From Nocardia sp. BMG51109 (GTDB taxonomy: Bacteria > Actinomycetota > Actinomycetes > Mycobacteriales > Mycobacteriaceae): DNA of 64,000 bases. A program made the position numbers and the translations under genes. The stretch is from contig NZ_JAFQ01000004.1 in the NCBI RefSeq assembly GCF_000526215.1, forward strand, positions 7,316,001-7,380,000, read 5' to 3'. Under the pieces are notes generated by a model that was not told the DNA's origin, made no database searches, and worked only from the letters and a program-made list of their open reading frames with translations. Positions within the stretch are counted from its first letter, which is position 1. Each line of letters begins with the position of its first letter. Positions 1 through 64,000 of this stretch are shown piece by piece.

Positions 1-173
1 AGGGTCGTCGTATCGGAAAGCTCGGTGACAGTGGAGATCTCGTCGGACGACAGCGGACTCCCGCACACCGCCGCCGGAACACCGGCCACCATCTCCGCCC
101 CGGCGACCGACGTACCGCTCACACCGAGCACCGCCGTCACCATACCGACCACCAGGCTCCGAGCAACCATCAT
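1..173 (-). CDS. Secreted protein, N-terminal part only (cut by window start)
   Basis: Only the first 57 codons are inside the window. They start at tandem ATG codons (173 and 170) and stay open to the edge. The reading starts with MMVARSLVVGMVTAV and continues through a hydrophobic core to an Ala-rich cleavage-like site (SVAGAE), so it is a Sec-type signal peptide followed by the start of a mature protein containing one cysteine. The family cannot be named from this fragment. It lies upstream of the fatty-acid cluster on the same strand but is separated from it by 224 bp, so co-transcription is not obvious. Confidence 0.6.
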   Translation of the reverse strand, partial: MMVARSLVVGMVTAVLGVSGTSVAGAEMVAGVPAAVCGSPLSSDEISTVTELSDTTT

Positions 174-397
174 GCCCGCAAGCCTAAGGCCGATCGGACC
201 ACCACACCGGCCGAACCCCGGACCTCTTGACATGCAGCACTTCTCGGCTCGTCTCAATCGGCGGAATCCGATAGCGCCGATCGGACCGCACGGGGGCTGT
301 CGCCAGTCGCCATCTCGGCAGGCCCCGCGCCCAGCACAGCGGCCTGCTGCTGCTCGCCCACACCGCCGACCGCTACCACGTAACCACCGGAACGCCG

Positions 398-1312
398 TCA
401 GGACGCCGGACACGTCCGGCGGTGTGCCGGGCCGATGTCGTCGCAGTATTCGGACCTGCCCATGCGCGACCGCACCGCGGCGATCGAGTAATTGCGTGCC
501 GTGTATCCCCAACTGGCCACGGCGGTATCGAAATAACGGCTGATCTCGGTACCGAAGCCCGGAGCGGCGACCTCCATGCGCTGCCGGTTGTCGGTGATCC
601 GCTGCTGCCAGTGCGCCATCGTCTGCCGGTAATGCGATGTCATGTCGGTGAGCGCCGCGATGCTGAAGCCCGCCGTCTCCAGTGCGCCGATGATCTTCGA
701 CAGGGTGACCATCGCGGTGAATCCGTAGAGACCGACGGCATGCTCGCTGCCGGGCCGATGCTCGGCGTCGGCCTGATGATCGCCGCTGCGGTAACAGGTG
801 GCGGACAGGTACAGATGGCCCTGCCGCCGCAACATACGTGCGGTTTGTGCCAGTGCGGCACCGTGATCGGGCATGTGCTCGATGACCTCCACCATCGCGA
901 TCGCATCGAACTCGGCTGCCGGTAGCGACACGTCGGGAAAGTAGCCGGTTTCGACGGTGACGAGGCCGGTGACGCCCGCCCCGGCCGCACGGTCACGCAC
1001 ATACTCCGACTGCACGCGAGACGGGGTCACCGCAGTCACCCGGCAGCCGTGCTCGACCGCCAGATACACCGCGAGACTTCCCCAGCCACAACCGATATCG
1101 AGAACCCGCTGCCCCGCACCGACATGCAGCAGCCGAGCGATATAAGCCAGCTTGTCCCGCTGCGCCTCATCCAGCGACTCACCACCGGTGCGGTACAGAC
1201 CACACGTGTACTTCATCCGGGCATCCAGGAACGCCTCGAACACCTCGGGCGGCAGATCATAATGCCGATTGGTCGCGGCAGCGGCGGCGGCACGAGTCGG
1301 CACGCTGCTCAT
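398..1312 (-). CDS. SAM-dependent methyltransferase A, cyclopropane/mycolic acid synthase family
   Basis: This 304-residue protein has the class I SAM-binding loop VLDIGCGWGSL near residues 71-81, the family signature around HYDLPPEVFEAFLD and KYTCGLY, and the conserved IEHMPDH segment. These are typical of CmaA/CFA synthases, which methylate or cyclopropanate olefinic acyl chains. Its start overlaps the stop of the acyl carrier protein gene (ATGA), so the two are translationally coupled. Residues 13-122 are encoded by a 331-bp sequence identical to that in the second methyltransferase gene at 3422, in inverted orientation, while the C-terminal halves differ clearly. A short hairpin (404-421) lies within the last codons. 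The substrate is inferred to be an ACP-bound unsaturated acyl chain, from its neighbours. Confidence 0.85.
   Translation of the reverse strand: MSSVPTRAAAAAATNRHYDLPPEVFEAFLDARMKYTCGLYRTGGESLDEAQRDKLAYIARLLHVGAGQRVLDIGCGWGSLAVYLAVEHGCRVTAVTPSRVQSEYVRDRAAGAGVTGLVTVETGYFPDVSLPAAEFDAIAMVEVIEHMPDHGAALAQTARMLRRQGHLYLSATCYRSGDHQADAEHRPGSEHAVGLYGFTAMVTLSKIIGALETAGFSIAALTDMTSHYRQTMAHWQQRITDNRQRMEVAAPGFGTEISRYFDTAVASWGYTARNYSIAAVRSRMGRSEYCDDIGPAHRRTCPAS
946..1276. repeat. Left arm of perfect 331-bp inverted repeat
   Basis: The reverse complement of this segment matches 3458-3788 at every base compared by eye, and identity stops abruptly at both ends. Both arms encode residues 13-122 of a methyltransferase in the same codon register. 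Recombination between the arms would therefore invert 1277-3457 without breaking either reading frame. Confidence 0.92.
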
Positions 1313-1593
1313 CGGTCGCTGTCCGCCAGGGCGGCGCTGATGAGGTCGACCAGATCACCGACGGTGTCGGCCGCGCGGATGGCATTGTCGTCGGCTTCCA
1401 CGTCGTACTCGTTCTCCAGCGCCGCGACCACTCGCATGAGTCGCACGGAATCCGCGGCCGGCAGCAGATCGAGCTGCTCCGATTCCGGCAACTCGTGCTC
1501 GATCAATCCCAGCTCGCCGCGAAGCTGCGCCCGCACCGAATCCAGAACCGTTGCACGCGAGGGGGTCGGCTGTTGTTGTTCTGCGGTTGCCAC
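1309..1593 (-). CDS. Acyl carrier protein
   Basis: This 94-residue acidic protein has the size and helical pattern of a discrete ACP. The segment AADSVRLM contains the DS(V/L) phosphopantetheine attachment serine, and the DNAIRAADTVGDLVDLI tail matches helices III-IV of ACPs. It lies 10 bp after the acyl-AMP ligase gene and overlaps the methyltransferase A start by 4 bp. The expected role is to carry the fatty acid activated by the ligase after being made holo, plausibly by the phosphopantetheinyl transferase at 5169. It is a pathway-dedicated ACP and not the housekeeping AcpM, which would sit in a FAS-II operon. Confidence 0.88.
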   Translation of the reverse strand: MATAEQQQPTPSRATVLDSVRAQLRGELGLIEHELPESEQLDLLPAADSVRLMRVVAALENEYDVEADDNAIRAADTVGDLVDLISAALADSDR

Positions 1594-1603
1594 GACGGCT
1601 CCT

Positions 1604-3307
1604 TCACTGTCGACCGCTCCGAGACCTCGGAACGTTGGTTGCTTCGGCCGCAGCGGCCCGGACTGCTTGCAGCCGTTGCCATTTCCCGCTGGAGGTTCTG
1701 GTCAGCCAGTGCGGGTTCACGATGTGGATGCGCACCGCGTGCAGGTCCATCGCGGCAGCGACTCGGCGGCGCACCGCGTCGACCAGACCGGGATGCTCCG
1801 GGGCCGACAGCTCGGTCTCCACCACCAGCGCGACGAGTTCCGTTCCGTCCCGGGCGGAGATCGGTGCGGCGACACAGCGCCCCCGGTATACGCCCGGGAC
1901 ATCGCGTGCGACGGCTTCGACGTCCTCGGGAAAGATGTTGCGGCCGTGAACTATCGCCATCTCCTTGCGCCTGCCTGCGATATACAGGTCGCCGCGGTGA
2001 CGAAACCCGAGGTCGCCGGTCCGCAGCCAGGGGCCGTCGAAGGCGGCGCGAGTGGCCTTGCCGTCGTGTAGATATCCGGACGTCACGGCCGCTCCGCGCA
2101 CCTGGATCTCGCCCAGTTCCTCTTCCGCACAGGGTGTTCCGCCGACACCCGTCACTCGCACGTCGATACCGGGGACCGGGCGCCCGACCGACACCAGTTC
2201 TCGTGCCGCGGAATCGCGCTCGGCAACAAGCCGGACCCGATCGCCCGTCCGCAGGCTGTCACCGTCGATACGAACGGTGCGCGGTACGGATCCCGGTTCG
2301 GGAAACGAGATGGCCAAGGTTACTTCGGCCATGCCGTACACCGGGAACATCGTCGACGGTCGAACCCCTGCCGGGCCGAGTACATCGAGGAAGCGGCGCA
2401 CCGTCGCGGCCGAGACCGGTTCCGCGCCATTGAATGCCAGTCGCCAGCGCGACAGGTCCAGGCCGGATTTCAGCACCGGTTCCGCGGCGCCGGCCAGCAG
2501 TTCGTAGGCGAAGTTCGGTCCGGTCATCAACGTTCCGTGCCGTTCGGCCAGGTATCGCAGTACGTCACCGGGCCCACGGAGAAAGTCGAACGGCGCGAAC
2601 ACATGGGATTCCGCGCCGTTGAGCATGTTCGCGAGCAGCCCGAACAACCCCATGTCGTGGTAGAGAGGCACCCACTGGATCAGTACATCGTCCGGAACCA
2701 GTGCCGCCCCCTCGATGATGGCGGACAGACCGGCCACCACATTTCCGTGCGTGAGTGTGACACCGCGGGGCGAACCTGTGCTGCCGGACGTGAATTGAAC
2801 GACTGCCGGGTCGTTCGAGTCCAACTCGGGCAGCGAGTCCAGGGTTCCGGCCGCCGACGGCGCGACGATGTCCAGAGCACCGTGCCGACTGGTCAATTCG
2901 GCCAGTAACGGTGCGTAGGCATCCGCGCCCACCAGCCTCTCGACCCCCGCGACTTCCAGGGTTCGGCACAGTCTCTCGGCATGCGCGCCGAGCTTGTTCG
3001 TGCCGAGCGGGGCCGGCAGAACCGTCACCGCCGCACCCGCCCGCATGATCCCCAGCAAACACACCAGAAGATCCGCTCCGGTCGGCGCCAGGAGGCCGAC
3101 CACGTCACCCCTGCGGACGCCGGCTTCGGCAAGCCCCCGAGCGTGACGGTCGACTGCGGCGTCGAGCTCCGACAACGTCAGAGTGGCGCCGGTCGATGGG
3201 AATATCGTTCGGGCAGTAGGAAACTCACGCGCCCGCTCGGACAATACACCGGTGATCGTATCGGCGGGAAGAACGAGCGAAGCCGCTACACGAGTATTGT
3301 CTGCCAC
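1604..3307 (-). CDS. Fatty acyl-AMP ligase-like adenylating enzyme
   Basis: This 567-residue ANL-superfamily protein has the A3 P-loop QFTSGSTGSPRGV, YHDMGLFG, an acyl-pocket region with NGAEPVSAATVRRF, the YGMAEVTLA adenine motif, and a C-terminal domain with GRRKEMAIVHGRN and FPEDVE. That combination is typical of fatty acyl-AMP ligases (FAAL), which activate a fatty acid as the adenylate and pass it to an ACP. A near-C-terminal lysine (SSGKWQR) matches the catalytic lysine of the family. The start is GTG at 3307. It heads the ligase-ACP-methyltransferase operon, and the divergent promoter region (3308-3421) is shared with methyltransferase B. The first codons contain an 18-bp-spaced direct repeat (CACGAGTATTGTC, twice). 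Confidence 0.87.
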   Translation of the reverse strand: MADNTRVAASLVLPADTITGVLSERAREFPTARTIFPSTGATLTLSELDAAVDRHARGLAEAGVRRGDVVGLLAPTGADLLVCLLGIMRAGAAVTVLPAPLGTNKLGAHAERLCRTLEVAGVERLVGADAYAPLLAELTSRHGALDIVAPSAAGTLDSLPELDSNDPAVVQFTSGSTGSPRGVTLTHGNVVAGLSAIIEGAALVPDDVLIQWVPLYHDMGLFGLLANMLNGAESHVFAPFDFLRGPGDVLRYLAERHGTLMTGPNFAYELLAGAAEPVLKSGLDLSRWRLAFNGAEPVSAATVRRFLDVLGPAGVRPSTMFPVYGMAEVTLAISFPEPGSVPRTVRIDGDSLRTGDRVRLVAERDSAARELVSVGRPVPGIDVRVTGVGGTPCAEEELGEIQVRGAAVTSGYLHDGKATRAAFDGPWLRTGDLGFRHRGDLYIAGRRKEMAIVHGRNIFPEDVEAVARDVPGVYRGRCVAAPISARDGTELVALVVETELSAPEHPGLVDAVRRRVAAAMDLHAVRIHIVNPHWLTRTSSGKWQRLQAVRAAAAEATNVPRSRSGRQ

Positions 3308-3342
3308 ACGAGTATTGTCGGCGCGTTGTCGCCCGGCGAGCC

Positions 3343-3360
3343 ATAGTACCTTGGTCCTAT
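3343..3360. promoter_or_regulatory. 18-bp palindrome, candidate operator in the ligase/methyltransferase divergent promoter
   Basis: ATAGTACCTTGGTCCTAT has arms ATAGKACC/GGTMCTAT around TT, one base short of a perfect palindrome. A near copy (16 of 18 bases) lies at 10828-10845 upstream of the P450 operon. The GGACC-TT-GGTCC core resembles boxes bound by NarL/DosR-type LuxR regulators, and such a regulator is encoded at 5829-6089. Binding is inferred, not shown. Confidence 0.55.
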
Positions 3361-3421
3361 TGTTTCACAACGGTTTCCGGTGCTGTCGTTGAGTGGTGGT
3401 TACCGACGGTTGTGAGAAACG

Positions 3422-4300
3422 ATGACGAGACAGATCAGTTCGCCCGAGGCGGTATCGGCGACCAATCGGCATTATGATCTGCCGCCCGAGGTGTTCGAGG
3501 CGTTCCTGGATGCCCGGATGAAGTACACGTGTGGTCTGTACCGCACCGGTGGTGAGTCGCTGGATGAGGCGCAGCGGGACAAGCTGGCTTATATCGCTCG
3601 GCTGCTGCATGTCGGTGCGGGGCAGCGGGTTCTCGATATCGGTTGTGGCTGGGGAAGTCTCGCGGTGTATCTGGCGGTCGAGCACGGCTGCCGGGTGACT
3701 GCGGTGACCCCGTCTCGCGTGCAGTCGGAGTATGTGCGTGACCGTGCGGCCGGGGCGGGCGTCACCGGCCTCGTCACCGTCGAAACCGCGTCGATCTACG
3801 ACATCGATCTCAGCGGACGACGGTTCGACGCAGTCGCCCTGGTCGGCGCCATCGAGCACATGCCCGACCACCGCACGGTGCTGACGACGGTGGCGCACCG
3901 GTTGCGCCGCGGCGGCCGAATGTACCTGTCGGCCAGCTGCTATCGCGACGAGTCCACCTTCGCTCGGTACGCCGACCATCCCGGCAGCAGACATGTCACG
4001 GACAAGATCTTCGGTTACGGCGTGCTCCGCCCGCTGTCCCGGCTGGTTGCCGCCGCCGAGGACGCGGGCCTGTCCGTGAGCACGGTCCTCGACCTGACAG
4101 CGCATTACCGGCGCACCATCGAGGATTGGTCGGCGCGGGCCGCCGCGCACCGGGATCGGATCGACGCGGCCGTTCCCGGACTGGCAGACGACCTCCTGCG
4201 CTACTTCACGATCACCAATTCGGGGTGGGGATACACGACGAAACAGTATGCGCTGACGGCGATTCGCTCCCGCGAGGGAGAAACGGAGCTCGTCCGATGA
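3422..4300 (+). CDS. SAM-dependent methyltransferase B, cyclopropane/mycolic acid synthase family
   Basis: This 292-residue paralogue of the protein at 398 has identical residues 13-122 (SAM-binding half) and a different C-terminal half. It retains VLDIGCGWGSL, IEHMPDH and the YLSASCYR strand of the cyclopropane/mycolate methyltransferase family. It starts at ATG 3422 in the promoter region facing the ligase gene. Its stop overlaps the start of the acyl-ACP desaturase gene (ATGA), so it heads a methyltransferase-desaturase-phosphopantetheinyl transferase operon. The divergent C-terminal half suggests a different acyl substrate or methylation outcome from paralogue A. The exact N-terminal identity points to recent gene conversion or site-directed inversion. 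Confidence 0.85.
   Translation: MTRQISSPEAVSATNRHYDLPPEVFEAFLDARMKYTCGLYRTGGESLDEAQRDKLAYIARLLHVGAGQRVLDIGCGWGSLAVYLAVEHGCRVTAVTPSRVQSEYVRDRAAGAGVTGLVTVETASIYDIDLSGRRFDAVALVGAIEHMPDHRTVLTTVAHRLRRGGRMYLSASCYRDESTFARYADHPGSRHVTDKIFGYGVLRPLSRLVAAAEDAGLSVSTVLDLTAHYRRTIEDWSARAAAHRDRIDAAVPGLADDLLRYFTITNSGWGYTTKQYALTAIRSREGETELVR
3458..3788. repeat. Right arm of perfect 331-bp inverted repeat
   Basis: Exact inverted match to 946-1276. Identity begins at GCGACC and ends at CGAAACCG, where both genes diverge at once. The arm spacing (2181 bp between inner ends) encloses the ACP gene, the ligase gene, the first codons of both methyltransferases and the divergent promoter. Confidence 0.92.
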
Positions 4301-5172
4301 CAGGTGAGCCGGATCGGCAGTCCGGATCGCTACCGGTTCTGCCGACGCTGCCGCTCGGCGACATCCGCGCGGCCGTGGCGCCGGCGGTCCAGCTCGGCGC
4401 CAGCCGCGGGTGGAGCCTGGCGGACATACCGTGGGAGAATATTCGACCGGAACTGCTGACCGACAACGACCGCTCCGTTGTCCGGTTCATCACCTTCATC
4501 GAAGATCACATACCCGGATATATGACCTGGCTGTTGGATGCCTTTCCGGTCGATGGCCGTGCAGGGGTCGACGCCGAGCAGTATGGCGTCAATCGCGAAT
4601 ACTTCAGGTTCTTCGTCGCCTGGGCCCACGACGAGGAAAGGCATGCCTCCGCGCTGACCCGCTACCAAACGGCATCGGGCATGGCGGAGACCGATGGTCT
4701 GCTGCGCGAGCTGGCTGCCGAAGGCGTCAAACATTTCAGTCTGCCGTACGAACATCCACTGCAATCATTTACGTACACGCTGTTGCAGGAAAAGGCCACC
4801 CAGCTGTTCTATCACCGCTTCCACGCGGTGGTGAACGAGCCGGTACTACGTGAGCTGCTCCGGCAACTCGGCCGCGACGAGGCCCGCCACTTCTCGCTGT
4901 ACTACCGCCTGGTCGAAAACTATCTCCGCCACAACGGAACCCGCGCGATCCCACATCTGAAGGATGTGCTGCACGGTTTCCAGATGCCGTTGTCGGAAAC
5001 GCTCACCGGCTATTGGCGGTGGTCGCTGCGGGTGGCCGACTCGGTAGGGTACGACCACACCGAGGCATACGACGCCCTGCTGCGGCTGGTCCGAGAGCAG
5101 GTCGACGCTCCGGGCGGTACCGATGCCGCCGACCTCATCGACTTCGTGTCGTCGGTGCGAGATCTGTCGTGA
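4297..5172 (+). CDS. Acyl-[acyl carrier protein] desaturase-like diiron enzyme
   Basis: This 291-residue all-helical protein has the ferritin-like diiron ligand set of plant-type acyl-ACP desaturases: E69 in FIEDHIPGY, E113-E-R-H116 in DEERH, a further glutamate in LLQEKATQLFYHRF, and a second ExxH in GRDEARHFSLYY. These enzymes introduce a cis double bond into ACP-bound acyl chains using O2 and electrons from ferredoxin. The start ATG overlaps the methyltransferase stop, and the stop overlaps the phosphopantetheinyl transferase start (GTGA). A desaturase next to cyclopropane-type methyltransferases and a private ACP fits a desaturate-then-methylate route. It is shorter than plant enzymes but similar to mycobacterial DesA proteins in general layout. 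Confidence 0.8.
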   Translation: MTGEPDRQSGSLPVLPTLPLGDIRAAVAPAVQLGASRGWSLADIPWENIRPELLTDNDRSVVRFITFIEDHIPGYMTWLLDAFPVDGRAGVDAEQYGVNREYFRFFVAWAHDEERHASALTRYQTASGMAETDGLLRELAAEGVKHFSLPYEHPLQSFTYTLLQEKATQLFYHRFHAVVNEPVLRELLRQLGRDEARHFSLYYRLVENYLRHNGTRAIPHLKDVLHGFQMPLSETLTGYWRWSLRVADSVGYDHTEAYDALLRLVREQVDAPGGTDAADLIDFVSSVRDLS

Positions 5173-5909
5173 CCACGGTCGCGGTGGTCGTCGACTGGCG
5201 CGATACACCCGCGGTGCCGTGCGATCTGCTGAATCCGGCCGAGCAACGTGTGGCACAGGGCTTTCCGGCCTGGCGCCGGCGTGAATGGACGGCCGGCCGG
5301 CTGACGGCGCACACCGCGTTGTTGCTGGCGTTCGGATACCGTGCCCACGAGGTGAACATCCTCGCCGACCTCTCCGGCGCACCGGCCACGGGCTTGCCGA
5401 GATGCGCGATTTCCTTGTCACACAGTGACTCTCTTTCGGTCGGCGTCGCCACCGACGAGTCGGCGTCCATCGGTATCGACATAGAACACGTCGACCGGCG
5501 CATAACGGCGCTTACGCCACGAATCACCGTGCCGAGCACCGTAATCCGGGATCCTCTCCACGCGACCGCGCTCTGGGCCTGCAAGGAAGCGGCAATCAAG
5601 GTCTGCCGGACCGGACCGTTCCGCATGCGGGAGTATTCGGTGAGCTTCCACGACGATGGCGCCCGGGTGGTGGTTCAGGGGCGTAGCGCGCCGCTGCGGG
5701 CATCGATCCGCCACTTCCCCGGCCTCCGTGCGCTGATGGCCACGGCGGCCGCGGCACCCGGACTCGAACCGGCCCTGATGTGCTTCGACGGCACCGGCGC
5801 TATCCGGCTGTTGGAACGATCTCACCGATCAGGGCCGTACGAGACCTCCCGCAACAACTTTGGCGATTGCCTCGGCACGGCACTGCACCGCAAGTTTCCC
5901 GTAGATTGA
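5169..5909 (+). CDS. 4'-phosphopantetheinyl transferase (Sfp type)
   Basis: The 246-residue reading starts at GTG 5169 (GTGA overlap with the desaturase). It contains ISLSHS, the Mg-binding GIDIEHVDRR and the WACKEAAIKV signature of Sfp-type transferases, which attach phosphopantetheine from CoA to a carrier-protein serine. It probably activates the ACP at 1309. The last 81 bp run antisense to the 3' end of the LuxR-type gene on the other strand, so the C-terminal ~25 residues overlap another coding region and are less certain. It is a dedicated enzyme in addition to whatever housekeeping transferase the genome has. Confidence 0.85.
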   Translation: MTTVAVVVDWRDTPAVPCDLLNPAEQRVAQGFPAWRRREWTAGRLTAHTALLLAFGYRAHEVNILADLSGAPATGLPRCAISLSHSDSLSVGVATDESASIGIDIEHVDRRITALTPRITVPSTVIRDPLHATALWACKEAAIKVCRTGPFRMREYSVSFHDDGARVVVQGRSAPLRASIRHFPGLRALMATAAAAPGLEPALMCFDGTGAIRLLERSHRSGPYETSRNNFGDCLGTALHRKFPVD

Positions 5910-6089
5910 CGTCAGATGGTTCTTCACCGTCTTCTCGCTGATGCCGAGTTGCCGACCGATTCTGTGGCTGGTCGAACCGCGGGCGGCCAATGTCAGTATT
6001 TCCAGCTCACGGGGCGTCAAGGCGCGCGGCACGGCACGATCGCATCCGGCCCTGCGCGCCGGCGTTCCCGATTCTCGAATAGCTGTCAC
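5829..6089 (-). CDS. Single-domain LuxR/NarL-type DNA-binding regulator
   Basis: This 86-residue protein is almost entirely a GerE/LuxR helix-turn-helix: LTPRELEILTLAARG, then LGISEKTVKNHLTSIYGKL. There is no receiver or ligand domain. The GTG start at 6089 overlaps the stop of the DUF1365 gene (GTGA), so it is the last gene of the minus-strand oxidoreductase operon. The recognition helix EKTVKNHL is of the NarL/DosR kind, which bind palindromes with GGAC/GTCC half-sites. The two palindromes at 3343 and 10828 fit that and make it the likely cluster regulator. Its 3' end overlaps the phosphopantetheinyl transferase gene by 81 bp, tail to tail. Confidence 0.82.
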   Translation of the reverse strand: MTAIRESGTPARRAGCDRAVPRALTPRELEILTLAARGSTSHRIGRQLGISEKTVKNHLTSIYGKLAVQCRAEAIAKVVAGGLVRP

Positions 6090-6865
6090 TGGTCGTTCCT
6101 GTCGTCTACTGATACACCGGGTTGGGCGGGATGAAAGCGACGCCTGGCCAACGGCAGGCCGAGCGAACGCAATCGCCAGGCTCGGTAATGGATGGCGACA
6201 GTCGGGCCCCAGGTACGGAGGGGGGCCGAGAGGGCCGATGACACCAGGCCACGGCCGACCCGGGCGCCGCGCACTGTCGCGACCAGCGTCGTGCGTTCCG
6301 CGCCGGAACGCATGCGCCGCAACACGACCGTGAGCGATATCGTTTCCGGCGATATCCGCCAGCGCACCAGGTATTTTCCGTCGACCGGAAGGAAAGGCGA
6401 CACGTAGAACTCCTTGGTCACGGTCGCTCGCCCACCCGGATCCGGTGGCAGCAGATAGCAATGTCGCTCGTGAAACGTGTTCCGCACTTCCATGATCACG
6501 CACACCAGGCGGCCGTCCCGGTCATGACACCAGAACAGGGACAGCGGATCGAATACATAGCCGAACGCGCGCGCTTGGGCGAGCATCAATACTCGGCCCC
6601 CGGACAGATCGATACCGTGGACGGCCAAGTAGCGGTCCACATTCGCCCGCAGCGATCGCCGCGGAGACCCGAGGTGATCGGCCGCACGAAAGCCCGTGAT
6701 GCTGCGGAACGGCGGCGGAGGAACCGGTAGGTCATCCAGATCGACCAGCCACGGGTAGTAGGTGTGCCGGTACGAATAGTGCACTCCTTCGTACCGTGTG
6801 TGCTCGAGACGACACCGATAGGCGATCGGCGCGGGAAGTCTCGAGGTGTGGCTCGCGGCGGTCAC
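6086..6865 (-). CDS. DUF1365 family protein
   Basis: The 259-residue protein starts at GTG 6865, which overlaps the preceding stop. It shows the DUF1365 hallmarks: an N-terminal RHTRxxP-like segment (RLEHTRYEGVHYSYRHTYYPWLVDLDDLP), FGYVFDPLSLFWCHD, EVRNTFHERHCYLL and KEFYVSPFLPVDGKY. The biochemical function is not established. In many bacteria DUF1365 genes sit beside a flavin amine oxidase-like gene and a cyclopropane-fatty-acyl synthase-like gene, as here, which ties it to modification of acyl chains. It is translationally coupled on both sides. Confidence 0.85.
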   Translation of the reverse strand: MTAASHTSRLPAPIAYRCRLEHTRYEGVHYSYRHTYYPWLVDLDDLPVPPPPFRSITGFRAADHLGSPRRSLRANVDRYLAVHGIDLSGGRVLMLAQARAFGYVFDPLSLFWCHDRDGRLVCVIMEVRNTFHERHCYLLPPDPGGRATVTKEFYVSPFLPVDGKYLVRWRISPETISLTVVLRRMRSGAERTTLVATVRGARVGRGLVSSALSAPLRTWGPTVAIHYRAWRLRSLGLPLARRRFHPAQPGVSVDDRNDQ

Positions 6866-8109
6866 CAGCTCGCCCCCAGCGCCTCGGCCGCCCGCATCCC
6901 GGACAGACACCCGTCTTCGTGGAAGCCCCACCCGTGATAGGCGCCGGCGAAGGCGACGTACTGATTCGACAACGCCGAAAGTGCCTGTCGTGCACGAACA
7001 CTCGTCTCCGTGTAGAGGGGATGGCTGTAGTCCGTTTTCGACAGCACCGATTCGGTCCGTATCCGATCTGTCGCGTTCAGGGTGACCAGATAGTCGGCCG
7101 GCCCGGCTGTGCGCTGTAGGCGGTTGAGGTAATACGTCATGACCACACCGTCCGACCGGGGCTCACACGAGAGCGACCGGTAGTTCCAGGCGCCCGGGCG
7201 ACAGGGAAGTACCGTGGTGTCCGTGTGCAGCACAGCCTCGTTCTGCTGGTAGGGAATTGCGCCGAGCACGTCCTGCTCGGCGCCGGACGGTGGCCTCAGG
7301 ATCGCCAGTGCCTGATCGGGGTGGGTGGCGATCACCAAGCGATCGAATCGCGACTCCACACCGTCGGCATCCAGGATCACCGCTTCCCGCGGCGACCGCG
7401 TCACCGCGCGCACCGGGGTGCCGAGCCGACAGTCGTCGACTTCCCGCACGACCCGATCCACATAGTGACGACTCCCGCCCACGACCGTGCGCCACCGCAC
7501 GCCTTCCCCGCCCCGCAGCAGGCCGTGCTGCCGCAGAAACGTGAAAAGGTAGCGGGCCGGATAGTCCAGAGCGGTACGGGAGCTGCACGACCAGACCGAG
7601 GCGACGATCGGAATCGCGATGTGAGCGATGAAGAACGCCGAAAATCCCTTGGTGGACAGGAATTCTCCGAAGCTCGTGTGCTCGTCGTCCGACGCCAGCA
7701 CACCGGCCGCCTCGCCGTTGAACCGCCGCACTTCCTCCCGGGTCCGTCGCCACACCTCCGGGTCGACACCGTCCGCGCGGTCCGGGAGGGCTCGAAGACC
7801 GCTCCCCGCCAGGAAGTCGAGCCCGCACTCGTCGCATCGCACCGACAGCGACATCTCCGACGGCTGCGTACGCACTCCCAGCTCGCCGAACAGACGCACC
7901 AGCGTCGGATAGTTCGGCTCGTTGAAGACCATGAACGCGGTATCGAAAGCACGCTCACCGCCCGGGGTTTCGACGTATTGCGTGTGGGCGTGCCCACCGG
8001 GGCGGGAGTCGGCCTCGAAAAGTGTTGTGTGATAATGGCTTCGAAGAATCCAGGCGGCGGTCAGACCGGCGACGCCCGATCCCACGACCGCCACTCGTTC
8101 GCGTGTCAT
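6862..8109 (-). CDS. FAD-dependent oxidoreductase of the DUF1365/CFA-synthase neighbourhood
   Basis: The 415-residue protein begins MTRERVAVVGSGVAGLTAAW, a Rossmann FAD-binding fold (GxGxxG), followed by FEADSRPGGHAHT and a C-terminal FAD-contacting segment (FAGAYHGWGFHEDGCLSG). It belongs to the NAD/FAD-binding, amine-oxidase-like proteins that accompany DUF1365 and cyclopropane synthase genes. The likely role is redox chemistry on a methylated or unsaturated acyl chain, but the substrate is unknown. An in-frame extension to 8247 exists but has no FAD-fold sequence, so ATG 8109 was chosen. The 174-bp gap to the upstream gene is unusually large for this otherwise overlapping operon. Confidence 0.82.
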   Translation of the reverse strand: MTRERVAVVGSGVAGLTAAWILRSHYHTTLFEADSRPGGHAHTQYVETPGGERAFDTAFMVFNEPNYPTLVRLFGELGVRTQPSEMSLSVRCDECGLDFLAGSGLRALPDRADGVDPEVWRRTREEVRRFNGEAAGVLASDDEHTSFGEFLSTKGFSAFFIAHIAIPIVASVWSCSSRTALDYPARYLFTFLRQHGLLRGGEGVRWRTVVGGSRHYVDRVVREVDDCRLGTPVRAVTRSPREAVILDADGVESRFDRLVIATHPDQALAILRPPSGAEQDVLGAIPYQQNEAVLHTDTTVLPCRPGAWNYRSLSCEPRSDGVVMTYYLNRLQRTAGPADYLVTLNATDRIRTESVLSKTDYSHPLYTETSVRARQALSALSNQYVAFAGAYHGWGFHEDGCLSGMRAAEALGASW

Positions 8110-8283
8110 CCGCCGCTCCGGACGCCGGACAGTCGACTCGGGCGGGGGAATCTGGTCATCACACCATGGTGGAACGGCCGCAGTTCGTCCGGAAGCCCGC
8201 CATGGGCATGACGGATATGAGCGCCACGCATACGACCATCCGTTCATGGGCCGCCGACACCGCCGTGACGGCGAGAGCGGCTG

Positions 8284-9549
8284 CTATTCCGGGGGGCCGA
8301 GTTCCCTCATGACCTCCGCTGCGGCCCGCTCGCCCATCGCCACGGCGGTGTCGGTGGAAGGAACGCCGAGATAGTCACCCGCGAGGAAGACACGTGAGGC
8401 GGGAGACCGGACGCCGAATTCCTTTGCGAACGCGGTGAAATGGCCCGGGCGACGGAGCGGAATGCAGCATGGCTCCCAGCGTCGTATATCGATGAACCGC
8501 ACCGTGTCTTCGACTCCCGGGAAGATCTTCGATACCGCGGCCATGGCGGTCTCGGCCACCGCCGCGTCGGAGCTGCCTATATGCTTCTCCGACCACTGCT
8601 GCCGCCAGTGCAGGTTGAGCATTCCGGTGCCCGGCGGGACTCTGCCGGGCGACTTGTTGTGTTCCAGCACGATACTGACGAGATCCGGAGAATCGTTGCG
8701 CGGCAGCAACATCCACATCGCCTCCGAGCGGGGACGCTCCGTCAACGCCACGTGGACGACGAGATGGGCGGAGGACGTCACGCTGCCGAGTAGTTCTTCT
8801 TGTCCGGGGGTGAGCTGGGAGAAGACGTCGGCGACATGTCGCGCGGGCACGGCGAGCACGACCGCGTCGGCGGAGTCGGAGACCGTATCGCGTCCCGATC
8901 TCTGCCACTCCACGTCCACACGATCGGTGCCCTGCTCGATATGCCGAACCTCCGCCGACAGCTCGACGTCGAGCCGTCCGGCCAAACCTTCGGGCAGGAA
9001 TGCGACACCCTCCGGAGAGGCGAAGAAGCCCGGCGCTCCCGTGTACTCCAGGAACGGAGAGTAAGCGGCCGAGAGCCGCTCGGGCGGGCCGAAAAATGCC
9101 GCCACAGCCAGTGGTTCGATGATCCGGTCAAAGGTCCGCGGGCCGTAGATGCGCCCGCAGTAGGAGGCAAGGTCTTCGTCGTCGAGGCCACCGACGGCGA
9201 CACGGCGGTCGAAGACCGACAGCAGATCGGCCGCTCGAACGTCGCAGTACCCGGTCGTGCCGTGCAGCCCGATCCGGTCCGGGCACGCGACGACGCGGTC
9301 CCGCAGTCCCGCGTCCGCGATGAGTCGCCGCATGTTCCGGTACGAATTCGGTAACAACGATGCCGCTACGTCGTAGCGGTATCCTTCGCGCTCCGCGGTG
9401 ACCATGCGGCCACCCACGTGGTTCTCCCGCTCCAGGGTCGTGACGGAGTAACCGGCACAGTGCAGACGGTAGGCGGCGGTGAGGCCGGCCACACCGGCGC
9501 CGACCACGATGACGCGGCCTCGGGAGCGAGAGATGACCATCGAATTCAC
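8284..9549 (-). CDS. FAD-dependent amine oxidase/phytoene-desaturase-like oxidoreductase
   Basis: The 421-residue protein has an N-terminal dinucleotide fold (VIVVGAGVAGLTAAYRL, then ERENHVGGRM) and a C-terminal FAD motif (RVFLAGDYLGVPSTDTAVAMGERAA). This is the layout of protoporphyrinogen oxidase/monoamine oxidase-like flavoproteins. GTG 9549 overlaps the P450 stop (GTGA), so it is coupled to that gene. It is distinct from the FAD enzyme at 6862, so the cluster holds two different flavin oxidoreductases. The substrate is unknown; a lipid or polyene-like intermediate is a reasonable inference from the pathway. Confidence 0.82.
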   Translation of the reverse strand: MNSMVISRSRGRVIVVGAGVAGLTAAYRLHCAGYSVTTLERENHVGGRMVTAEREGYRYDVAASLLPNSYRNMRRLIADAGLRDRVVACPDRIGLHGTTGYCDVRAADLLSVFDRRVAVGGLDDEDLASYCGRIYGPRTFDRIIEPLAVAAFFGPPERLSAAYSPFLEYTGAPGFFASPEGVAFLPEGLAGRLDVELSAEVRHIEQGTDRVDVEWQRSGRDTVSDSADAVVLAVPARHVADVFSQLTPGQEELLGSVTSSAHLVVHVALTERPRSEAMWMLLPRNDSPDLVSIVLEHNKSPGRVPPGTGMLNLHWRQQWSEKHIGSSDAAVAETAMAAVSKIFPGVEDTVRFIDIRRWEPCCIPLRRPGHFTAFAKEFGVRSPASRVFLAGDYLGVPSTDTAVAMGERAAAEVMRELGPPE

Positions 9550-10769
9550 GCGAGGGTGACCGTCACCGGTAATCGAACCGGCCCGTGCAACATGTGATGC
9601 CGGCGCCAGGTCAATTGATCGATCGGGACGGCCGGCTCGATGCGTCGCGTGTGCTCGGCGAGCGTGCGGAGCATGGTCGTGAGTTCCAGGCGGGCGAGGT
9701 GCGCGCCCAGGCAGAAATGTGCCCCGTTCCCGAAGCCGAGATGCGGACGGCTGTTCCGACGTCGGAGACGGAACGTATCCGGATCCGGAAACACCGCAGG
9801 GTCCCGGTTGGCCGCGGCCAGCGAGAAGAGTACCGCTCGGCCTGGACCGACAACCCGCTTCCCGATTCGTATCGGTTCGACGGCGAACCGGGGTATCGCG
9901 GCGTGTAGCGGCGGGCGGTAACGGAGGGTTTCGTCGACCGCCGCCGGGATGAGGCCGGGTTCCCGCCGGAGCGCGGAGAGTTTTTCGGGATGCGCCATCA
10001 GAACAAGCATCCCGTTGGCCAGAGTATTCGCTACGGTATCCGTGCCTGCGGCAATCAGAATGACGAAGGAGCTGACCAGCTCGTCCACGGTGAGTCCCCA
10101 TTTCTCACGTTCGCGGCTCAGTGTGGCAACAAGGCCGGTTTCCGCCACGCCCGCCCCGGCGGGATCACGGATCATGGTGATGATATGACGAGTCAACCCC
10201 GACCAGCCCGCCCGGCGATCGCCGGGCGTGGATTCGATGGCCTTCACATTCGATCCGAACAGCGCCGGCCGCCTCTTCTGCGGTATTCCCAGTATATCGG
10301 CGATGACATCGTAGGAAATTTTCTCCGCGAATTCACCGACGAGATCCAGCTGCCCACCCCGATCGGCGGAAGCAGTCAGTAGCTGTGCACTGACATGCCT
10401 CAGCCGTGGTCCGAGGGGGGCCAGCGAACGCGGGGTGAAATACGGCACGAAAGGTCGGCGTAGTCGGCCATGTGACGGCGGATCGGAATGGAGCATCGAC
10501 CGAGACAGTTCCGGCGAGGGAACATGCAGTTTTTCGTAGCCGGTGTCGGCACCGGCGTGGCACGGGTCGGTGCTCAGCCGCGGATCCCGGAGGAAAGTCG
10601 CTACATCGTCGTATCCGGTTACCAGATTCGCACGCAGACCGTGCAACTCGACCTCGGGCTCCCAGGAACGATCGGAGTTCGTCAACGCGCGCGCGGGGTC
10701 CGCCGCGAACCCGGGTAACTCGTCCAGCCTGACAGGCGAATCCGGCGGGACGTGCCGTGTGTTTCCCAT
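9546..10769 (-). CDS. Cytochrome P450
   Basis: A bacterial class I P450 of about 407 residues (ATG 10769; an upstream in-frame GTG at 10796 is possible but poorly spaced from any ribosome site). It has the I-helix AGTDT oxygen-activation motif, the K-helix ETLR (ExxR) and the heme loop FGNGAHFCLGAHLAR with the cysteine ligand. It opens the long minus-strand operon P450-FAD-FAD-DUF1365-LuxR and overlaps the next gene by 4 bp. A palindrome shared with the ligase promoter lies 59 bp upstream of ATG 10769 (10828-10845). It probably hydroxylates or epoxidises the pathway's acyl product. Confidence 0.88.
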   Translation of the reverse strand: MGNTRHVPPDSPVRLDELPGFAADPARALTNSDRSWEPEVELHGLRANLVTGYDDVATFLRDPRLSTDPCHAGADTGYEKLHVPSPELSRSMLHSDPPSHGRLRRPFVPYFTPRSLAPLGPRLRHVSAQLLTASADRGGQLDLVGEFAEKISYDVIADILGIPQKRRPALFGSNVKAIESTPGDRRAGWSGLTRHIITMIRDPAGAGVAETGLVATLSREREKWGLTVDELVSSFVILIAAGTDTVANTLANGMLVLMAHPEKLSALRREPGLIPAAVDETLRYRPPLHAAIPRFAVEPIRIGKRVVGPGRAVLFSLAAANRDPAVFPDPDTFRLRRRNSRPHLGFGNGAHFCLGAHLARLELTTMLRTLAEHTRRIEPAVPIDQLTWRRHHMLHGPVRLPVTVTLA

Positions 10770-10827
10770 AGCCTGCTTCCCATAGCCGCCATCCACCTCA
10801 TTGAAGCTGCCCGAGATCGGGAACGGT

Positions 10828-10845
10828 ATAGGACCTTGGTCCCAT
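10828..10845. promoter_or_regulatory. 18-bp palindrome, candidate operator upstream of the P450 operon
   Basis: ATAGGACCTTGGTCCCAT has arms ATAGGACC/GGTCCCAT around TT and matches 16 of 18 bases of the site at 3343-3360. It lies in the divergent promoter region between the P450 operon and the BBE-type oxidase gene, so it could control both. The LuxR-type protein at 5829 is the obvious candidate ligand. Confidence 0.55.
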
Positions 10846-10908
10846 CGCCATCGACGGAAAAGTGACCGAACCTCAGGGATACCATGAGGCCGGCACCGCA
10901 GGAGTCAG

Positions 10909-12342
10909 GTGGATGACATGCCTGGAACAGCTCGTAGTCTGACCCGCATCACGCGGTCCGATCGTGATTTCGATCGGCTGCGCCGTGGCTGGAACCAGCG
11001 TTTCCAGGCGAACCCGTTCGAGGTCGTACTTCCCACGGACACAAGGGAAGTATCGCTCGCGCTGCAGGACGCCCGGGACCGCGGTCTCCCTGTTCGCATC
11101 CGGTCGGGTGGCCATTCCGTCGACGGCTTCTCCGCCGCCGACGATGCCGTCGTCATCGACCTCAGATCCCTCGACGGCATCGATATCGATCCGGATGCGA
11201 AGTACGCCGAAGTGGGTGCCGGAGCCCGGATCCATGCGGTATACGAGTCGCTGGCCGCGCACGGCCGCGTCATTCCGGGCGGTGTCAGCCACACGGTGGG
11301 AATGGGCGGATTCATCACCGGCGGAGGGCTCGGCACCCTGGCACGCTGGCTCGGTGCGATGGCGCACAACGTCGCGGAGTTCGACATCGTCGACGCCCGA
11401 GGCGACATCAGGCGCGTAACGCCGCAGCGTGAGCCCGACCTGTATTGGGCCTGCCTGGGCGCGGGCGGCGGAAATTTCGGAGTGATCACCAAGTTCGTCC
11501 TGCGCCTCACCCCGATGCCCACCGCGGTCTGGTTTCGCCTGTCCTGGCCGTGGAATCATTTCGAAGCCGTCTATGATGCGTGGCAGCGCTGGGCACCGAG
11601 CGCCGATCCACGGCTTACACCATTTCTTGCCATGTGGCCTACGACGACGGCCAACCGTATCGATGTCGGTGGTCTCTTCCCTGGTACCGAAGAAGAGCTG
11701 GCCGGGCTGCTTGCTCCCCTCTTCGACCTCGGGCCGGCGCCCGCCGAACGGGAAGTGACGGTAACGACTTTCACCGCCGCGATGTCGGCTCTGCTGCAGA
11801 AGATCGCCGACGACTCGTTCGATTCGTCCACCAGAGCCGTGACCGCATCGCCGTTCTTCGCCGAACCGTTGAGTCACGACGTCTTCGGAGCGCTACGCGA
11901 ATCGCACGTCGGCCCGCCGGGAAATTCGTTCGTGTGGTGTCTCCCCGGAGGCGGGCAGTTGACCGCCGCCGCCGACCGCGGGACCGAGTCGTTCGCACAC
12001 GGACGCGCCCATCATCTGATGCTGATCAGATCGGACTGGTCCGATCCGCGCGACGACGAGGCCTGCACCTCGTGGGCGGGCAGTCTCTATCGGCACGTGT
12101 CACACCGGGCCACCGGCGCATACCTGAACTGGACGAACACTGATATCGAGGCTCGACCGCAGCTGTTCTACGGCGACAACTTCCCGAGACTGGTGGAGAC
12201 GAAGCACCGCTACGACCCGGATGGCGTGTTCGATTTCGACAACGGCATACCGGCCTCCGTTTCGCTGCGGCAAGCACAGCGACTCGCACTGCCCGACACG
12301 ATGGTGGCCGAGCTGCGCTCCCGCGGAAGGCTTGTCGAGTAG
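10909..12342 (+). CDS. FAD-linked oxidase, berberine-bridge-enzyme type
   Basis: The 477-residue protein has a PCMH-type FAD-binding domain with RSGGHS (H69 is the expected 8-alpha-histidyl FAD anchor), GGGLGTLARW and AGGGNFGVIT. A C-terminal BBE motif region follows (LNWTNTDIEARPQLFYGDNFPRLVETKHRYDPDGVF). The second covalent anchor, a cysteine in CxxVG of bicovalent members, is serine here (S127 in VSHTVGMGG), so FAD is probably bound by histidine only. The start is GTG 10909 or ATG 10918 after AGGAG at 10900-10904. It faces the P450 operon and probably belongs to the same pathway, oxidising an alcohol or amine. Confidence 0.85.
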   Translation: MDDMPGTARSLTRITRSDRDFDRLRRGWNQRFQANPFEVVLPTDTREVSLALQDARDRGLPVRIRSGGHSVDGFSAADDAVVIDLRSLDGIDIDPDAKYAEVGAGARIHAVYESLAAHGRVIPGGVSHTVGMGGFITGGGLGTLARWLGAMAHNVAEFDIVDARGDIRRVTPQREPDLYWACLGAGGGNFGVITKFVLRLTPMPTAVWFRLSWPWNHFEAVYDAWQRWAPSADPRLTPFLAMWPTTTANRIDVGGLFPGTEEELAGLLAPLFDLGPAPAEREVTVTTFTAAMSALLQKIADDSFDSSTRAVTASPFFAEPLSHDVFGALRESHVGPPGNSFVWCLPGGGQLTAAADRGTESFAHGRAHHLMLIRSDWSDPRDDEACTSWAGSLYRHVSHRATGAYLNWTNTDIEARPQLFYGDNFPRLVETKHRYDPDGVFDFDNGIPASVSLRQAQRLALPDTMVAELRSRGRLVE

Positions 12343-12366
12343 CGGCCGCCGCGCCGTGCCCCGCGC

Positions 12367-13197
12367 TCACGACTCCCGGTGGGCGGTGGCGGCGAGTGAG
12401 CCCAGCAGGGCCAGGGCCTCGCTGCTCGGGGAGGCCGGTTCGGCGTGGTAGACGACGAGTTCCTGGCCGGGGGCGGAGCGGACGTCGAAGGTCTGCATGG
12501 TCAGTGTCAGCGAGCCGACGTCGGGGTGGTCGAAGCGCTTGCCCTCCAGGGACTTGCCCCGGGCGTCGTGGGCGGCCCACAGTTCGGCGAATTCGGGGCT
12601 CTGGTCGAGCAATTCGGCGAGGGTCTGCCGGACCCGCGGGTCGTCGGGGGCCTCGCCGTGGCCGAGCCGGAAGCCCGCCGCCGAGTTGCGCGCAACCTCG
12701 TACCAGTCGCGGTAGAAGGTGCGTGCGGCCGGGTCGGTGAAGACGACGTGCATGAGGTTGCGCGAATGGGTCCAGTCGTGGAACAGCGCGTCGGCGATCG
12801 TATTCGAGGCCAGCACGTCGTAGGCGCGGTTGTAGACGATGGCGGGATTGCTGGGCCACGCCGCCATGAGCTGCAACAGGCTCGGGTCGACCTGGTCGCG
12901 CACGGCCGCCGCCCGGGCCCGGGGGCCGAGCCCGGCCAGCCGGAACAGGTGCCGGCGGCCGTCCTCGCTCAGCCGCAGCGCCGTGGACAGCGCGTCGACC
13001 ACCTGCGCCGAGGGCCTGCGCTCCCGGCCCTGTTCGAGGCGGACGTAATAGTCGACGCTGACCCCGACCAGTAACGCCATCTCCTCGCGGCGCAGACCCG
13101 GAACCCGGCGGTACCCCGTGACGGGCAGGTTCACCTCGTCCGGGCGAATCCGCGCGCGCCGGGCCCGCAGGTAGTCGCCGAGTTCGGAGGAAGCCAT
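12367..13197 (-). CDS. MmyB-like helix-turn-helix regulator
   Basis: The 276-residue protein has an N-terminal XRE-type helix-turn-helix (MASSELGDYLRARRARI, then REEMALLVGVSVDYYVRLEQG) followed by the MmyB-like ligand-binding domain (NPAIVYNRAYDVLASN, FHDWTHSRNLMHVVF, LTLTMQTFDV). Regulators of this class usually sit divergently next to the short-chain dehydrogenase gene they control. Here that partner appears to be the gene at 24704, now 11 kb away behind an insertion. The N-terminal ~46 codons and the promoter side are duplicated at 24464-24672. Longer in-frame extensions upstream are not supported. Confidence 0.88.
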   Translation of the reverse strand: MASSELGDYLRARRARIRPDEVNLPVTGYRRVPGLRREEMALLVGVSVDYYVRLEQGRERRPSAQVVDALSTALRLSEDGRRHLFRLAGLGPRARAAAVRDQVDPSLLQLMAAWPSNPAIVYNRAYDVLASNTIADALFHDWTHSRNLMHVVFTDPAARTFYRDWYEVARNSAAGFRLGHGEAPDDPRVRQTLAELLDQSPEFAELWAAHDARGKSLEGKRFDHPDVGSLTLTMQTFDVRSAPGQELVVYHAEPASPSSEALALLGSLAATAHRES

Positions 13198-13267
13198 ACC
13201 CGCATCGTAGGTCGCGGTGCCGACGGGTTCCTGGGTGCGGTACTCCCAGGAGATCACCGGCCTCCCA
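13059..13267. repeat. Left copy of 209-bp direct repeat bounding the island
   Basis: Matches 24464-24672 at a constant offset of 11405 bp, with two mismatches found by eye (cagtaAcg/cagtaGcg and gaatcCgcg/gaatcTgcg). It covers the start of the MmyB-like regulator gene and its upstream region. Outside the repeat, the left copy continues natively into the full regulator gene, and the right copy continues natively into the dehydrogenase gene. Confidence 0.9.
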
Positions 13268-13573
13268 TCCCAGTTGCGTGCAGCAACGGCGTAGTCCACT
13301 GCCACGATCCGGACCGGGTTGGCGGCTCGAACCGATTCCGCCACAAACCACCTCACACTCTCGACAGCAACTACCACTGTCGAAGAGTGGAGCAATCCCC
13401 GCACCCCCCGCCAGATCCCCGGCGGCGGGTCACCCAACCCCGGCGAACGTTCGTGGTCAACGCACTAGTTCGCTGGAAATCAGCCACTGCGTTGTCGTGG
13501 TCCTAATGTGTCGGTGTCTGTTCTGAAGTATCGTCGGAAATCATCTTCGTGAACAATGGGGGCATGTACGACG
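13198..13573. other. Gene-free stretch at the left island junction
   Basis: This 376-bp stretch holds the promoter side of the 209-bp repeat (to 13267) and then unique island sequence up to the XRE gene. No credible coding frame is seen: the open frames here are antisense or extensions of neighbours. It includes a short inverted repeat (CGACAGCAACTACCACTGTCG) near 13362 and the promoter of the XRE-TPR gene. Confidence 0.5.
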
Positions 13574-14815
13574 ATGGTGGACGACGATTGCCAATCGCAC
13601 CCGGTAGCGGCAGCGGTGCGCCTCTTGCGTGTGGCTGCTGGCCTGTCGCTGGCGCAGCTCGCGACAGCCGCGACGGTTTCGAAGGCGTACGTCCACCGTA
13701 TCGAATCAGGTCTCAACGACCCGTCCCCGGCCGTCGTGGTGTCGCTGGACACCGCCTTGGGCGCGGCCGGTTACCTGATCGCGCTTGCCCGTAGTGAGGA
13801 TGACATGCACCGCCGGACAGTCCTAGCCGCTATCACAGCGCTCGCCGCTGGCGCTGGCGAGTGGGGCCGTCTCTTGGACGGCTCCGATATCACCCCGCCC
13901 AACCGAGTCGGCACGGGCGACGTCCAGGCAGTTGCCGATGCTGTGGGATGGGTGACGTCGATCGATACTGCCCAGGGTGGTCAGGCCGCAGCCGGACCCG
14001 GACGCGCGGTGCTCGGATGGGCAGTCCGTCTGCTCGACGGCGACATGGCCGACGACACCCGTCAACGTCTCGCTGTGCAGGTCGCTGCCCTGGCTGACCG
14101 GGTGGGATGGGCACACCACGACGCCGGACGCGACGACGTAGCGGCGCGACTCTACGGGGTGGCCCTGAAGGCCGCTCGGTTCGGCCAGGACTCGAACGTC
14201 GAAGCCCACGTCATGATCGACGAGGCGGCTCGGCGCGCAGCCGGACGTGATTTCGGAAGTGCCGCCACCCTTCTCGCGGGCGCTTTCGATTTTCGTCTTT
14301 TGCCGACGGTCCGGGCCAACATTTTGCTGGTCTGGGCGCGTCACACTGCTATGACTGGCGATCATCAGGCCGCACTCGAGGCGATCGGGCGGGCGGATGA
14401 TGCATTGTCGTCGGCGCGCTCGCTGGAGGTGCCCGACTGGGCAGCCGGGTTTCTGCCCGGCGCGCACCTGTCGAACGTGAAAGCGCGATCTCTGCTCGCC
14501 GCCGGGGACTACGAACACGCGATTGCCGCATTCGATACTGCGGTCGGCCGATTGGGGCCACAGCGGGCACGTGGGCGCTCGCACTCGCGGGCACTGCTCG
14601 GCCTTGCGTATCTGCGCGCCGGATACCCCGACATGGCGACAGCGACGGGTGAGGAACTGATCGCCACACCCCCGGCACTCGCATCGGCCCGAGTGTCGCG
14701 CGATATGTCGGCTCTAGCCGCCGAGCTGCGTCAGTGCGGTCACGGGGACCTCGGCCGCGAACTCGCCACGCTGGCAACGCGCGTCACCCCGGTAGCGACG
14801 CTGGACGCTCGCTAG
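13574..14815 (+). CDS. XRE-family regulator with C-terminal TPR-like region
   Basis: The protein is about 413 residues (ATG 13574; an in-frame ATG at 13556 is also possible). It has an N-terminal helix-turn-helix (VRLLRVAAGLSLAQLATAAT, VSKAYVHRIESG) and a long alanine-rich helical region resembling tetratricopeptide repeats (LEAIGRADDAL, YEHAIAAFDTAVGRLG). This WhiJ-like architecture is frequent in actinomycete accessory DNA, usually controlling small neighbouring genes. It is the first gene inside the left island end and points towards the small genes at 15055-18737. A paralogue of similar layout is at 31658. The signal sensed is unknown. Confidence 0.75.
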   Translation: MVDDDCQSHPVAAAVRLLRVAAGLSLAQLATAATVSKAYVHRIESGLNDPSPAVVVSLDTALGAAGYLIALARSEDDMHRRTVLAAITALAAGAGEWGRLLDGSDITPPNRVGTGDVQAVADAVGWVTSIDTAQGGQAAAGPGRAVLGWAVRLLDGDMADDTRQRLAVQVAALADRVGWAHHDAGRDDVAARLYGVALKAARFGQDSNVEAHVMIDEAARRAAGRDFGSAATLLAGAFDFRLLPTVRANILLVWARHTAMTGDHQAALEAIGRADDALSSARSLEVPDWAAGFLPGAHLSNVKARSLLAAGDYEHAIAAFDTAVGRLGPQRARGRSHSRALLGLAYLRAGYPDMATATGEELIATPPALASARVSRDMSALAAELRQCGHGDLGRELATLATRVTPVATLDAR

Positions 14816-15054
14816 ACGGCAACCATCTGCCGATTCGATCGCACCGGCGGGACGCTGTGTGCAGGTTCCCACCGGCCGGGGATGAACGTCTCGGATGCAT
14901 ACCCCCGTCCCGGCCTCCGGCCGGAGGGAACCTCCACGCGCCGATCACCACGCCTACGGGAGGTTGCCGAATGCGGTCCTGCACTGACCGACTGCTGAAC
15001 TCCATGTAGCCATTCGCTCGCGACACCCGACGCCGCTGGGTAAGGAGTCGAAAC

Positions 15055-15405
15055 ATGTTCCACCGCACGCGGATCAACAACTTGATCGCGGGCTGGCGGG
15101 TGTGTGGCCACGATGCGCAGATCGTCTTTCTCCGCGACCTGCACGACCGGCGCACTCCGGGATACCGGATGCGCGCCGACGGCAGCCACATCCCCATGCC
15201 CGACGATACCGATACCGGTTATGTGACCTTCGATGAGCGCACGCCGCCGGACCTGGCACAGGTACGGGAATGGTTCCCGGAACATCACGCCCTGTGGAAC
15301 GAGGTGAAAGCGGACTATTGGCGAATCATCAACCCTCCCAACGGGTATCGCACCGAGGACTTGCCGCTACCACCCCGGATCCCGCCGACGCGCCGACGCG
15401 TATGA
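15055..15405 (+). CDS. Hypothetical protein (116 aa)
   Basis: A soluble 116-residue protein starting at ATG 15055 with a good ribosome site (AAGGAG seven bases upstream). It contains a WRVCGHDAQIVFLRDLHDRRTPGYRM segment and a tryptophan-rich middle (REWFPEHHALWNEVKADYW), and ends with basic proline-rich residues. No known domain is recognised and no signal peptide or membrane helix is present. It is the first structural gene after the XRE regulator in the island, so it may be that regulator's target. Confidence 0.6.
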   Translation: MFHRTRINNLIAGWRVCGHDAQIVFLRDLHDRRTPGYRMRADGSHIPMPDDTDTGYVTFDERTPPDLAQVREWFPEHHALWNEVKADYWRIINPPNGYRTEDLPLPPRIPPTRRRV

Positions 15406-15480
15406 ACAGCAACACCCCACTTCGTGAACCCCGCCCGCGATCCATCACGCCGCTCGGTGAAAGACCCCGATCGACGTCAA

Positions 15481-15513
15481 CCTTTCAATACTGAAAGGTT
15501 TAATACTGAAAGG
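15481..15513. promoter_or_regulatory. Palindrome plus 12-bp direct repeat upstream of the 15526 gene
   Basis: CCTTTCA-ATAC-TGAAAGG (15481-15498) is a perfect 7-bp inverted repeat. AATACTGAAAGG then recurs at 15502-15513 with a 15-bp period. The second copy supplies the ribosome-binding AAAGGA before the GTG at 15526. This arrangement would let a repressor compete with RNA polymerase or ribosomes, and the XRE protein at 13574 is a candidate. Confidence 0.45.
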
Positions 15514-15525
15514 ACCGGACTCCCC

Positions 15526-16074
15526 GTGACTGTGATCCCCTGTCCGCCGGTGACCACGAGAGAGGACTCGTGCGCCACGATGATGAACAGTTACGACGAC
15601 GCGGCGGGCATTCTTCCGTTGTGCTTCGGGTTCGAATACCGTCCGGGGCAAGCGGTATACATTCACCCGTTTCCGCTGCCGTCGGCCGAAGCCCCCCGAT
15701 ACGCGGAGGCTGCGATGGTGCAGCAGTTTACGCAGCTGATCATGAACGGTATTCGGTGCTGGGGACTCGGATTGATGTTCGAACGCTTCTCGTTCATCGA
15801 AAAAGGCAACACACAGTATCAGCTGACCATTACCGACGACGGCGACCCATCGATTACGGGAATCGTGGTCGATATGCACGGCAATAGCTACCATGCGGTG
15901 ACGCCTCGAGCCTCGACCGACAATTTCTGGGTTCGATTTATACCCACAGCCGGCCACCGCCGGACGTTGATATCGGACGATTCCATCGTGAGGGTGCTGG
16001 AGTCTAATGCGCGAGCATTGCCGGAGGTGTGGCGCAAGCGTGACGTGGATCGGTCCAAGGCGGAACCGAATTGA
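15526..16074 (+). CDS. Hypothetical protein (182 aa)
   Basis: GTG 15526 follows the repeated AAAGGA motif; an alternative ATG at 15580 gives MMNSYDDAAG. The protein contains FGFEYRPGQAVYIHPFPLPSAEAP, a helical segment MVQQFTQLIMNGIRCWGLGLMFERF and a beta-rich centre (QYQLTITDDGDPSITGIVVDMHG). No family is recognised. It is not obviously secreted. Base composition is lower in GC than the flanking core genes, in line with island DNA. Confidence 0.6.
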   Translation: MTVIPCPPVTTREDSCATMMNSYDDAAGILPLCFGFEYRPGQAVYIHPFPLPSAEAPRYAEAAMVQQFTQLIMNGIRCWGLGLMFERFSFIEKGNTQYQLTITDDGDPSITGIVVDMHGNSYHAVTPRASTDNFWVRFIPTAGHRRTLISDDSIVRVLESNARALPEVWRKRDVDRSKAEPN

Positions 16075-16087
16075 AGGGAGATGTTCC

Positions 16088-16309
16088 GTGATGCCGATTA
16101 CGGATTACATGTGGCCGGATGATCCGGATCGTGATCGTGCGTTGCTGATCGAAAAGCGCGCGAAGCGCGCTGGGTTCCGGATGAACCGCAAGATTGCGGA
16201 ATCGGGCGCAACAGGACCGGACGGATTTCGGTTGTACGACGCTGCGACAGGCTGCGAGTTCGTCCGATCTCGGTATCTCGATGATATCGAAAAGTTTTTG
16301 AATGGCTAG
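16088..16309 (+). CDS. Small hypothetical protein (73 aa)
   Basis: The start is GTG 16088 (followed directly by ATG 16091), seven bases after GGGAG, 13 bp downstream of the preceding stop. The charged soluble protein contains DPDRDRALLIEKRAKRAGF and ends with VRSRYLDDIEKFLNG. No domain is recognised. It appears to be in one transcript with the genes on either side. Confidence 0.55.
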   Translation: MMPITDYMWPDDPDRDRALLIEKRAKRAGFRMNRKIAESGATGPDGFRLYDAATGCEFVRSRYLDDIEKFLNG

Positions 16310-16338
16310 CGGCGACCAGCAGGAAATGGCAGCTTGGC

Positions 16339-16719
16339 ATGACCGACTACAACCCCCGCCACCTTCGGAAGCACAGCAACGGCATGCGTAAAGACACCCT
16401 CATCCGCACAACCAGAGAGACCATGGTCGCCGGTACAGCGTGTGCCTCGGCATCATGGTTCGTCGGCCCGGACACCATCATCCGCGTCTGCGCCTACACC
16501 GACCGGGGCGGCACCCTCCACAAGGTCCGGCCAGCCACCCCGCTGCCGGAGATGGTCGACACGCACACCGATCTCGAGGCGTTGTGGCTCAAAGTCCTCA
16601 TGCATCGAGACGAGGAGTTGTTCCCGCCGCCGACAGCGGAGATCGACCACAAGGCCCTCAACCGACTACTACGCGGGAAGGAGGTGAAAGACTATGGGAC
16701 CCAACGGAAACGGGGATGA
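16339..16719 (+). CDS. Hypothetical protein (126 aa)
   Basis: A basic-to-mixed protein with a short beta-rich core (PDTIIRVCAYTDRGGTLHKV) and a helical C-terminal half (EMVDTHTDLEALWLKVLMHRD). No known family is recognised. The ribosome site is weak. Its last 26 bp overlap a 16-codon frame preceded by a perfect Shine-Dalgarno sequence. Confidence 0.5.
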   Translation: MTDYNPRHLRKHSNGMRKDTLIRTTRETMVAGTACASASWFVGPDTIIRVCAYTDRGGTLHKVRPATPLPEMVDTHTDLEALWLKVLMHRDEELFPPPTAEIDHKALNRLLRGKEVKDYGTQRKRG

Positions 16720-16744
16720 CGACGAGAAGGAAGGCGGCGAGTAG
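16694..16744 (+). CDS. Possible 16-residue peptide with a perfect Shine-Dalgarno site
   Basis: AAGGAGGTGA at 16678-16687 is a full anti-16S match, six bases before ATG 16694. The frame reads MGPNGNGDDDEKEGGE then TAG, and overlaps the end of the preceding gene in another frame. A strong site followed by so short an acidic reading is unusual. It may be a real micropeptide or a translational leader. Confidence 0.35.
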   Translation: MGPNGNGDDDEKEGGE

Positions 16745-16763
16745 GCCGCTCGGCCAGGCGGGG

Positions 16764-16806
16764 GCGGGGTCCTTCTGATCGCTGTGACCGACCAGAAAGG
16801 CCCCGC
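16764..16806. terminator. Hairpin after the small-gene run, candidate terminator
   Basis: GCGGGGTCCTTCTG (16764-16777) pairs with CAGAAAGGCCCCGC (16793-16806) over almost all 14 positions, with a 15-base loop. There is no T-run, which is common for actinobacterial terminators. It separates the genes at 15055-16744 from those at 16918-18737. Confidence 0.5.
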
Positions 16807-16917
16807 ACCGGATCATCCTATTCGGCACAGATGAACAGCCCGGCGGCCACCTTCCCATACCCTCGGTGGGACAGGTGGCCGTCCGGCCACACGCAGAATC
16901 AGCGGGGAGCGAGTGAA

Positions 16918-17457
16918 ATGGGTGACTTCAGGCCGTACACCGACGCCGAACTCGAGCAGCAAGAACGCGACCAGCAAGACCCGAAATGGCTGGAATGGGT
17001 ACAGCCCGAGCGGATGAACGCTCAGATCGACAAATTCTTGAACGAGACGGTTCCGGACATGCCGGACAACCCATGGTCAGCCGAAGGGCTGGACCACGCC
17101 GAACGGGCCGCGCTGGCGATCTTCCCGGACATCAACGCCACGAAGAAGCCCGAGAATCGAGATGTCGCCGATCAGTTCCACCGGTATATCGGTGAGGTAT
17201 TCCGGCGCTCTTTCGAGGGCAGTTGGTACAACGTACCGGACTCCGATGACCGTGGCCATGGATTCGAACCGGCAATCAGGCTTCCGTACACGGATATCTA
17301 CTCCGAGGTTATCTCCAATCTGACCGTGGCCGTTCACCGGAAGACCGGAAAAGAATGGTCGTGGATCTTCGACCGAAATAAAGAGAGCTATGCGGAATGG
17401 GTGCAGGGCGGTCGCCTGCCGTTAAGTCAGTGGATAGATGCGCAAGAAGCACGCTAG
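16918..17457 (+). CDS. Acidic hypothetical protein (179 aa), possible partner of the nuclease-like gene
   Basis: ATG 16918 follows GGGGAG with eight bases spacing. The acidic, tryptophan-rich protein contains YTDAELEQQERDQQDPKWLE, LDHAERAALAIFPDI and KEWSWIFDRNKESYAEW. There is no signal peptide, membrane helix or recognised domain. It ends 35 bp before the nuclease-like gene and is probably co-transcribed with it. Its acidity and position would suit an immunity or antitoxin role, but this is only inference. Confidence 0.6.
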   Translation: MGDFRPYTDAELEQQERDQQDPKWLEWVQPERMNAQIDKFLNETVPDMPDNPWSAEGLDHAERAALAIFPDINATKKPENRDVADQFHRYIGEVFRRSFEGSWYNVPDSDDRGHGFEPAIRLPYTDIYSEVISNLTVAVHRKTGKEWSWIFDRNKESYAEWVQGGRLPLSQWIDAQEAR

Positions 17458-17492
17458 GTGCTGATTGATCAACAGAGCCTCGGGGGGCCGTC

Positions 17493-18737
17493 GTGTATGA
17501 ATGGAACGACCGGCTAGAACAAGATTACCGTCGATACGTTGGCGACAAATGGTTTCAAGGGCTCAATGCGCGTGACCGGAAAGGCTACCAAGAAGCCCGG
17601 AACCAGTGGCAACGAGCCCGTGAGGTTGGGAACCGTTTCCGTGACGGCATGGCGTTTCTCCGAGGACAAACCCCGGAGCGCGGCTACGAAAAAGAGGTCC
17701 GCGTAAAAACCGACCGGGGTCCGCGTATCCAGGATGTGGCCAACCGGGAAATCAGAGAAGGGTCGGAGTACAAATCCGGGAGAGTCGACAAAGAAAAGAC
17801 CTTACCCCAGCTCGACAAAGAAGAGCGGCTGATAATTCAAGGCTGGCGTCTCGACTGGACAACAGTCGAAGGTGCGAGAATTGATAGAGAAGTGCAGGAC
17901 CGCGTCAGGGAACTGACAGCCAAGTATCCCGATCGTTTCAAGATTCAAGAAGTCTCCCGCGAACAACTCCGCTTAGCATTGACTGTCGCAAAGAATCTCG
18001 AAAAACAACGGAAAAAGCAGGAACGAGAACACAGGCAGAGAGAGAAAGAAAAGGCACAACAACGCGCCATAGACGAGAGGGCCGTCCAGCGGCTCACGAA
18101 ATCCAAGCAGCAGGTCAAGACCTACGAGTTGCATCGCGCGGACCGCGCCCGTAAACGGCTGGAACACATTCGCGAGATCGTCAAAGCACGAGACCGCAGC
18201 GAAGGATTCCAGGCGATACAGAAGTTCCGGGACGCCGCCGACCGGGGCCGAACCGCCGGACGAGCAGTACCTCAGCAGGAGGAACGGCAACGAGACGAAC
18301 ACCAGCGCGAGGTACCGACGACTCCGGCACGGGCCGAGCGGGAGCGGATCATTCAGCTGGCGAAGGAGCGTGCGGTGCGGGAGTGGCGGGACGAATGGCT
18401 CGGCCTGAAGCCACGTGAGCAGTCCGGCCGGCACACACAGCAGGAGCGGGAACGGCAGGAGCGGGAGACCCGCGAGCGGGAGGCGGCCGATGCCGCTGTC
18501 CACAAGGCGCGGAAGGCCGCCGCCGCCCGGCTCGCCGTAGTCCGGGAACAGGAGCGTGAGGCATTCGAGCGTGGGCAGCGGCTCCCGATGGATGGCCGCG
18601 AGATCGCGGATCTGCTGGCTGTCACACAGCCGACACCGACCGAGCTGGAAAGAGCCCGCGAACGCCCGGCACCGGAGATGCCCCGGGGCCGGGACAAGGA
18701 ACTCGGTCGAGAACGGACACGGGAACGAGACCGCTGA
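17493..18737 (+). CDS. Coiled-coil protein with an N-terminal PD-(D/E)XK nuclease-like motif
   Basis: The 414-residue protein starts at GTG 17493. Residues 70-125 read as a short restriction-endonuclease-fold toxin domain: RIQD81V, then E92-Y-K94-SGR (the ExK pair), followed by QLDKEERLIIQGWRLDW, the Q-L-x-K-D/E helix and hydrophobic strand seen in polymorphic-toxin REase domains. The rest (about 160-410) is highly charged, Arg/Glu/Gln-rich and probably coiled coil, with no membrane helix or signal peptide. GC content drops locally. It could be a toxin, a mobile-element nuclease or a nucleic-acid-binding structural protein. The motif call is by eye. Confidence 0.55.
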   Translation: MYEWNDRLEQDYRRYVGDKWFQGLNARDRKGYQEARNQWQRAREVGNRFRDGMAFLRGQTPERGYEKEVRVKTDRGPRIQDVANREIREGSEYKSGRVDKEKTLPQLDKEERLIIQGWRLDWTTVEGARIDREVQDRVRELTAKYPDRFKIQEVSREQLRLALTVAKNLEKQRKKQEREHRQREKEKAQQRAIDERAVQRLTKSKQQVKTYELHRADRARKRLEHIREIVKARDRSEGFQAIQKFRDAADRGRTAGRAVPQQEERQRDEHQREVPTTPARAERERIIQLAKERAVREWRDEWLGLKPREQSGRHTQQERERQERETREREAADAAVHKARKAAAARLAVVREQEREAFERGQRLPMDGREIADLLAVTQPTPTELERARERPAPEMPRGRDKELGRERTRERDR

Positions 18738-18805
18738 CGAGTCAGCACAATACGTTCCGTAACAGTCCCTGACCCAAGACAAGTACCGTCAATCCCTCGG
18801 TCAAC

Positions 18806-18834
18806 AAGGAGTGCATAACCGATATGTGACCCCG
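18806..18834 (+). repeat. 29-bp direct repeat, left copy flanking the three-gene cassette
   Basis: AAGGAGTGCATAACC followed by GATATGTGACCCCG; 26 of 29 bases match 24443-24471 in the same orientation. It lies in the convergent gap between the coiled-coil gene and the minus-strand cassette. It may be a recombination or insertion footprint. No transposase gene is nearby. Confidence 0.65.
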
Positions 18835-18937
18835 GTGAGTTGCACCTGCTCTGCACTCCTACCTGCTCAAGCTGGCGGCGATCCGCGGGTCACGCATCGT
18901 TAGGGAGCCTTGGGATCGAGTTTGTCGCGCCTCCGTG

Positions 18938-20119
18938 TCATCCTGGGGGCGCCGGACGCGGCCGAGTAGCTAGGTATAGATCGGGATTTTCCTCCAGCAG
19001 CTTCAGCCAGGTGACGTCCATCCCCGGCCGCTTTCCCGCATCCGCCAAGTCGCCGAGGACATCGCGATCATCCGAAGTAGCTGCCACAGAGCCGTTCCCG
19101 GCCTGCTGCAAGTGGACCGATATCTCATCGGAGCGGACGAAGTACGTGAAGCCTCGACCGATGTCGTTGGCGATCTGACGCGTGCGCTCGACCCAAGGCT
19201 CGCTTGTTGCACCCGGCCCCTCGACTACCCCGCTGTAGCCGATGACCTTCCTATTCTCGATCAAGCGGTAGCGGACTTCGCGTGCGCTGCCCGGCGGATT
19301 GCGATCCTTCGCCTGCTGCAGAATCCCCACCTTTCTTGTCCTGACGGCGGTGTCCCACGCGGGCCACTGGGCCGAGCGGCGATCCGCAGGCCGACAAGCA
19401 ATATCCGAGAGAAAAACTTCATACTGGTCCATACCCATCGGCCGGTACACGAGGTGCTTGGAGGGCAGCTCCGTCCGGGTATCGGTATCGGGAACTTCGA
19501 CAAGGGGCTCAAGCCTGGTGGACTCCGCGAACGCCCACCGAACGACTGGAGGCGCTGATGCTATAAGCCGCGGGTCCAACTCTTGAAAGAAGTTCACAGC
19601 GTCAAAGATGGTGTCGATGACCGGCCGCCCCTGAACTTGCTTGCGGTAAGCATCCTGCGCTTCGGCCCGCGCCCGCTTGACGCGCTCAGTCGCGGAGGAA
19701 TCGACGCGAACGTATTCGTCAGGCATGTCTGAGTACTTCGCCCACTCGTAAACCACCCGCATGCGCGTGGGTGCCATGGATAGTGGGACGCCGTAGTGGG
19801 CCCCGGGCACGAGGAGGCCATCGAAGACGACCGGTGAGTGCTCCTCGCAGTTGCGAATCAGCTCCAGACCCATGACAACTTTGCCCAACGTAGTTCCCGC
19901 TCGGTGCCGCCGGTAAATGTCCCCGTAAGCGTTGAGGAAGACGGCCTCGTCGAGGATATTGACGGCCGAGGCGACTCGGCGTGCTTCCAAAGCGGCAGCC
20001 TCCGGATCCTCTATGGTCGCGTACCAGTAAGCGTCGATCGCGCGGCGCAACTCCCGCATATAGCGAAGCCCTTTGGACAAGTGGCCACTCTCAAGGTGGA
20101 ACTGCTTGGCGGTCATCAC
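18938..20119 (-). CDS. Hypothetical protein (393 aa), third gene of the candidate defence cassette
   Basis: Starts at GTG 20119 with ATG directly following. The N-terminal third is helical (KGLRYMRELRRAIDAYWYATIED, LEARRVASAVNILDEAVFLNAYG), somewhat like HEPN-type helical bundles. The middle carries VDSSATERVKRARAEAQDAYRKQ, and the C-terminal part is mixed (VRYRLIENRKVIGYSGVVEGPG, then FTYFVRSDEISVHLQQAG). No catalytic motif is identified with confidence. It follows the 1045-residue gene on the same strand after 133 bp and lies within the 29-bp repeats, so it is plausibly part of the same system. Confidence 0.6.
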   Translation of the reverse strand: MMTAKQFHLESGHLSKGLRYMRELRRAIDAYWYATIEDPEAAALEARRVASAVNILDEAVFLNAYGDIYRRHRAGTTLGKVVMGLELIRNCEEHSPVVFDGLLVPGAHYGVPLSMAPTRMRVVYEWAKYSDMPDEYVRVDSSATERVKRARAEAQDAYRKQVQGRPVIDTIFDAVNFFQELDPRLIASAPPVVRWAFAESTRLEPLVEVPDTDTRTELPSKHLVYRPMGMDQYEVFLSDIACRPADRRSAQWPAWDTAVRTRKVGILQQAKDRNPPGSAREVRYRLIENRKVIGYSGVVEGPGATSEPWVERTRQIANDIGRGFTYFVRSDEISVHLQQAGNGSVAATSDDRDVLGDLADAGKRPGMDVTWLKLLEENPDLYLATRPRPAPPG

Positions 20120-20252
20120 GAAAGCCTCTCAGCGAACTAGCGGGACCGCCAGAGACTTTTCGCCCGAAGGGCTGCCGCACGTGTTGATGACTCGAGACGG
20201 TGGCGGCGGCACATCCGGGCGCATGCCATCTGGCTTGCCTAATGGTGGCCCC

Positions 20253-23200
20253 TTAAGCAGAGTTCCGGGAAGGGTGCAGTTGTCCCCCGAAGGGGTCACG
20301 GTGCGGTACGTCGTCGTTCCAGAATCCGTAGCGGCTGGCGAGGATGTCCATGATCGAGCCGGTTTCGTCGGTGTTGTGGTGCATGGTCAGTCCCCAACGA
20401 TGCAGGCTGGAGACCGCGACGAGACGAATTCCCATGTCCATGGTTTCAGGTGTGATCGCGTCGGGTGAGATGCGTGGATCATTCGCATGTTCTTCGCGCA
20501 TCGCCTCAGCATGGAATGCGTGCGTGAGCCGTGGGGCGTCGTCCATGGTGAGGGGGCCGTGTCGGAGGGTGAGGCGGTGGTTGACGGTCATGTTCACTAC
20601 CACGTTGAGGAGATGCCAGTCTTTCCAGCCTTCGTCGCGGAGTTGCTGGAACAGTTCGCGCACTTCGGGACCGCTCAGTAGATGTGGGATGGTGTGACGA
20701 ATGGAGATCGGCAGTATCTCGTAGCGTTCGGTGAGGATGGTGCGTGCCTTTTCGAGGCTGTACCCAGGGCCGGGTCCTGTTCGTGGCTGCATCTGGGGCG
20801 CGCTCGCGCGCGGATTCGGTCGTTCGGGGTTGGTGAGTGACCGGTGTACCGGGCTGGTGAGTTGTGGTGTGACCGGTTCGAGTCCGAACAGAGTCGCCAT
20901 GTGTCTGTACGGGCGGCCGATTTCGAGGTTGGAGAGCAAGCCGTTCTCAGCGGCCTGGTCAATGAGCTGGCTGAATCCGTTCTGGTCGAACAGCGACAAC
21001 TCCGCGATAACCTGGAAGGCGTGGCTCAGATTGGCCTTGGGCACGGCGCTCTCGGTCGCGTCGTCGGGGCCCGTCGTTGTCGGCAGTTGCAGAAGCCATT
21101 GACGCTGGCCGTTGTACCGGCGGGTGAGGTAGGTCTGGGCGGGCGGCTGGTCTCGCTGGTAGGACCGGATCTCGATATCGATGTCCTGGGCGAGGAGAAC
21201 CGGGTCGAGAGCCGCGAGTTCGACGAGAACGATTTGGAGCGTGGCTGCGAAGTCTTCCAGTACGAGGACGGTGTCGTGATCGTTGCGGGCGTGCAGGGCC
21301 CATTTCACGCCGAGCGCGTGGAAGACGATGTCGCGTTGTGGGCCGACGTCGCTGAAAGGCGCTCCCGCGGTTTCGCTTAGCCAATCGGTCCATTCGACTT
21401 CGGTCTGAGCGTTCGCGGAGGTCGAGATTGCGCGTGGGTGGGTGAACTCGTCGAATATCGATCCTCGGAGGATGGAGTGGACGAGCGGCAGGAACGCGGG
21501 GCGGGTCTGTTCGGCGATCACCGTGGTGAATCCCTGAAATTTAATCGCTTCGGTCACGATGGTGTGGCGTTCGAGGTTGCCCGAGTCGGGTGCCAAGGCC
21601 ATGTGTGCGCGGCCGGCCATGGTCGCCAGCTTTGCGGAGGCGATCCAGGCGCCCGCGAGGTGGTCCATCTTGGCGGCGGCGAACATGCCGAGTGGGGTGA
21701 GGTCACTGTCGGAGGGCGCGGCGCCGTCGTAGGCGAGTGCAGCGAGGCCGAGAGCGTACTTCTTGGCGACGAGATACATGCCCAACTCGCTGTATAGGTC
21801 GATGATATGGACGATGGTGTCCAGCGCGTCCTGGAAGGTGTCGCCGTGAAACCATTTGACCTTGGCTTTGTGGTATTCGCGCAAGGCATCGAGTGGTCGA
21901 CCGGCGCTCTCGAAGGACTGTGCGCGCTGGCGGCATCGTTCGGCGACGGCGGCGTCACCGTCACGCCGGGCGACCGCTTCGTCGAGCCTGTCGCAGACTC
22001 GCTGATAGAGCCGGTGGTCTTGCATTTGAGGAGTGAGGACGTCGATGGTCATGGCGAGGGTGCCGATCGGGTAGGCAGGTGCGTCCGGTAGCAGTTCGAC
22101 CAGGGTGAGCAGATGCCCCATGGCGGCGTCGAGGTCGACGATCGGTGTGGGTTCGGTGGTGTCGAGGTGGGACCGAAGAGTGCCGGATTCGATCGAGTCG
22201 ATCAGTGCCTCGTAGTGTTGGTCGAGCTCGTCCAAAGTCGCTGTGCCGTGTGGCTCGACGCCGGTGTAGTCCAAGTGCAGGGACAGGTGTGCCGCAGCCT
22301 CGAGGAGTCCGGCCCGTGCGTTCGGACCCCATTCCTGGTTGAGCAGGTCATCGACGTGGCGACGCAGCCGGGGCACCCACCCGGCCGTTTCGGAGAGCGG
22401 GATATCGGTCTGCCCCATAGTCGCTGCGGCCGAGCAGAATTGGATGAGCACGCTCGCATCGAACAGCAGTGTCGGGTTGTTGCTGTGCACAATCTCATCG
22501 ATAAAGGTGCGGATCAGCGCTTCGGCCGGGCGTAGGTCCGCCGCGCCTCGGGACCGTGCGGCGACGAGCTCGTAAGTGGCATAGAGACGGACCTCTCGAT
22601 CGGGGCTTTGTTCAGCCAGCCGGGTCGTCAACCTCAGCCAGCCTGGGAGGTCGGATCGGGCTGGGCCGGGCCGTATGGCATACCGCAGACCGTCCGCCAG
22701 GTCGAACAGGTCACCAAGATTGACCGGTTGCCTGTCGGGTTCCTGCCAGTACTCACGCAGCTCGATGTATCCGGCCGGGAGCTCGCTCGTACGGTCGGTG
22801 GGTGCGCGGGGCGGGGTGAGTTCGGGTGGAAGGTCGAGGTATTGCTCGGCCAGCCAGTACAGCTCGGGTTCGGCGAGGAACTCCGCCAGCATCTTGCCGT
22901 CAAGGACGTCCAGTGCGACACTGTGCTGCGCCTGGGCCCAGTCTTGAAGTTCGTGTCGCAGCCGGACCGGAACATTCGCGGTGGTCAGGATGTAGATTCG
23001 GTCCACGGGGGTGCCCTGGGTGCAGATGGCGTCGATGTCGCGTTCGAACTTTCGGCGCAGGTTGTCTTTCTGGATGGTGCAGGCGAAGGCGACGGCGTCG
23101 GTGGTGGCGTGTGCCAGAAAGCCGATGCTGAAAGGGAGCTCGCGCGCCAGATAGGTGTGGAAGGTTTCGAAGTCCCGTCCTTGGTCACCACCCGACGACA

Positions 23201-23390
23201 CCGGCCCGGTAGCGGGAAGGACGTTGCTGACCAGGCGTCGTTTGGCGATCCAGCGGCAGAGGTGCTCGAATTCGTGGTGGCCGTTGTTTCCGGCCAGGCG
23301 GGAGAGCCCGAACTCGATGATGCTGACCAGTTGGACGGGGTTGGACGGGGTTGCCGTCTCGGGATTCGTATGCGGTCCTGTCCCGGTCAT
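20253..23390 (-). CDS. Large protein with an N-terminal nuclease-like motif and helical-repeat body
   Basis: The 1045-residue protein starts at ATG 23390 and overlaps the HNH-like gene stop by 4 bp. Residues 40-120 contain FEHLC, GGDQGRDF (D69, D73) and AFACTIQKD (Q107-K108) before a basic helix, which reads like an Mrr/PD-(D/E)XK restriction-type site with a Q-K in place of E-x-K. A Rossmann-like strand-helix follows (RIYILTTANVPVRLRHELQDW). Residues ~230-1000 are mostly helical with TPR-like stretches (AGRPLDALREYHKAKVKW, YLVAKKYALGLAALAYDGA). Such nuclease-plus-helical-repeat proteins are typical of anti-phage systems, with the helical part as a sensor or scaffold. No NTPase motif was found, which separates it from STAND/Avs-type proteins. 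Confidence 0.62.
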   Translation of the reverse strand: MTGTGPHTNPETATPSNPVQLVSIIEFGLSRLAGNNGHHEFEHLCRWIAKRRLVSNVLPATGPVSSGGDQGRDFETFHTYLARELPFSIGFLAHATTDAVAFACTIQKDNLRRKFERDIDAICTQGTPVDRIYILTTANVPVRLRHELQDWAQAQHSVALDVLDGKMLAEFLAEPELYWLAEQYLDLPPELTPPRAPTDRTSELPAGYIELREYWQEPDRQPVNLGDLFDLADGLRYAIRPGPARSDLPGWLRLTTRLAEQSPDREVRLYATYELVAARSRGAADLRPAEALIRTFIDEIVHSNNPTLLFDASVLIQFCSAAATMGQTDIPLSETAGWVPRLRRHVDDLLNQEWGPNARAGLLEAAAHLSLHLDYTGVEPHGTATLDELDQHYEALIDSIESGTLRSHLDTTEPTPIVDLDAAMGHLLTLVELLPDAPAYPIGTLAMTIDVLTPQMQDHRLYQRVCDRLDEAVARRDGDAAVAERCRQRAQSFESAGRPLDALREYHKAKVKWFHGDTFQDALDTIVHIIDLYSELGMYLVAKKYALGLAALAYDGAAPSDSDLTPLGMFAAAKMDHLAGAWIASAKLATMAGRAHMALAPDSGNLERHTIVTEAIKFQGFTTVIAEQTRPAFLPLVHSILRGSIFDEFTHPRAISTSANAQTEVEWTDWLSETAGAPFSDVGPQRDIVFHALGVKWALHARNDHDTVLVLEDFAATLQIVLVELAALDPVLLAQDIDIEIRSYQRDQPPAQTYLTRRYNGQRQWLLQLPTTTGPDDATESAVPKANLSHAFQVIAELSLFDQNGFSQLIDQAAENGLLSNLEIGRPYRHMATLFGLEPVTPQLTSPVHRSLTNPERPNPRASAPQMQPRTGPGPGYSLEKARTILTERYEILPISIRHTIPHLLSGPEVRELFQQLRDEGWKDWHLLNVVVNMTVNHRLTLRHGPLTMDDAPRLTHAFHAEAMREEHANDPRISPDAITPETMDMGIRLVAVSSLHRWGLTMHHNTDETGSIMDILASRYGFWNDDVPHRDPFGGQLHPSRNSA

Positions 23391-24370
23391 TCGAGGGTTA
23401 TCCCTCGCTGGACTGCGGCGGCTTCGAATTCTTCGGCCGGAATCATCCGTCGGGCCATGAGCCGACGTCGCGCGCGGGCTTCGTCGCTGTGGCTGTCGGT
23501 GACATCGAAGCACTCAGCGATCAGGGAGACGTCGTGCTGGAGCATCTCGCCCCAATGATGATCTCCATTTACCTCGTGGCGCGGATGCCGGACCAATGGC
23601 AAGGAGGTCGTGAACTCCCGCAGATCACGAGTCTCGGTGGGTGCGATCGTGCACCACTGGCTGACGTTGACCCAGCCCTCGTCGAGAAGCATCTGCTCGC
23701 CATGTCCGACCAGCTGCCACGCCAACGGCGGGAAGAACACCGAGGCCCAGGTCATCAACACACGGGGATTCCCGTCTGGCGTACGGTCGGTCGATCGTGG
23801 CCCGCTGATGTAGCCACCCGCGCCGGTTCCCGAAATGTACGCTGTCTTTCCTTTGGTCATGGCAAGACACAGTTTCCAATCGGCGGGAAGCGTCAACTTT
23901 GAGGCCGGATCGAGCAGACGTGGCACATCGGGCCATTCCTGGCGAAGCATGACTGTCGTCGCGCACATCCCGGCCAGAAGTGACCGGGCTACCGCGCCGG
24001 GGCTGAACGCCATCGACGGTATCGGCATGGGGCCGGACGACGGCCGGGTCAGCGACGCGAGCCACAGCGGTCGCAACGCGGCGGCGAGTTGACCGTAGGC
24101 AGGATCGAACACCCGGCCCGCAGCGGAGTTGCATGACCGGCACTGGCCGAGGAACCAGATCCCGCCTTCGTCGGCGCGTCCCAGGGTGACGGTGCTGCCG
24201 GTGCGCATCCAATGCCCTCGTGTTACCGCGCCCTCATTACCCGCGCACTGCGGCGGCACGTGCGCCTTACTCATCTTGGCGACCGTGCCGCACACGCCAC
24301 ATTCGTAGCGGCCTCTCCTGGTTCGGTAACCCATTGCCAGGCGGGTTCCGGGGCGATCGGTCCGGGCCAC
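23387..24370 (-). CDS. HNH-like zinc-finger protein, first gene of the candidate defence cassette
   Basis: The 327-residue protein starts at GTG 24370 just after GAGGAGA. It carries C24-x2-C27, an AHVPPQ motif (H37), then C77-x2-C80-N81, the spacing of HNH endonucleases with two zinc knuckles (CxxC...H..P...CxxCN). The third HNH histidine is not evident, so it may be a degenerate or novel variant. The middle and C-terminal parts (LPADWKLCLAMTKGKTAYISGTG, WGEMLQHDVSLIAECFDV) are unrecognised. ATGA overlap with the nuclease-motif gene argues for a two-subunit complex or matched dosage. Confidence 0.6.
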   Translation of the reverse strand: MARTDRPGTRLAMGYRTRRGRYECGVCGTVAKMSKAHVPPQCAGNEGAVTRGHWMRTGSTVTLGRADEGGIWFLGQCRSCNSAAGRVFDPAYGQLAAALRPLWLASLTRPSSGPMPIPSMAFSPGAVARSLLAGMCATTVMLRQEWPDVPRLLDPASKLTLPADWKLCLAMTKGKTAYISGTGAGGYISGPRSTDRTPDGNPRVLMTWASVFFPPLAWQLVGHGEQMLLDEGWVNVSQWCTIAPTETRDLREFTTSLPLVRHPRHEVNGDHHWGEMLQHDVSLIAECFDVTDSHSDEARARRRLMARRMIPAEEFEAAAVQRGITLE

Positions 24371-24440
24371 GTCTCTCCTCGGTCATGTCGGTGATCGGTA
24401 GATTGTCGCGCTACCCACCGACATCTCCGCGCACAGGCTA

Positions 24441-24602
24441 TTAAGGAGTGTGTAACCGACATGTGACCCCGACCAGTAGCGCCATCTCCTCGCGGCGCAG
24501 ACCCGGAACCCGGCGGTACCCCGTGACGGGCAGGTTCACCTCGTCCGGGCGAATCTGCGCGCGCCGGGCCCGCAGGTAGTCGCCGAGTTCGGAGGAAGCC
24601 AT
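24441..24602 (-). pseudogene. Truncated copy of the MmyB-like regulator gene
   Basis: The first 46 residues match the N-terminus of the regulator at 12367 (one substitution, R to Q, in the ARRAxIRPDE segment). At 24464 the homology stops inside the helix-turn-helix, and the frame ends a few codons later. It lacks the recognition helix and the ligand domain, so it is not a functional regulator. It is the second half of the island's direct repeat and still sits divergently from the dehydrogenase gene. Confidence 0.85.
24443..24471 (+). repeat. 29-bp direct repeat, right copy flanking the three-gene cassette
   Basis: AAGGAGTGTGTAACC followed by GACATGTGACCCCG; 26 of 29 bases match 18806-18834. 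Its last eight bases coincide with the left end of the right 209-bp repeat, so the cassette boundary and the island boundary fall at the same point. Confidence 0.65.
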
Positions 24603-24672
24603 ACCCGCATCGTAGGTCGCGGTGCCGACGGGTTCCTGGGTGCGGTACTCCCAGGAGATCACCGGCCTCCCA
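24464..24672. repeat. Right copy of 209-bp direct repeat bounding the island
   Basis: Copy of 13059-13267 with two mismatches. To its right the sequence runs straight into the dehydrogenase gene, which is the natural neighbour of an MmyB-like regulator. Recombination between the copies would delete about 11.4 kb and restore a regulator/dehydrogenase divergent pair. Confidence 0.9.
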
Positions 24673-24703
24673 CCGCCGTCGGCACCCGGCCATCGTGGTG
24701 GAC

Positions 24704-25474
24704 ATGACTTCGGATCGAGCAATTCTCCCCGGCTCGGCGACGGGCAAAGTGGTGGCCGTCACCGGGGCCAGCAGCGGAATCGGCGAGGCCGTCGCCGCCC
24801 GGCTGGCCGGTGCGGGCCATCAGGTCTTCGCCGGTGCGCGACGGACCGACCGGCTGGACGCGCTCGCCGAGCGCACCGCGGCGAGCGCCGCCGACTCCGG
24901 CGGCGGCCTGCATCCGGTCCGGCTCGACGTGACCGACCGCGCGGACGTCGCCGCCTTCGTCGAGACCGCCCGCGAACGGACCGGCCGCATCGATGTCCTG
25001 ATCAACAATGCCGGCGTCATGCCGCTGTCCCGGCTCGACGCGCTGCTCGTCGACGAGTGGGACCGGATGATCGACGTGAACCTCCGCGGCCTGCTGCACG
25101 GAATCGCCGCCGCCCTACCGCATTTCACCGCACAGGGCGCAGGCCACTTCGTGACCGTCGCGAGCGTCGGCGCCCACGAGGTGGTGCCGACCGGCGCCGT
25201 CTACAGCGGCACCAAGTTCGCCGCCCGGGCGATCACCGACGGGCTGCGCCAGGAATGCGATCCCGCGATCCGGGTCACGACCATCTCGCCCGGCGTCGTC
25301 ACCTCCGAACTCGCGGACACCATCACCGATCCCGGCGCGGCCGCGGCGATGGTCGCCTACCGGGCGAACGCCATCGCACCGGACGCCATAGCGGCGGCCG
25401 TCTCCTACGCCCTCGACCAGCCCGCCGACGTCGACGTCAACGAGATCGTCGTCCGTCCGGCCCGGCAGCGCTGA
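24704..25474 (+). CDS. Short-chain dehydrogenase/reductase
   Basis: The 256-residue classical SDR has the cofactor loop TGASSGIG, the NNAG motif (INNAGVMP) and the YxxxK pair in VYSGTKFA. It catalyses NAD(P)-dependent oxidation or reduction of an alcohol/carbonyl, substrate unknown. It lies beside the truncated regulator copy and was probably controlled by the intact one at 12367 before the island inserted. The next gene is a second SDR 25 bp downstream. Confidence 0.88.
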   Translation: MTSDRAILPGSATGKVVAVTGASSGIGEAVAARLAGAGHQVFAGARRTDRLDALAERTAASAADSGGGLHPVRLDVTDRADVAAFVETARERTGRIDVLINNAGVMPLSRLDALLVDEWDRMIDVNLRGLLHGIAAALPHFTAQGAGHFVTVASVGAHEVVPTGAVYSGTKFAARAITDGLRQECDPAIRVTTISPGVVTSELADTITDPGAAAAMVAYRANAIAPDAIAAAVSYALDQPADVDVNEIVVRPARQR

Positions 25475-25499
25475 AAACCCGTCTCCCCGAAGGAAATCG

Positions 25500-26273
25500 A
25501 TGACCACCTCGACCACCATCCACTCGGCGTCCTGGGATCTCACCGGCCGCGTCGCCGTCGTCACCGGCGCCGCCCGCGGCATCGGCCGCGCCACCGCCGA
25601 ACTGCTGCGCGCACGCGGCGCGCGGCTCGTCGTCACCGACCGGCTCGACGCCGTCGAGAAGTTCGCGGCCGACGACCCCGGCAACGTCGCCGCGCTCGTC
25701 GGCGACGTCTCCGACGCGGAACTGGCCAGGGCCACGATGCAGCTGGCCACCGACCGCTTCGGCCGGCTCGACATCCTGGTCAACAACGCCGGCCGCACGC
25801 TGAACAAGCCGATCACCGAGACCGGCGTCGAGGAGTTCGACGAGATCCTGCGCATCAACGCCCGCGGGAATTTCGTGCAGGCGCGCGAGGCGTTCCGGAC
25901 GATGGAATCCGGGGGCGGCGGGGCCATCGTCTCGATCGCCTCGGTCTCGTCGGTCGTCGCCTTCGCCACCCAGACCGCCTACGCCGCCTCGAAAGGCGCT
26001 CTCGCCCAGATCACCCGGGTGCTGGCCGTCGAAGGCGGCCCCAAGGGCATCCGCTCGAACGCCGTGCTGCCGGGCGTGATCGATACCGACATCATGGCGG
26101 GCGTCGTCGACAACGGCCGCGAGATGCTCGCCTCGTTCGGCCCGGACCATCCGATCGGCCGGATCGGGCGGCCCGAGGAGGTCGCCGAGGCCGTCGCCTT
26201 CCTCGGCTCGGACGCCGCCGCCTTCATCACCGGTTCGCTGCTCGCCGTCGACGGCGGGTGGACTGCCCAGTGA
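25500..26273 (+). CDS. Short-chain dehydrogenase/reductase
   Basis: The 257-residue SDR has TGAARGIG, VNNAGRT, the catalytic YAASKGA and a C-terminal TGSLLAVDGGWTAQ, the usual end of the FabG-like/classical group. It is in an apparent operon with the SDR at 24704. The two proteins are clearly different, so they may handle successive steps or different stereochemistry. Confidence 0.88.
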   Translation: MTTSTTIHSASWDLTGRVAVVTGAARGIGRATAELLRARGARLVVTDRLDAVEKFAADDPGNVAALVGDVSDAELARATMQLATDRFGRLDILVNNAGRTLNKPITETGVEEFDEILRINARGNFVQAREAFRTMESGGGGAIVSIASVSSVVAFATQTAYAASKGALAQITRVLAVEGGPKGIRSNAVLPGVIDTDIMAGVVDNGREMLASFGPDHPIGRIGRPEEVAEAVAFLGSDAAAFITGSLLAVDGGWTAQ

Positions 26274-26397
26274 GCCGGGCTTTCCGGATTGCCGGCCCGT
26301 GTACCCTGAAATACACTGCGCCGCAACGCTACCGGTGAATCCGGCGGCGGTGCCGTGGCTATGCACGACTCGGCTCGAGAATGGCATTCTCATTTCT

Positions 26398-26419
26398 AAA
26401 TAATCTGCTTGATTTATTT
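26398..26419. promoter_or_regulatory. AT-rich inverted repeat in front of the TetR gene
   Basis: AAATAA-N10-TTATTT lies 22 bp before the TetR start in a strikingly AT-rich patch within GC-rich DNA. It is suited to a promoter and to autoregulation by the TetR protein. Confidence 0.4.
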
Positions 26420-26441
26420 GGTCATACGATGTTTCACTTGG

Positions 26442-27134
26442 GTGGTGAGTACAGCCGAGGTCGCGCGGAGCGACAGGTCGACGGTCACCCGGGAGGCCCT
26501 GCTGGCGGCGGCCGAGCGGCTGTTCGCCGAGCGGGGGATGCACGCCGTGTCGAACCGGCAGATCAGTCAGGCCGCCGAACAGGGCAACAACGCCGCCGCC
26601 TGCTATCACTTCGGGACGAGAGCCGATCTGCTGCGGGCGATCGAGGCCAAGCATCGCGGTGAGATCGATGTGCTCCGGGAGCAGCGGCTCGCCGAGATCG
26701 GCGCGGCGGCGGATCTGCGCGGCTGGGTGGGCACGCTGGTCTATCCGCTCACCGATCACCTCGCCGATCTGGGCGGCCCGACGTTCTACGCGCGCTTCGC
26801 CGCCCAGGCGATGGCGGATCCGGCCTATCGCGATCTGGTCGCCCGGGACGCGTTGTCCTCGCCGCCGATGCTGCGGACCGTCCGCGGCATCAATCGGTGT
26901 CTTCCCGTGCGGCCCAGGCGAATCCGATCGGCCCGGTGGATGATGGCGCGCAATCTGCTGATGCACACCTGCGCGGAACTCGAGGCCGAGATGGCCGCTA
27001 CCGGTGGCCCGTCTCGCGCCGGGTGGGCCACCGCCGCGGAGGGGATGATCGACGGCCTCGTCGGCCTGTGGCAGGCGCCGGGGTCGCGGCAGCGGCGGCC
27101 GGTCGCGGCGCACGCCCTGTCCACCACTGTATGA
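26442..27134 (+). CDS. TetR-family regulator
   Basis: About 230 residues; the start is probably one of the adjacent GTG codons at 26442/26445, since the longer frame to 26409 adds a hydrophobic, atypical head. The N-terminal TetR DNA-binding domain is clear (TREALLAAAERLFAERGMHAVSNRQISQAAEQGNN, CYHFGTRADLLRAI). The C-terminal helices form the ligand pocket. It sits between the SDR pair and a P450 gene that starts 26 bp downstream, so it probably regulates that P450 and itself. Confidence 0.85.
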   Translation: MVSTAEVARSDRSTVTREALLAAAERLFAERGMHAVSNRQISQAAEQGNNAAACYHFGTRADLLRAIEAKHRGEIDVLREQRLAEIGAAADLRGWVGTLVYPLTDHLADLGGPTFYARFAAQAMADPAYRDLVARDALSSPPMLRTVRGINRCLPVRPRRIRSARWMMARNLLMHTCAELEAEMAATGGPSRAGWATAAEGMIDGLVGLWQAPGSRQRRPVAAHALSTTV

Positions 27135-27159
27135 ACCGGTCCCGTAAGGAGGGCCCACC

Positions 27160-28401
27160 ATGCCCGATACCGCACCCGCCGGTGTGACCGAAACATCCTC
27201 GGCCCCACCATATTTTCCGGCACCGCGCGCCGCGGGCTGTCCGTTCGCCCCGCCGCCCACCGTGCTGGAGCTGAACTCCGCCGAACAGCTGAGCCGGGTG
27301 CGGATCTGGGACGGCAGCACACCGTGGCTGATCACCGGATACGACGCGATCCGCATGTTGTTCGCCGATCCCCGCGTCAGCGTCGACGACCGCAAGCCCG
27401 GTTATCCGCACTGGAACGAGGGCATGCAATCCACGGTGCACCAGCGGCCCCGGTCGGTGTTCACCTCCGATGCAGAGGAACACTCCCGCTACCGCCGGAT
27501 GCTCACGAAACCGTTCACCTACAAGCGGATCGAGGCGCTGCGCCCGGCGGTACAGCGGATCACCGACGAGCATATCGACGCGATCCTCGCCGGTCCCCGG
27601 CCGGCCGATCTCGTCGAGTCGCTGTCCCTCCCGATCCCGTCGCTGGTGATCAGCGAGATGCTCGGGGTGCCCTACGAGGACGCGGAATTCTTTCAGGCAC
27701 AGGCCAATCGGGGCATGAACCGGTACGCCACCGCCGAGGACGCGGCGAAGGGCGCGGGCGCGCTCGCGCGGTATCTCGCCGGTCTGGTTCGCGCCAAGGC
27801 CGACGAGCCGGGCGAGAATCTGGTGTCCGATCTGGCCGAACGTGTGTCGGCCGGTGAGCTGAGCGTGCCCGAGGCCGCCCAACTGGGCACCGGTGTGCTC
27901 ATCGCCGGTCACGAGACGACCGCGAACCAGATCAGCCTGAGCGTGGTTGCGCTGCTGGAACATCCGGACCAGCTGGCGCTGCTCCGCGATGCCGAGGACC
28001 CCAAGGTGGTCGCGGTGGCCGTCGAGGAGCTGATGCGGTATCTGAGCATCATCCAGACGGGACAGCGCCGCATCGCGGACGAGGACATCGAGGTGGCCGG
28101 TCGGGTGATCCGCGCGGGCGAGGGGATCATTCTCGATGTGGCCCCGGCCAATTGGGATCCGCGACGGTTCCCGGAGCCCGACCGGCTGGACCTGGAGCGC
28201 CAGGACGGGCCGCACGTCGGGTTCGGGTACGGCCGCCACCAGTGCGTCGGGCAGCAGCTGGCCCGCATGGAGCTACAGATCGTGCTACCGACGCTGTTCC
28301 GCCGCATCCCGGCGCTGCGGCTCGCGGCACCGGTGGAGGAACTCGCCTTCAAGCACGACGCACTGGCGTACGGCGTCCACGAGCTGCCGGTCACGTGGTG
28401 A
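27160..28401 (+). CDS. Cytochrome P450
   Basis: The 413-residue bacterial P450 has I-helix AGHETT, K-helix EELMR, and heme loop FGYGRHQCVGQQLAR (C362). A strong AGGAGGG ribosome site precedes the ATG. The sequence type (YPHWNEGMQSTVHQRP, then FTSDAEEHSRYRRMLTKPF) is that of actinobacterial secondary-metabolite or xenobiotic P450s. With the TetR gene it forms an inducible pair. No ferredoxin gene is adjacent. Confidence 0.92.
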   Translation: MPDTAPAGVTETSSAPPYFPAPRAAGCPFAPPPTVLELNSAEQLSRVRIWDGSTPWLITGYDAIRMLFADPRVSVDDRKPGYPHWNEGMQSTVHQRPRSVFTSDAEEHSRYRRMLTKPFTYKRIEALRPAVQRITDEHIDAILAGPRPADLVESLSLPIPSLVISEMLGVPYEDAEFFQAQANRGMNRYATAEDAAKGAGALARYLAGLVRAKADEPGENLVSDLAERVSAGELSVPEAAQLGTGVLIAGHETTANQISLSVVALLEHPDQLALLRDAEDPKVVAVAVEELMRYLSIIQTGQRRIADEDIEVAGRVIRAGEGIILDVAPANWDPRRFPEPDRLDLERQDGPHVGFGYGRHQCVGQQLARMELQIVLPTLFRRIPALRLAAPVEELAFKHDALAYGVHELPVTW

Positions 28402-28427
28402 CCACTGCCTCACGGGATCTCACCGGT

Positions 28428-28467
28428 AGTGCCCCGGCGGGAGCGGGCATCTCGTAGCCCGGGCACT
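28428..28467. terminator. Hairpin after the P450 gene
   Basis: AGTGCCCCGG (28428-28437) pairs with CCCGGGCACT (28458-28467) apart from an internal shift. It lies 26 bp after the P450 stop. A second GC hairpin, GGGCGC/GCGCCC at 28566-28591, is placed to end the opposing minus-strand genes. Confidence 0.5.
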
Positions 28468-28631
28468 TGTGGTACTGGTCCTCGATACCGTTGCCGCCGA
28501 ACCTGATTCGCTCCGTGACGAGTATTCCGGAACCGGTCTTCCGATGAAAGCCGGCGAGCGAGGGAGGGCGCCCCCGGAAAAGGGAGCGCCCCGCCCGGCG
28601 AATGCAGCGTGCGGCGCGTGGGTCGTGCTGG

Positions 28632-28886
28632 TCAGGAGCGCAACCCCATCCGTTTCAACATCCAGTCCACTGCGGCGTCCTGGTCGGTGGCGGGGATGCT
28701 GCGGGTGGAGTACAGGGGCGGAGTCACGTAGCGGACGCGACGCCAGCCGTGGCCGGGCCGGACCACCCACGCACCCCATTCACGCCGCAACGGCGCACCG
28801 CGCCGCGCGCCCTTCGGCAGCGGTTGCCTCGCAGCCCACAGCCGGAACCTGGTGCGGTGCAACCGCTCACGCAATGTCGGTGTCAT
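28632..28886 (-). CDS. Small basic hypothetical protein (84 aa)
   Basis: ATG 28886 is preceded by TGAGGA at good spacing and lies 11 bp after the secreted-protein gene. The protein is strongly basic (LRERLHRTRFRLWAARQPLPKG, AWVVRPGHGWRRVRYV). No domain is recognised. It is the last gene of the minus-strand array that starts at 31410. Confidence 0.5.
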   Translation of the reverse strand: MTPTLRERLHRTRFRLWAARQPLPKGARRGAPLRREWGAWVVRPGHGWRRVRYVTPPLYSTRSIPATDQDAAVDWMLKRMGLRS

Positions 28887-28897
28887 CAGCGTTGTCC

Positions 28898-29314
28898 TCA
28901 GCACTGGATGAAGGTCGGTGGTGTCCGGATGCTGTGCGCGAGCACTCGGCCCTCGCGAGTCTCCCACATATCGGCAGCGCCGATCCATGCTCCGTCTTCG
29001 CACCGCGCGTACGTGGCGATGTTCAGCCGCAGGTTCGGGACGGCGTCGCTCTGCTGGGCTCCCTGCACGATCCACCTGCCATCCCGGCGGTAGCTCAGTG
29101 TCAGCGCCGCATGGAACCGTTCGGGCGGGGTGTTGCACGCGACGTAGCCGCCGACGATGACCGAGACAGGCTCTTGAAGATACGGCTGCCCTTGGTGAAA
29201 TGCGAAGTCGCACTGAGGGTATGGGTCTGCTGTCGCGCTGGGTGCGGTCGCAACGGTGGCCGCGCCGATCAGCGTGGCACCGAGTACGGCAACGAGTGTT
29301 TGCGTACGTGCCAT
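28898..29314 (-). CDS. Secreted hypothetical protein (138 aa)
   Basis: ATG 29314 follows GGAGGG at ideal spacing; an in-frame ATG at 29329 overlaps that site and is less likely. The signal peptide MARTQTLVAVLGATLIGAA ends in PSATA-DPYPQC, a typical signal peptidase I site. The mature part has four cysteines and an Ig-like beta pattern (ALTLSYRRDGRWIVQGAQQ). It is a small exported protein with no recognised family. Confidence 0.65.
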   Translation of the reverse strand: MARTQTLVAVLGATLIGAATVATAPSATADPYPQCDFAFHQGQPYLQEPVSVIVGGYVACNTPPERFHAALTLSYRRDGRWIVQGAQQSDAVPNLRLNIATYARCEDGAWIGAADMWETREGRVLAHSIRTPPTFIQC

Positions 29315-29426
29315 GATGTGTCCCTCCATGGAGTTGCCCAGCCGGGAGTTCGGCTGGCGCGAGGATGGACGGGTGCCGCTGACCAGGTGGTTCTGGTGAT
29401 CCAGCTCCGTCCGGTGTTCGACGGCT

Positions 29427-30050
29427 CTATCCGTCGGACACCTCTTGCCCGGTTCCTTTCATGTCGCCGGACTCGGGCGGGCCGAAGCGGCCGATGTTGG
29501 TGCGGTCGAGCGCGACGGCCGCGATCCACAAATGCCGCAGGTCCCCGGGTGGTGGGTACGGGTTGTCGGTGCCGCGGAAGGTGATTGCGGTCGGTTCGGT
29601 TTTCCCGGCCGGGCGGATGAGGTCGTGGCGGTCGGCCGAGTGGACGAACAGCACCGCGGCGCACATGCGTTGGAGGTCGAGCCGGGGGTTGTCCGGTTCG
29701 GTCCGGGCGGGGTCGATGACGACGGCCATGCTGTCGGGTACCCCGGTCGGGACGAATGCCACGTGCCCGCAGTAGGACATGCCGAAGCCCCACAACGGAA
29801 TCGGGGCACTGCGTTGCAGCACGGTGGTCGCCCGGTCGTAGGGGTGGATGTCCTCGGTGGCAGGCGGCATCCGGTCGACCGGGATCGCCTTGATACCGAT
29901 CGTGGAATCGTCGCCGGTACCCCATGAATAGATCACCGGGCCGTCTGCGCAGACGTGCGCGCCGAGCATGTAGGACTGCGCTGCCTCGAGGAACTTCGGG
30001 GGCGGGATCGGGGCGTGTCCGGCCACCGGTGGCGGGGTGGGAATGGTCAT
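29427..30050 (-). CDS. Hypothetical protein (207 aa)
   Basis: ATG 30050 gives a protein starting with a proline-rich head (MTIPTPPPVAGHAPIPPP), followed by FLEAAQSYMLGAHVCADGPVIYSWGTGDD and a beta-rich domain (VAFVPTGVPDSMAVVIDPA, LDLQRMCAAVLFVHSAD). No transmembrane helix or signal peptide is evident. The family is not recognised. It lies in an array of small minus-strand genes characteristic of actinomycete accessory elements. Confidence 0.55.
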   Translation of the reverse strand: MTIPTPPPVAGHAPIPPPKFLEAAQSYMLGAHVCADGPVIYSWGTGDDSTIGIKAIPVDRMPPATEDIHPYDRATTVLQRSAPIPLWGFGMSYCGHVAFVPTGVPDSMAVVIDPARTEPDNPRLDLQRMCAAVLFVHSADRHDLIRPAGKTEPTAITFRGTDNPYPPPGDLRHLWIAAVALDRTNIGRFGPPESGDMKGTGQEVSDG

Positions 30051-30084
30051 GCGGGTACTGCTGTCCTCTCTGCTCGGTGATCGA

Positions 30085-30237
30085 TCATCGGTGTGGCCTG
30101 TGGCGGCGCTCGTCGTTGATGCGCCGGCGGATGTCGTGCACGCTGCGGCCCGGCGGGATCCGGCGCGGCCACCACCGCACCGCCAGGAACCCGGACACCA
30201 GGGCACCGAGCAGCGACAGCGCGAAAACCCAGAGCAC
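30085..30237 (-). CDS. Small membrane protein (50 aa)
   Basis: GTG 30237 follows AGGAG (30244-30248) by six bases. The frame reads VLWVFALSLLGALVSGFLAV (one membrane helix), then a basic cytoplasmic tail (RWWPRRIPPGRSVHDIRRRI) and a short charged end before TGA at 30085. The hydrophobic-then-basic layout and good ribosome site support a real single-pass membrane protein. Such proteins are common in actinomycete conjugative elements, but no specific family is claimed. Confidence 0.55.
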   Translation of the reverse strand: MLWVFALSLLGALVSGFLAVRWWPRRIPPGRSVHDIRRRINDERRHRPHR

Positions 30238-30246
30238 GCGCGGCTC

Positions 30247-30477
30247 CTACTCGGTGCCCGGCGCGGTCGGCCACGGCTCGAGGTGGTCGAGACTGCCGCT
30301 GCACAACAGTTCGCCGCCACGGCACAGGAGCCAGCCACAAGGCGGTGCCAGTGCCCGGGCGACACGATGGTCCGGTCCAGCGCTGGTCTCGATGGCCCGC
30401 GCCCGCCGCTCGGCGGCCTCCCGCCCCGACACCTCCGGCAGTCCCGACACCTCCGGCTGTGTGCCGGTCAATCCCAC
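30247..30477 (-). CDS. Small hypothetical protein (76 aa)
   Basis: GTG 30477 overlaps the end of the preceding gene, and the stop lies inside the ribosome site of the 50-residue membrane protein, so the three are probably coupled. It contains a short direct repeat (PEVSGLPEVSG) and a cysteine-bearing end (PPCGWLLCRGGELLCSG). No domain is recognised. Confidence 0.45.
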   Translation of the reverse strand: MGLTGTQPEVSGLPEVSGREAAERRARAIETSAGPDHRVARALAPPCGWLLCRGGELLCSGSLDHLEPWPTAPGTE

Positions 30478-30746
30478 GGCCGTCCACTCGTCCGGCTGCC
30501 GATCGAAACCTGTTGCGCGGGAACCAGTTCCGACCACAGCTCATGCCGCACCGCATCCCACAACCCGGCCAGCTGCGGCCACCCGTCCCGCGCCTGCGCC
30601 AAGTCCGGAGAGACCTCATACGACACCAGCACCACACCGTCCTCGCGGACGGTCATGATGCGGGCGGTGTGGCCGGCCAGCTGCCAGGTCACCTCGCACC
30701 CGTCGACCTCGGTCCTGCGGATGTTCGCAGCCTTGGCGTCGCTCAT
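30468..30746 (-). CDS. Small hypothetical protein (92 aa)
   Basis: ATG 30746 starts seven bases after the previous stop. It reads MSDAKAANIRRTEVDGCEV, then WQLAGHTARIMTVREDGVVLVSYEVSPDLAQ. This is a compact alpha/beta protein with no recognised family. It overlaps the next gene by 10 bp. Confidence 0.5.
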   Translation of the reverse strand: MSDAKAANIRRTEVDGCEVTWQLAGHTARIMTVREDGVVLVSYEVSPDLAQARDGWPQLAGLWDAVRHELWSELVPAQQVSIGSRTSGRPWD

Positions 30747-30753
30747 GACGGCC

Positions 30754-31410
30754 CTACCCGTCGGTGCCCGCCGGCATGTGCACGGCGAGTGTGTGGGAGT
30801 TGGGGTCGGCCAGGCCGTCGAGTACCGCGAGGAGTGTTCGCAGGTCCGGGACGGGCGGTAGCGCCAGGGGATCGGATGGCCGGGGCGGGAACGAGATTCC
30901 CCGCACGGCAGCACGTTCCCGCGGAGTCTCCGTCGGGGGCACGATCTTCCCCGCCTTCACCAGGCGACTGTAGGCGCTCGCCTTCCGCGGGCACACGAGC
31001 GCGCGGCAGGCGATGTGCTGCTGGAGGATACGCGCGGCCTCGGGCACGGTGAGCCGGTGGTCAGGGTGGGCGTGATCCGCCTCGTCGGGCCGGGATGCCG
31101 CCCAGATGGTCGGCGGGCACACGGTTTCCAGGGTGAACATCTCACACACCCGGCTGGGAGTGTTGTCGACGGTGGCCAGGTCATAGACGACCACGGCATC
31201 GACAGCCAGCCCAGCCGCCAGACCGAGGGCATACCCGACCGGGTCCGGATGGTCGGCCGGCGGCCGCACCGTGTACAGGACCACGTACCCACGTTGCGTC
31301 GCGTGACGTTGCGCCAAGTTAGCGTGGCGTGGCGCTTCGAGCCCCGACACATCTGGGCGCACCAGGCACACCGCGGTCGGTCTATCGTGCAGCTGCTCAC
31401 CGGAATCCAT
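30754..31410 (-). CDS. Hypothetical protein with a resolvase-like N-terminal half (218 aa)
   Basis: The N-terminal ~95 residues follow the pattern of a serine-recombinase catalytic fold: CLVRPDVSGLEAPRHANLAQ, a helix ending in RGYVVLYTV, and AVDAVVVYDLATVDNTPSRV. They lack the usual conserved arginines around the active serine, so activity is doubtful. The C-terminal half holds a helix-turn-helix-like segment (LTVPEAARILQQHIACRALVCPRKASAYSRLVKAGKI). It is the first gene of the minus-strand array and faces the XRE gene at 31658. It may be a decayed or repurposed recombinase. Confidence 0.5.
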   Translation of the reverse strand: MDSGEQLHDRPTAVCLVRPDVSGLEAPRHANLAQRHATQRGYVVLYTVRPPADHPDPVGYALGLAAGLAVDAVVVYDLATVDNTPSRVCEMFTLETVCPPTIWAASRPDEADHAHPDHRLTVPEAARILQQHIACRALVCPRKASAYSRLVKAGKIVPPTETPRERAAVRGISFPPRPSDPLALPPVPDLRTLLAVLDGLADPNSHTLAVHMPAGTDG

Positions 31411-31591
31411 GTCGTCCCCTCAGTTGGTCGTCTGTCGGTGTGGAGGCACCGCCACCGGGGAGCGGGCCGGACGACCGAGTGGTGTCAGTTGGGTCCGATC
31501 GACCGGCTGATCGGGGCATCAGCTCGAGCCCGGCGGCGGTGCCTGGGTCAACCCTCGCGCCGGAGGTTTCGCGATAGAAGGTGCACGCGGA

Positions 31592-31629
31592 TCACGCTGG
31601 TATACGCTTCGGGTCACGCTGGTATACGC
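31592..31629. promoter_or_regulatory. 22-bp-spaced direct repeat in front of the XRE gene
   Basis: TCACGCTGGTATACGC occurs at 31592-31607 and again at 31614-31629. The spacing equals two helical turns, and each copy contains the palindrome GTATAC. It ends 28 bp before the XRE start and within the divergent promoter region, so it is a good candidate operator for that regulator. Confidence 0.55.
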
Positions 31630-31657
31630 ACCTCTGGCAGGGGACGAGGTATTGGGT

Positions 31658-33106
31658 ATGCAGGTCATGTGGACTGGTGCCGACGCGACAGCCCTGCGCA
31701 ATGCACTGGGGCTTTCACAGCCTCAGTTCGCCAAGCGCGCGGGCATCTCCGTCTCGGTCGTGAAGAAGTGGAAGCGCCGAGCAGGAACAATCGACCTGCC
31801 CGAGCTTTTCGCCGGGATAATGAGCACGATGCTGGAACAGGCGACGCCTGAACAGCGTCTGCGCTTCACTGCGATTCGCGACACAACCGCGCAGCTTGCG
31901 TCGGTCGGCGCAACACCACAGTCTGTTGAAGTCGAGGTCATACCATCCGGTCCAGTGTTGGACATGTGGTTCGGCGACTGCTCGACGCTTACCAATGACC
32001 TCGCACGGAAGGACCTCATGTTGGATCGGCGCCAAGTCTCGCGGGCGCTAGCCGGCGTCGTTGTCGGCGTGCATCTGCTGGAACCGCTGGAACGGTGGCT
32101 GCTACGCGATTCCCCGGGGGCGGTTCCTGAACCGCCGGTGATTGGCGCCGGCCTGCAAGAGATTGCCGAGATGGAGAACACCGCGCGAGTTTTCCGTGAA
32201 TGGGACGACCAATTCGGTGGTGGCCTACGGCGTAAGGCCGTCGTGGGTCAACTTGACGAGGTCAACGAGATCTTGCGCGACGCACATCCCCCGCAGATCA
32301 AGTGCCGCCTCCAACGAGTTCTCGCACTGCTGGCAGAGACAGCCGCAACGATGTCGTGGGACTCAGGGGAACAGGAAACGGCGCAGCGTTACTACATGCT
32401 GGCGACGCGCGCAGCCAAGGAGGCAGGCGACTATGCGTTGTGCGCCAACGCGATTGCCGGCATGTCTCGCCAGCTGCTTTCACTGGACAACTACGGCACC
32501 GCCGTACAACGAGCCGAACTCGAGCGCGACCGCGCGATCGACGCACTCGAACTCATCAGGGTCGCTCAGGACCAATTTGCCGACCGGGCAACGCCGACCG
32601 TGCGCGCGATGTTGCACACGCGGGAAGCGTGGGCCTACAGCAAACTCGGCCGCCCCTCAGCGTTCCGCCGAGCTTGCGACAAGGCATTCGACGAGTTCTC
32701 CAACGTCGACCCGACCGCCGATCCGTACTGGATCAACTACTTCGACGCCGCCGAACTGTCCGGCACCATCGGTGGCCGGCTGCTCGACATCGCCCGCCGT
32801 GACCCCGCGTTCGCCGGTGAAGCCGCCGAGTCGATCGCACACGCCATAACGGTGCGCCGACCGAAGCGGCTGCGCAGCTCGGCGCTCGACCAGCTCGGGA
32901 TCGTCGAGGCTCGGATGATCGAGGGCGAGTTCGAGGAAGCCCGCCGCCTCGGGTTGGATGCACTGGAGACGGTCGGGAAGACCGGCTCCGATCGCGTCCG
33001 TAAGAAGCTGGTGAAGGTGTACAACCGCACCGAGCAGCTGACGAAAGTCGGCGCAGTCGCCGAATTGCGAGACCGTATTCGGCCGATAGTCGCGGTAGCG
33101 ACCTAG
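31658..33106 (+). CDS. XRE-family regulator with a long helical sensor region
   Basis: About 482 residues (ATG 31658 after GAGG; TTG 31652 is also in frame). The N-terminal helix-turn-helix is clear (ATALRNALGLSQPQFAKRAGISVSVVKKWKRR). It continues into a large TPR-like helical region (ETAQRYYMLATRAAKEAGDYALCANAIAGM, FEEARRLGLDALETV). It is related in layout, not closely in sequence, to the protein at 13574. The stop lies 9 bp before the SLOG-like gene, so the two form an operon, an arrangement common in actinomycetes. The sensed signal is unknown. Confidence 0.8.
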   Translation: MQVMWTGADATALRNALGLSQPQFAKRAGISVSVVKKWKRRAGTIDLPELFAGIMSTMLEQATPEQRLRFTAIRDTTAQLASVGATPQSVEVEVIPSGPVLDMWFGDCSTLTNDLARKDLMLDRRQVSRALAGVVVGVHLLEPLERWLLRDSPGAVPEPPVIGAGLQEIAEMENTARVFREWDDQFGGGLRRKAVVGQLDEVNEILRDAHPPQIKCRLQRVLALLAETAATMSWDSGEQETAQRYYMLATRAAKEAGDYALCANAIAGMSRQLLSLDNYGTAVQRAELERDRAIDALELIRVAQDQFADRATPTVRAMLHTREAWAYSKLGRPSAFRRACDKAFDEFSNVDPTADPYWINYFDAAELSGTIGGRLLDIARRDPAFAGEAAESIAHAITVRRPKRLRSSALDQLGIVEARMIEGEFEEARRLGLDALETVGKTGSDRVRKKLVKVYNRTEQLTKVGAVAELRDRIRPIVAVAT

Positions 33107-33115
33107 AAGGAGCTG

Positions 33116-33598
33116 ATGGTGCGCATCGGGGTTACCGGGCACATGAACATCACCACGGACACCGTGCCGCTCGTGCACGCGGAAATCGCCCGCCACCTTG
33201 CGAAGGCAGGCGCCGCGGCCGAACTCGTCGGCGTAAGCTGCCTCGCCCGAGGCGCCGACTCCGTATTCGCGCAAGCGGTCCTCGAAGCAGGCGGCAGGCT
33301 GGAGGCGGTCATCCCTTCCCGGAACTACCGCGAAAAGAAGGTGAAGCCGGACCACGCCGAACTGTTCGACAGCCTGTTGGGTCGTGCCGAGACGGTACGG
33401 GTGATGGACTTCGAAGACACCGGTCCCGACGCTTACGAGGCAGCCAATGAGGTTGTCCTCGGTTCCTGTGACCGGCTGATAGCGGTGTGGGACGGCCGGG
33501 CGGGCGAGCGGAGCGGCACCGGCAGCGTGGTTGCGGCAGCACGCGAAAGAGCACTGCCCGTCGACGTGATCTGGCCCGACGGCGCCCAGCGCGACTGA
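33116..33598 (+). CDS. SLOG-like nucleotide-binding protein (160 aa)
   Basis: The protein begins MVRIGVTGHMNIT, the GxTGH loop of SLOG/DprA-like Rossmann folds. This is followed by GVSCLARGADSVFAQAVLEAGGRLEAVIPS and CDRLIAVWDGRAGERSGTGSVVAAARE, matching the SLOG pattern of a phosphate-binding loop and a D-G-x-x-G-x-G segment. SLOG domains bind nucleotide-derived ligands and are frequent in phage-defence and stress circuits. It is co-transcribed with the XRE regulator. Whether it senses or makes a nucleotide signal cannot be told from sequence. Confidence 0.75.
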   Translation: MVRIGVTGHMNITTDTVPLVHAEIARHLAKAGAAAELVGVSCLARGADSVFAQAVLEAGGRLEAVIPSRNYREKKVKPDHAELFDSLLGRAETVRVMDFEDTGPDAYEAANEVVLGSCDRLIAVWDGRAGERSGTGSVVAAARERALPVDVIWPDGAQRD

Positions 33599-33620
33599 GC
33601 TATCGGTTCGCGACTGAGCT

Positions 33621-33661
33621 ATCGGCTGTCGGTCCGTGGTCGGCCGTGACCGACAGCCGAT
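33621..33661. terminator. 13-bp perfect stem-loop between convergent genes
   Basis: ATCGGCTGTCGGT (33621-33633) pairs perfectly with ACCGACAGCCGAT (33649-33661). It lies between the SLOG-like gene and the crotonase gene, so it can terminate both. A 16-bp tandem repeat, GCGACTGAGCTATCGG at 33591-33606 and 33610-33625, leads into it and includes the SLOG-like gene's stop codon. Confidence 0.75.
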
Positions 33662-33666
33662 CTCCG

Positions 33667-34641
33667 TCAGGACTTCTTCTTGCGACCCGAACGGCTGAGC
33701 CGCCACTCGGGCGGAAAGTTCATGTCGTTGTCCTTGACCACGTTGTTGAGTCCCTGTCCGAATGTGCCCTCGGTCAGATCGGGATAGTTGTCGCGGTCGT
33801 TGGTCATCATCGGCAGCATGCTCTCCACGAATCCCGTGAGCACGCTGCCGAAGTATTCACCCTTGTGCTGCTTGTACAGCTCGAGGAACGTCTTCTGCAC
33901 GGCCACCGTGTCGGTGGGCCGGGATCTGGAGCAGGCCAGCGCGTATTTGAGCGTTTCCGCCTCGAGGTCCTCGCGCGGCACGACGCTGTTGAGGAACCCG
34001 CACTCGTCCATCTCCTCGGCGGTGAACGGCCTTCCCGTGAACAACATTTCGGAGAACTTGCGCAGGCCCATCGTCTCGGCCCACCACCACAGCCGCGGCC
34101 CCCAGCCGACGTAGCGGAATGCGGGATGGCCGAACAGGGCGTCGTCGCTGGACACCACCAGGTCGGCGTCGCCGGCCTGATAGAAATGCCAGCCGTAGCA
34201 GTACCCCTTCGCCTCGATGATGCTGACCTTCTTCAACTCCTGCAGCGGCCGGTTCCCGGCGGACGCCTTGGCGTAGTGGTCGGTGAGGGTGGCCAGGTAG
34301 CGGTAGGAGTCGCCGGGTGGGTACCTGACGTTGTCGTCGTTGATCGAGACCTCGTGCAGCAGCGGCATTCCCGGGTTCTCCAGCATATCGCGCTGTTCCG
34401 GCAGATCGCCGCCGCTGCCGAAGTGCTCGCCCTCGCCTCGGATGACCACGACCTTGACGTCGTCGTCGGCATTGCATTTGTGGATCAGGTCGGCATAGTT
34501 CTGCCGCATCCCCAGATTGGTCGAGTTGAGCTCGTCGGGCCGGTCGAAGGTGATGTAGGCGATCCGGTTCTCGACATCCTTCTCGAATTTGATGAACGGT
34601 TCCGCGTCTTTCTTCATCTGTTCGAAGTCGCGCTCGACCAT
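33667..34641 (-). CDS. Enoyl-CoA hydratase/isomerase family protein (crotonase fold)
   Basis: The 324-residue protein has the crotonase core: IAYITFDRPDELNSTN, VVVIRGEGEHFGSGGDL (oxyanion-hole loop), IIEAKGYCYGWHFYQAGDADLVVSSDDALFGHP and AEEMDECGFLNSVVP. It is longer than standard enoyl-CoA hydratases (~260) at both ends, and the tail is basic (RLSRSGRKKKS). The usual catalytic glutamates are not clear in the GWGPRLWWWAETMG region, so it may be an isomerase, hydrolase or ring-cleaving variant. It is transcribed alone and downstream of a P450 on the same strand. Confidence 0.8.
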   Translation of the reverse strand: MVERDFEQMKKDAEPFIKFEKDVENRIAYITFDRPDELNSTNLGMRQNYADLIHKCNADDDVKVVVIRGEGEHFGSGGDLPEQRDMLENPGMPLLHEVSINDDNVRYPPGDSYRYLATLTDHYAKASAGNRPLQELKKVSIIEAKGYCYGWHFYQAGDADLVVSSDDALFGHPAFRYVGWGPRLWWWAETMGLRKFSEMLFTGRPFTAEEMDECGFLNSVVPREDLEAETLKYALACSRSRPTDTVAVQKTFLELYKQHKGEYFGSVLTGFVESMLPMMTNDRDNYPDLTEGTFGQGLNNVVKDNDMNFPPEWRLSRSGRKKKS

Positions 34642-34754
34642 GGTTCTCGGCTCCCGTCGCGATTGCCTGGAATGGACACCATCCGACAGTCTGTCAGCGC
34701 GGGTCGCGTTCCGGGCGGTTTGTACTCTTCGCTTAAAACGGGCGGCCGCGGGCG

Positions 34755-36020
34755 TCAGGGAAGATGCAGCGGCGGGGACGGCGGAAAGGCCACCGGAAGT
34801 TCGACGAGCGTCCGGTGCAGCGGGCCCGGCCGCCAGGTCAGCTTCTCGGCCGGAACCGCGAGCTCCACCTCGGGCAGGGCGTCGAGCAGCTGGTCGACCG
34901 CGCTCTGCGCGATCAGGTACGCCAGCGGCTTGGCGGGGCAGCCGTGCGCTCCGGCACCCCACGCCAGGTGCGCGCGGTTGCCGGTGTGGTCGCCGGTGCC
35001 GATCGCGGGATCGTCGTTGCAGCCGGCCAGGCTGATCACCACCGGCTGGTGCGCGGGCAGCCAGGTGTCCTCGAGCATGACCGGATGCCGCGGGTAGGTG
35101 ACGCTGGCGTTGGGCAGCGGCGGATCCTCGAACAGGACCTGGTCCAGCGCGTCCCTGGTCGACAGGGAACCGCCGACGACGCCGGCACCGAACCTGTCGT
35201 CGGTCAGGATCAGCCGCAGGGCGTTGATGACCAAGCCCTGGAGCGGGCCCATTCCCACGCCGTAGAGCGCGATCACCTGATGGACCATCTCGAACTCGTC
35301 GAACTGCGCGGGATGGCGCAGCAGTCGCGTCGTGACGTCGTCGCCGGGTTCGGCGTGCTTGAGGCGGACCAGCTCGAGCACGGCCTCGCCGAACCTCCGA
35401 TTGCCCTCCTCGGCATCCACGCCGTCGAAGATCGCGGCCGTCGCCGCGGCCGCCTTCTCGCTGATTCCGGGCGGGCAGCCCAGCATCGCGTTGACGATCT
35501 CGAAGGCGAGCGGCGCGGCGTACTGCGCGACCAGATCGGCCGAACCGGCCGAGCAGAACGAATTGATCAGCGACATGGCCGCCCGCTCCACGATGCCGTA
35601 CAGCCCGTGCAGATTCACGCCGTCCAGGGCCGCGGTGGTAGCGCCGCGGTAACGCGCGTGATCGGCACCGGCGCTGCGAGGCGCGGCGGGCCGCCACTGC
35701 AACACCGGCAGGACCGGGCAGTCCGACGGCACGTTCTGCATCCAGGCGCGCGGATCGGCCGGGAAGCGGTCCGGGTCGTTGAGGATCTGCAGCGCTGTGC
35801 GGTAACCCACGACCAGCGTCGCCGGAACGCCCGGCGCCAGCTCGACGGGCACCAAAGACCCGTAACGATCACGCATTGCACGGTAGGCGCGGCGGGGGTC
35901 GGCGGCGAATTCGCCGGAGTACAGGCTCACGCGCGGTCCGGTGACGTGCGCGGGCGATGCCTCGGGGTGCGCGGGATCCGCGGGCGTGGACAAGTAGCGA
36001 ACTCCAATATCGGACGGCAA
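34755..36020 (-). CDS. Atypical cytochrome P450 lacking the ExxR motif
   Basis: The 421-residue protein has a clear heme loop (WGAGAHGCPAKPLAYLIA, C361). The K-helix position reads ALDQVLFEDPPLPN instead of ExxR, and the I-helix reads LYGVGMGPLQGLVI without the usual acid-threonine pair. Actinobacterial CYP157 proteins are known to lack ExxR, and this gene may belong to or near that group. It may have unusual or non-monooxygenase chemistry. It faces a mycofactocin-type SDR gene across a 175-bp divergent promoter. Confidence 0.82.
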   Translation of the reverse strand: MPSDIGVRYLSTPADPAHPEASPAHVTGPRVSLYSGEFAADPRRAYRAMRDRYGSLVPVELAPGVPATLVVGYRTALQILNDPDRFPADPRAWMQNVPSDCPVLPVLQWRPAAPRSAGADHARYRGATTAALDGVNLHGLYGIVERAAMSLINSFCSAGSADLVAQYAAPLAFEIVNAMLGCPPGISEKAAAATAAIFDGVDAEEGNRRFGEAVLELVRLKHAEPGDDVTTRLLRHPAQFDEFEMVHQVIALYGVGMGPLQGLVINALRLILTDDRFGAGVVGGSLSTRDALDQVLFEDPPLPNASVTYPRHPVMLEDTWLPAHQPVVISLAGCNDDPAIGTGDHTGNRAHLAWGAGAHGCPAKPLAYLIAQSAVDQLLDALPEVELAVPAEKLTWRPGPLHRTLVELPVAFPPSPPLHLP

Positions 36021-36195
36021 CTTTCACAGCGCGACCCCCGGGCCTCGCACCCGTCGGCCGACAGTAGCTCCACCATAGCTCCGCGGCGCGCGGGCGTCGT
36101 TTCACGGCGCTCGACGAGGTGTCGCCCGATGCCATACTGTCGAGCCCGGTCAGCAGCATGATCATGTCGGGGTAGTGCGGCGATGGAGAGGGCAC

Positions 36196-37023
36196 ATGGG
36201 CAAACTGGACGGTAGAGTTGCGTTCATCACAGGCGCGGGGCGAGGCCAGGGACGCAGCCACGCAGTACGTTTCGCTCGCGAAGGCGCCGACATCATCGCG
36301 GTCGACACGACCGAGACGGTGGACAGCGTCCCGTACCCGCTCGCCGACGCCGAGGATCTCGCCGAGACGGCGCGGCTGGTCGAGGCCACCGGGCAGCGAA
36401 CCATCGCCCGCGAGGCCGATATTCGCGACTACGACGCCCTGGCGGCCGCGGTCGCGGAAGGCGTGGGCGCCCTCGGCCGGCTCGACATCGTCGTCGCCAA
36501 CGCGGGCATCTCCAGCCCGGCCCCGACACTCGAAATGAGCGAAGACACCTGGCAGGACATGATCGACATCAACCTGACCGGTACCTGGAAAACGCTGAAG
36601 GCCTCGGTGCCGCACATCATCGACGGCGGCCGGGGCGGCTCCGTCGTCATCGCCAGTTCGCTGGCGGCCATGCGCGCCAACGAGAACATGGCCCACTATT
36701 CGGCCTCCAAAGCGGGCCTGGTCATGCTGATGAAGGTGATGGCCAAAGAGCTTGCCGCGCACAATATTCGGGTGAACACGGTGCATCCGACCACGGTGGC
36801 CACGGAGATGGTCCTCAACGAGGCCACGTACCGGCTGTTCCGCCCCGACCTGGAGAGCCCGGGACGGATGGATTTCGAGGAGGCGGCCCGGACGCTGAAC
36901 CGCATGTCGGTCGCGGCGCTGGAGCCGGAGGACATCACCGCCACCGTCCTGCATCTCGTGTCCGACGATGCGAAATTCGTCACGGGCACAACGCAGTTGA
37001 TCGACGCCGGCGGAGCGCTGTGA
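36196..37023 (+). CDS. Mycofactocin-type short-chain dehydrogenase
   Basis: The 275-residue SDR starts at ATG 36196 (GGAGAGG upstream). It has the TGAGRGQGRSHAVRFAREGADIIAVD segment characteristic of mycofactocin-coupled SDRs, which hold their nicotinamide cofactor tightly. YSASKAG is the catalytic YxxxK region, and it ends TGTTQLIDAGGAL. Such enzymes oxidise alcohols and pass electrons to the peptide-derived mycofactocin in mycobacteria and nocardiae. The mycofactocin biosynthesis genes are not in this window. Its stop is one base from the convergent hydrolase gene. Confidence 0.88.
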   Translation: MGKLDGRVAFITGAGRGQGRSHAVRFAREGADIIAVDTTETVDSVPYPLADAEDLAETARLVEATGQRTIAREADIRDYDALAAAVAEGVGALGRLDIVVANAGISSPAPTLEMSEDTWQDMIDINLTGTWKTLKASVPHIIDGGRGGSVVIASSLAAMRANENMAHYSASKAGLVMLMKVMAKELAAHNIRVNTVHPTTVATEMVLNEATYRLFRPDLESPGRMDFEEAARTLNRMSVAALEPEDITATVLHLVSDDAKFVTGTTQLIDAGGAL

Positions 37024-37024
37024 G

Positions 37025-37915
37025 TCAGCGGGCTCGCGTGAGTACCCGTTCGAGAAATGCCACCTGGTCGTCGAGCACTCGCGTGCGGTTGTCCGCCCGG
37101 TAGATGTCGAAATGCGCGAAGGGGTAGCTGCGCAGTTCGCCGTGCGGCGCCTTCCGGGCGAGTTCCACGGTGTCGGCGCCGACCGTCTCGCGGTCGTACT
37201 CGCCGATACACACCAGCAGCGGCATCCGCAGTTCGGGCGCACGGTCTCCGGGTTTGTAGCGCGCCATCTGCAGCAGCGCCCGCGGCGCCACCCGATTCTC
37301 CCAGGTCTCGCTCGCCATCGCCGCGATCGTGTCCTCGGCCCCCGGGCCGGTCATCACCGCCAGGTCGCCGGTCCGGCCCACGGCGGGGATGTACAACGGT
37401 GGCCGCCCGAGGGCACCGCGGAGCCGGTCGCGGAACATCGCCGCCAGTAGCCGCAGTGTGGCTGTCGCCGAGCGTCCCTCGGCCTTCTTCGGGAAGCCGT
37501 TGAAGGGCACCTGGGCGACGACCGCGGCGATTCGCGGATCCGCCGCGGCCGCCGACACGACATGCCCGCCGCCGAGCGAACTTCCCCACAGCACCATGCG
37601 ATCGGGATCGACCCCCGGGTAGCTGCGGCCGAATTCCGTTGCCGCGCGGACATCTTCGAGCTGGCCCGGAATGTCGGGGACCTGCCGGGGATGTCCGTCG
37701 CTCTGCCCGAAGCCGCGGTAGTCGAAGGTCACCGCGAGGTACCCGGCCTCGGTGAATGCCGTTGCCGCGGCGATGATCGACGGGGTGTCCTGGGTACCGC
37801 CGAAGCCCGGGCAGATCACCACGCAGGCGCTGCCCGGGGCCGGGTGTTCCGGTGTGTAGACGTATCCCGTCAGGGCGGTGCCGGCGGAGGCGAACGTCAC
37901 CCGGTCGGCCTGCAT
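37025..37915 (-). CDS. Alpha/beta hydrolase
   Basis: The 296-residue serine hydrolase has the oxyanion/strand segment VVICPGFGGTQDTPS, the nucleophile elbow LWGSSLGGGHV, an acid region near LLVCIGEYDRETVG and the histidine in YPFAHFDIYRADN. The type resembles dienelactone-hydrolase/DUF-like lipases found near TetR regulators. Its start overlaps the end of the TetR gene by 19 bp, so the two are co-transcribed, and its substrate is probably linked to the ligand of that regulator. Confidence 0.85.
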   Translation of the reverse strand: MQADRVTFASAGTALTGYVYTPEHPAPGSACVVICPGFGGTQDTPSIIAAATAFTEAGYLAVTFDYRGFGQSDGHPRQVPDIPGQLEDVRAATEFGRSYPGVDPDRMVLWGSSLGGGHVVSAAAADPRIAAVVAQVPFNGFPKKAEGRSATATLRLLAAMFRDRLRGALGRPPLYIPAVGRTGDLAVMTGPGAEDTIAAMASETWENRVAPRALLQMARYKPGDRAPELRMPLLVCIGEYDRETVGADTVELARKAPHGELRSYPFAHFDIYRADNRTRVLDDQVAFLERVLTRAR

Positions 37916-38547
37916 ACTGTGCTCCCTCCACGTCCGTGACCACTTCCGGAGTCGTCCTGCCCGCCGGGCGCGAATCCCAGCATGCGCCCGATCAGCTCCA
38001 GCACCTGGTCATGGTGTTGCCGCAGACCGAGATCCGCGCGTTCGGCGTAGACCTCGTGCAGCCCGCGCAACGCTCCGATCAGCGCCGTCGCCGCGAACTC
38101 CGGGTCGCCGGAAGCGAACTCCCCGGCGGCGGCGCCCTCGGCGATCAACGCCGCCAACGCCGGGCGCACCTCGGCCACAACCTCCTCGGCGACCCTGCTG
38201 TGCAGGTCGTGGAAGCGGTCGCCGTGCAGCACGGACAGCACTCCCCCGCGCATGGGCACGTCGTAGGTGTCGTCCAGATACGCCAGCAGGCGGGCCCGGG
38301 GAGAAACCGAGAGGTCGCCGAGGAGGGCGAGGTAGCGCGTGCGGGCCTGCGCCGAGAGCGTCTCGGCGCAGGCGGCGAACACCTCGTCCTTGGACGAAAA
38401 GTGATGGTAGAAGCAGCCTTTGGCGACACCGAGGCGGCCGATGATATCCGCGACGCCGGTCTTCTCGTATCCCCGCGCCGCGAACAGCTCCGCCGCGGCG
38501 GCGACGATCTCGGACCGCCGGACCTCGGGCCTCTTGACCTGGCGCAC
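37897..38547 (-). CDS. TetR-family regulator of the hydrolase operon
   Basis: The start is taken at GTG 38547 because AAGGAGGTG lies just upstream; an in-frame GTG at 38556 is inside that ribosome site. The TetR DNA-binding domain is clear (RRSEIVAAAAELFAARGYEKTGVADIIGRLGVAKGCFYHHF). The C-terminal domain has the TetR ligand-binding helices. It overlaps the hydrolase gene and has a strong palindrome 27 bp upstream, so autoregulation is likely. Confidence 0.88.
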   Translation of the reverse strand: MRQVKRPEVRRSEIVAAAAELFAARGYEKTGVADIIGRLGVAKGCFYHHFSSKDEVFAACAETLSAQARTRYLALLGDLSVSPRARLLAYLDDTYDVPMRGGVLSVLHGDRFHDLHSRVAEEVVAEVRPALAALIAEGAAAGEFASGDPEFAATALIGALRGLHEVYAERADLGLRQHHDQVLELIGRMLGFAPGGQDDSGSGHGRGGSTVCRPTG

Positions 38548-38573
38548 CGGCAACACCTCCTTCCCGGAAGACT

Positions 38574-38594
38574 ACAGACCGACGGTTGGTCTGT
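38574..38594. promoter_or_regulatory. TetR-type operator palindrome
   Basis: ACAGACC-N7-GGTCTGT is a perfect 7-bp inverted repeat just upstream of the TetR gene. The length and position match TetR-family operators. Confidence 0.7.
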
Positions 38595-38786
38595 CGATAT
38601 GGCTAATACATTTCCTCTCGGCATGCGGCAAGGCCGGCAATTCGAGGACTGTCCTGCCCGTCGACCCGGACGAACGGTCAGGAATCGAGAAGCGGTGGTC
38701 ACCGGGCCATGGCTAACGTTTTCGCCACTGCCGCCCGCCCGGTGGATGACCTGGGTGCGGCTGTTCGACATCGGAGGAGAAAACAT

Positions 38787-39290
38787 ATGCGCGGGAACGA
38801 GTCTGTTCGGTCCGTACACCGCCGGCTGGGCATTGCCTTCGCGGCGACTGTGGTTGTCACCGTCATCACCCTGGCGGTGCGGGGGCCGGTCTGGGTGTCC
38901 TATCTGCCATTGCTACCGCTGGCCCTGCTGTTCTTCTCGGGTCTGTACATGTTCGTGCTGCCGTATGTGACCAGGCGACGCGACCGGACGGCCGGTAGGG
39001 GAACGGCCCGCACCGACATCGGGAAACACTCACTCGCCGTGTGGATCCGGCAGGCGCACCGGTGGTCGGCCGTGGCCTTCACCGCAACCGTCGTCGCCGC
39101 AACCGTCGCCCTCGCGCAGCCGGGGCCCCTGGTGTGGGTGTCCTACCTGCCGCTGTTCCCGCTACTCGGTCTCCTGCTCTCGGGCCTGTCCATGGTCGTG
39201 CTGTCGTATGCCGGGAAGCGCCGGGCGACCGGCGATCCGGCCGGCGCCTCGGCGGGCGAGGCGACCGAAAGTTCCTTCACCACAAGGTGA
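38787..39290 (+). CDS. Membrane protein with internal duplication (167 aa)
   Basis: ATG 38787 follows GGAGGAG. Four membrane segments form two similar halves: VHRRLGIAFAATVVVTVITL with VWVSYLPLLPLALLFFSGLY, and AHRWSAVAFTATVVAATVAL with VWVSYLPLFPLLGLLLSGLS. The repeated WVSYLP motif shows a recent tandem duplication of one two-helix hairpin. The ends are basic and cytoplasmic. The function is unknown. Confidence 0.72.
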   Translation: MRGNESVRSVHRRLGIAFAATVVVTVITLAVRGPVWVSYLPLLPLALLFFSGLYMFVLPYVTRRRDRTAGRGTARTDIGKHSLAVWIRQAHRWSAVAFTATVVAATVALAQPGPLVWVSYLPLFPLLGLLLSGLSMVVLSYAGKRRATGDPAGASAGEATESSFTTR

Positions 39291-39400
39291 ATACAACAGC
39301 GGAACTCCGGTACCTCGGGCGCACGGTCCATACGGCGCAAGCCGATCGACGGCCTGCCGGTGGCGGCTGGGCATCGTGCGATGACGTCCGCCGTGGGATG

Positions 39401-39910
39401 TCAGGCGAAGCTCCAGCGGGTGGCGCCGTGCGGTTCGGCGGAGGCGACGCCGACGGCGCTGTGCGGAGTGATGAAGTAGACGCGCCAGGGCGGCGGGCCG
39501 GCGCTCGGGGCACTGAAGGGTGCGGTGAAGGCACCGTCCCGCACTTCGGCGGGCCAGCCCACCTCTCGGTAGCGGTGCGCGACTCGTTCCAGGGTCTCCG
39601 TGGCGGTGACGAGGGCGGCCGTGCCCTCGACGACGAGATCGAGTCCGGGCAGGGCGAAGGCGACGGTGCAGAACGGATTCGTCGCGAGGTTGCGGGACTT
39701 CCGGGTCGACTCCCCACTGACGATGTAGACGCCGTCGTCGAGCCACAGGGCGCCGATGCCGGTCGTGTGGGGGCGGCCGTCGGGCCGACAGGTGCTCAGG
39801 AAGACCGAGTTGTCCGGACCTGCGGCGAAACCTTCCAATGCCTGCCGCGCCCGCGCCCACGGCAACGGGGCGTTGCCGTAACCATCCAGGTTGACCGCTT
39901 CTGTTCGCAC
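39401..39910 (-). CDS. Pyridoxamine 5'-phosphate oxidase-like FMN/F420 protein
   Basis: GTG 39910 follows GGAGGA. The 169-residue split-barrel protein shows FLSTCRPDGRPHTTGIGALWLDDGVYIVSGESTRKSRNL and FCTVAFALPGLDLVVEGTA, the general nicotinamide/flavin pocket pattern of PPOX-like proteins. In actinobacteria many of these bind F420 or heme, not FMN. It faces the class II aldolase gene divergently. The substrate is unknown. Confidence 0.8.
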   Translation of the reverse strand: MRTEAVNLDGYGNAPLPWARARQALEGFAAGPDNSVFLSTCRPDGRPHTTGIGALWLDDGVYIVSGESTRKSRNLATNPFCTVAFALPGLDLVVEGTAALVTATETLERVAHRYREVGWPAEVRDGAFTAPFSAPSAGPPPWRVYFITPHSAVGVASAEPHGATRWSFA

Positions 39911-40020
39911 GATATTCCTCCAAGGGTAGGGATATACGTACCGACGGGCCGGGCAGCCGGAATTCATCGCGGCAGATGTGCGCCCTCGGAGGAGCCTGCT
40001 GCTTCGATTAGGTTGGAGGA

Positions 40021-40716
40021 ATGTCGTCGGTGGAGGCCGCTCGTGCCGGGATCGTCGCGCAGTGTCGCCGGCTCGCGGCGGCGGGTTTGGTGCTCGGGAC
40101 GGCAGGGAACCTGAGTGTGCGCTGCGGCGACCTGGTGGCGGTGACCGCGACCGGCGCGGTGCTGGCCGAACTCACCGAATCCGCCGTGACCGTGGTCGAT
40201 GTCGACGGCGCGGTCGTGGACGGCGCGCTCGCGCCGACCTCGGAGCTGGCACTGCACGTGACCATCTACCGCACCCACGATGCCGGTGCGATCGTGCACA
40301 CGCACGCCCCGCGCTCGATCGCGTTCGGACTGGTCCGCGACGAGCTCCCGGTCGTCCACTATCAGCAGCTCCCGCTCGGCGGCCCGACGCCGGTCGTCCC
40401 CTTCCACCCGTTCGGCACCCCGGAACTCGCTGCGGCCGTGCGAGATTCGCTACACGACCGGCGGGCCGCCCTCCTGGCCAACCACGGCGCGGTCACACTC
40501 GGCGCCGACCTCACCGAGGCGGTCGACAACACGCTCCTACTGGAGTGGGCCTGCGGAATCTACCTCGACGCCGCCACCGCGGGCCCACCACGCGCCTTGA
40601 CCCCCGACCAGCAGAACGCCGTCCGCGAGATCACCGACCACCTCGGCTACGGAACGACGAAACCGGCCGGCCACGACCTGCCGAACACCCACCACCAACA
40701 GCACGGCCTCCTCTGA
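40021..40716 (+). CDS. Class II aldolase/adducin family protein
   Basis: The 231-residue protein has NLSVRCGDLVAVTATG, the metal motif HTHAP (two histidines), and LLANHGAVTLG, the third histidine region, as in L-fuculose-1-phosphate aldolase and related enzymes. It cleaves or forms C-C bonds of sugar phosphates using a divalent metal. A 4-to-5-gene sugar operon is absent, so the physiological sugar is unclear. The tail is His/Gln-rich. Confidence 0.85.
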   Translation: MSSVEAARAGIVAQCRRLAAAGLVLGTAGNLSVRCGDLVAVTATGAVLAELTESAVTVVDVDGAVVDGALAPTSELALHVTIYRTHDAGAIVHTHAPRSIAFGLVRDELPVVHYQQLPLGGPTPVVPFHPFGTPELAAAVRDSLHDRRAALLANHGAVTLGADLTEAVDNTLLLEWACGIYLDAATAGPPRALTPDQQNAVREITDHLGYGTTKPAGHDLPNTHHQQHGLL

Positions 40717-40766
40717 CGTTTCGCACAATCCTGGGCGAGACAATGGATTTGCCCGGACCTCCCACG

Positions 40767-40973
40767 AGAACACCAACCTCCGCACTACCTCGCTGTTCAC
40801 CTTCGCCACCATCCCCGTGGCCGTCGCACTCGCGGGGCCGCGCATCGCAGGGCGTGTCGACGCCCCGGACCTGTATCGCCGTGGGTGTTCTCGTGCTCGC
40901 CGGTACCGCCGCGTCACTCGCCGGTCGTGCCGGACGGCTCGCGACGTACGCTGCTCGCCGACGGTTGCGGTGA
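40767..40973 (+). pseudogene. Decayed membrane-transporter fragment (MFS-like)
   Basis: Reading through one frameshift near 40860 gives SLFTFATIPVAVALAGPRIAGRV, then IAVGVLVLAGTAASLAGRAG. This is the alternating helix pattern of a major-facilitator transporter, without start, stop or most of the protein. It overlaps the last codons of the ABC-F gene on the other strand. It is probably a remnant of a lost gene. Confidence 0.3.
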
Positions 40974-42596
40974 CGGAGACAGGGGCAGGTGGGGCCAGTC
41001 GGCCACGTCCCGGCGTAACTGGCGGTCGTGGGTGGCTACCACCACGGCGGCCGGGGTGGTGTGCAGGGCCTCGGTGAGTTCGTCCACCAGGGTGATGGAC
41101 AGGTGGTTGGTGGGCTCGTCGAGGAGGAGGGCGTGCGGGCGGGTTGCCAAGGCGCAGGCCAGTTCCAGGCGGCGCTGCTGGCCCATGGACAGGTCGCCGA
41201 TCCGCTTGCCGGCCTCGTGCGAGGTCAGCAGGCCGAGCCCGGCCAGACCGGTGGTCTCGTCGCGGGGCAGCAGTCCGGCCGTCACCAGCTCCGCCACGTG
41301 CGTCTCGTACACCTCGCGGGCCCGGCGATGGCGTGGCAGCCGAGATTCCTGATGTAGCAGGCGAACTCGTGCCCTGCGGGCCCGGTGGACAGCACCGGTG
41401 GTGGGTGTGAGCGATCCGGCGAGCACGGCCAGCAGCGTGGACTTGCCCGCGCCGTTGGCACCCGTGATCACCAGGCGGTCACCCGAATCCAGCGACAGCT
41501 CCACCGGCCGCGGCAATCGCCCGGCGACGGTGACATTCTCGGCACGAATCAGCGTAACCCCCTGTCGGACCGGCAGTTCCGGCATGGCGAACCGCTGCGG
41601 CGGGGTCGGCGCGGTGACCCGGTGCCGCTCCAGCTCGTCCTGCCGCCGGTGCACGGCCCGCGCCACCGACCCCGCCCGCGTGGCGCGTTGATGTTTTCCG
41701 GTGCCCTTATCCGGTCGCCAGCCGGTGACCAGGCGATTCTGCGCCGCCGACAGGTCCTGGGCCAGCCGGGTGCGCTCGGCCCGCTGCTGTTCGTACTCCT
41801 GCTCCCAGCGCTCGCGCTCGGCCCGGCGGCCCTCCCGGTACCCGGCGTATCCGCCGCCGTAGACGCGGGGGCGGCCGTCGTGGGTCGGATCCAGGTCGAG
41901 GATCGTGTCCGCGACGTCCGCCAGCAGGGCCCGATCATGGCTCACCACAACCACTCCGCCCGCATGGGCGCGCAGCCGGGCGGTCAGGAACTCCAGTGCC
42001 GCGTGGTCGAGATGGTTGGTCGGCTCGTCCAGCAGCAGGAAATCGTCGCCCGCCGCCAACAGAACGGCCAACCGCACGCGATACCGCTGCCCCACCGACA
42101 AGGTCGCCAGTAGGCGATCCCGATCAGTCACGGCCCCGAGACCTTCGAGCGCGACGTCGACGCGCCGGTCGGCATCCCACGCCTCGAGCAGCTGAGCGAG
42201 ATCCAGGGCGTCGCTGTACCGCTGCTCGGCGCCGGGCCGCTCCTCGGCCAGCGCCACCGTCGCCTCGTCGAGCCGCTCCATCGCCGCGCGGGCCGCCGCC
42301 AGGTGCTCGTCGACCAGATTCCCGACCGTGCGGTCGTCGTGGTCGGGCAGCTCCTGCCTGGCCAGCGCCGATGTGCCGACGCACCGCACCTCCCCCTCGT
42401 CGGGCGTGAGCAGGCCGGCGAGCACGTGCAGCAGCGTCGACTTGCCGCGCCCGTTCTCGCCGACGATCCCCCACCGCGAACCGGGCGACACCGTGATATC
42501 GACGCCGTCGAGCACGGTGCGCTCCCCGCGCCGCACCACAACGTCCGAACAGGTCAATTGCGCCCGAGCACGGGCAGGATGAGTCCAGATGATCAT
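40914..42596 (-). CDS. ABC-F ATPase, probable ribosome-protection antibiotic resistance protein
   Basis: ATG 42596 follows GGAGGAAG. The ~560-residue soluble protein has two ABC ATPase domains: Walker A GENGRGKST and GANGAGKST, signatures LSVGQRYR and LSMGQQRR, and Walker B LLLDEPTNHL (twice). A charged interdomain linker (RERWEQEYEQQRAERTRLAQDL, KGTGKHQRATRAG) joins them, and there is no membrane domain. This is the ABC-F layout, and its linker and gene setting suit a resistance factor that displaces macrolide, lincosamide or similar drugs. The 5' region has a six-codon leader frame and a hairpin just before the ribosome site, suggesting drug-induced attenuation. Confidence 0.85.
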   Translation of the reverse strand: MIIWTHPARARAQLTCSDVVVRRGERTVLDGVDITVSPGSRWGIVGENGRGKSTLLHVLAGLLTPDEGEVRCVGTSALARQELPDHDDRTVGNLVDEHLAAARAAMERLDEATVALAEERPGAEQRYSDALDLAQLLEAWDADRRVDVALEGLGAVTDRDRLLATLSVGQRYRVRLAVLLAAGDDFLLLDEPTNHLDHAALEFLTARLRAHAGGVVVVSHDRALLADVADTILDLDPTHDGRPRVYGGGYAGYREGRRAERERWEQEYEQQRAERTRLAQDLSAAQNRLVTGWRPDKGTGKHQRATRAGSVARAVHRRQDELERHRVTAPTPPQRFAMPELPVRQGVTLIRAENVTVAGRLPRPVELSLDSGDRLVITGANGAGKSTLLAVLAGSLTPTTGAVHRARRARVRLLHQESRLPRHRRAREVYETHVAELVTAGLLPRDETTGLAGLGLLTSHEAGKRIGDLSMGQQRRLELACALATRPHALLLDEPTNHLSITLVDELTEALHTTPAAVVVATHDRQLRRDVADWPHLPLSPSPQPSASSVRREPSGTTGE

Positions 42597-42616
42597 GATT
42601 CTTCCTCCGGGCACAC

Positions 42617-42632
42617 GTCAGCCGCAGGGCTG
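42617..42632. promoter_or_regulatory. Hairpin next to the ABC-F ribosome site
   Basis: TCAGCC-GCAG-GGCTGA can form a perfect 6-bp stem about 10 bases before the GGAGGA ribosome site of the ABC-F gene. It may be part of an attenuator in the ~165-nt leader. Downstream AT tracts are absent. Confidence 0.4.
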
Positions 42633-42741
42633 AAAGAAGGTGCGCCTTGGTCGATGACTACGCACCGCGGAAACCGGTGCGACCGAACATCGAAACGGGG
42701 CCCCTCAGCAATCCGCCGACGCGGATGCGGGCCCGGAGTGA

Positions 42742-42762
42742 TCAGAGGAAGTAAAGATGCAC
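42742..42762 (-). CDS. Possible leaderless hexapeptide leader (MHLYFL) of the ABC-F gene
   Basis: GTG CAT CTT TAC TTC CTC TGA lies 145 nt upstream of the ABC-F start. A promoter fits directly in front of it: TTCGAC at 42799-42794 and TATCCT at 42775-42770 with an 18-nt spacer. This would place the transcript start at or beside the GTG. Very short hydrophobic/aromatic leader peptides are known to sense macrolides upstream of resistance genes (for example MYLIFM of msr(D)), and this one is of that kind. Confidence 0.45.
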   Translation of the reverse strand: MHLYFL

Positions 42763-43107
42763 GAGACCCAGGATAACAAGATCGCGCCGAGGGGTCGAAG
42801 GGTTTACCGGTGACGTGCTCCACACGTCCCTGGCACCGCACGAATCCGGGCGCCGATCACGCCTCGGCCACAGGCCGGGCGCGGGGGTGACCGATCGGTC
42901 GCCGGAAACTCGCGCCGGACAGCGGCGACCGTGCAGTGTCGTTCGGGCTCCCGGTCCGGCGCACGCATGATCCGTCGCGATCCGCACGTCGGCAGAGGCC
43001 CTGGTCGACAACTCGCGAAGACGCGCGTCGAGCCGGCACGATCCGCAGAGACCGGCGGCCGGACCGTCTCCGAGTTCCGAAGAAGTTCGCAGTCTGCGCC
43101 GAAACCC
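42763..43107. other. Gene-free stretch upstream of the ABC-F transcript
   Basis: It holds the putative ABC-F promoter at its left end (42770-42799) and otherwise no convincing coding frame on either strand. The long frames here are antisense extensions of the LysR gene. A GTAAACCC patch sits just upstream of the -35 element, a position where WhiB7-type activators need AT-rich DNA, but this is only suggestive. Confidence 0.4.
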
Positions 43108-44088
43108 TCAGGGCAGGAACAACTCCCGGTCGGGTGCCGGCACCCAGAAATCGCGGGCCAGATCGCGGTCGTAGGTGTCGCGGAAGTAGGCGATCAGGTG
43201 CGAGAGGCCGGGGTGCGGGTTGGCGGTCGACCACAGCAGGGCGTGCGGGTAGGCGGGGGTGGGGTCGACGATCGGCAGTCGCCGGATGTGCGGATGCCAC
43301 GGGTCGCGGAAGTTGTCGCCGCTGATGGTGGCCAGGCTGTCGGAGGCGGCGATGCGGTCGAGCATGGCCGTCATGCCCTCCGTGGGGTCCCGCCGAGCCT
43401 CGCCGCCCCGGTCCGACCGGCGGGTGGTATCGATTGTGACACCGCAGAACTCGCTCAGTTCGCGGTAGTAGTCGGCCCATTCCGACGGGACCCCGGCGCC
43501 CGGGATCCACACCGACATGCCGCCGAGTTCGGCCATCGTCACGGCGGATCGCTTGGCGAGCGGATGATTCCGTCCGACCAGCAGATGCGCGATATCCAGG
43601 TAGGCCGGGACGGCGGCGATTTCCGCCGGGAGCGGCCGCGGCCCGCCGTGCGGCCGCGCGAACGCGGCGTCGGCGCGTCCGTGCACCAGCATGTCCCGCG
43701 AGGTGACCGACATGCCCGAGATGACGATCTCGGCATCGGATTCCGGGTGGCGGTCCAGGTAGAACCGCATCTGCTCGATGGCGCCCTGCCGCTCCCCCAG
43801 GATCGCGACCCGCAGCTGCCGTGGCGCCTCCCGCACCGCCGCCACCGCCCCCTCGGCGACGGCGAGCAGCGACCGCGCATGCGGTAGCAGCCGGAGGCCG
43901 GCGGCGGTCGGGACGATCCCGGCCGGCACGCGGTCGAACAGCGCCGCACCGAGCTGCGCCTCCAGCTTGGCGATCCGCTTCGACACCGCCTGCTGGCTGA
44001 TGCCCAGCAGCGCGGCGGCATGGCCGAACTGCCGCTCGTCGGCCGCGGTCACGAACGCCCGCACCGCCGTCAGGTCGAGATCCGTCAT
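43108..44088 (-). CDS. LysR-family transcriptional regulator
   Basis: The 326-residue protein starts at ATG 44088, with GGGAGG upstream and a GTG three bases earlier. The N-terminal winged helix is clear ([44 protein letters not shown]), followed by a periplasmic-binding-protein-like effector domain. It faces dnaE across 155 bp that contain an ACAACC/GGTTGT palindrome. Because dnaE is essential and unrelated, the regulator probably acts on itself or on distant targets. Confidence 0.88.
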
Positions 44089-44101
44089 CACACCTCCCAG
44101 A

Positions 44102-44116
44102 ACAACCATCGGTTGT
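44102..44116. promoter_or_regulatory. Palindrome in the LysR/dnaE intergenic region
   Basis: ACAACC-ATC-GGTTGT is a perfect inverted repeat 14 bp upstream of the LysR start. A second GGTTGT half-site lies at 44131. It fits a LysR autoregulatory site. Confidence 0.5.
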
Positions 44117-44243
44117 GCAGCATAACGTGTCGGTTGTTCGACGCACACCGATTCACCTGGTCATATGTACCCGAATACCGCACCGGCGTAGACGCTTCCA
44201 CAACCGACTGCGCCGATCCCGACCTACGGCACAGGTGATTCGA

Positions 44244-47200
44244 GTGAGCGACGCGTCCTTCGTCCATCTGCACAACCACACCGAGTACTCGATGCTCGAC
44301 GGCATGGCCAAGGTGGCGCCGCTGTTCGCCGAGGCCGAGCGGCTGGGCATGCCGGCGGTCGGGATGACCGACCACGGCAACATGTACGGGGCCGCGGAAT
44401 TCTTCCGGCAGTCGCAGCGCTCGGGCATCAAGCCGATCATCGGCATCGAGGCCTACGTCGCGCCGGAATCCCGGTTCTCCGGTAAGCGGGTGTTCTGGGG
44501 CGACCCGTCGCAGAAGTCCGACGACATCTCCGGTTCGGGCGCCTACCTGCACATGACGATGTTCGCGAGAAACGCTGTGGGACTGCGTAATCTGTTCACT
44601 CTGTCGTCGCTGGCCTCGTTCGAGGGACAGCTCGGCAAGTGGCCGCGGATGGACGCCGAACTGATCGCCGACCATGCCGAGGGCATCATGGCCACCACCG
44701 GCTGCCCGTCGGGTGAGGTCCAGACCCGTTTGCGCCTGGGACAATTCGACGAGGCGTACGAGGCCGCCGGTCGGTGGCGCGAGATCTTCGGCCCGGAGAA
44801 CTTCTTCCTCGAGGTGATGGACCACGGCCTGTCCATCGAACGCCGGGTCCGCGAGGATCTGCTCGCGGTCGGCGACAAGGCGGGCCTGACTCCGTTGGCC
44901 ACCAACGACTGTCACTACGTGCTGCGGCACCAGTCGTCGGCGCACGAGGCGATGCTGTGCGTGCAGACCGGCAAGACCCTCTCCGATCCGAGCCGGTTCC
45001 GGTTCGGCGGCGACGGCTACTACCTCCGGACGGCCGCCGAGATGCGGGCGCTGTGGGACGACGAGGTGCCGGGCGCCTGCGACGCCACCCTGGCGGTCGC
45101 CGAACGCGTCGAACCGTACGACGAGGTGTGGGAGTTCCGCGACCGGATGCCGGTGTTCCCGGTGCCGGACGGCCACACCGAGGACAGCTGGCTGCGCCAC
45201 GAGGTGGCCGCGGGCCTGCGCTGGCGCTTCCCTGCCGGGGTGCCCGGGCACTATCTCGACCGGGCGGAGTTCGAGCTGAACATCATCCGGGACAAGGGTT
45301 TTCCGGCCTACTTCCTGGTGGTCGGCGATCTGGTGGCGCACGCCCGCGAGGTGGGCATCCGGGTCGGGCCGGGCCGCGGATCGGCCGCCGGTTCGCTGGT
45401 CGCCTACGCGCTGGCGATCACCAATATCGACCCGATCGAGCACGGCCTGCTGTTCGAGCGGTTCCTCAATCCGGAGCGGCCGTCGGCGCCCGACATCGAT
45501 ATCGACTTCGACGATCGCCGCCGCGGCGAGATGATCCGCTACGCCACCGAGCGCTGGGGCGCCGACAAGGTCGCGCAGGTCATCACGTTCGGCACCATCA
45601 AGACGAAGGCCGCGCTGAAGGATTCCGCCCGCGTGCATTTCGGCCAGCCCGGTTTCGCCCTCGCCGACCGCATCACCAAGGCGCTGCCGCCGCCGGTGGC
45701 GGCCAAGGACATTCCGGTCGCGGGCATCACCGATCCGGCGCACGAACGCTACGGCGAGGCGGCCGAGGTGCGCGCGCTGCTCGACGCCGACCCGAGCATG
45801 CGGCAGATCTACGACACCGCAGTGGGTTTGGAGGGCATGGTGCGCGGCGCGGGCGTGCACGCGTGCGCGGTCATCCTGTCCAGCGAGCCGCTGATGGACG
45901 TGGTGCCGCTGTGGAAGCGGCCGCAGGACGGCGCGATCATCACCGGCTGGGACTACCCGTCGTGCGAGGACATCGGCCTGCTGAAGATGGATTTCCTCGG
46001 CCTGCGCACGCTCACCGTGATCGGCGACTGCCTGGCCAATATCCGTGACAACCGCGGCATCGAGATCGACCTCGACACCCTGGGACTCGACGACGAGAAG
46101 ACCTACGCCATGCTCGCCCGCGGCGACAATCTCGGTGTGTTCCAGATGGATTCGGCGGGCATGCGGGAGCTGCTGCTGCGGATGGCGCCCACCGAGTTCA
46201 ACGATCTGGTCGCCTCCAACGCGCTCTACCGTCCGGGGCCGATGGGCGTCGGCGCGCACTGGGCCTACGCCGACCGCAAGAACGGCCGCGAATCGGTCAC
46301 CCCGATCCACCCCGACCTCGACGAGGCGCTGCGGGAGATCCTCGCCGAGACCTATGCGCTGATCGTCTACCAGGAGCAGATCATGCAGCTCGCGCAGCGG
46401 GTCGCCGGATACTCGCTGGGACAGGCCGATCTGCTGCGCCGCGCGATGGGCAAGAAGAAGCCCGAGGTACTCGCCCAGGAGTTCGAGAACTTCCGGAACG
46501 GCATGCACGACAACGGATACCGCGACGAGGCAGTGTCTGCGCTGTGGGAGGCGGTGCTGCCGTTCGCCGGATACGCGTACAACAAGTCGCATGCCGCGGG
46601 CTACAGCCTGGTCATGTACTGGACCGCCTACCTCAAGGCGAACTATCCCGCGGAGTTCATGGCGGCGCTGCTCACCTCGGTCGGCGACGACAAGGACAAG
46701 TCCGCGAGCTACCTGGCCGACTGCCGCAAGCGCGGCATCCGGGTGCTGCCGCCCGACGTGAACGAGTCGGCCGCGACCTTCACCTGCGTCGGTTCAAATA
46801 TCCGCTTCGGCCTCGGCGCCGTGCGCAACGTGGGCGAACCGGTCGTCGAATCCATCGTCCGCGCACGGGAATCCGCGGGCGCGTTCACCGGCTTCACCGA
46901 CTACCTGACCAAGGTCGATGCCACGGCCTGCACCAAGAAGGTGGTCGAATCCCTGGTCAAGGCGGGCGGTTTCGATTCGCTGAAACATCCCCGGCAGGGG
47001 CTGCACCTGGTGCACGGCGAGGCCGTCGACGCGGCGATGAGCACCAAGAAGGCCGCGGCGCGTGGGCAGTTCGACCTCTTCTCCGGCTCGGTCGACGACT
47101 CTGATTCGGCCGCATCGGTATTCGAGGTGCCCGTGCCGGACCGGGAATGGGACAGCCGGCAGCTGCTCGGGTTCGAGCGGGAAATGCTGGGCCTCTACGT

Positions 47201-47783
47201 CTCCGGGCATCCGCTCGACGCCATCGCCCCGGCACTGGCCGCGCGGTGCGATACCCCCGTCGCCGCGGTCGCCGAGGGCCGCATCGGGCACGGCAAGCAG
47301 GTGGTGGTGGGCGGATTGGTCACGTCGGTCGATCGCCGGGTCACCAAGAAGGGCGAGCCGTGGGCGATCGTGCGGCTCGAGGATCTCGACGCCACCACCG
47401 AGATCCTGTTCTTCCCCGGCGCCTACGCCGGCGCCGCCACCGCGCTCGCCGAGGACGCCGTCCTGCTGGTCACCGCGCACGTCAGCGTCCGCGACGGGCG
47501 CATGTCGCTGCTCGGCGACCAGGTCACCGTGCCGGACCTGGCCGGGGCGTCCGGGGCGGGGCCGATCGTCGTGACCATCCCCGTCCCGGCGTGCACCCCC
47601 GCCACCGTCCGCACGCTGCGCGAAACGCTCGAGCAACACCCTGGCCCGGCCGAAGTGCGAATTCGGTTGGTAGGCAAGAACGGACCGCAACTACTCGCGA
47701 TCGACCCGCGCTACCGCGTGCGGCCGTCGCCTGCCCTGATGGGCGAACTCAAGGCGCTGCTGGGTCCCGCCTGCCTCACCTGA
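44244..47783 (+). CDS. dnaE1: DNA polymerase III alpha subunit, DnaE1 type
   Basis: GTG 44244 gives 1179 residues, close to mycobacterial DnaE1. The N-terminal PHP domain is complete ([31 protein letters not shown]), consistent with the built-in 3'-5' exonuclease proofreading of this type. The C-family polymerase palm has PDIDIDFDD (catalytic D419 and D421) and [10 protein letters not shown] (D583), and YNKSHAAGY in the fingers. A C-terminal OB fold ([29 protein letters not shown]) follows. It is the essential replicative polymerase, not the mutasome DnaE2, which lacks this C-terminal layout. It is transcribed alone and convergently with pdxS. Confidence 0.95.
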
Positions 47784-47878
47784 TGTCGCCCGGTCACCGC
47801 TCCGGCCGAAAGCATGCTGGAATGACGACGGGACGAAGCATGCCCGAATGGCGAAGGCACCCGGAATGACAGTGCCGA

Positions 47879-48781
47879 CTACCAGCCGCGTTCGGCCAGC
47901 CGGTGCGGCTCGGCGATCTCCTCGACGTTGATGCCGACCATGGCCTCACCCAGCCCGCGCGACACCTTCGCCAGCACGTCCGGATCGTCGTAGAAGGTGG
48001 TGGCCTTGACGATGGCCGCCGCACGCTCGGCCGGGTTGCCGGACTTGAAGATGCCGGAGCCGACGAAGACGCCCTCGGCGCCCAGCTGCCTCATCATCGC
48101 GGCGTCGGCCGGGGTGGCGATGCCGCCGGCGGTGAACAGCACGACCGGCAGCCTCCCGGCCTCGGCGACCTCGCGGACCAGCTCGTAGGGCGCCTGCAAC
48201 TCCTTGGCGGCGACGTACAGCTCGTCCTCCGGCAGCGACTGCAGGCGGCGGATCTCGTCGCGGATCCTGCGCATGTGCGTGGTGGCGTTGGACACGTCGC
48301 CGGTACCGGCCTCGCCCTTGGAGCGGATCATGCCCGCGCCCTCGGTGAGCCGGCGCAGCGCCTCGCCCAGGTTGGTGGCGCCGCACACGAACGGCACGGT
48401 GAACTGCCACTTGTCGATGTGGTGGTCGTAGTCGGCGGGCGTGAGCACCTCCGACTCGTCGATGTAGTCGACGCCGAGGCTCTGCAGCACCTGGGCCTCG
48501 ACGAAGTGGCCGATCCGGGCCTTGGCCATCACCGGGATGGACACCGCCTCGATGATGCCGTCGATCAGGTCGGGATCGCTCATGCGCGCCACGCCGCCCT
48601 GGGCCCGGATGTCGGCCGGCACCCGCTCCAGCGCCATCACGGCCACCGCGCCGGCGTCCTCGGCGATCTTGGCCTGCTCGGCGGTGACGACGTCCATGAT
48701 CACACCCCCCTCGAGCATCTCGGCCATCCCGCGCTTCACGCGGGCGGTGCCGGTCGTCGGGGTGGTTTCGGGCGTAGTCAC
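47879..48781 (-). CDS. pdxS: Pyridoxal 5'-phosphate synthase subunit PdxS
   Basis: GTG 48781 follows AGGAG. The 300-residue (beta/alpha)8 barrel carries the diagnostic [38 protein letters not shown] and [15 protein letters not shown] with its Schiff-base lysines. It condenses ribose 5-phosphate, glyceraldehyde 3-phosphate and ammonia to PLP with PdxT as glutaminase. pdxT is not adjacent, although in M. tuberculosis it is two genes away; here dnaE1 lies downstream in convergent orientation. Confidence 0.97.
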
Positions 48782-48948
48782 GGCAAACTCCTGATCATCG
48801 GGACAATCGTGTGTTTCGGAATCGAACGACACGATTCTAGGCGCGACGATCAGGCCACTAGATAGCCAGTCGGCGACCACTGGCCTGCGAGGACCACCGG
48901 AACCGCCGTGACCAGGAACTCCGGGCTACCCCACCGCTACGCCGCGGG

Positions 48949-49131
48949 TCAGATCGGATTGACGACGAGCAACTGGGCCCAGTAGGTCGCGGCCTCGTTA
49001 CCCAGATAGGGCAGCAGAAAATCGTAGAGCAGATAGGACATCGGCATGCGGTACTTCACCTCCATCAGGCGGTTCGCCACGACACCGACTGCGAACCGGT
49101 TCCGACGATATCCGAATTCGGGCCACCGCAC
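48949..49131 (-). CDS. Small hypothetical protein (up to 60 aa)
   Basis: The last ~38 codons (MEVKYRMPMSYLLYDFLLPY, then LGNEAATYWAQLLVVNPI) have strongly GC-biased third positions and a sensible hydrophobic/aromatic composition, unlike a chance frame. The start is uncertain: ATG 49131 or the internal ATG before EVKYR. No family is recognised. Confidence 0.4.
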   Translation of the reverse strand: MRWPEFGYRRNRFAVGVVANRLMEVKYRMPMSYLLYDFLLPYLGNEAATYWAQLLVVNPI

Positions 49132-49368
49132 AGGGGATCATGTCGACCATGCAGTTCGAGGACATCGTGGTTCGGCGCGGAGTGGTCCGGGATGGTGGCC
49201 GGGTGCAAGTCCCCTCGCCCGGTCGGTCCTCGGACGGGGTGCCGGTGAGGACCAACGACCCTATCGGGGGGCGCACGGATTCGTAGGCTGTGTTCTACCT
49301 CTTCGGGCATCGGCATCCCGGGATCGCTCTCGGGCCGGGCTCACTTCGATATCGTTCAGGAGGCGGAC

Positions 49369-49761
49369 GTGGAAGATGTCCTGCTGCCCATCCGGCCGGC
49401 CGGGTCGCCCGTCGATTCGATACTCGTGCCGCAATACCTCCTGGACGCCGCGCCGCCGTCCGGTGCCGCCGCCGTCTTCGCCGATTCCAGCGACCGGTTG
49501 GTCCGCCATCTGTTCGATGTCGGCCTGCAATTGCACGCGATGCGATCGGTCTTCGATCGGCCCGACGCCACCTCCGAGGAGACGCGCGCGGCCGGCGAGG
49601 CCATCGGCCTCCTGCTCGACGACCTGGACATGCTCATCCGCGATGCGGGCCTGGCCATGCTCGCGCTGACCGTGAACCGCCCCGCCGTCCCCGAGCGCCC
49701 GGAGACCACCGACCTGAGCCCGCGCCGCCGCCGCAGGCGCCGCCCGTACGGACTCCGGTAA
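49369..49761 (+). CDS. Small helical protein resembling a histidine-kinase dimerisation domain without the histidine
   Basis: The 130-residue protein starts at GTG 49369. The segment FADSSDRLVRHLFDVGLQLHAM...LLLDDLDMLIRDAGLAMLAL aligns by eye with the HisKA_3 helical hairpin of DevS/DosT-type kinases (ARDLHDxVIQRLFAxGLxLQ ... DLDxTIRxIRxxIFxL). The phospho-acceptor position, the H in DLHD, is serine here (DSSD), and no ATPase domain follows. The C-terminus is Arg-rich. It may bind or sequester a kinase or response regulator, or simply share the fold. Confidence 0.55.
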   Translation: MEDVLLPIRPAGSPVDSILVPQYLLDAAPPSGAAAVFADSSDRLVRHLFDVGLQLHAMRSVFDRPDATSEETRAAGEAIGLLLDDLDMLIRDAGLAMLALTVNRPAVPERPETTDLSPRRRRRRRPYGLR

Positions 49762-49772
49762 GGTCCGCTCGA

Positions 49773-51005
49773 TCAGCGGATCGAGCGGACCTCGGGTTCG
49801 GTGTCGCTGCCCGCGATCGTCGCGGCCTCGGCCAGCAACTGGTCGAGGTGGTACGGATATACCGTCTCCCCCATCGCATCCAGCGCCCGGATGTCGTCGG
49901 CCGTACACCACTTGTCGTCGGTCACGCAGTGCCGCTCCCACATCGTGGGGCTGCTCGCCGTCGGCTCGAAAACCGTTGTGCGGGCGACGAAGAACAGCTC
50001 CTCCGAGCGGACCAGCCGGCCGTTGAACGGGAACACCGCGACCCGGCGCCAGATCGGTCCGCGGAGCGCCGTCGAGTCCAGCGCCCGGCCGGTTTCCTCC
50101 CACAGCTCGCGCACGGCGGCCGTGCGGAGGGTTTCGCCGGGCTCGACACCGCCCCCGACGGTGAACCAGAACGGCAGGTCGGGGGTCTTCGGGTCGTGGC
50201 CGCGCAGCAGCAGCACCCGGTCCCGGTCGTCGAGCAGCACCACGCGGGCCGAGGTGCGCACGGTGTCGACCTCCAGCCCCGTGGTCGCCGCGGGCGTGAC
50301 ACGCTCGGCGATCTCGAAGTAGCGCGGCAGTGGCGCGGTACCGCCCAGATGCAGCAGCCGTACCGGGCGGCGGGTACGCAGGGCCAGCGTGTCGCGCACG
50401 GCGTCGTTGTGGAAGCGGCGGGCGATCAGCACCCGCGCCTCGGCATCGGCCAGCTCGGCCACCAGCTGCGGCGGCAGCAGCGTGATATCGATCGTGGACA
50501 GTGCCGCGGCCAGCCGATTCTCGACGGTCTCGCGCTCGGACCAGTCGACCCGCTCGGCCCGGTCCGCCAGCGTGTGCAACACCCGAGCCTGCTCCCCCGC
50601 CGCGGCCCGACCCGAATTCGCGGTGGGCGGAAGCGATTCGGCACCGCTGGGTACTCCGCCGGTGCTGCCCACCGATCCGGCAGTGCTCAACGACGGCCCC
50701 GAATCACTCGGCAACCCCGGACCACTCGGCGACGTTCCCGGACCGCTGGGTGGCGACCCGACGCCGCTCGGCAACGTTCCCGCACCGCCCGGCGGCGACC
50801 TGGGACTGCTCAGCGACAGCGCCACCGCGCGGGCCACCACCGCACGCCGCGCCAGCGCCGCCTCCAGCGCATGCCGGGCCTGATCGCTGCGCACATGCAG
50901 CCGGTCCAGCCGATTGGCCGTCGAGTACGCCCAACCGGCCGCGACGACGACCAGCGCCGCGACCAGCGCGAGAACGAGGATCGTAGTCGCGGAGAAAGTG
51001 ATCAT
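49773..51005 (-). CDS. Membrane-anchored LemA-like/NUDIX fusion protein
   Basis: The 410-residue protein has a membrane helix (ILVLALVAALVVVAAGWAY) followed by LemA-like helices (ANRLDRLHVRSDQARHALEAALARRAVVARAVA). A Pro/Gly/Ser low-complexity insert (~70-130) and a second LemA-like stretch (LADAEARVLIARRFHNDAVRDTL) come next, then a NUDIX domain with the complete box GGGVEPGETLRTAAVRELWEETG. It corresponds in position to Rv2609c of M. tuberculosis (pimA neighbourhood). NUDIX enzymes hydrolyse nucleoside-diphosphate derivatives, so a GDP-mannose or CDP-linked substrate would fit the operon, but this is not shown. The start overlaps the pimA stop (ATGA). Confidence 0.82.
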   Translation of the reverse strand: MITFSATTILVLALVAALVVVAAGWAYSTANRLDRLHVRSDQARHALEAALARRAVVARAVALSLSSPRSPPGGAGTLPSGVGSPPSGPGTSPSGPGLPSDSGPSLSTAGSVGSTGGVPSGAESLPPTANSGRAAAGEQARVLHTLADRAERVDWSERETVENRLAAALSTIDITLLPPQLVAELADAEARVLIARRFHNDAVRDTLALRTRRPVRLLHLGGTAPLPRYFEIAERVTPAATTGLEVDTVRTSARVVLLDDRDRVLLLRGHDPKTPDLPFWFTVGGGVEPGETLRTAAVRELWEETGRALDSTALRGPIWRRVAVFPFNGRLVRSEELFFVARTTVFEPTASSPTMWERHCVTDDKWCTADDIRALDAMGETVYPYHLDQLLAEAATIAGSDTEPEVRSIR

Positions 51006-52126
51006 CCCGCCGTCCTCACCCGGGTCTCGCCGACGGTCACCGTCTCGTACACCCGCAGAATCTGTTCGGCCACCACCGGCCAGTCGTATTCGCCGACAAC
51101 CTGATTCGCGGCGCGGACCAGGTTGTCGCGGCGCTGAGCGTCACCGAGCAGCTCGTTGATCGCCGACGCCATCCGCGCCGAATCACCCACGGGGACCAGC
51201 ATTCCCGCGCTGCCGTCGCGCAGCACCCGGCGGAAGGCGTCCAATTCGCTGGCCACCACGGCGGTTCCGGCCGCCATCGCCTCCACCAGCACGATGCCGA
51301 AGCTCTCGCCGCCGATGTTGGGCGCGCAGTACACGTCCGCGCTGCGCATCGCCGAGGCCTTCTCGCCGTCCGACACCTGACCGAGGAACCGCAGATGCCC
51401 GGCCAGCTCGCCGGCCTCCCGGCGCAGCCGCTCCTCGTCGCCGCGCCCGACGATCAGGATCTGCACGTCGGGATGCCGCCGCACCAGCGCGGGCAGCGCG
51501 CCCAGCAGCACCGCCATGCCCTTGCGTGGTTCGTCGTAGCGGCCCAGGAACAGCACCGTCCCGCCGGAACGCGGATACCCGTCCAGCAGCGGGGCGTGCG
51601 CGAAGGCCGGCACGTCGACACCGTTCGGGATCTCCACCGCGTCGCCGCCGAGCGCCTCCACCTGCCAGCGCCGCGCCAGCTCCGACACCGCGATCCGGCC
51701 GCTGATCTTCTCGTGGTAGGGCCGCAGCACGCCCTGAAAGGTGCTGAGCACCAACGATTTCGTGGTCGAGGTGTGGAAGGTCGCCACGATCGGGCCCTCG
51801 GCGATCTTCAACGCCAGCATCGACAGGCTCGGCGCGTTCGGCTCGTGGATGTGCAGCACGTCGAAGTCGTTGTCGGCGATCCAGCGCCGGATCCGGTTGT
51901 AGGCGGTCGGGCCGAACGACAGCCGCGCCACCGAGCCGTTGTACGGGATCGCCACGGCCTTCCCGGCGGAGACCACGAACCCCGGCAGCGTGGTGTTCTC
52001 GGCCGACGGCGCCAGCACGCTGACCCGGTGCCCTCGCTCGATCAGCACCTCGGCCAGCTCCACGACATGGGATTGCACCCCGCCCGGCACGTCGAACGAG
52101 TACGGGCAGACCATGCCGATCCTCAT
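51002..52126 (-). CDS. pimA: GDP-mannose-dependent phosphatidylinositol alpha-mannosyltransferase PimA
   Basis: The 374-residue GT4 (GT-B) glycosyltransferase begins MRIGMVCPYSFDVPGGVQSH, the PimA N-terminus with its acceptor-binding glycine loop. It has FLGRYDEPRKGMAVLLGA and the donor-site segment NIGGESFGIVLVEAMAAGTAVVASELDAF (E-x7-E). It transfers the first mannose to phosphatidylinositol on the cytoplasmic face of the membrane. Gene order pgsA-patA-pimA and 4-bp overlaps on both sides support the assignment. Confidence 0.95.
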   Translation of the reverse strand: MRIGMVCPYSFDVPGGVQSHVVELAEVLIERGHRVSVLAPSAENTTLPGFVVSAGKAVAIPYNGSVARLSFGPTAYNRIRRWIADNDFDVLHIHEPNAPSLSMLALKIAEGPIVATFHTSTTKSLVLSTFQGVLRPYHEKISGRIAVSELARRWQVEALGGDAVEIPNGVDVPAFAHAPLLDGYPRSGGTVLFLGRYDEPRKGMAVLLGALPALVRRHPDVQILIVGRGDEERLRREAGELAGHLRFLGQVSDGEKASAMRSADVYCAPNIGGESFGIVLVEAMAAGTAVVASELDAFRRVLRDGSAGMLVPVGDSARMASAINELLGDAQRRDNLVRAANQVVGEYDWPVVAEQILRVYETVTVGETRVRTAG

Positions 52127-53163
52127 GACGCATCGTCTCCCGCGGCAGCGTTCCCGGCGGACACGTCCGGCGCCGCCACACCTCCCGCTGTCCCGTCTCC
52201 CGCCGTGCGTTCCGCCTGCGCGGCGGCGATCCGGGCCCGGCGGGCCTCGGACAGATCCGCCTCCCAGAGCGGTTGCAGCATGTGCCAGTCGGCGGGATGC
52301 GCGGCGATATGGGCCGCGAACCAGTCCGCCACCTCCTGGGTGGCCGCCGCCACCCCGTTCGAAACGTCCAGCGGCGCATCGGTCTTCAGGCGCCAGCCCT
52401 CGCGGCCCTCGGCATCGACGGTGAACCGGGCGTGCACCGGCATCAACGCGGCGCCGGTCTCGATCGCCAGCTTCGCCGCGCCCGCGGGCATCCAGGTGCG
52501 CTCGCCGAAGAACGTCACCGGGACGCCCTTACCGGTCAGGTCGCGCTCGCCCAGCAGGCAGACGATCTTGTTCTGCCGCAACCGATCCGCCAGCTGCGGA
52601 AACGGCGGCTGCTCGCCGCCGGTGAGCGGGAACACCTCGAAACCGAGGCTTGCCCGATAGGCCAGGAACCGCTCGAACAACGATTCCGGTTGCAGCCGTT
52701 CCATGACCGTGGTCAAGCTGCCGTAGTGCTGCACCAGCCACGTCCCGGCCATATCCCAGTTGCCCGAATGCGGCAGCACGAGCACCACACCCCGGCCCTT
52801 CGCCAGCGCGGCGTCCACATGCTCGATCCCGTCCGGGTCCGGCATCAGCGGCGGCCGCGCGACGGCGGCGTGATCCATCGTCGGCAGCCGGAAAGCCTCG
52901 CGCCAGTAGCGGGCGTAGGACCGCATGCTGTCGCGGATCAGATCGTCGGGCACCGCCGACGGCTCCACGCCGAGCACGCGGGAGAGATTGCGCCGCAGCT
53001 GGTTCGGCGTCCCGGTTCGGTGCGCCGCACGATTCGCGCGCCGCCCGGCCCAGTCACCACCCGCGTCGAACAGCCGCCGGGCGGTGCGCTCGGGCAGCGC
53101 CCGGACCAGCCGCCACCCGGCCGCATACGCCTGGTCGGTCAGCCGGGATTTCATCTCGCCCAT
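52123..53163 (-). CDS. patA: Phosphatidylinositol mannoside acyltransferase PatA
   Basis: The 346-residue protein starts at ATG 53163 (another ATG at 53154). It belongs to the LpxL/HtrB-like acyltransferase family with HSGNWD carrying the catalytic histidine, LLGERDLTGKGVPVTFFGE with the glutamate, and MPVHARFTVD. It acylates the mannose of PIM1/PIM2 from acyl-CoA. An Ala/Gly-rich tail follows the domain. It overlaps pimA by 4 bp; the 58-bp gap to pgsA has no clear start codon. Confidence 0.92.
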   Translation of the reverse strand: MGEMKSRLTDQAYAAGWRLVRALPERTARRLFDAGGDWAGRRANRAAHRTGTPNQLRRNLSRVLGVEPSAVPDDLIRDSMRSYARYWREAFRLPTMDHAAVARPPLMPDPDGIEHVDAALAKGRGVVLVLPHSGNWDMAGTWLVQHYGSLTTVMERLQPESLFERFLAYRASLGFEVFPLTGGEQPPFPQLADRLRQNKIVCLLGERDLTGKGVPVTFFGERTWMPAGAAKLAIETGAALMPVHARFTVDAEGREGWRLKTDAPLDVSNGVAAATQEVADWFAAHIAAHPADWHMLQPLWEADLSEARRARIAAAQAERTAGDGTAGGVAAPDVSAGNAAAGDDAS

Positions 53164-53221
53164 ACAGTCGCCACCTACGTCACCGGTTCGGCAGGCATCG
53201 TCGCGAACTCCGGCCGAGCCC

Positions 53222-53896
53222 TCACTGACTGTCTCCCTGGGTCTGCGCCCGGCCGGGCATCGGGATGACGTCGCGGGCGCCCGCGGAACTGCGGACCGCC
53301 AGCACCCGCTGGAATACCGTGACAACGCTCAACACAGCCAGAATGTACATCGCGAGATAGACCGCGTAGGTGAGCCATTCGATGTCCCAGTAGCCGCCGA
53401 TCCCGGTGAATCCGGCGCCGACCAGCACGATCACCAGGCGGTCCGGCCGCTCGATCAGCCCGCCGTCGGCCGACAATCCGCTGGCCTCCGCGCGCGCCTT
53501 GGCGTACGAGATCACCTGGGAGGTCACCAGGACGACCAGGGTCGCGATGAACAGCTCCTTGCTCTGCGCGTGGTAGACCGACCACCAGGCCAGCCCGCCG
53601 AAGACCGCGCCGTCGGCGACCCGGTCGCACGTCGCATCCAGTACCGCACCGTATTTCGTGCCGCCGCCGCGGGCGCGGGCCATGGCGCCGTCGAGCATGT
53701 CGAACATGACGAACAGCCAGATCACCATCGTGCCCCAGAACAGGTGACCGGTCGGGAACAACGTCACCGCCGCCGCGATCGAGGCCGTGGTGCCGATGAC
53801 CGTCACCGCATCGGGCGTGAGCCCGGTACTCACCAGCGCCTTGCCCAGGGGCGCGGTCGCTTTGGCGAACGTCTCACGACCGAAGAAGCTGAGCAC
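53222..53896 (-). CDS. pgsA: Phosphatidylinositol phosphate synthase (CDP-alcohol phosphatidyltransferase)
   Basis: The 224-residue membrane protein has five to six helices and the full CDP-alcohol motif DMLDGAMARARGGGTKYGAV...LDATCDR (D-x2-DG-x2-AR-x8-G-x3-D-x3-D). In mycobacteria the equivalent (Rv2612c) makes phosphatidylinositol phosphate from CDP-diacylglycerol and inositol phosphate, the precursor of PIMs. It starts at GTG 53896, one base after the HIT stop. Confidence 0.93.
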   Translation of the reverse strand: MLSFFGRETFAKATAPLGKALVSTGLTPDAVTVIGTTASIAAAVTLFPTGHLFWGTMVIWLFVMFDMLDGAMARARGGGTKYGAVLDATCDRVADGAVFGGLAWWSVYHAQSKELFIATLVVLVTSQVISYAKARAEASGLSADGGLIERPDRLVIVLVGAGFTGIGGYWDIEWLTYAVYLAMYILAVLSVVTVFQRVLAVRSSAGARDVIPMPGRAQTQGDSQ

Positions 53897-53897
53897 C

Positions 53898-54521
53898 CTA
53901 CTCGACGTCCTTCCAAGCCGTTGCCAGCAGAGCCCGGGTCTCCCGCAACAGCTGCGGCATCACCTTCACCCCGCCGACGACCGTGATGAAATTCGCGTCC
54001 CCGCCCCAGCGCGGCACGATGTGCTGGTGCAGGTGGTCGGCGAGCGAACCGCCCGCCACCCCACCGAGATTCAGGCCGACGTTGAAACCCTCCGGCCGCG
54101 ACACCTGCTTCATCACCCGGATCGCCCGCTGGGTGAACGCCATCAGCTCGGCGCTCTCCTCGACCGTGAGGTCCTCCAGATTGGCCACCCGCCGGTACGG
54201 CACCACCATCATGTGACCCGGGTTGTACGGATACAGGTTGAGCACCGCGTACACGTGGTCGCCGCGCGCGACGACCAGGCCGTCCTCGTCGGACATCTTC
54301 GGGATCTCGATGAACGGATGTCCGGCGGATTTCCGCTCGGCCGCCGCGTCCTCGGTCGCGCCGGTCTCCGCTTCCGGCGCCTCCCGCTCGGCGATGGCGC
54401 CGGTGATGTAGGACATCCGGTACGGCGTCCACAGTCGTTGCAACCGGTCGGGGTCGCCCGCGCCGGTGTCCACCATCTCCTCCGGACGAGCCGAATCCCC
54501 GTGCGACACAGCCTCACTCAT
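53898..54521 (-). CDS. HIT-domain hydrolase
   Basis: The 207-residue protein has [16 protein letters not shown] and the catalytic triad HLHQHIVPR (HxHxHxx). HIT proteins hydrolyse or transfer nucleotide monophosphates. It corresponds to Rv2613c, which in M. tuberculosis is an AP4A phosphorylase, and the position between thrS and pgsA is the same. An N-terminal extension with an acidic, variable stretch precedes the domain. Its ATG overlaps the thrS stop by 8 bp. Confidence 0.92.
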
Positions 54522-56589
54522 TGCCACCAGTCCGAATCTCGAATCCCGCCGCGGTCGGTGAGGCGTTCTCGCGCCGATCGATCCAGCCGACGATCGAGGC
54601 GACCGCATCGGCCACCGGAACGCCGTTGACCTGGGTGCCGTCCCGGAACCGGAAGCTCACCGCGCCGGCGTTCACGTCCCGCTCGCCGGCCAGCAGCATG
54701 AACGGGACCTTCTGCGCGGTCTGGTTGAAGATCTTCTTCTGCATCCGGTCGTCGCCGCGGTCCACCTCGGCGCGGATGCCCGCGTCGCGCAGCAGCTCGA
54801 CCACCCGATCCAGATGCGGGGCAAAGTTTTCCGCGACCGGGATGCCGACCGCCTGCACCGGCGACAGCCAGGCCGGGAAGGCACCCGCGTAATGTTCGGT
54901 GAGCACTCCGAAGAACCGCTCGATCGAACCGAACAGGGCGCGGTGGATCATCACCGGCCGCTGCTTGGTGCCGTCGGAGGCGGTGTACTCGAGGCCGAAC
55001 CGCTCGGGCAGATTGAAGTCGAGCTGGATGGTCGACATCTGCCAGGTCCGCCCCAGCGCGTCCTTGGCCTGCACCGAGATCTTCGGCCCGTAGAACGCGG
55101 CGCCGCCCGGATCGGGGACCAGCTCCAGCCCGGAGGCCCCGGCGACCTTCTCCAGGGTCTCGGTGGCCTCCTCCCAGATCTCGTCCGAGCCGACGAACTT
55201 CTCCGGATCCTTGGTAGACAGCTCCAGATAGAAGTCGTCCAGGCCGTAGTCCTTCAGCAGCGACAGCACGAAGGTCAGGGTGCTGGTCAGCTCCGCGTGC
55301 ATCTGCTCCTTGGTGCAGTAGATGTGCGCGTCGTCCTGGGTCATGCCGCGGACCCGGGTCAGGCCGTGGATCACGCCCGACTTCTCGTACCGGTAGACCG
55401 AGCCGAATTCGAACAGCCGCAGCGGCAGCTCACGGTACGACCGGCCGCGGGCCCGGAAGATCAGGTTGTGCATCGGGCAGTTCATCGGCTTGACGTAATA
55501 GTCCTGGCCGGGCTTTTGAAGAACACCGTCGGTGCTGTAAACCGCGTCCAGGTGCATGGGCGGGAACATGCCGTCGCGGTACCAGTCCAGGTGGCCGGAG
55601 ACCTCGAACAGCTGGCCCTTGGTGACGTGCGGGGTGTTGACGAACTCGTAGCCGGCGTCGACGTGGCGCTGCCGCGAGTACTCCTCCAGCTCCTTGCGGA
55701 TGATGCCGCCCTTGGGGTGGAACACCGGCAGGCCCGACCCCAGCTCGTCCGGGAACGAGAACAGGTCCAGCTCCAGGCCCAGCTTGCGGTGGTCGCGCCG
55801 CTCGGCCTCCGCCAGCAGGTGCAGGTAGGCGTCCAGGGCCTCCTGCGACTCCCAGGCGGTGCCGTAGATGCGCTGCAGATCCTCGCGGTTCTGGTCGCCG
55901 CGCCAGTAGGCGGCCGAGCTGCGGGTCAGCTTGAACGCCGGGATGAACTTGGTGGTGGGGATGTGCGGGCCGCGGCACAGATCGCCCCAGACCTTCTCGC
56001 CGCTGCGCGGGTCCAGGTTGTCGTAGATGGTCAGCTCATTCGGTGCAATGTCACTGCCGCCGACTTCCATAATTTCCGGATCGTCGATCCCCGACTTGTC
56101 GCCGATCAGCTCCAGCTTGAACGGCTCCTTCGCCAGTTCGACGCGGGCCTCCTCGATCTCGACCACCCGGCGCGAAAACCGCTGCGCGCCTTTGACGATC
56201 TTCTTCATCCGCGATTCCAGCTTGGCCAGATCGTCGGGAGTGAAGGGCCGGTCGACCCGGAAGTCGTAGTAGAAACCGTCCTTGATCGGCGGGCCGATGC
56301 CCAGCCTGGCCTCCGGGAACTCCTGCTGCACCGCCTGCGCCAGCACGTGCGCGGCCGAATGCCGGATCACGCTGCGGCCGTCCTCGGTGTCGGCGGCGAC
56401 GGGCTCGACCTCGACGTCCTCGCCGGGGATCCAGGACAGGTCCTTGAGGTTGCCCTCCGGATCGCGCACGACGACCACGGTGTCGGGGCCCTTGGTCGGC
56501 AGGCCCGCCTCGCGCACCGCGGCGCCCGCCGTCGTCCCGGCCGGCACCCGAACGAGGGCGGCTGGGGATATGCGGGCTGAGGTGGTCAC
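54514..56589 (-). CDS. thrS: Threonyl-tRNA synthetase
   Basis: GTG 56589 follows AAGGAGA and gives 691 residues, in the normal range. The N-terminal TGS and editing domains are present ([25 protein letters not shown], with HxxxH). The class II core has motif 2 ([24 protein letters not shown]) and motif 3 ([16 protein letters not shown]). The zinc ligands include NCPMH, and the C-terminal anticodon-binding domain ends near [18 protein letters not shown]. It heads the thrS-HIT-pgsA-patA-pimA-NUDIX operon, as in mycobacteria. Confidence 0.97.
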
Positions 56590-57149
56590 GGCTGCGCTCT
56601 CCTTGATGTTCGGGGCGGGCGCGGTGCCCGCGGCTTCGGGGTGCGGGGAGTCCCCGCGACTGGAACTCCGGGAATTCCAGGCCGGATTCGGACAGTGCCC
56701 CGGCGCGACCATGCTATCGGGAGCATGCGGGCCGCGTGCCGATGGACCGGCCTGTGGCGTTCCGGGTCGGCGGCATTCAGGGGCGGCGGCTTTCAGGGGC
56801 GGCGGCATTCAGGGGCGGCGCCGACGTTCAGGGTCGGCGGGGAGCCGTCCGACCGGTGCGCGACGACGTACCGGCCCCGGAACGGGCACCGCGCCGACTC
56901 GGCGTTCGGCGTCGGCCGCGGTGTGCGGTGTGGTCTGTCGGCACTGTGTCTCCTGGCGGCACTGCGTCTCCTGGGTACTCGCCGTCTCCGAGGTGCTCGC
57001 GTGCGCAATGCGGAGCGCTCGGGTACGTGGTTACCACCATGCTCACCGCCGTCCGACGGGCGATGCAATCCGTTTTCGAGATGTTCGGGCGCTCGATATC
57101 TCCGAGTCGCCTCTCCGCGCCGCCCTCTCGCGTCGTCTCGGTAGCGCGA
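56590..57149. other. 560-bp gene-free stretch upstream of thrS with tandem repeats
   Basis: No convincing gene is seen on either strand. It contains about four units of a 16-bp repeat (TTCAGGGGCGGCGGC[A/T]) at 56776-56842, of which the last two are degenerate or longer. A tandem pair of ~18 bp (CGGCACTGTGTCTCCTGG/CGGCACTGCGTCTCCTGG) lies near 56938. The thrS promoter and leader are presumably here. Neither a T-box nor another known riboswitch was recognised. Confidence 0.5.
56776..56842. repeat. 16-bp tandem repeat array
   Basis: TTCAGGGGCGGCGGCW starts at 56776 and repeats with a 16-bp period for three units, followed by a diverged TTCAGGGTCGGCGG. It is purely GC-rich and in the thrS upstream region; copy number may vary between strains. 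Confidence 0.65.
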
Positions 57150-57908
57150 TCATCGCCGCGCCGCGAGTTCGCTCAGCAGCGCGTGCCGCTGCGCCGGGGG
57201 ACGCTTCGGGCAGCTGGTGCACATCTCGCAGCCCGGCACCTCGAACACCAGGCAGCACGAGATGCGCCGCACGAACGTCCGCCCGCCGATATCGGTGAAC
57301 CGCGGCACCGGCAGCCGCCCCGCCACCTCCCGTGCCAGCCGCGACCCGGCCTCCGCGTCCCCGGCGTCGAGGGCCCGGTTCCCGATCGTGTCGGCCACGA
57401 TCGCCCACAGCGACGCGACACCCGCCCCCGACACCTCGGCAACCGCGGGAATGATGCGTCCCAACGACTTCCGCAGTGCGGGCCCGACCGCCCGGTCGTC
57501 CGCCACTTCGGGAACCGGCGGTGCGACAGCCGTATCCCCCGAGTCCGAATGCCCGCGGCGAGGGGACATCACCGTGTCCACCCGGCCGGTACCCGCGGCA
57601 GCCGCGTCCTGCCCCGCGCCCTCGTCCACCGGCAGCACGCGCTCGACGCCGCCGTCCGGCCGGATCTCGCACCGCAGGTGCTCGAGTTCGGGGACGTGCG
57701 CGGGGCGGCCTTCGGCGTAGGCGGTGGCGATCGGATCCACCAGCGACGAGGCGGCCATGCACCACCACAGCGTGCCCGCCACCCGCGAATTGCCGGTGCC
57801 CCACGAGATTCCCATGTCCGCGATGCGCTCGCCGAGCCACTGCGGGTTGGTCAGCGCGGTACCCGGGACCATCGCGGCGCGCGCCGACACCGCCGATTCC
57901 GCAACCAT
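57150..57908 (-). CDS. FhuF-like 2Fe-2S ferric iron reductase
   Basis: The 252-residue protein has a C-terminal CC-x10-C-x2-C motif (ISCCLVFEVPGCEMCTSC), the unusual [2Fe-2S] binding site of FhuF. The upstream part (WGERIADMGISWGTGNSRVAGTLWWCMAAS-type segment) resembles the siderophore-binding domain. FhuF reduces Fe3+-siderophores in the cytoplasm. A low-complexity insert lies around residues 95-130. It is transcribed alone, with no obvious siderophore genes next to it. Confidence 0.82.
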   Translation of the reverse strand: MVAESAVSARAAMVPGTALTNPQWLGERIADMGISWGTGNSRVAGTLWWCMAASSLVDPIATAYAEGRPAHVPELEHLRCEIRPDGGVERVLPVDEGAGQDAAAAGTGRVDTVMSPRRGHSDSGDTAVAPPVPEVADDRAVGPALRKSLGRIIPAVAEVSGAGVASLWAIVADTIGNRALDAGDAEAGSRLAREVAGRLPVPRFTDIGGRTFVRRISCCLVFEVPGCEMCTSCPKRPPAQRHALLSELAARR

Positions 57909-58201
57909 GTTCCTCCGATTCACCGAATGCCTTCGACTACCACCCTGACACGCTTGCGGACGCCCGGCCACGGTCGCCGCATCCGCCGAGGACAACTCGT
58001 ATCCGGCAACGCTCCCGACACCACATCTCCGGCCCGAGCATGCGCGAACAGCCTAGGACCAGCCCCGACCCGTATCCCGCAGCCACGCCCACCGAGCCCC
58101 ACGCGACCACACTCCACGACCGCTCACGGGCGCGACCGCGGCACGATCTCCGTCGCCCGGGCCGGACAGCGAGCACCCACCCACCGCATCTCGTGCGCGG
58201 T

Positions 58202-58630
58202 TCAGGCCAGTGGGCCGTGCAGCCACTTCTGGTCGAGTCCGAGCCAGCTGTCGACCAGCCCGAACGTGCCCAGGACCCACAGCGTCGCCAGCACCACCGC
58301 CACGGTCAGCAGCGCCCCGAGCGTCTTGACGACGAGGCCGCGAGCCGAGTACCAGTCCATGACCTGCCGGTACCGCTCCCGAGTCCAGCGCAGGGTGCGG
58401 TGCGCCCACACGAATTCGGTGGCCAGAATGCCCAGCCCCGCGAAGACGATCAGCCAGCCCGGCCCGGGATACGGAATGGCCACGATCCCGGCGGCCAGCA
58501 CCACCACCCCCAATAACCCGACGCCGATGCGATAGGCGAGATTCAGCGTCGGCCGCTCGGCGACCGACGCCCGTAGCGCACGCAAGCGATGGGAGTCCGG
58601 TACCACGGAAGCCAGACTACGGATGATCAC
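58202..58630 (-). CDS. TIGR02611-type membrane protein with PGPGW motif
   Basis: The 142-residue protein starts at GTG 58630. It has two N-terminal-half membrane helices bracketing IPYPGPGWLIVFAGLGIL (the PGPGW motif of an actinobacterial family), then EFVWAHRTLRWTRERYRQVMDWY, and a third helix (TLGALLTVAVVLATLWVLGTF). The function of the family is unknown. It faces the encapsulin operon divergently. Confidence 0.78.
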   Translation of the reverse strand: MIIRSLASVVPDSHRLRALRASVAERPTLNLAYRIGVGLLGVVVLAAGIVAIPYPGPGWLIVFAGLGILATEFVWAHRTLRWTRERYRQVMDWYSARGLVVKTLGALLTVAVVLATLWVLGTFGLVDSWLGLDQKWLHGPLA

Positions 58631-58793
58631 GCCGCCACCGGCGCGGTGGGCTTCGGAGATCGTACGGACCGGACACGGCGGCCGCCGTTCTCCCCCGGCA
58701 CGGATCCGAAATGACCATTCTACGAGCGCAACTCGTCGGCTACTGCTACGTTTCGGCACACAGGAATGTTCTCCGACGGGGAGGAGACAGACC

Positions 58794-60194
58794 GTGCAAC
58801 CGGCTTCGAACGCGGGCGCCGACGGCGCCGCACCGAGCAGCCTGGGCACGCGGGCGGCCCGCACCATCACCACCACGACCAAGACGCCCGTTCAGATGGA
58901 GGCGATCACTCCGCGCTGGCTGCTGCGCCTGCTGCCGTGGGTGGAGGTGGAGGCCGGTACCTACCGGGTCAACCGATGCCGGTCCTACAACGTCGGCGAC
59001 GGCCTGATCAGCCTGCTCGCCGGCGCCGACGGCCCGGAGATCCTGTCCGGGGATCTCCAGGAGCTGGGCTTCCTGCGGGCCGTCGACGACCTCGACATTC
59101 TCGACCGGTTCGCGGAGCTGTTCACCGTGCGGCGGGTCGAGGCCGGCGACCAGGTCGCCGCGGCCGGGCAACCGGCGGACCGGCTCGTCATCGTGGCGCG
59201 CGGCAAACTCGAGAAGACCGGCGCCGGCCGCTACGGGGAGGAGACCCGCCTCGGCCAGGTGACCGAGGAACAGTTCTTCGACGAGGATGCGGTACTGCGC
59301 GGGGACACGTGGCCCTGGACGGTGCGGGCGGTCACCGACGCGGTGCTGCTCTGCGCGGACCGGGATCGGCTGCTCGGACTGGCGGAGCAGCACCCGCAGG
59401 CGAGCCGGGCGTTGTCCGCGTGGCGGGCCACCGGAACCGCCGCCCCCGAACCCGCCGCGGTGGCCGCGGGGCACCAGGGCGAACACCCGCTACCGGCCAC
59501 ATTCATCGACTACAGCCAGCATCCCGGCGAATACGAGCTGGCCGTCGCGCAGACGGTACTGCGGATGCACACCCGCGTCGCCGATCTGTTCAACGACCCG
59601 ATGGATCAGACCGCCGAACAAGTCCGCCTGGTCGTCGAGACGGTCCTGGAACGCCAGGAGAGCGAACTGCTCACCAACCCCGCGTTCGGCCTGCTGACGG
59701 CGACGCCGCCGGGCCGGCGGATCAAGACCCGCACCGGCCCCCCGACTCCCGACGATCTGGACGAACTGCTGGCCCTGGTGTGGAAGGAGCCGGCGTTCTT
59801 CCTCGCCCATCCGCGCACCATCGCGGCCTTCGGCCGGGAGTGCACGCGCCGCGGCGTGCCGCCGGCGATCTTCGAACTGCACGGCAGCCCGCTGCTGACC
59901 TGGCGGGGCGTTCCGTTGATTCCCACCGACAAGATTCCCATCGACCCGGTCGATACGACCTCCAGCATCCTGTTGCTGCGGGTGGGCGAGCCCAAGCGCG
60001 GTGTCGTCGGGCTCCGGCCGGCGACGGTACGCGACGAGTACTGTCCGGGCGTTTCGGTGCGCCCGATGGCCGTCGACGAGCGCGCCGTCACCAATTACCT
60101 TGTCAGCGCGTACTATTCGATCGCACCGCTGGTCGACGATGCGGTGGCGATGCTCGAGCACGTGCAGATCGCCCACTACCACGACTACTCATGA
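58794..60194 (+). CDS. Family 2 encapsulin shell protein with a cNMP-binding-like insert (2B type)
   Basis: GTG 58794 follows GGGGAGGAG. The 466-residue protein has an N-terminal arm (ITTTTKTPVQMEAITPRWLLRLLPWVEVEAGTYRVNR) and a cyclic-nucleotide-binding-like domain at ~110-210 (FTVRRVEAGDQVAAAGQPADRLVIVARGKLEKTG). The HK97-type shell fold follows (NPAFGLLTATPPGRRIKTRTGPPTPDDLDELLALVWKEPAFFLAHP, ending MLEHVQIAHYHDYS). This layout is that of family 2B encapsulin shells. It self-assembles into a protein nanocompartment. It is coupled by ATGA to the cysteine desulfurase gene, the probable cargo. Confidence 0.88.
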   Translation: MQPASNAGADGAAPSSLGTRAARTITTTTKTPVQMEAITPRWLLRLLPWVEVEAGTYRVNRCRSYNVGDGLISLLAGADGPEILSGDLQELGFLRAVDDLDILDRFAELFTVRRVEAGDQVAAAGQPADRLVIVARGKLEKTGAGRYGEETRLGQVTEEQFFDEDAVLRGDTWPWTVRAVTDAVLLCADRDRLLGLAEQHPQASRALSAWRATGTAAPEPAAVAAGHQGEHPLPATFIDYSQHPGEYELAVAQTVLRMHTRVADLFNDPMDQTAEQVRLVVETVLERQESELLTNPAFGLLTATPPGRRIKTRTGPPTPDDLDELLALVWKEPAFFLAHPRTIAAFGRECTRRGVPPAIFELHGSPLLTWRGVPLIPTDKIPIDPVDTTSSILLLRVGEPKRGVVGLRPATVRDEYCPGVSVRPMAVDERAVTNYLVSAYYSIAPLVDDAVAMLEHVQIAHYHDYS

Positions 60195-61486
60195 CCCTCG
60201 ATATCGTTCCGCCGCAACGGTACTGGCTGCCCGCACCCACCGGCTTCCCGGTCGAGGAGGTGCGGCGGGACTTTCCGGCACTGCACCGGAGCACCGGCGG
60301 CCGGCCGACGGCGTGGCTGGACAATGCCGCCACCACGCACAAGCCCCGCCCCGTATTGGAGGCGCTGGACCGGTTCCATCGCCACGAGAATTCCAATATC
60401 CACCGCGGCGCCCACGCCGCCGCCCGGCACGCCACCGCCCGCTACGAGGGCGCCCGGGAGCGGGTAGCCGAATTCCTCGGCGCCGCGCACGCCGAGGAGA
60501 TCGTCTTCACCCGCGGCGCCACCGAGGCGATCAATCTGGTGGCACAGAGCTACGGGCGCGCCCATCTGCGTCCGGGCGACGAGGTGGTGGCCACCACGCT
60601 GGAACATCACTCGAATATCGTTCCGTGGCAACTGATCTGCGACGAACGTCGCGCCGTGCTGCACGAGGCGCCGATCGACGACAGCGGCGAGGTGGATCTG
60701 GGGGCCTTCGCGCGGCTGCTCGGTCCGCGCACCAAAATCGTCGCCGTGTCCCAGGTTTCCAATCTGCTGGGCACGGTCCCACCGGTGCGGCGGATGGCCG
60801 AGCTCGCCCACGCCCACGGCGCGGTGGTCGTCGTCGACGGCGCGCAGGCGGTGGCGCACCTGCCGATCGACGTGCGGGCGCTGGGAGCGGACTGCTACGC
60901 CTTCTCGGGCCACAAGTTGTTCGGCCCCACCGGAATCGGCGCGCTCTACGCCCGCCGCGACCTGCTGGAGGACATGCCACCGTGGCAGGGCGGCGGCGGC
61001 ATGATCGATACGGTGAGCTTCCGCCACACCACCTTCGCCCCGGTTCCCGCCCGCTTCGAGGCCGGTACCCCGCCCATCGCGGGCGCGATCGGGCTGGCCG
61101 CCGCCGTGGACTATCTCGCGAGCATCGATCCCGCGGCGGCGTGGGCGCACGAGCAGCGCGTGCACGCCCATGCCCGCCGGGCCATGGAACGGCTGCCCGG
61201 CCTGCGGATGCTCGGCCGGCCGGACCCGCAGGTCGGGGTCCTCACCTGCACCGTCGACGGCGTCCCACCGGAACACGTCGCCGCCGCGCTGGACCGGGCG
61301 GGCATCATGGTCCGGGCCGGCCACCACTGCGCCCAGCCCACGCTGGCCCATTTCGGTCTCACCTCCGCGGTCCGCCCCTCCCTCGCCCTCTACAACACCC
61401 GCGCCGAGGTGGACCGGCTGGTCGATGTCCTGTCGACGGTCGTGCGCTCGGGCACCGGAGGCCGGGCGGCGCCGGACTACCGGTGA
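60191..61486 (+). CDS. Cysteine desulfurase (SufS-like, encapsulin-associated)
   Basis: The 431-residue PLP enzyme has AWLDNAATTHKPRPVLEAL, ATTLEHHSNIVPWQ, the PLP lysine in SGHKLFGPTGIG (K242) and the catalytic cysteine in RAGHHCAQP (C380), as in group II desulfurases. It takes sulfur from cysteine, giving alanine and a protein persulfide. Desulfurases are the common cargo of family 2 encapsulins, but those usually carry a long disordered N-terminal extension for loading. Here only ~30 residues precede the fold. It overlaps the shell gene by 4 bp. Confidence 0.9.
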   Translation: MTLDIVPPQRYWLPAPTGFPVEEVRRDFPALHRSTGGRPTAWLDNAATTHKPRPVLEALDRFHRHENSNIHRGAHAAARHATARYEGARERVAEFLGAAHAEEIVFTRGATEAINLVAQSYGRAHLRPGDEVVATTLEHHSNIVPWQLICDERRAVLHEAPIDDSGEVDLGAFARLLGPRTKIVAVSQVSNLLGTVPPVRRMAELAHAHGAVVVVDGAQAVAHLPIDVRALGADCYAFSGHKLFGPTGIGALYARRDLLEDMPPWQGGGGMIDTVSFRHTTFAPVPARFEAGTPPIAGAIGLAAAVDYLASIDPAAAWAHEQRVHAHARRAMERLPGLRMLGRPDPQVGVLTCTVDGVPPEHVAAALDRAGIMVRAGHHCAQPTLAHFGLTSAVRPSLALYNTRAEVDRLVDVLSTVVRSGTGGRAAPDYR

Positions 61487-61632
61487 TCACGCCTCGCAGG
61501 GACCGAGGTGTGTCATCCGTGGGAGAACACGACCACCGCGCCGGCGGCAGCGTCGACCTCTGCCTCGGCGACCGCGCACCATTCGGCCTCATCGACCGGT
61601 TCACCGGCGCCCTCCAGGGCGCATCCGAATGA
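61483..61632 (+). CDS. Small protein at the end of the encapsulin operon (49 aa)
   Basis: GTG 61483 overlaps the desulfurase stop (GTGA), the same coupling used by the two genes before it. The reading is MITPRRDRGVSSVGEHDHRA, then GGSVDLCLGDRAPFGLIDRFTGALQGASE, with one cysteine. GTG 61510 is an alternative start. No family is recognised. Position and coupling suggest an accessory or regulatory role in the compartment. Confidence 0.45.
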   Translation: MITPRRDRGVSSVGEHDHRAGGSVDLCLGDRAPFGLIDRFTGALQGASE

Positions 61633-61736
61633 CGCAGGTAGTGGCGCCGATCTCACAGCGGGGTAGCGGGGGCCTGTGAAAGTGCGGCCCTGGTTAGCAT
61701 CGGTCGTACATATCGAGGACACCCCGAGGAATTGCG

Positions 61737-63212
61737 TTGACTGACGACCATCTTGACCGCTGGAACGCTCACGAGGCCGCGGCGGAAGCGATGATTCCGA
61801 TCATCGGAAAGCTGTATCGCGACAAGGGGGTGACGATCCTGCTGCACAGCCGGTCGCTGGTGAACAAGTCGGTGATCAGCATCCTGCGGACGCACCGCTT
61901 CGCGCGGCAGATCGAGGGCGAGGAGCTGTCGATCGACGAGACCCTGCCGTTCCTCGAGGTGCTCGGCGCCCTGGACCTGGGTCCCTGCAAGATCGACCTC
62001 GGCCGCCTGGTGACGGCCTACCGGACCGAGGGCCGCGGCCTGTCGGTTCCCGAATTCGCCGCCGCGGTGCTGGCCGACGTCACCGACGGCAACAAGGCCG
62101 AACCGCAGGGGCCGCGGGACGTGGTGCTGTACGGCTTCGGCCGGATCGGGCGCCTGGTCGCCCGGCTGCTGATCGAGAAGGCCGGATCGGGCAACGGGCT
62201 GAAGCTGCGGGCCGTGGTGGTGCGCAAGGGCGGCGCGGGCGATCTGGCCAAGCGCGCGTCGCTGCTGCGGCGCGATTCGGTGCACGGAAAGTTCGACGGA
62301 ACCATCAAGGTCGACGCCGACAATGACACGATCATCGCGAACGGCAACGTGATCCGCTTCCTCTACAGCGACGATCCGGCGGCGATCGATTACACCGAAT
62401 TCGGCATCGACGAGGCCATCCTGATCGACAACACCGGTAAGTGGCGCGATCGCGAAGGGCTGTCGAAGCATCTCCGGCCCGGCATCGCGAAGGTCGTTCT
62501 CACCGCACCCGGTAAAGGCGACGTCCCGAATCTCGTGCACGGCGTCAATCACCGCGATCTGGATCCGTCGGACCGAATCGTCTCGTGCGCCTCGTGCACG
62601 ACCAATGCGATCGTCCCGCCGCTCAAGGCGATGGACGACGAATTCGGCATCGTCCGCGGTCACGTGGAGACGGTGCATTCGTTCACCAACGACCAGAACC
62701 TGCTGGACAACTTCCACAAGGCCGACCGGCGCGGCCGCTCCGCCCCGTTCAACCTGGTGCTCACCGAGACCGGCGCCGCATCCGCGGTCGCGAAGGCGAT
62801 GCCGGACTTCAAGGCCAAGATCACCGGCAATTCGATTCGCGTCCCCACCCCGGACGTCTCGGTCGCGATCCTGAATCTGCACCTGGAGCGCGAAACCACG
62901 AAAACCGAAGTGCTCGAATATCTTCGCCAGGTGTCGCTGGCCGGGCCGCTGAGCCGCAACCTCGACTACACCGCGGCCACCGATGTGGTCTCGAGCGATT
63001 TCATCGGCTCCCGCGCCGCCTCGATCGTCGATGCCAACGCCACCATCGTCGACGGCGACACGGCGATTCTGTATCTCTGGTACGACAACGAATTCGGCTA
63101 TTCGTGCCAGGTGGTGCGGACGGTGCAATACATCTCGGGAATCGAATATCCGACCTATCCACGGGAGCGCGCCGACGACCTTTCCACGCCCGTCACGGCC
63201 GACGCGCGCTGA
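61737..63212 (+). CDS. Glyceraldehyde-3-phosphate dehydrogenase-like enzyme, long form
   Basis: TTG 61737 follows GAGGA. The 491-residue protein has an N-terminal extension of ~125 residues (HEAAAEAMIPIIGKLYRDKGVTILLHSRSLVNKS), then the NAD-binding VVLYGFGRIGRLVARLL. The catalytic SCASCTTNA follows (C287), with a C-terminal YDNEFGYSCQVV typical of GAPDH. The extended form occurs in some actinobacteria and other phyla in addition to the normal ~335-residue Gap. It probably uses a phosphorylated aldehyde with NAD(P); whether it works in glycolysis or gluconeogenesis is unclear. Confidence 0.88.
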   Translation: MTDDHLDRWNAHEAAAEAMIPIIGKLYRDKGVTILLHSRSLVNKSVISILRTHRFARQIEGEELSIDETLPFLEVLGALDLGPCKIDLGRLVTAYRTEGRGLSVPEFAAAVLADVTDGNKAEPQGPRDVVLYGFGRIGRLVARLLIEKAGSGNGLKLRAVVVRKGGAGDLAKRASLLRRDSVHGKFDGTIKVDADNDTIIANGNVIRFLYSDDPAAIDYTEFGIDEAILIDNTGKWRDREGLSKHLRPGIAKVVLTAPGKGDVPNLVHGVNHRDLDPSDRIVSCASCTTNAIVPPLKAMDDEFGIVRGHVETVHSFTNDQNLLDNFHKADRRGRSAPFNLVLTETGAASAVAKAMPDFKAKITGNSIRVPTPDVSVAILNLHLERETTKTEVLEYLRQVSLAGPLSRNLDYTAATDVVSSDFIGSRAASIVDANATIVDGDTAILYLWYDNEFGYSCQVVRTVQYISGIEYPTYPRERADDLSTPVTADAR

Positions 63213-63253
63213 CCGGCCCGCCGGATCCGTGCACGCCGCCCGGTCCGGGGTGA

Positions 63254-64000
63254 TCAGCCGAACTCCACTCCCCCGTTCGGCACGCCGAGCGGTTTCGGCG
63301 GCGGCGGAACGGATTCCACCGCGGCGGTCGGCGCGGGTAACGGGGTGTCGGCGCCCAGCCCCTTCTCCGCCGCGGCGGTCCGTATCGCGTCCACGACCAG
63401 CAGCAGCGCGGCCCGGCGCGCCGTATTGGTGCGATAGGCGACCGAGACGGTCCGGGTGAGCACGTCGCCGAGCGCGACGATGTCCACCCCCGGCGGGCGC
63501 AGCGCCAGGCCCAGGTCGGAGACCAGCGTCACGCCCAGTCCGGACGCGACCATCGCCATCGCCGTCGCCTGTTCCTCCACCGCATGGTCGATCCGGGGTT
63601 GCAGGCCCGCGGACTGGAAGGCCAGCCGGGTGGCGTGCCCGAAGTGCGACCGGGCCGGCGCCAGGATCCACGGGTGCTCCGACAGTTCGGCCAGCGTCAC
63701 GCTGGCCGCCGGCACCGCACCGGCCGGGACGGCGGCATACAGCCGCTCGACCGCGATGATCGCCCGTTCCAGGCCGCGGTCCCAGGTCATCGGGTAATTC
63801 GAGTAGTCGAGGACGAAGGACAGGTCGAACGTGCCGTCGCGGACCGCGCCGGCCGTCGCCTCCGGCGGAAGTTCCTGCGTCCGCACCAGTATGCCCGGGT
63901 GGGTCCGGGCGAGGGTGGTGAGCGCGTCGGGCAGCAGACCGGATGCGACCGAAGCCCACACGCCGACAGTGATTTTCGCCGTCATCGATTCGCCGGCCTC
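63254..64000 (-). CDS. LysR-family regulator, C-terminal part (cut by window end)
   Basis: The reading continues past the window edge: before the internal ATG at 63985 there are further in-frame codons (EAGES). What is visible is the effector-binding domain: ITVGVWASVASGLLPDALTTLARTHPGI, a central LPPEATAGAVRDGTFDLSFV and a second lobe with MVASGLGVTLVSDLGLAL. The N-terminal winged helix lies outside. It ends with a proline-rich tail. It is convergent with the GAPDH-like gene, so its targets are probably elsewhere. Confidence 0.82.
   Translation of the reverse strand, partial: EAGESMTAKITVGVWASVASGLLPDALTTLARTHPGILVRTQELPPEATAGAVRDGTFDLSFVLDYSNYPMTWDRGLERAIIAVERLYAAVPAGAVPAASVTLAELSEHPWILAPARSHFGHATRLAFQSAGLQPRIDHAVEEQATAMAMVASGLGVTLVSDLGLALRPPGVDIVALGDVLTRTVSVAYRTNTARRAALLLVVDAIRTAAAEKGLGADTPLPAPTAAVESVPPPPKPLGVPNGGVEFG

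Follow-up and report, generated by a model that had tools for sequence, protein, structure and literature searches.

In PKS/NRPS clusters, internal gene conversion is an established cause of concerted evolution (PMC4256081; also mentioned in PMC9205934). As PMC4256081 describes it, paralogous parts of one cluster are repeatedly homogenised and branch together by cluster in trees, and the locus presented here behaves in the same way. In the PKS/NRPS case, however, the parts concerned are domains of modular synthases, whereas here they belong to two stand-alone, diverged tailoring enzymes and are confined to the first half of each. Moreover, the tracts found here are inverted, so that an exchange between them can invert the DNA lying in between. 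In the pneumococcal hsdS (cod) locus, inverted repeats within coding sequence are flipped by a dedicated recombinase, PsrA (PMC7096588, PMC12324116). As here, those repeats lie in paralogous coding genes and their inversion generates hybrid genes. PsrA is a tyrosine recombinase, whereas no match to PF00589 or PF00239 lies within ~0.5 Mb of the present locus; likewise, hsdS inversion alters protein specificity, whereas here it would mainly change the operon partner, with 12 codons swapped.

With regard to biosynthesis, FAAL-ACP-desaturase loading cassettes are known, such as that formed by jamaicamide JamA and its partners (PMC11837247). In cassettes of this type, to which the present locus is alike, a stand-alone FAAL loads a free-standing acyl carrier protein (ACP) and the desaturase works on the bound chain; the locus differs from them in its PF03405 desaturase and two CMAS-family methyltransferases. 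BfaA/BfaB, a methyltransferase and an FAD oxidoreductase, give 10-methyl stearic acid (PMC5660069). Here too, genes for a CMAS-like methyltransferase and an FAD oxidoreductase are neighbours, but there are two methyltransferases, and the presence of an ACP and a FAAL suggests that the substrate is ACP-bound. Among the matches listed in a search of open-access literature, covering titles and the openings of abstracts, there was no account of this locus or of a comparable invertible actinomycete cluster.

Gene content and order

The window, that is, the whole 64-kb stretch of DNA analysed, lies within an 8.53-Mb contig of a genome of 8,787,999 bases in four contigs, from a soil bacterium. Near its left end, three minus-strand genes follow one another, encoding a FAAL-like fatty acyl-AMP ligase (1604-3307, 567 aa; PF00501, E 4e-64), an ACP (1309-1593, 94 aa; PF00550, E 3.4e-6) and a CMAS-family methyltransferase with an A-type body, MT-A (398-1312, 304 aa; PF02353, E 2.1e-39), whose start overlaps the ACP stop in the bases ATGA. 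A 114-bp divergent gap (3308-3421), presumed from its position to hold promoters, separates the FAAL gene from three plus-strand genes, for a second CMAS-family methyltransferase with a B-type body, MT-B (3422-4300, 292 aa; PF02353, E 3.7e-46), an acyl-ACP-desaturase-like protein (4297-5172, 291 aa; PF03405, E 1.1e-18) and a 4'-phosphopantetheinyl transferase-like protein (PPTase; 5169-5909, 246 aa), the PF01648 match of which (E 1.4e-5) is barely above the cut-off. Further on, again on the minus strand, lie a LuxR-type regulator ORF with an uncertain real start (5829-6503; PF00196, E 5.4e-17), a DUF1365 protein (6086-6865; PF07103, E 3.2e-54) and an FAD-dependent amine-oxidase-like protein, AO1 (6862-8247; PF01593, E 7e-20). 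The two methyltransferases score 135.9 and 158.1 bits against PF02353 (cut-off 27), and MT-A was assigned to the A type through its C-terminal identity to the A gene of Nocardia sp. NBC_00403 (G148). The name FAAL should be read as FAAL-like, as it rests on the adjoining ACP and on sub-cut-off matches to NCBIfam FAAL/acyl-CoA ligase subfamilies (PRK07768, 391 bits with a cut-off of 572; PRK09192 fatty acyl-AMP ligase, 336 with a cut-off of 600); a search of genome contigs with the FAAL yielded distant ligases only, and these loci were left out of the comparison. We propose that MT-A and MT-B act together in one FAAL-ACP-desaturase cluster.

Comparable loci occur elsewhere in several arrangements. 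In G148 the genes are collinear, in the order AO1, DUF1365, FAAL-MT-B fusion, desaturase, ACP, MT-A and an acyltransferase-like gene; the methyltransferase halves are not homogenised, and ACP and MT-A share the same 4-base start-stop overlap as in the window. The fusion is a single 860-aa ORF (L151, 8201-10783), a natural ligase-methyltransferase protein. Five loci with a single methyltransferase, three from Nocardia (G016, G001, G026) and two from Streptomyces (G1474, G1119), have the order FAAL .. ACP, methyltransferase, desaturase, which is the order that a flip would produce in the window. A Streptomyces clavuligerus plasmid locus (L198, 7274-12020) runs from FAAL through a methyltransferase to an acyl-ACP desaturase and then an IS116 transposase gene, with neither an annotated ACP nor a second methyltransferase in the stretch, and in three further Nocardia loci (G169, G157 and G139; L152, L153 and L154) a P450 replaces the methyltransferase, the order being FAAL, P450, desaturase, ACP.

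Inverted-repeat arms and paralogue homogenisation

The two methyltransferase genes carry the arms of an inverted repeat. The left arm (946-1276, read on the minus strand in MT-A) and the right arm (3458-3788, plus strand, in MT-B) are each 331 nt long, 100% complementary and separated by a spacer of 2181 nt; both correspond to codons 13-122, beginning with the first base of codon 13 and extending over 110 codons plus one base. Upstream of the arms the two proteins agree at 2 of 12 residues; within them all 110 residues and all codon bases, third bases included, are identical; beyond them identity drops to 39.6% over 169 aligned residues and to 55% of bases. The earlier note had described exact inverted copies in a shared register within otherwise diverged genes, and this description holds. 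A sharp-ended, near-perfect tract within diverged paralogues, extending to silent sites, is the pattern by which gene conversion is recognised. As there is no difference across 331 bp, the last exchange between the arms must have been recent (divergence below ~0.9% at 95%, by the rule of three).

Full-length copies of the arm occur only at these two places in the 8.79-Mb genome, the third match covering 37 bases at 86%. The arm pair is the only exact inverted repeat of at least 24 bp in the window, and none was found in a 0.8-Mb sample of the chromosome, taken as 40 pieces of 20 kb, which rules out a chance origin. Direct repeats are present in the same sample. The longest, of 618 bp, is exact and lies at 12648 and 18163 of L225 (G000:C4:4100001-4120000), in a ketosynthase-like coding stretch; shorter runs, of 172 and 162 bp, accompany it, a pattern that homogenised PKS modules would be expected to show. 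In the window itself, 13060-13267 and 24465-24672 form a near-exact direct repeat of ~208 bp, with uninterrupted matches of 76 and 116 bases, which is part of an MmyB-like regulator gene (12367-13437; PF17765) and recurs in a short ORF (24271-24762) adjoining an SDR-like gene.

Judged from their sequences, MT-A and MT-B are old paralogues. A simple recent duplication is ruled out, given that the C-terminal halves are old and that the A and B types stand apart in other genomes; it follows that only the N-terminal parts are young. Nine A/B pairs, spotted among the matches listed, were compared: eight with both genes on the same contig (the MT-B of G148 being taken from genome DNA) and one, from Streptomyces sp. 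NRRL B-1347, on two contigs. In four of the nine, including the present genome, A and B share an identical N-terminal part but have kept distinct C-terminal parts; counting same-contig pairs, the proportion is three of eight. The homogenised tract comprises residues 13-122 in this genome, 13-89 (77/77) in a genome represented by a 552-kb contig and 36-94 (59/59) in S. pathocidini, and the C-terminal parts of A and B in these three pairs are 39-50% identical. The other five pairs are not homogenised and show 52-59% identity over residues 13-122; they include G148, where both genes are collinear, and two pairs (on 988-kb and 19-kb contigs) that are so close to each other as to be hardly independent. 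In NRRL B-1347, two partial proteins with the same start residue share 33 identical residues and then diverge, each on its own contig (8,972 and 6,645 bases), which looks like an assembly broken at a repeat. Nocardia thraciensis has a partial MT-B (75% identity over 191 residues) that starts at residue 102, within the arm region; as a hint of a repeat this is only suggestive.

When the homogenised lineages are compared with one another, residues 13-89 agree at just 51-60 of 77 positions, so the tract must have been homogenised, or re-homogenised, separately in each lineage. In both halves of the C-terminal tree S. pathocidini is sister to the 552-kb-contig lineage, and an older homogenisation event shared by these two is therefore possible. 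The trees, built from 43 sequences by a quick method with SH-aLRT values only, leave many deep N-terminal forks unresolved, but the relevant groupings are recovered: the C-terminal tree separates the A types, as one clade (13 rows, SH-aLRT 99), from the B types, while in the N-terminal tree the two proteins pair within the genome in the present case (identical), in the 552-kb-contig genome (92) and in S. pathocidini (97). That copies from several lineages group by genome within the tract but by paralogue elsewhere is what concerted evolution produces, and we regard recurrent homologous exchange between the paralogues, rather than a single duplication, as the real process to which these sequences point.

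A leave-one-out profile scores residues 13-100 of the arm as B-like and 101-122 as A-like, a weak signal, as MT-A is atypical outside the arm too (residues 123-170 score -22.5, where the mean for A types is +60.2). A head-type score intended to distinguish parental from flipped joins was set aside as uninformative for this genome, the A-head scoring -4.0, just outside the A-head range, and the B-head -6.5. Searches for further A/B pairs returned matches in 2 of 397 genomes of the order at the limit used, in 28 of 394 genomes of the class (the best outside this genome at 51%, and the loci listed having a Frankia protein as best or near-best match), in 16 of 297 genomes of the family of G223, with one match each, and, among 16 plasmid records, in S. 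clavuligerus with its one methyltransferase; no additional pair was found in any of these sets.

Orientation of the FAAL-ACP segment

The arrangement suggests the following mechanism. MT-A and MT-B flank FAAL-ACP as inverted genes, and repeated exchange between the two copies maintains the identity of their first halves, presumably through RecA-type recombination; a recombinase would be unneeded, as homologous recombination needs no dedicated one. Exchanges resolved without crossover would appear as gene conversion, and those resolved with crossover would invert the 2.2-kb FAAL-ACP segment. Each flip would swap the outer block behind FAAL-ACP, namely the MT-A body against the MT-B body, desaturase and PPTase, and would also exchange codons 1-12 between the methyltransferases. 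When the flip is carried out in silico, the frames of FAAL, ACP and both methyltransferases stay intact, and FAAL, ACP and a methyltransferase with A-head and B-body are placed before the desaturase and PPTase, thus reproducing the five-gene order and the codon swap that had been predicted from the window.

The earlier note had further assumed that a divergent promoter is carried on the inverting 2.2-kb segment. Recombination between the arms is feasible and the inversion works in silico, but the promoter is represented by the 114-bp gap, and a simple sigma-70 scan found no site at 3200-3500. In either orientation this same gap remains upstream of FAAL, ACP and both methyltransferases and, to judge from their position, of the desaturase and PPTase too, so that a flip would switch nothing off; it would re-pair genes with presumed promoters and silence none. 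As for recombinases, the genome contains 13 matches to PF00589, the nearest ~0.53 Mb from the locus, and four to PF00239, none closer than 3.9 Mb in contig coordinates; within ~0.5 Mb, the search of these two tyrosine and serine recombinase families gave nothing, at variance with a site-specific switch.

Comparison of the orientation in relatives, which had been suggested as a check, gave a partial answer. The protein clusters of MT-A and MT-B in the protein database each hold one member sequence on one contig, from the single genome of the species. Among 392 Streptomyces genomes searched, three contain a strong relative of MT-B. One of them, G1116, is a draft of ~740 contigs with the same gene set as the window's locus; it is a close relative of S. 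pathocidini, whose A and B methyltransferase bodies it matches at 163/166 residues each. Its contig C285 (6,601 bases) carries a B-head on the minus strand at the left edge, identical at 43/43 positions to residues 1-43 of the S. pathocidini B protein and divergent from FAAL, and then, on the plus strand, FAAL, ACP, methyltransferase, desaturase and PPTase. In this methyltransferase, residues 14-35 are A-type (20/22 to A, 16/22 to B), whereas after the shared tract residues 95-122 are B-type (26/28 to B, 9/28 to A) and are followed by the B body (163/166). The A body (163/166) lies on a second contig, C97, on the minus strand, at a contig edge inside the repeat; its first 43 bases match the repeat, and it adjoins LuxR, DUF1365 and AO1. 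S. pathocidini, by contrast, is unflipped as judged from its protein joins, which are read from proteins and not from DNA: P0024 joins A-head to A-body and P0046 joins B-head to B-body.

G1116 thus appears to show the predicted flipped join, with the methyltransferase between ACP and desaturase made of an A-head and a B-body. In this draft two contigs end within the repeat, which is ~195 bp long and whose middle is found once in C285 and is absent from C97; with one copy of the repeat missing, a mis-join is possible. The LuxR-type gene adjoins DUF1365 in G1116 too, but the LuxR-DUF1365-AO1 block lies next to PPTase in the window's genome and next to the A body in G1116, which implies that this one flip is not all that separates the two.

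Possible readings and their meaning

We consider it probable that MT-A and MT-B are paralogues kept identical in their first halves by repeated exchange that is also able to invert FAAL-ACP. The inversion itself has probably happened in nature, the support coming from one draft assembly, G1116. MT-A and MT-B would then form a flip-competent, concertedly evolving paralogue pair.

The strongest competing reading, to which we give real but clearly lower weight, is that of gene conversion only: all exchanges would be resolved without crossover, no inversion would occur, and the G1116 join would be a short-read mis-assembly. Conversion, put forward from the start as the conservative alternative, accounts for the identical arms and has to form part of any answer; taken alone, it leaves the join in G1116 unexplained, except in the case of an assembly error. 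Such an error would fit contigs that break in the repeat with one repeat copy missing, although the one path that the assembler crossed unbroken is the recombinant one. In the window, the ATGA junction of ACP and MT-A and the adjacency of MT-B and desaturase match G148, as expected if no flip has been fixed. PKS/NRPS domains are known to evolve in concert through conversion (PMC4256081), and the window's genome has its exact direct repeat of 618 bp within ketosynthase-like coding sequence. On the other hand, with copies that are inverted, some exchanges are expected to end as crossovers.

Less likely still are the readings in which the flip serves as a switch within a population. It is doubtful, if conceivable, that Nocardia and Streptomyces alike possess a recombinase-free switch between 'FAAL-ACP-MT-A plus MT-B-desaturase-PPTase' and 'FAAL-ACP-MT-B-desaturase-PPTase plus MT-A', yielding two lipid products per population. 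A regulated phase-variable operon switch, with both orientations in one culture choosing between two acyl-modification pathways, seems to us unlikely. The geometry permits it, all frames survive the flip, and the flipped order equals the natural collinear order of the five single-methyltransferase loci; but no match to the two recombinase families searched, PF00589 and PF00239, lies within ~0.5 Mb, and no gene loses its upstream divergent gap on flipping, so that the phase-variable choice of pathway originally envisaged finds no backing here. That diverged paralogues were wrongly collapsed in their first halves during assembly of the window's genome is most improbable, as both copies lie within the 8.53-Mb contig of a four-contig assembly and the same pattern recurs in independent genomes.

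Should the flip prove real, this would be a biosynthetic cluster that re-wires operons through ordinary homologous recombination of its paralogous enzyme genes, without a recombinase, and recurrent conversion would keep the arms ready for it. Product heterogeneity in actinomycete clusters would become testable by one PCR, and short-read assemblies of such clusters would have to be read with the warning that they may break or mis-join at the repeat. Even without flips, the locus offers a clean case of concerted evolution limited to one half of a diverged enzyme pair.
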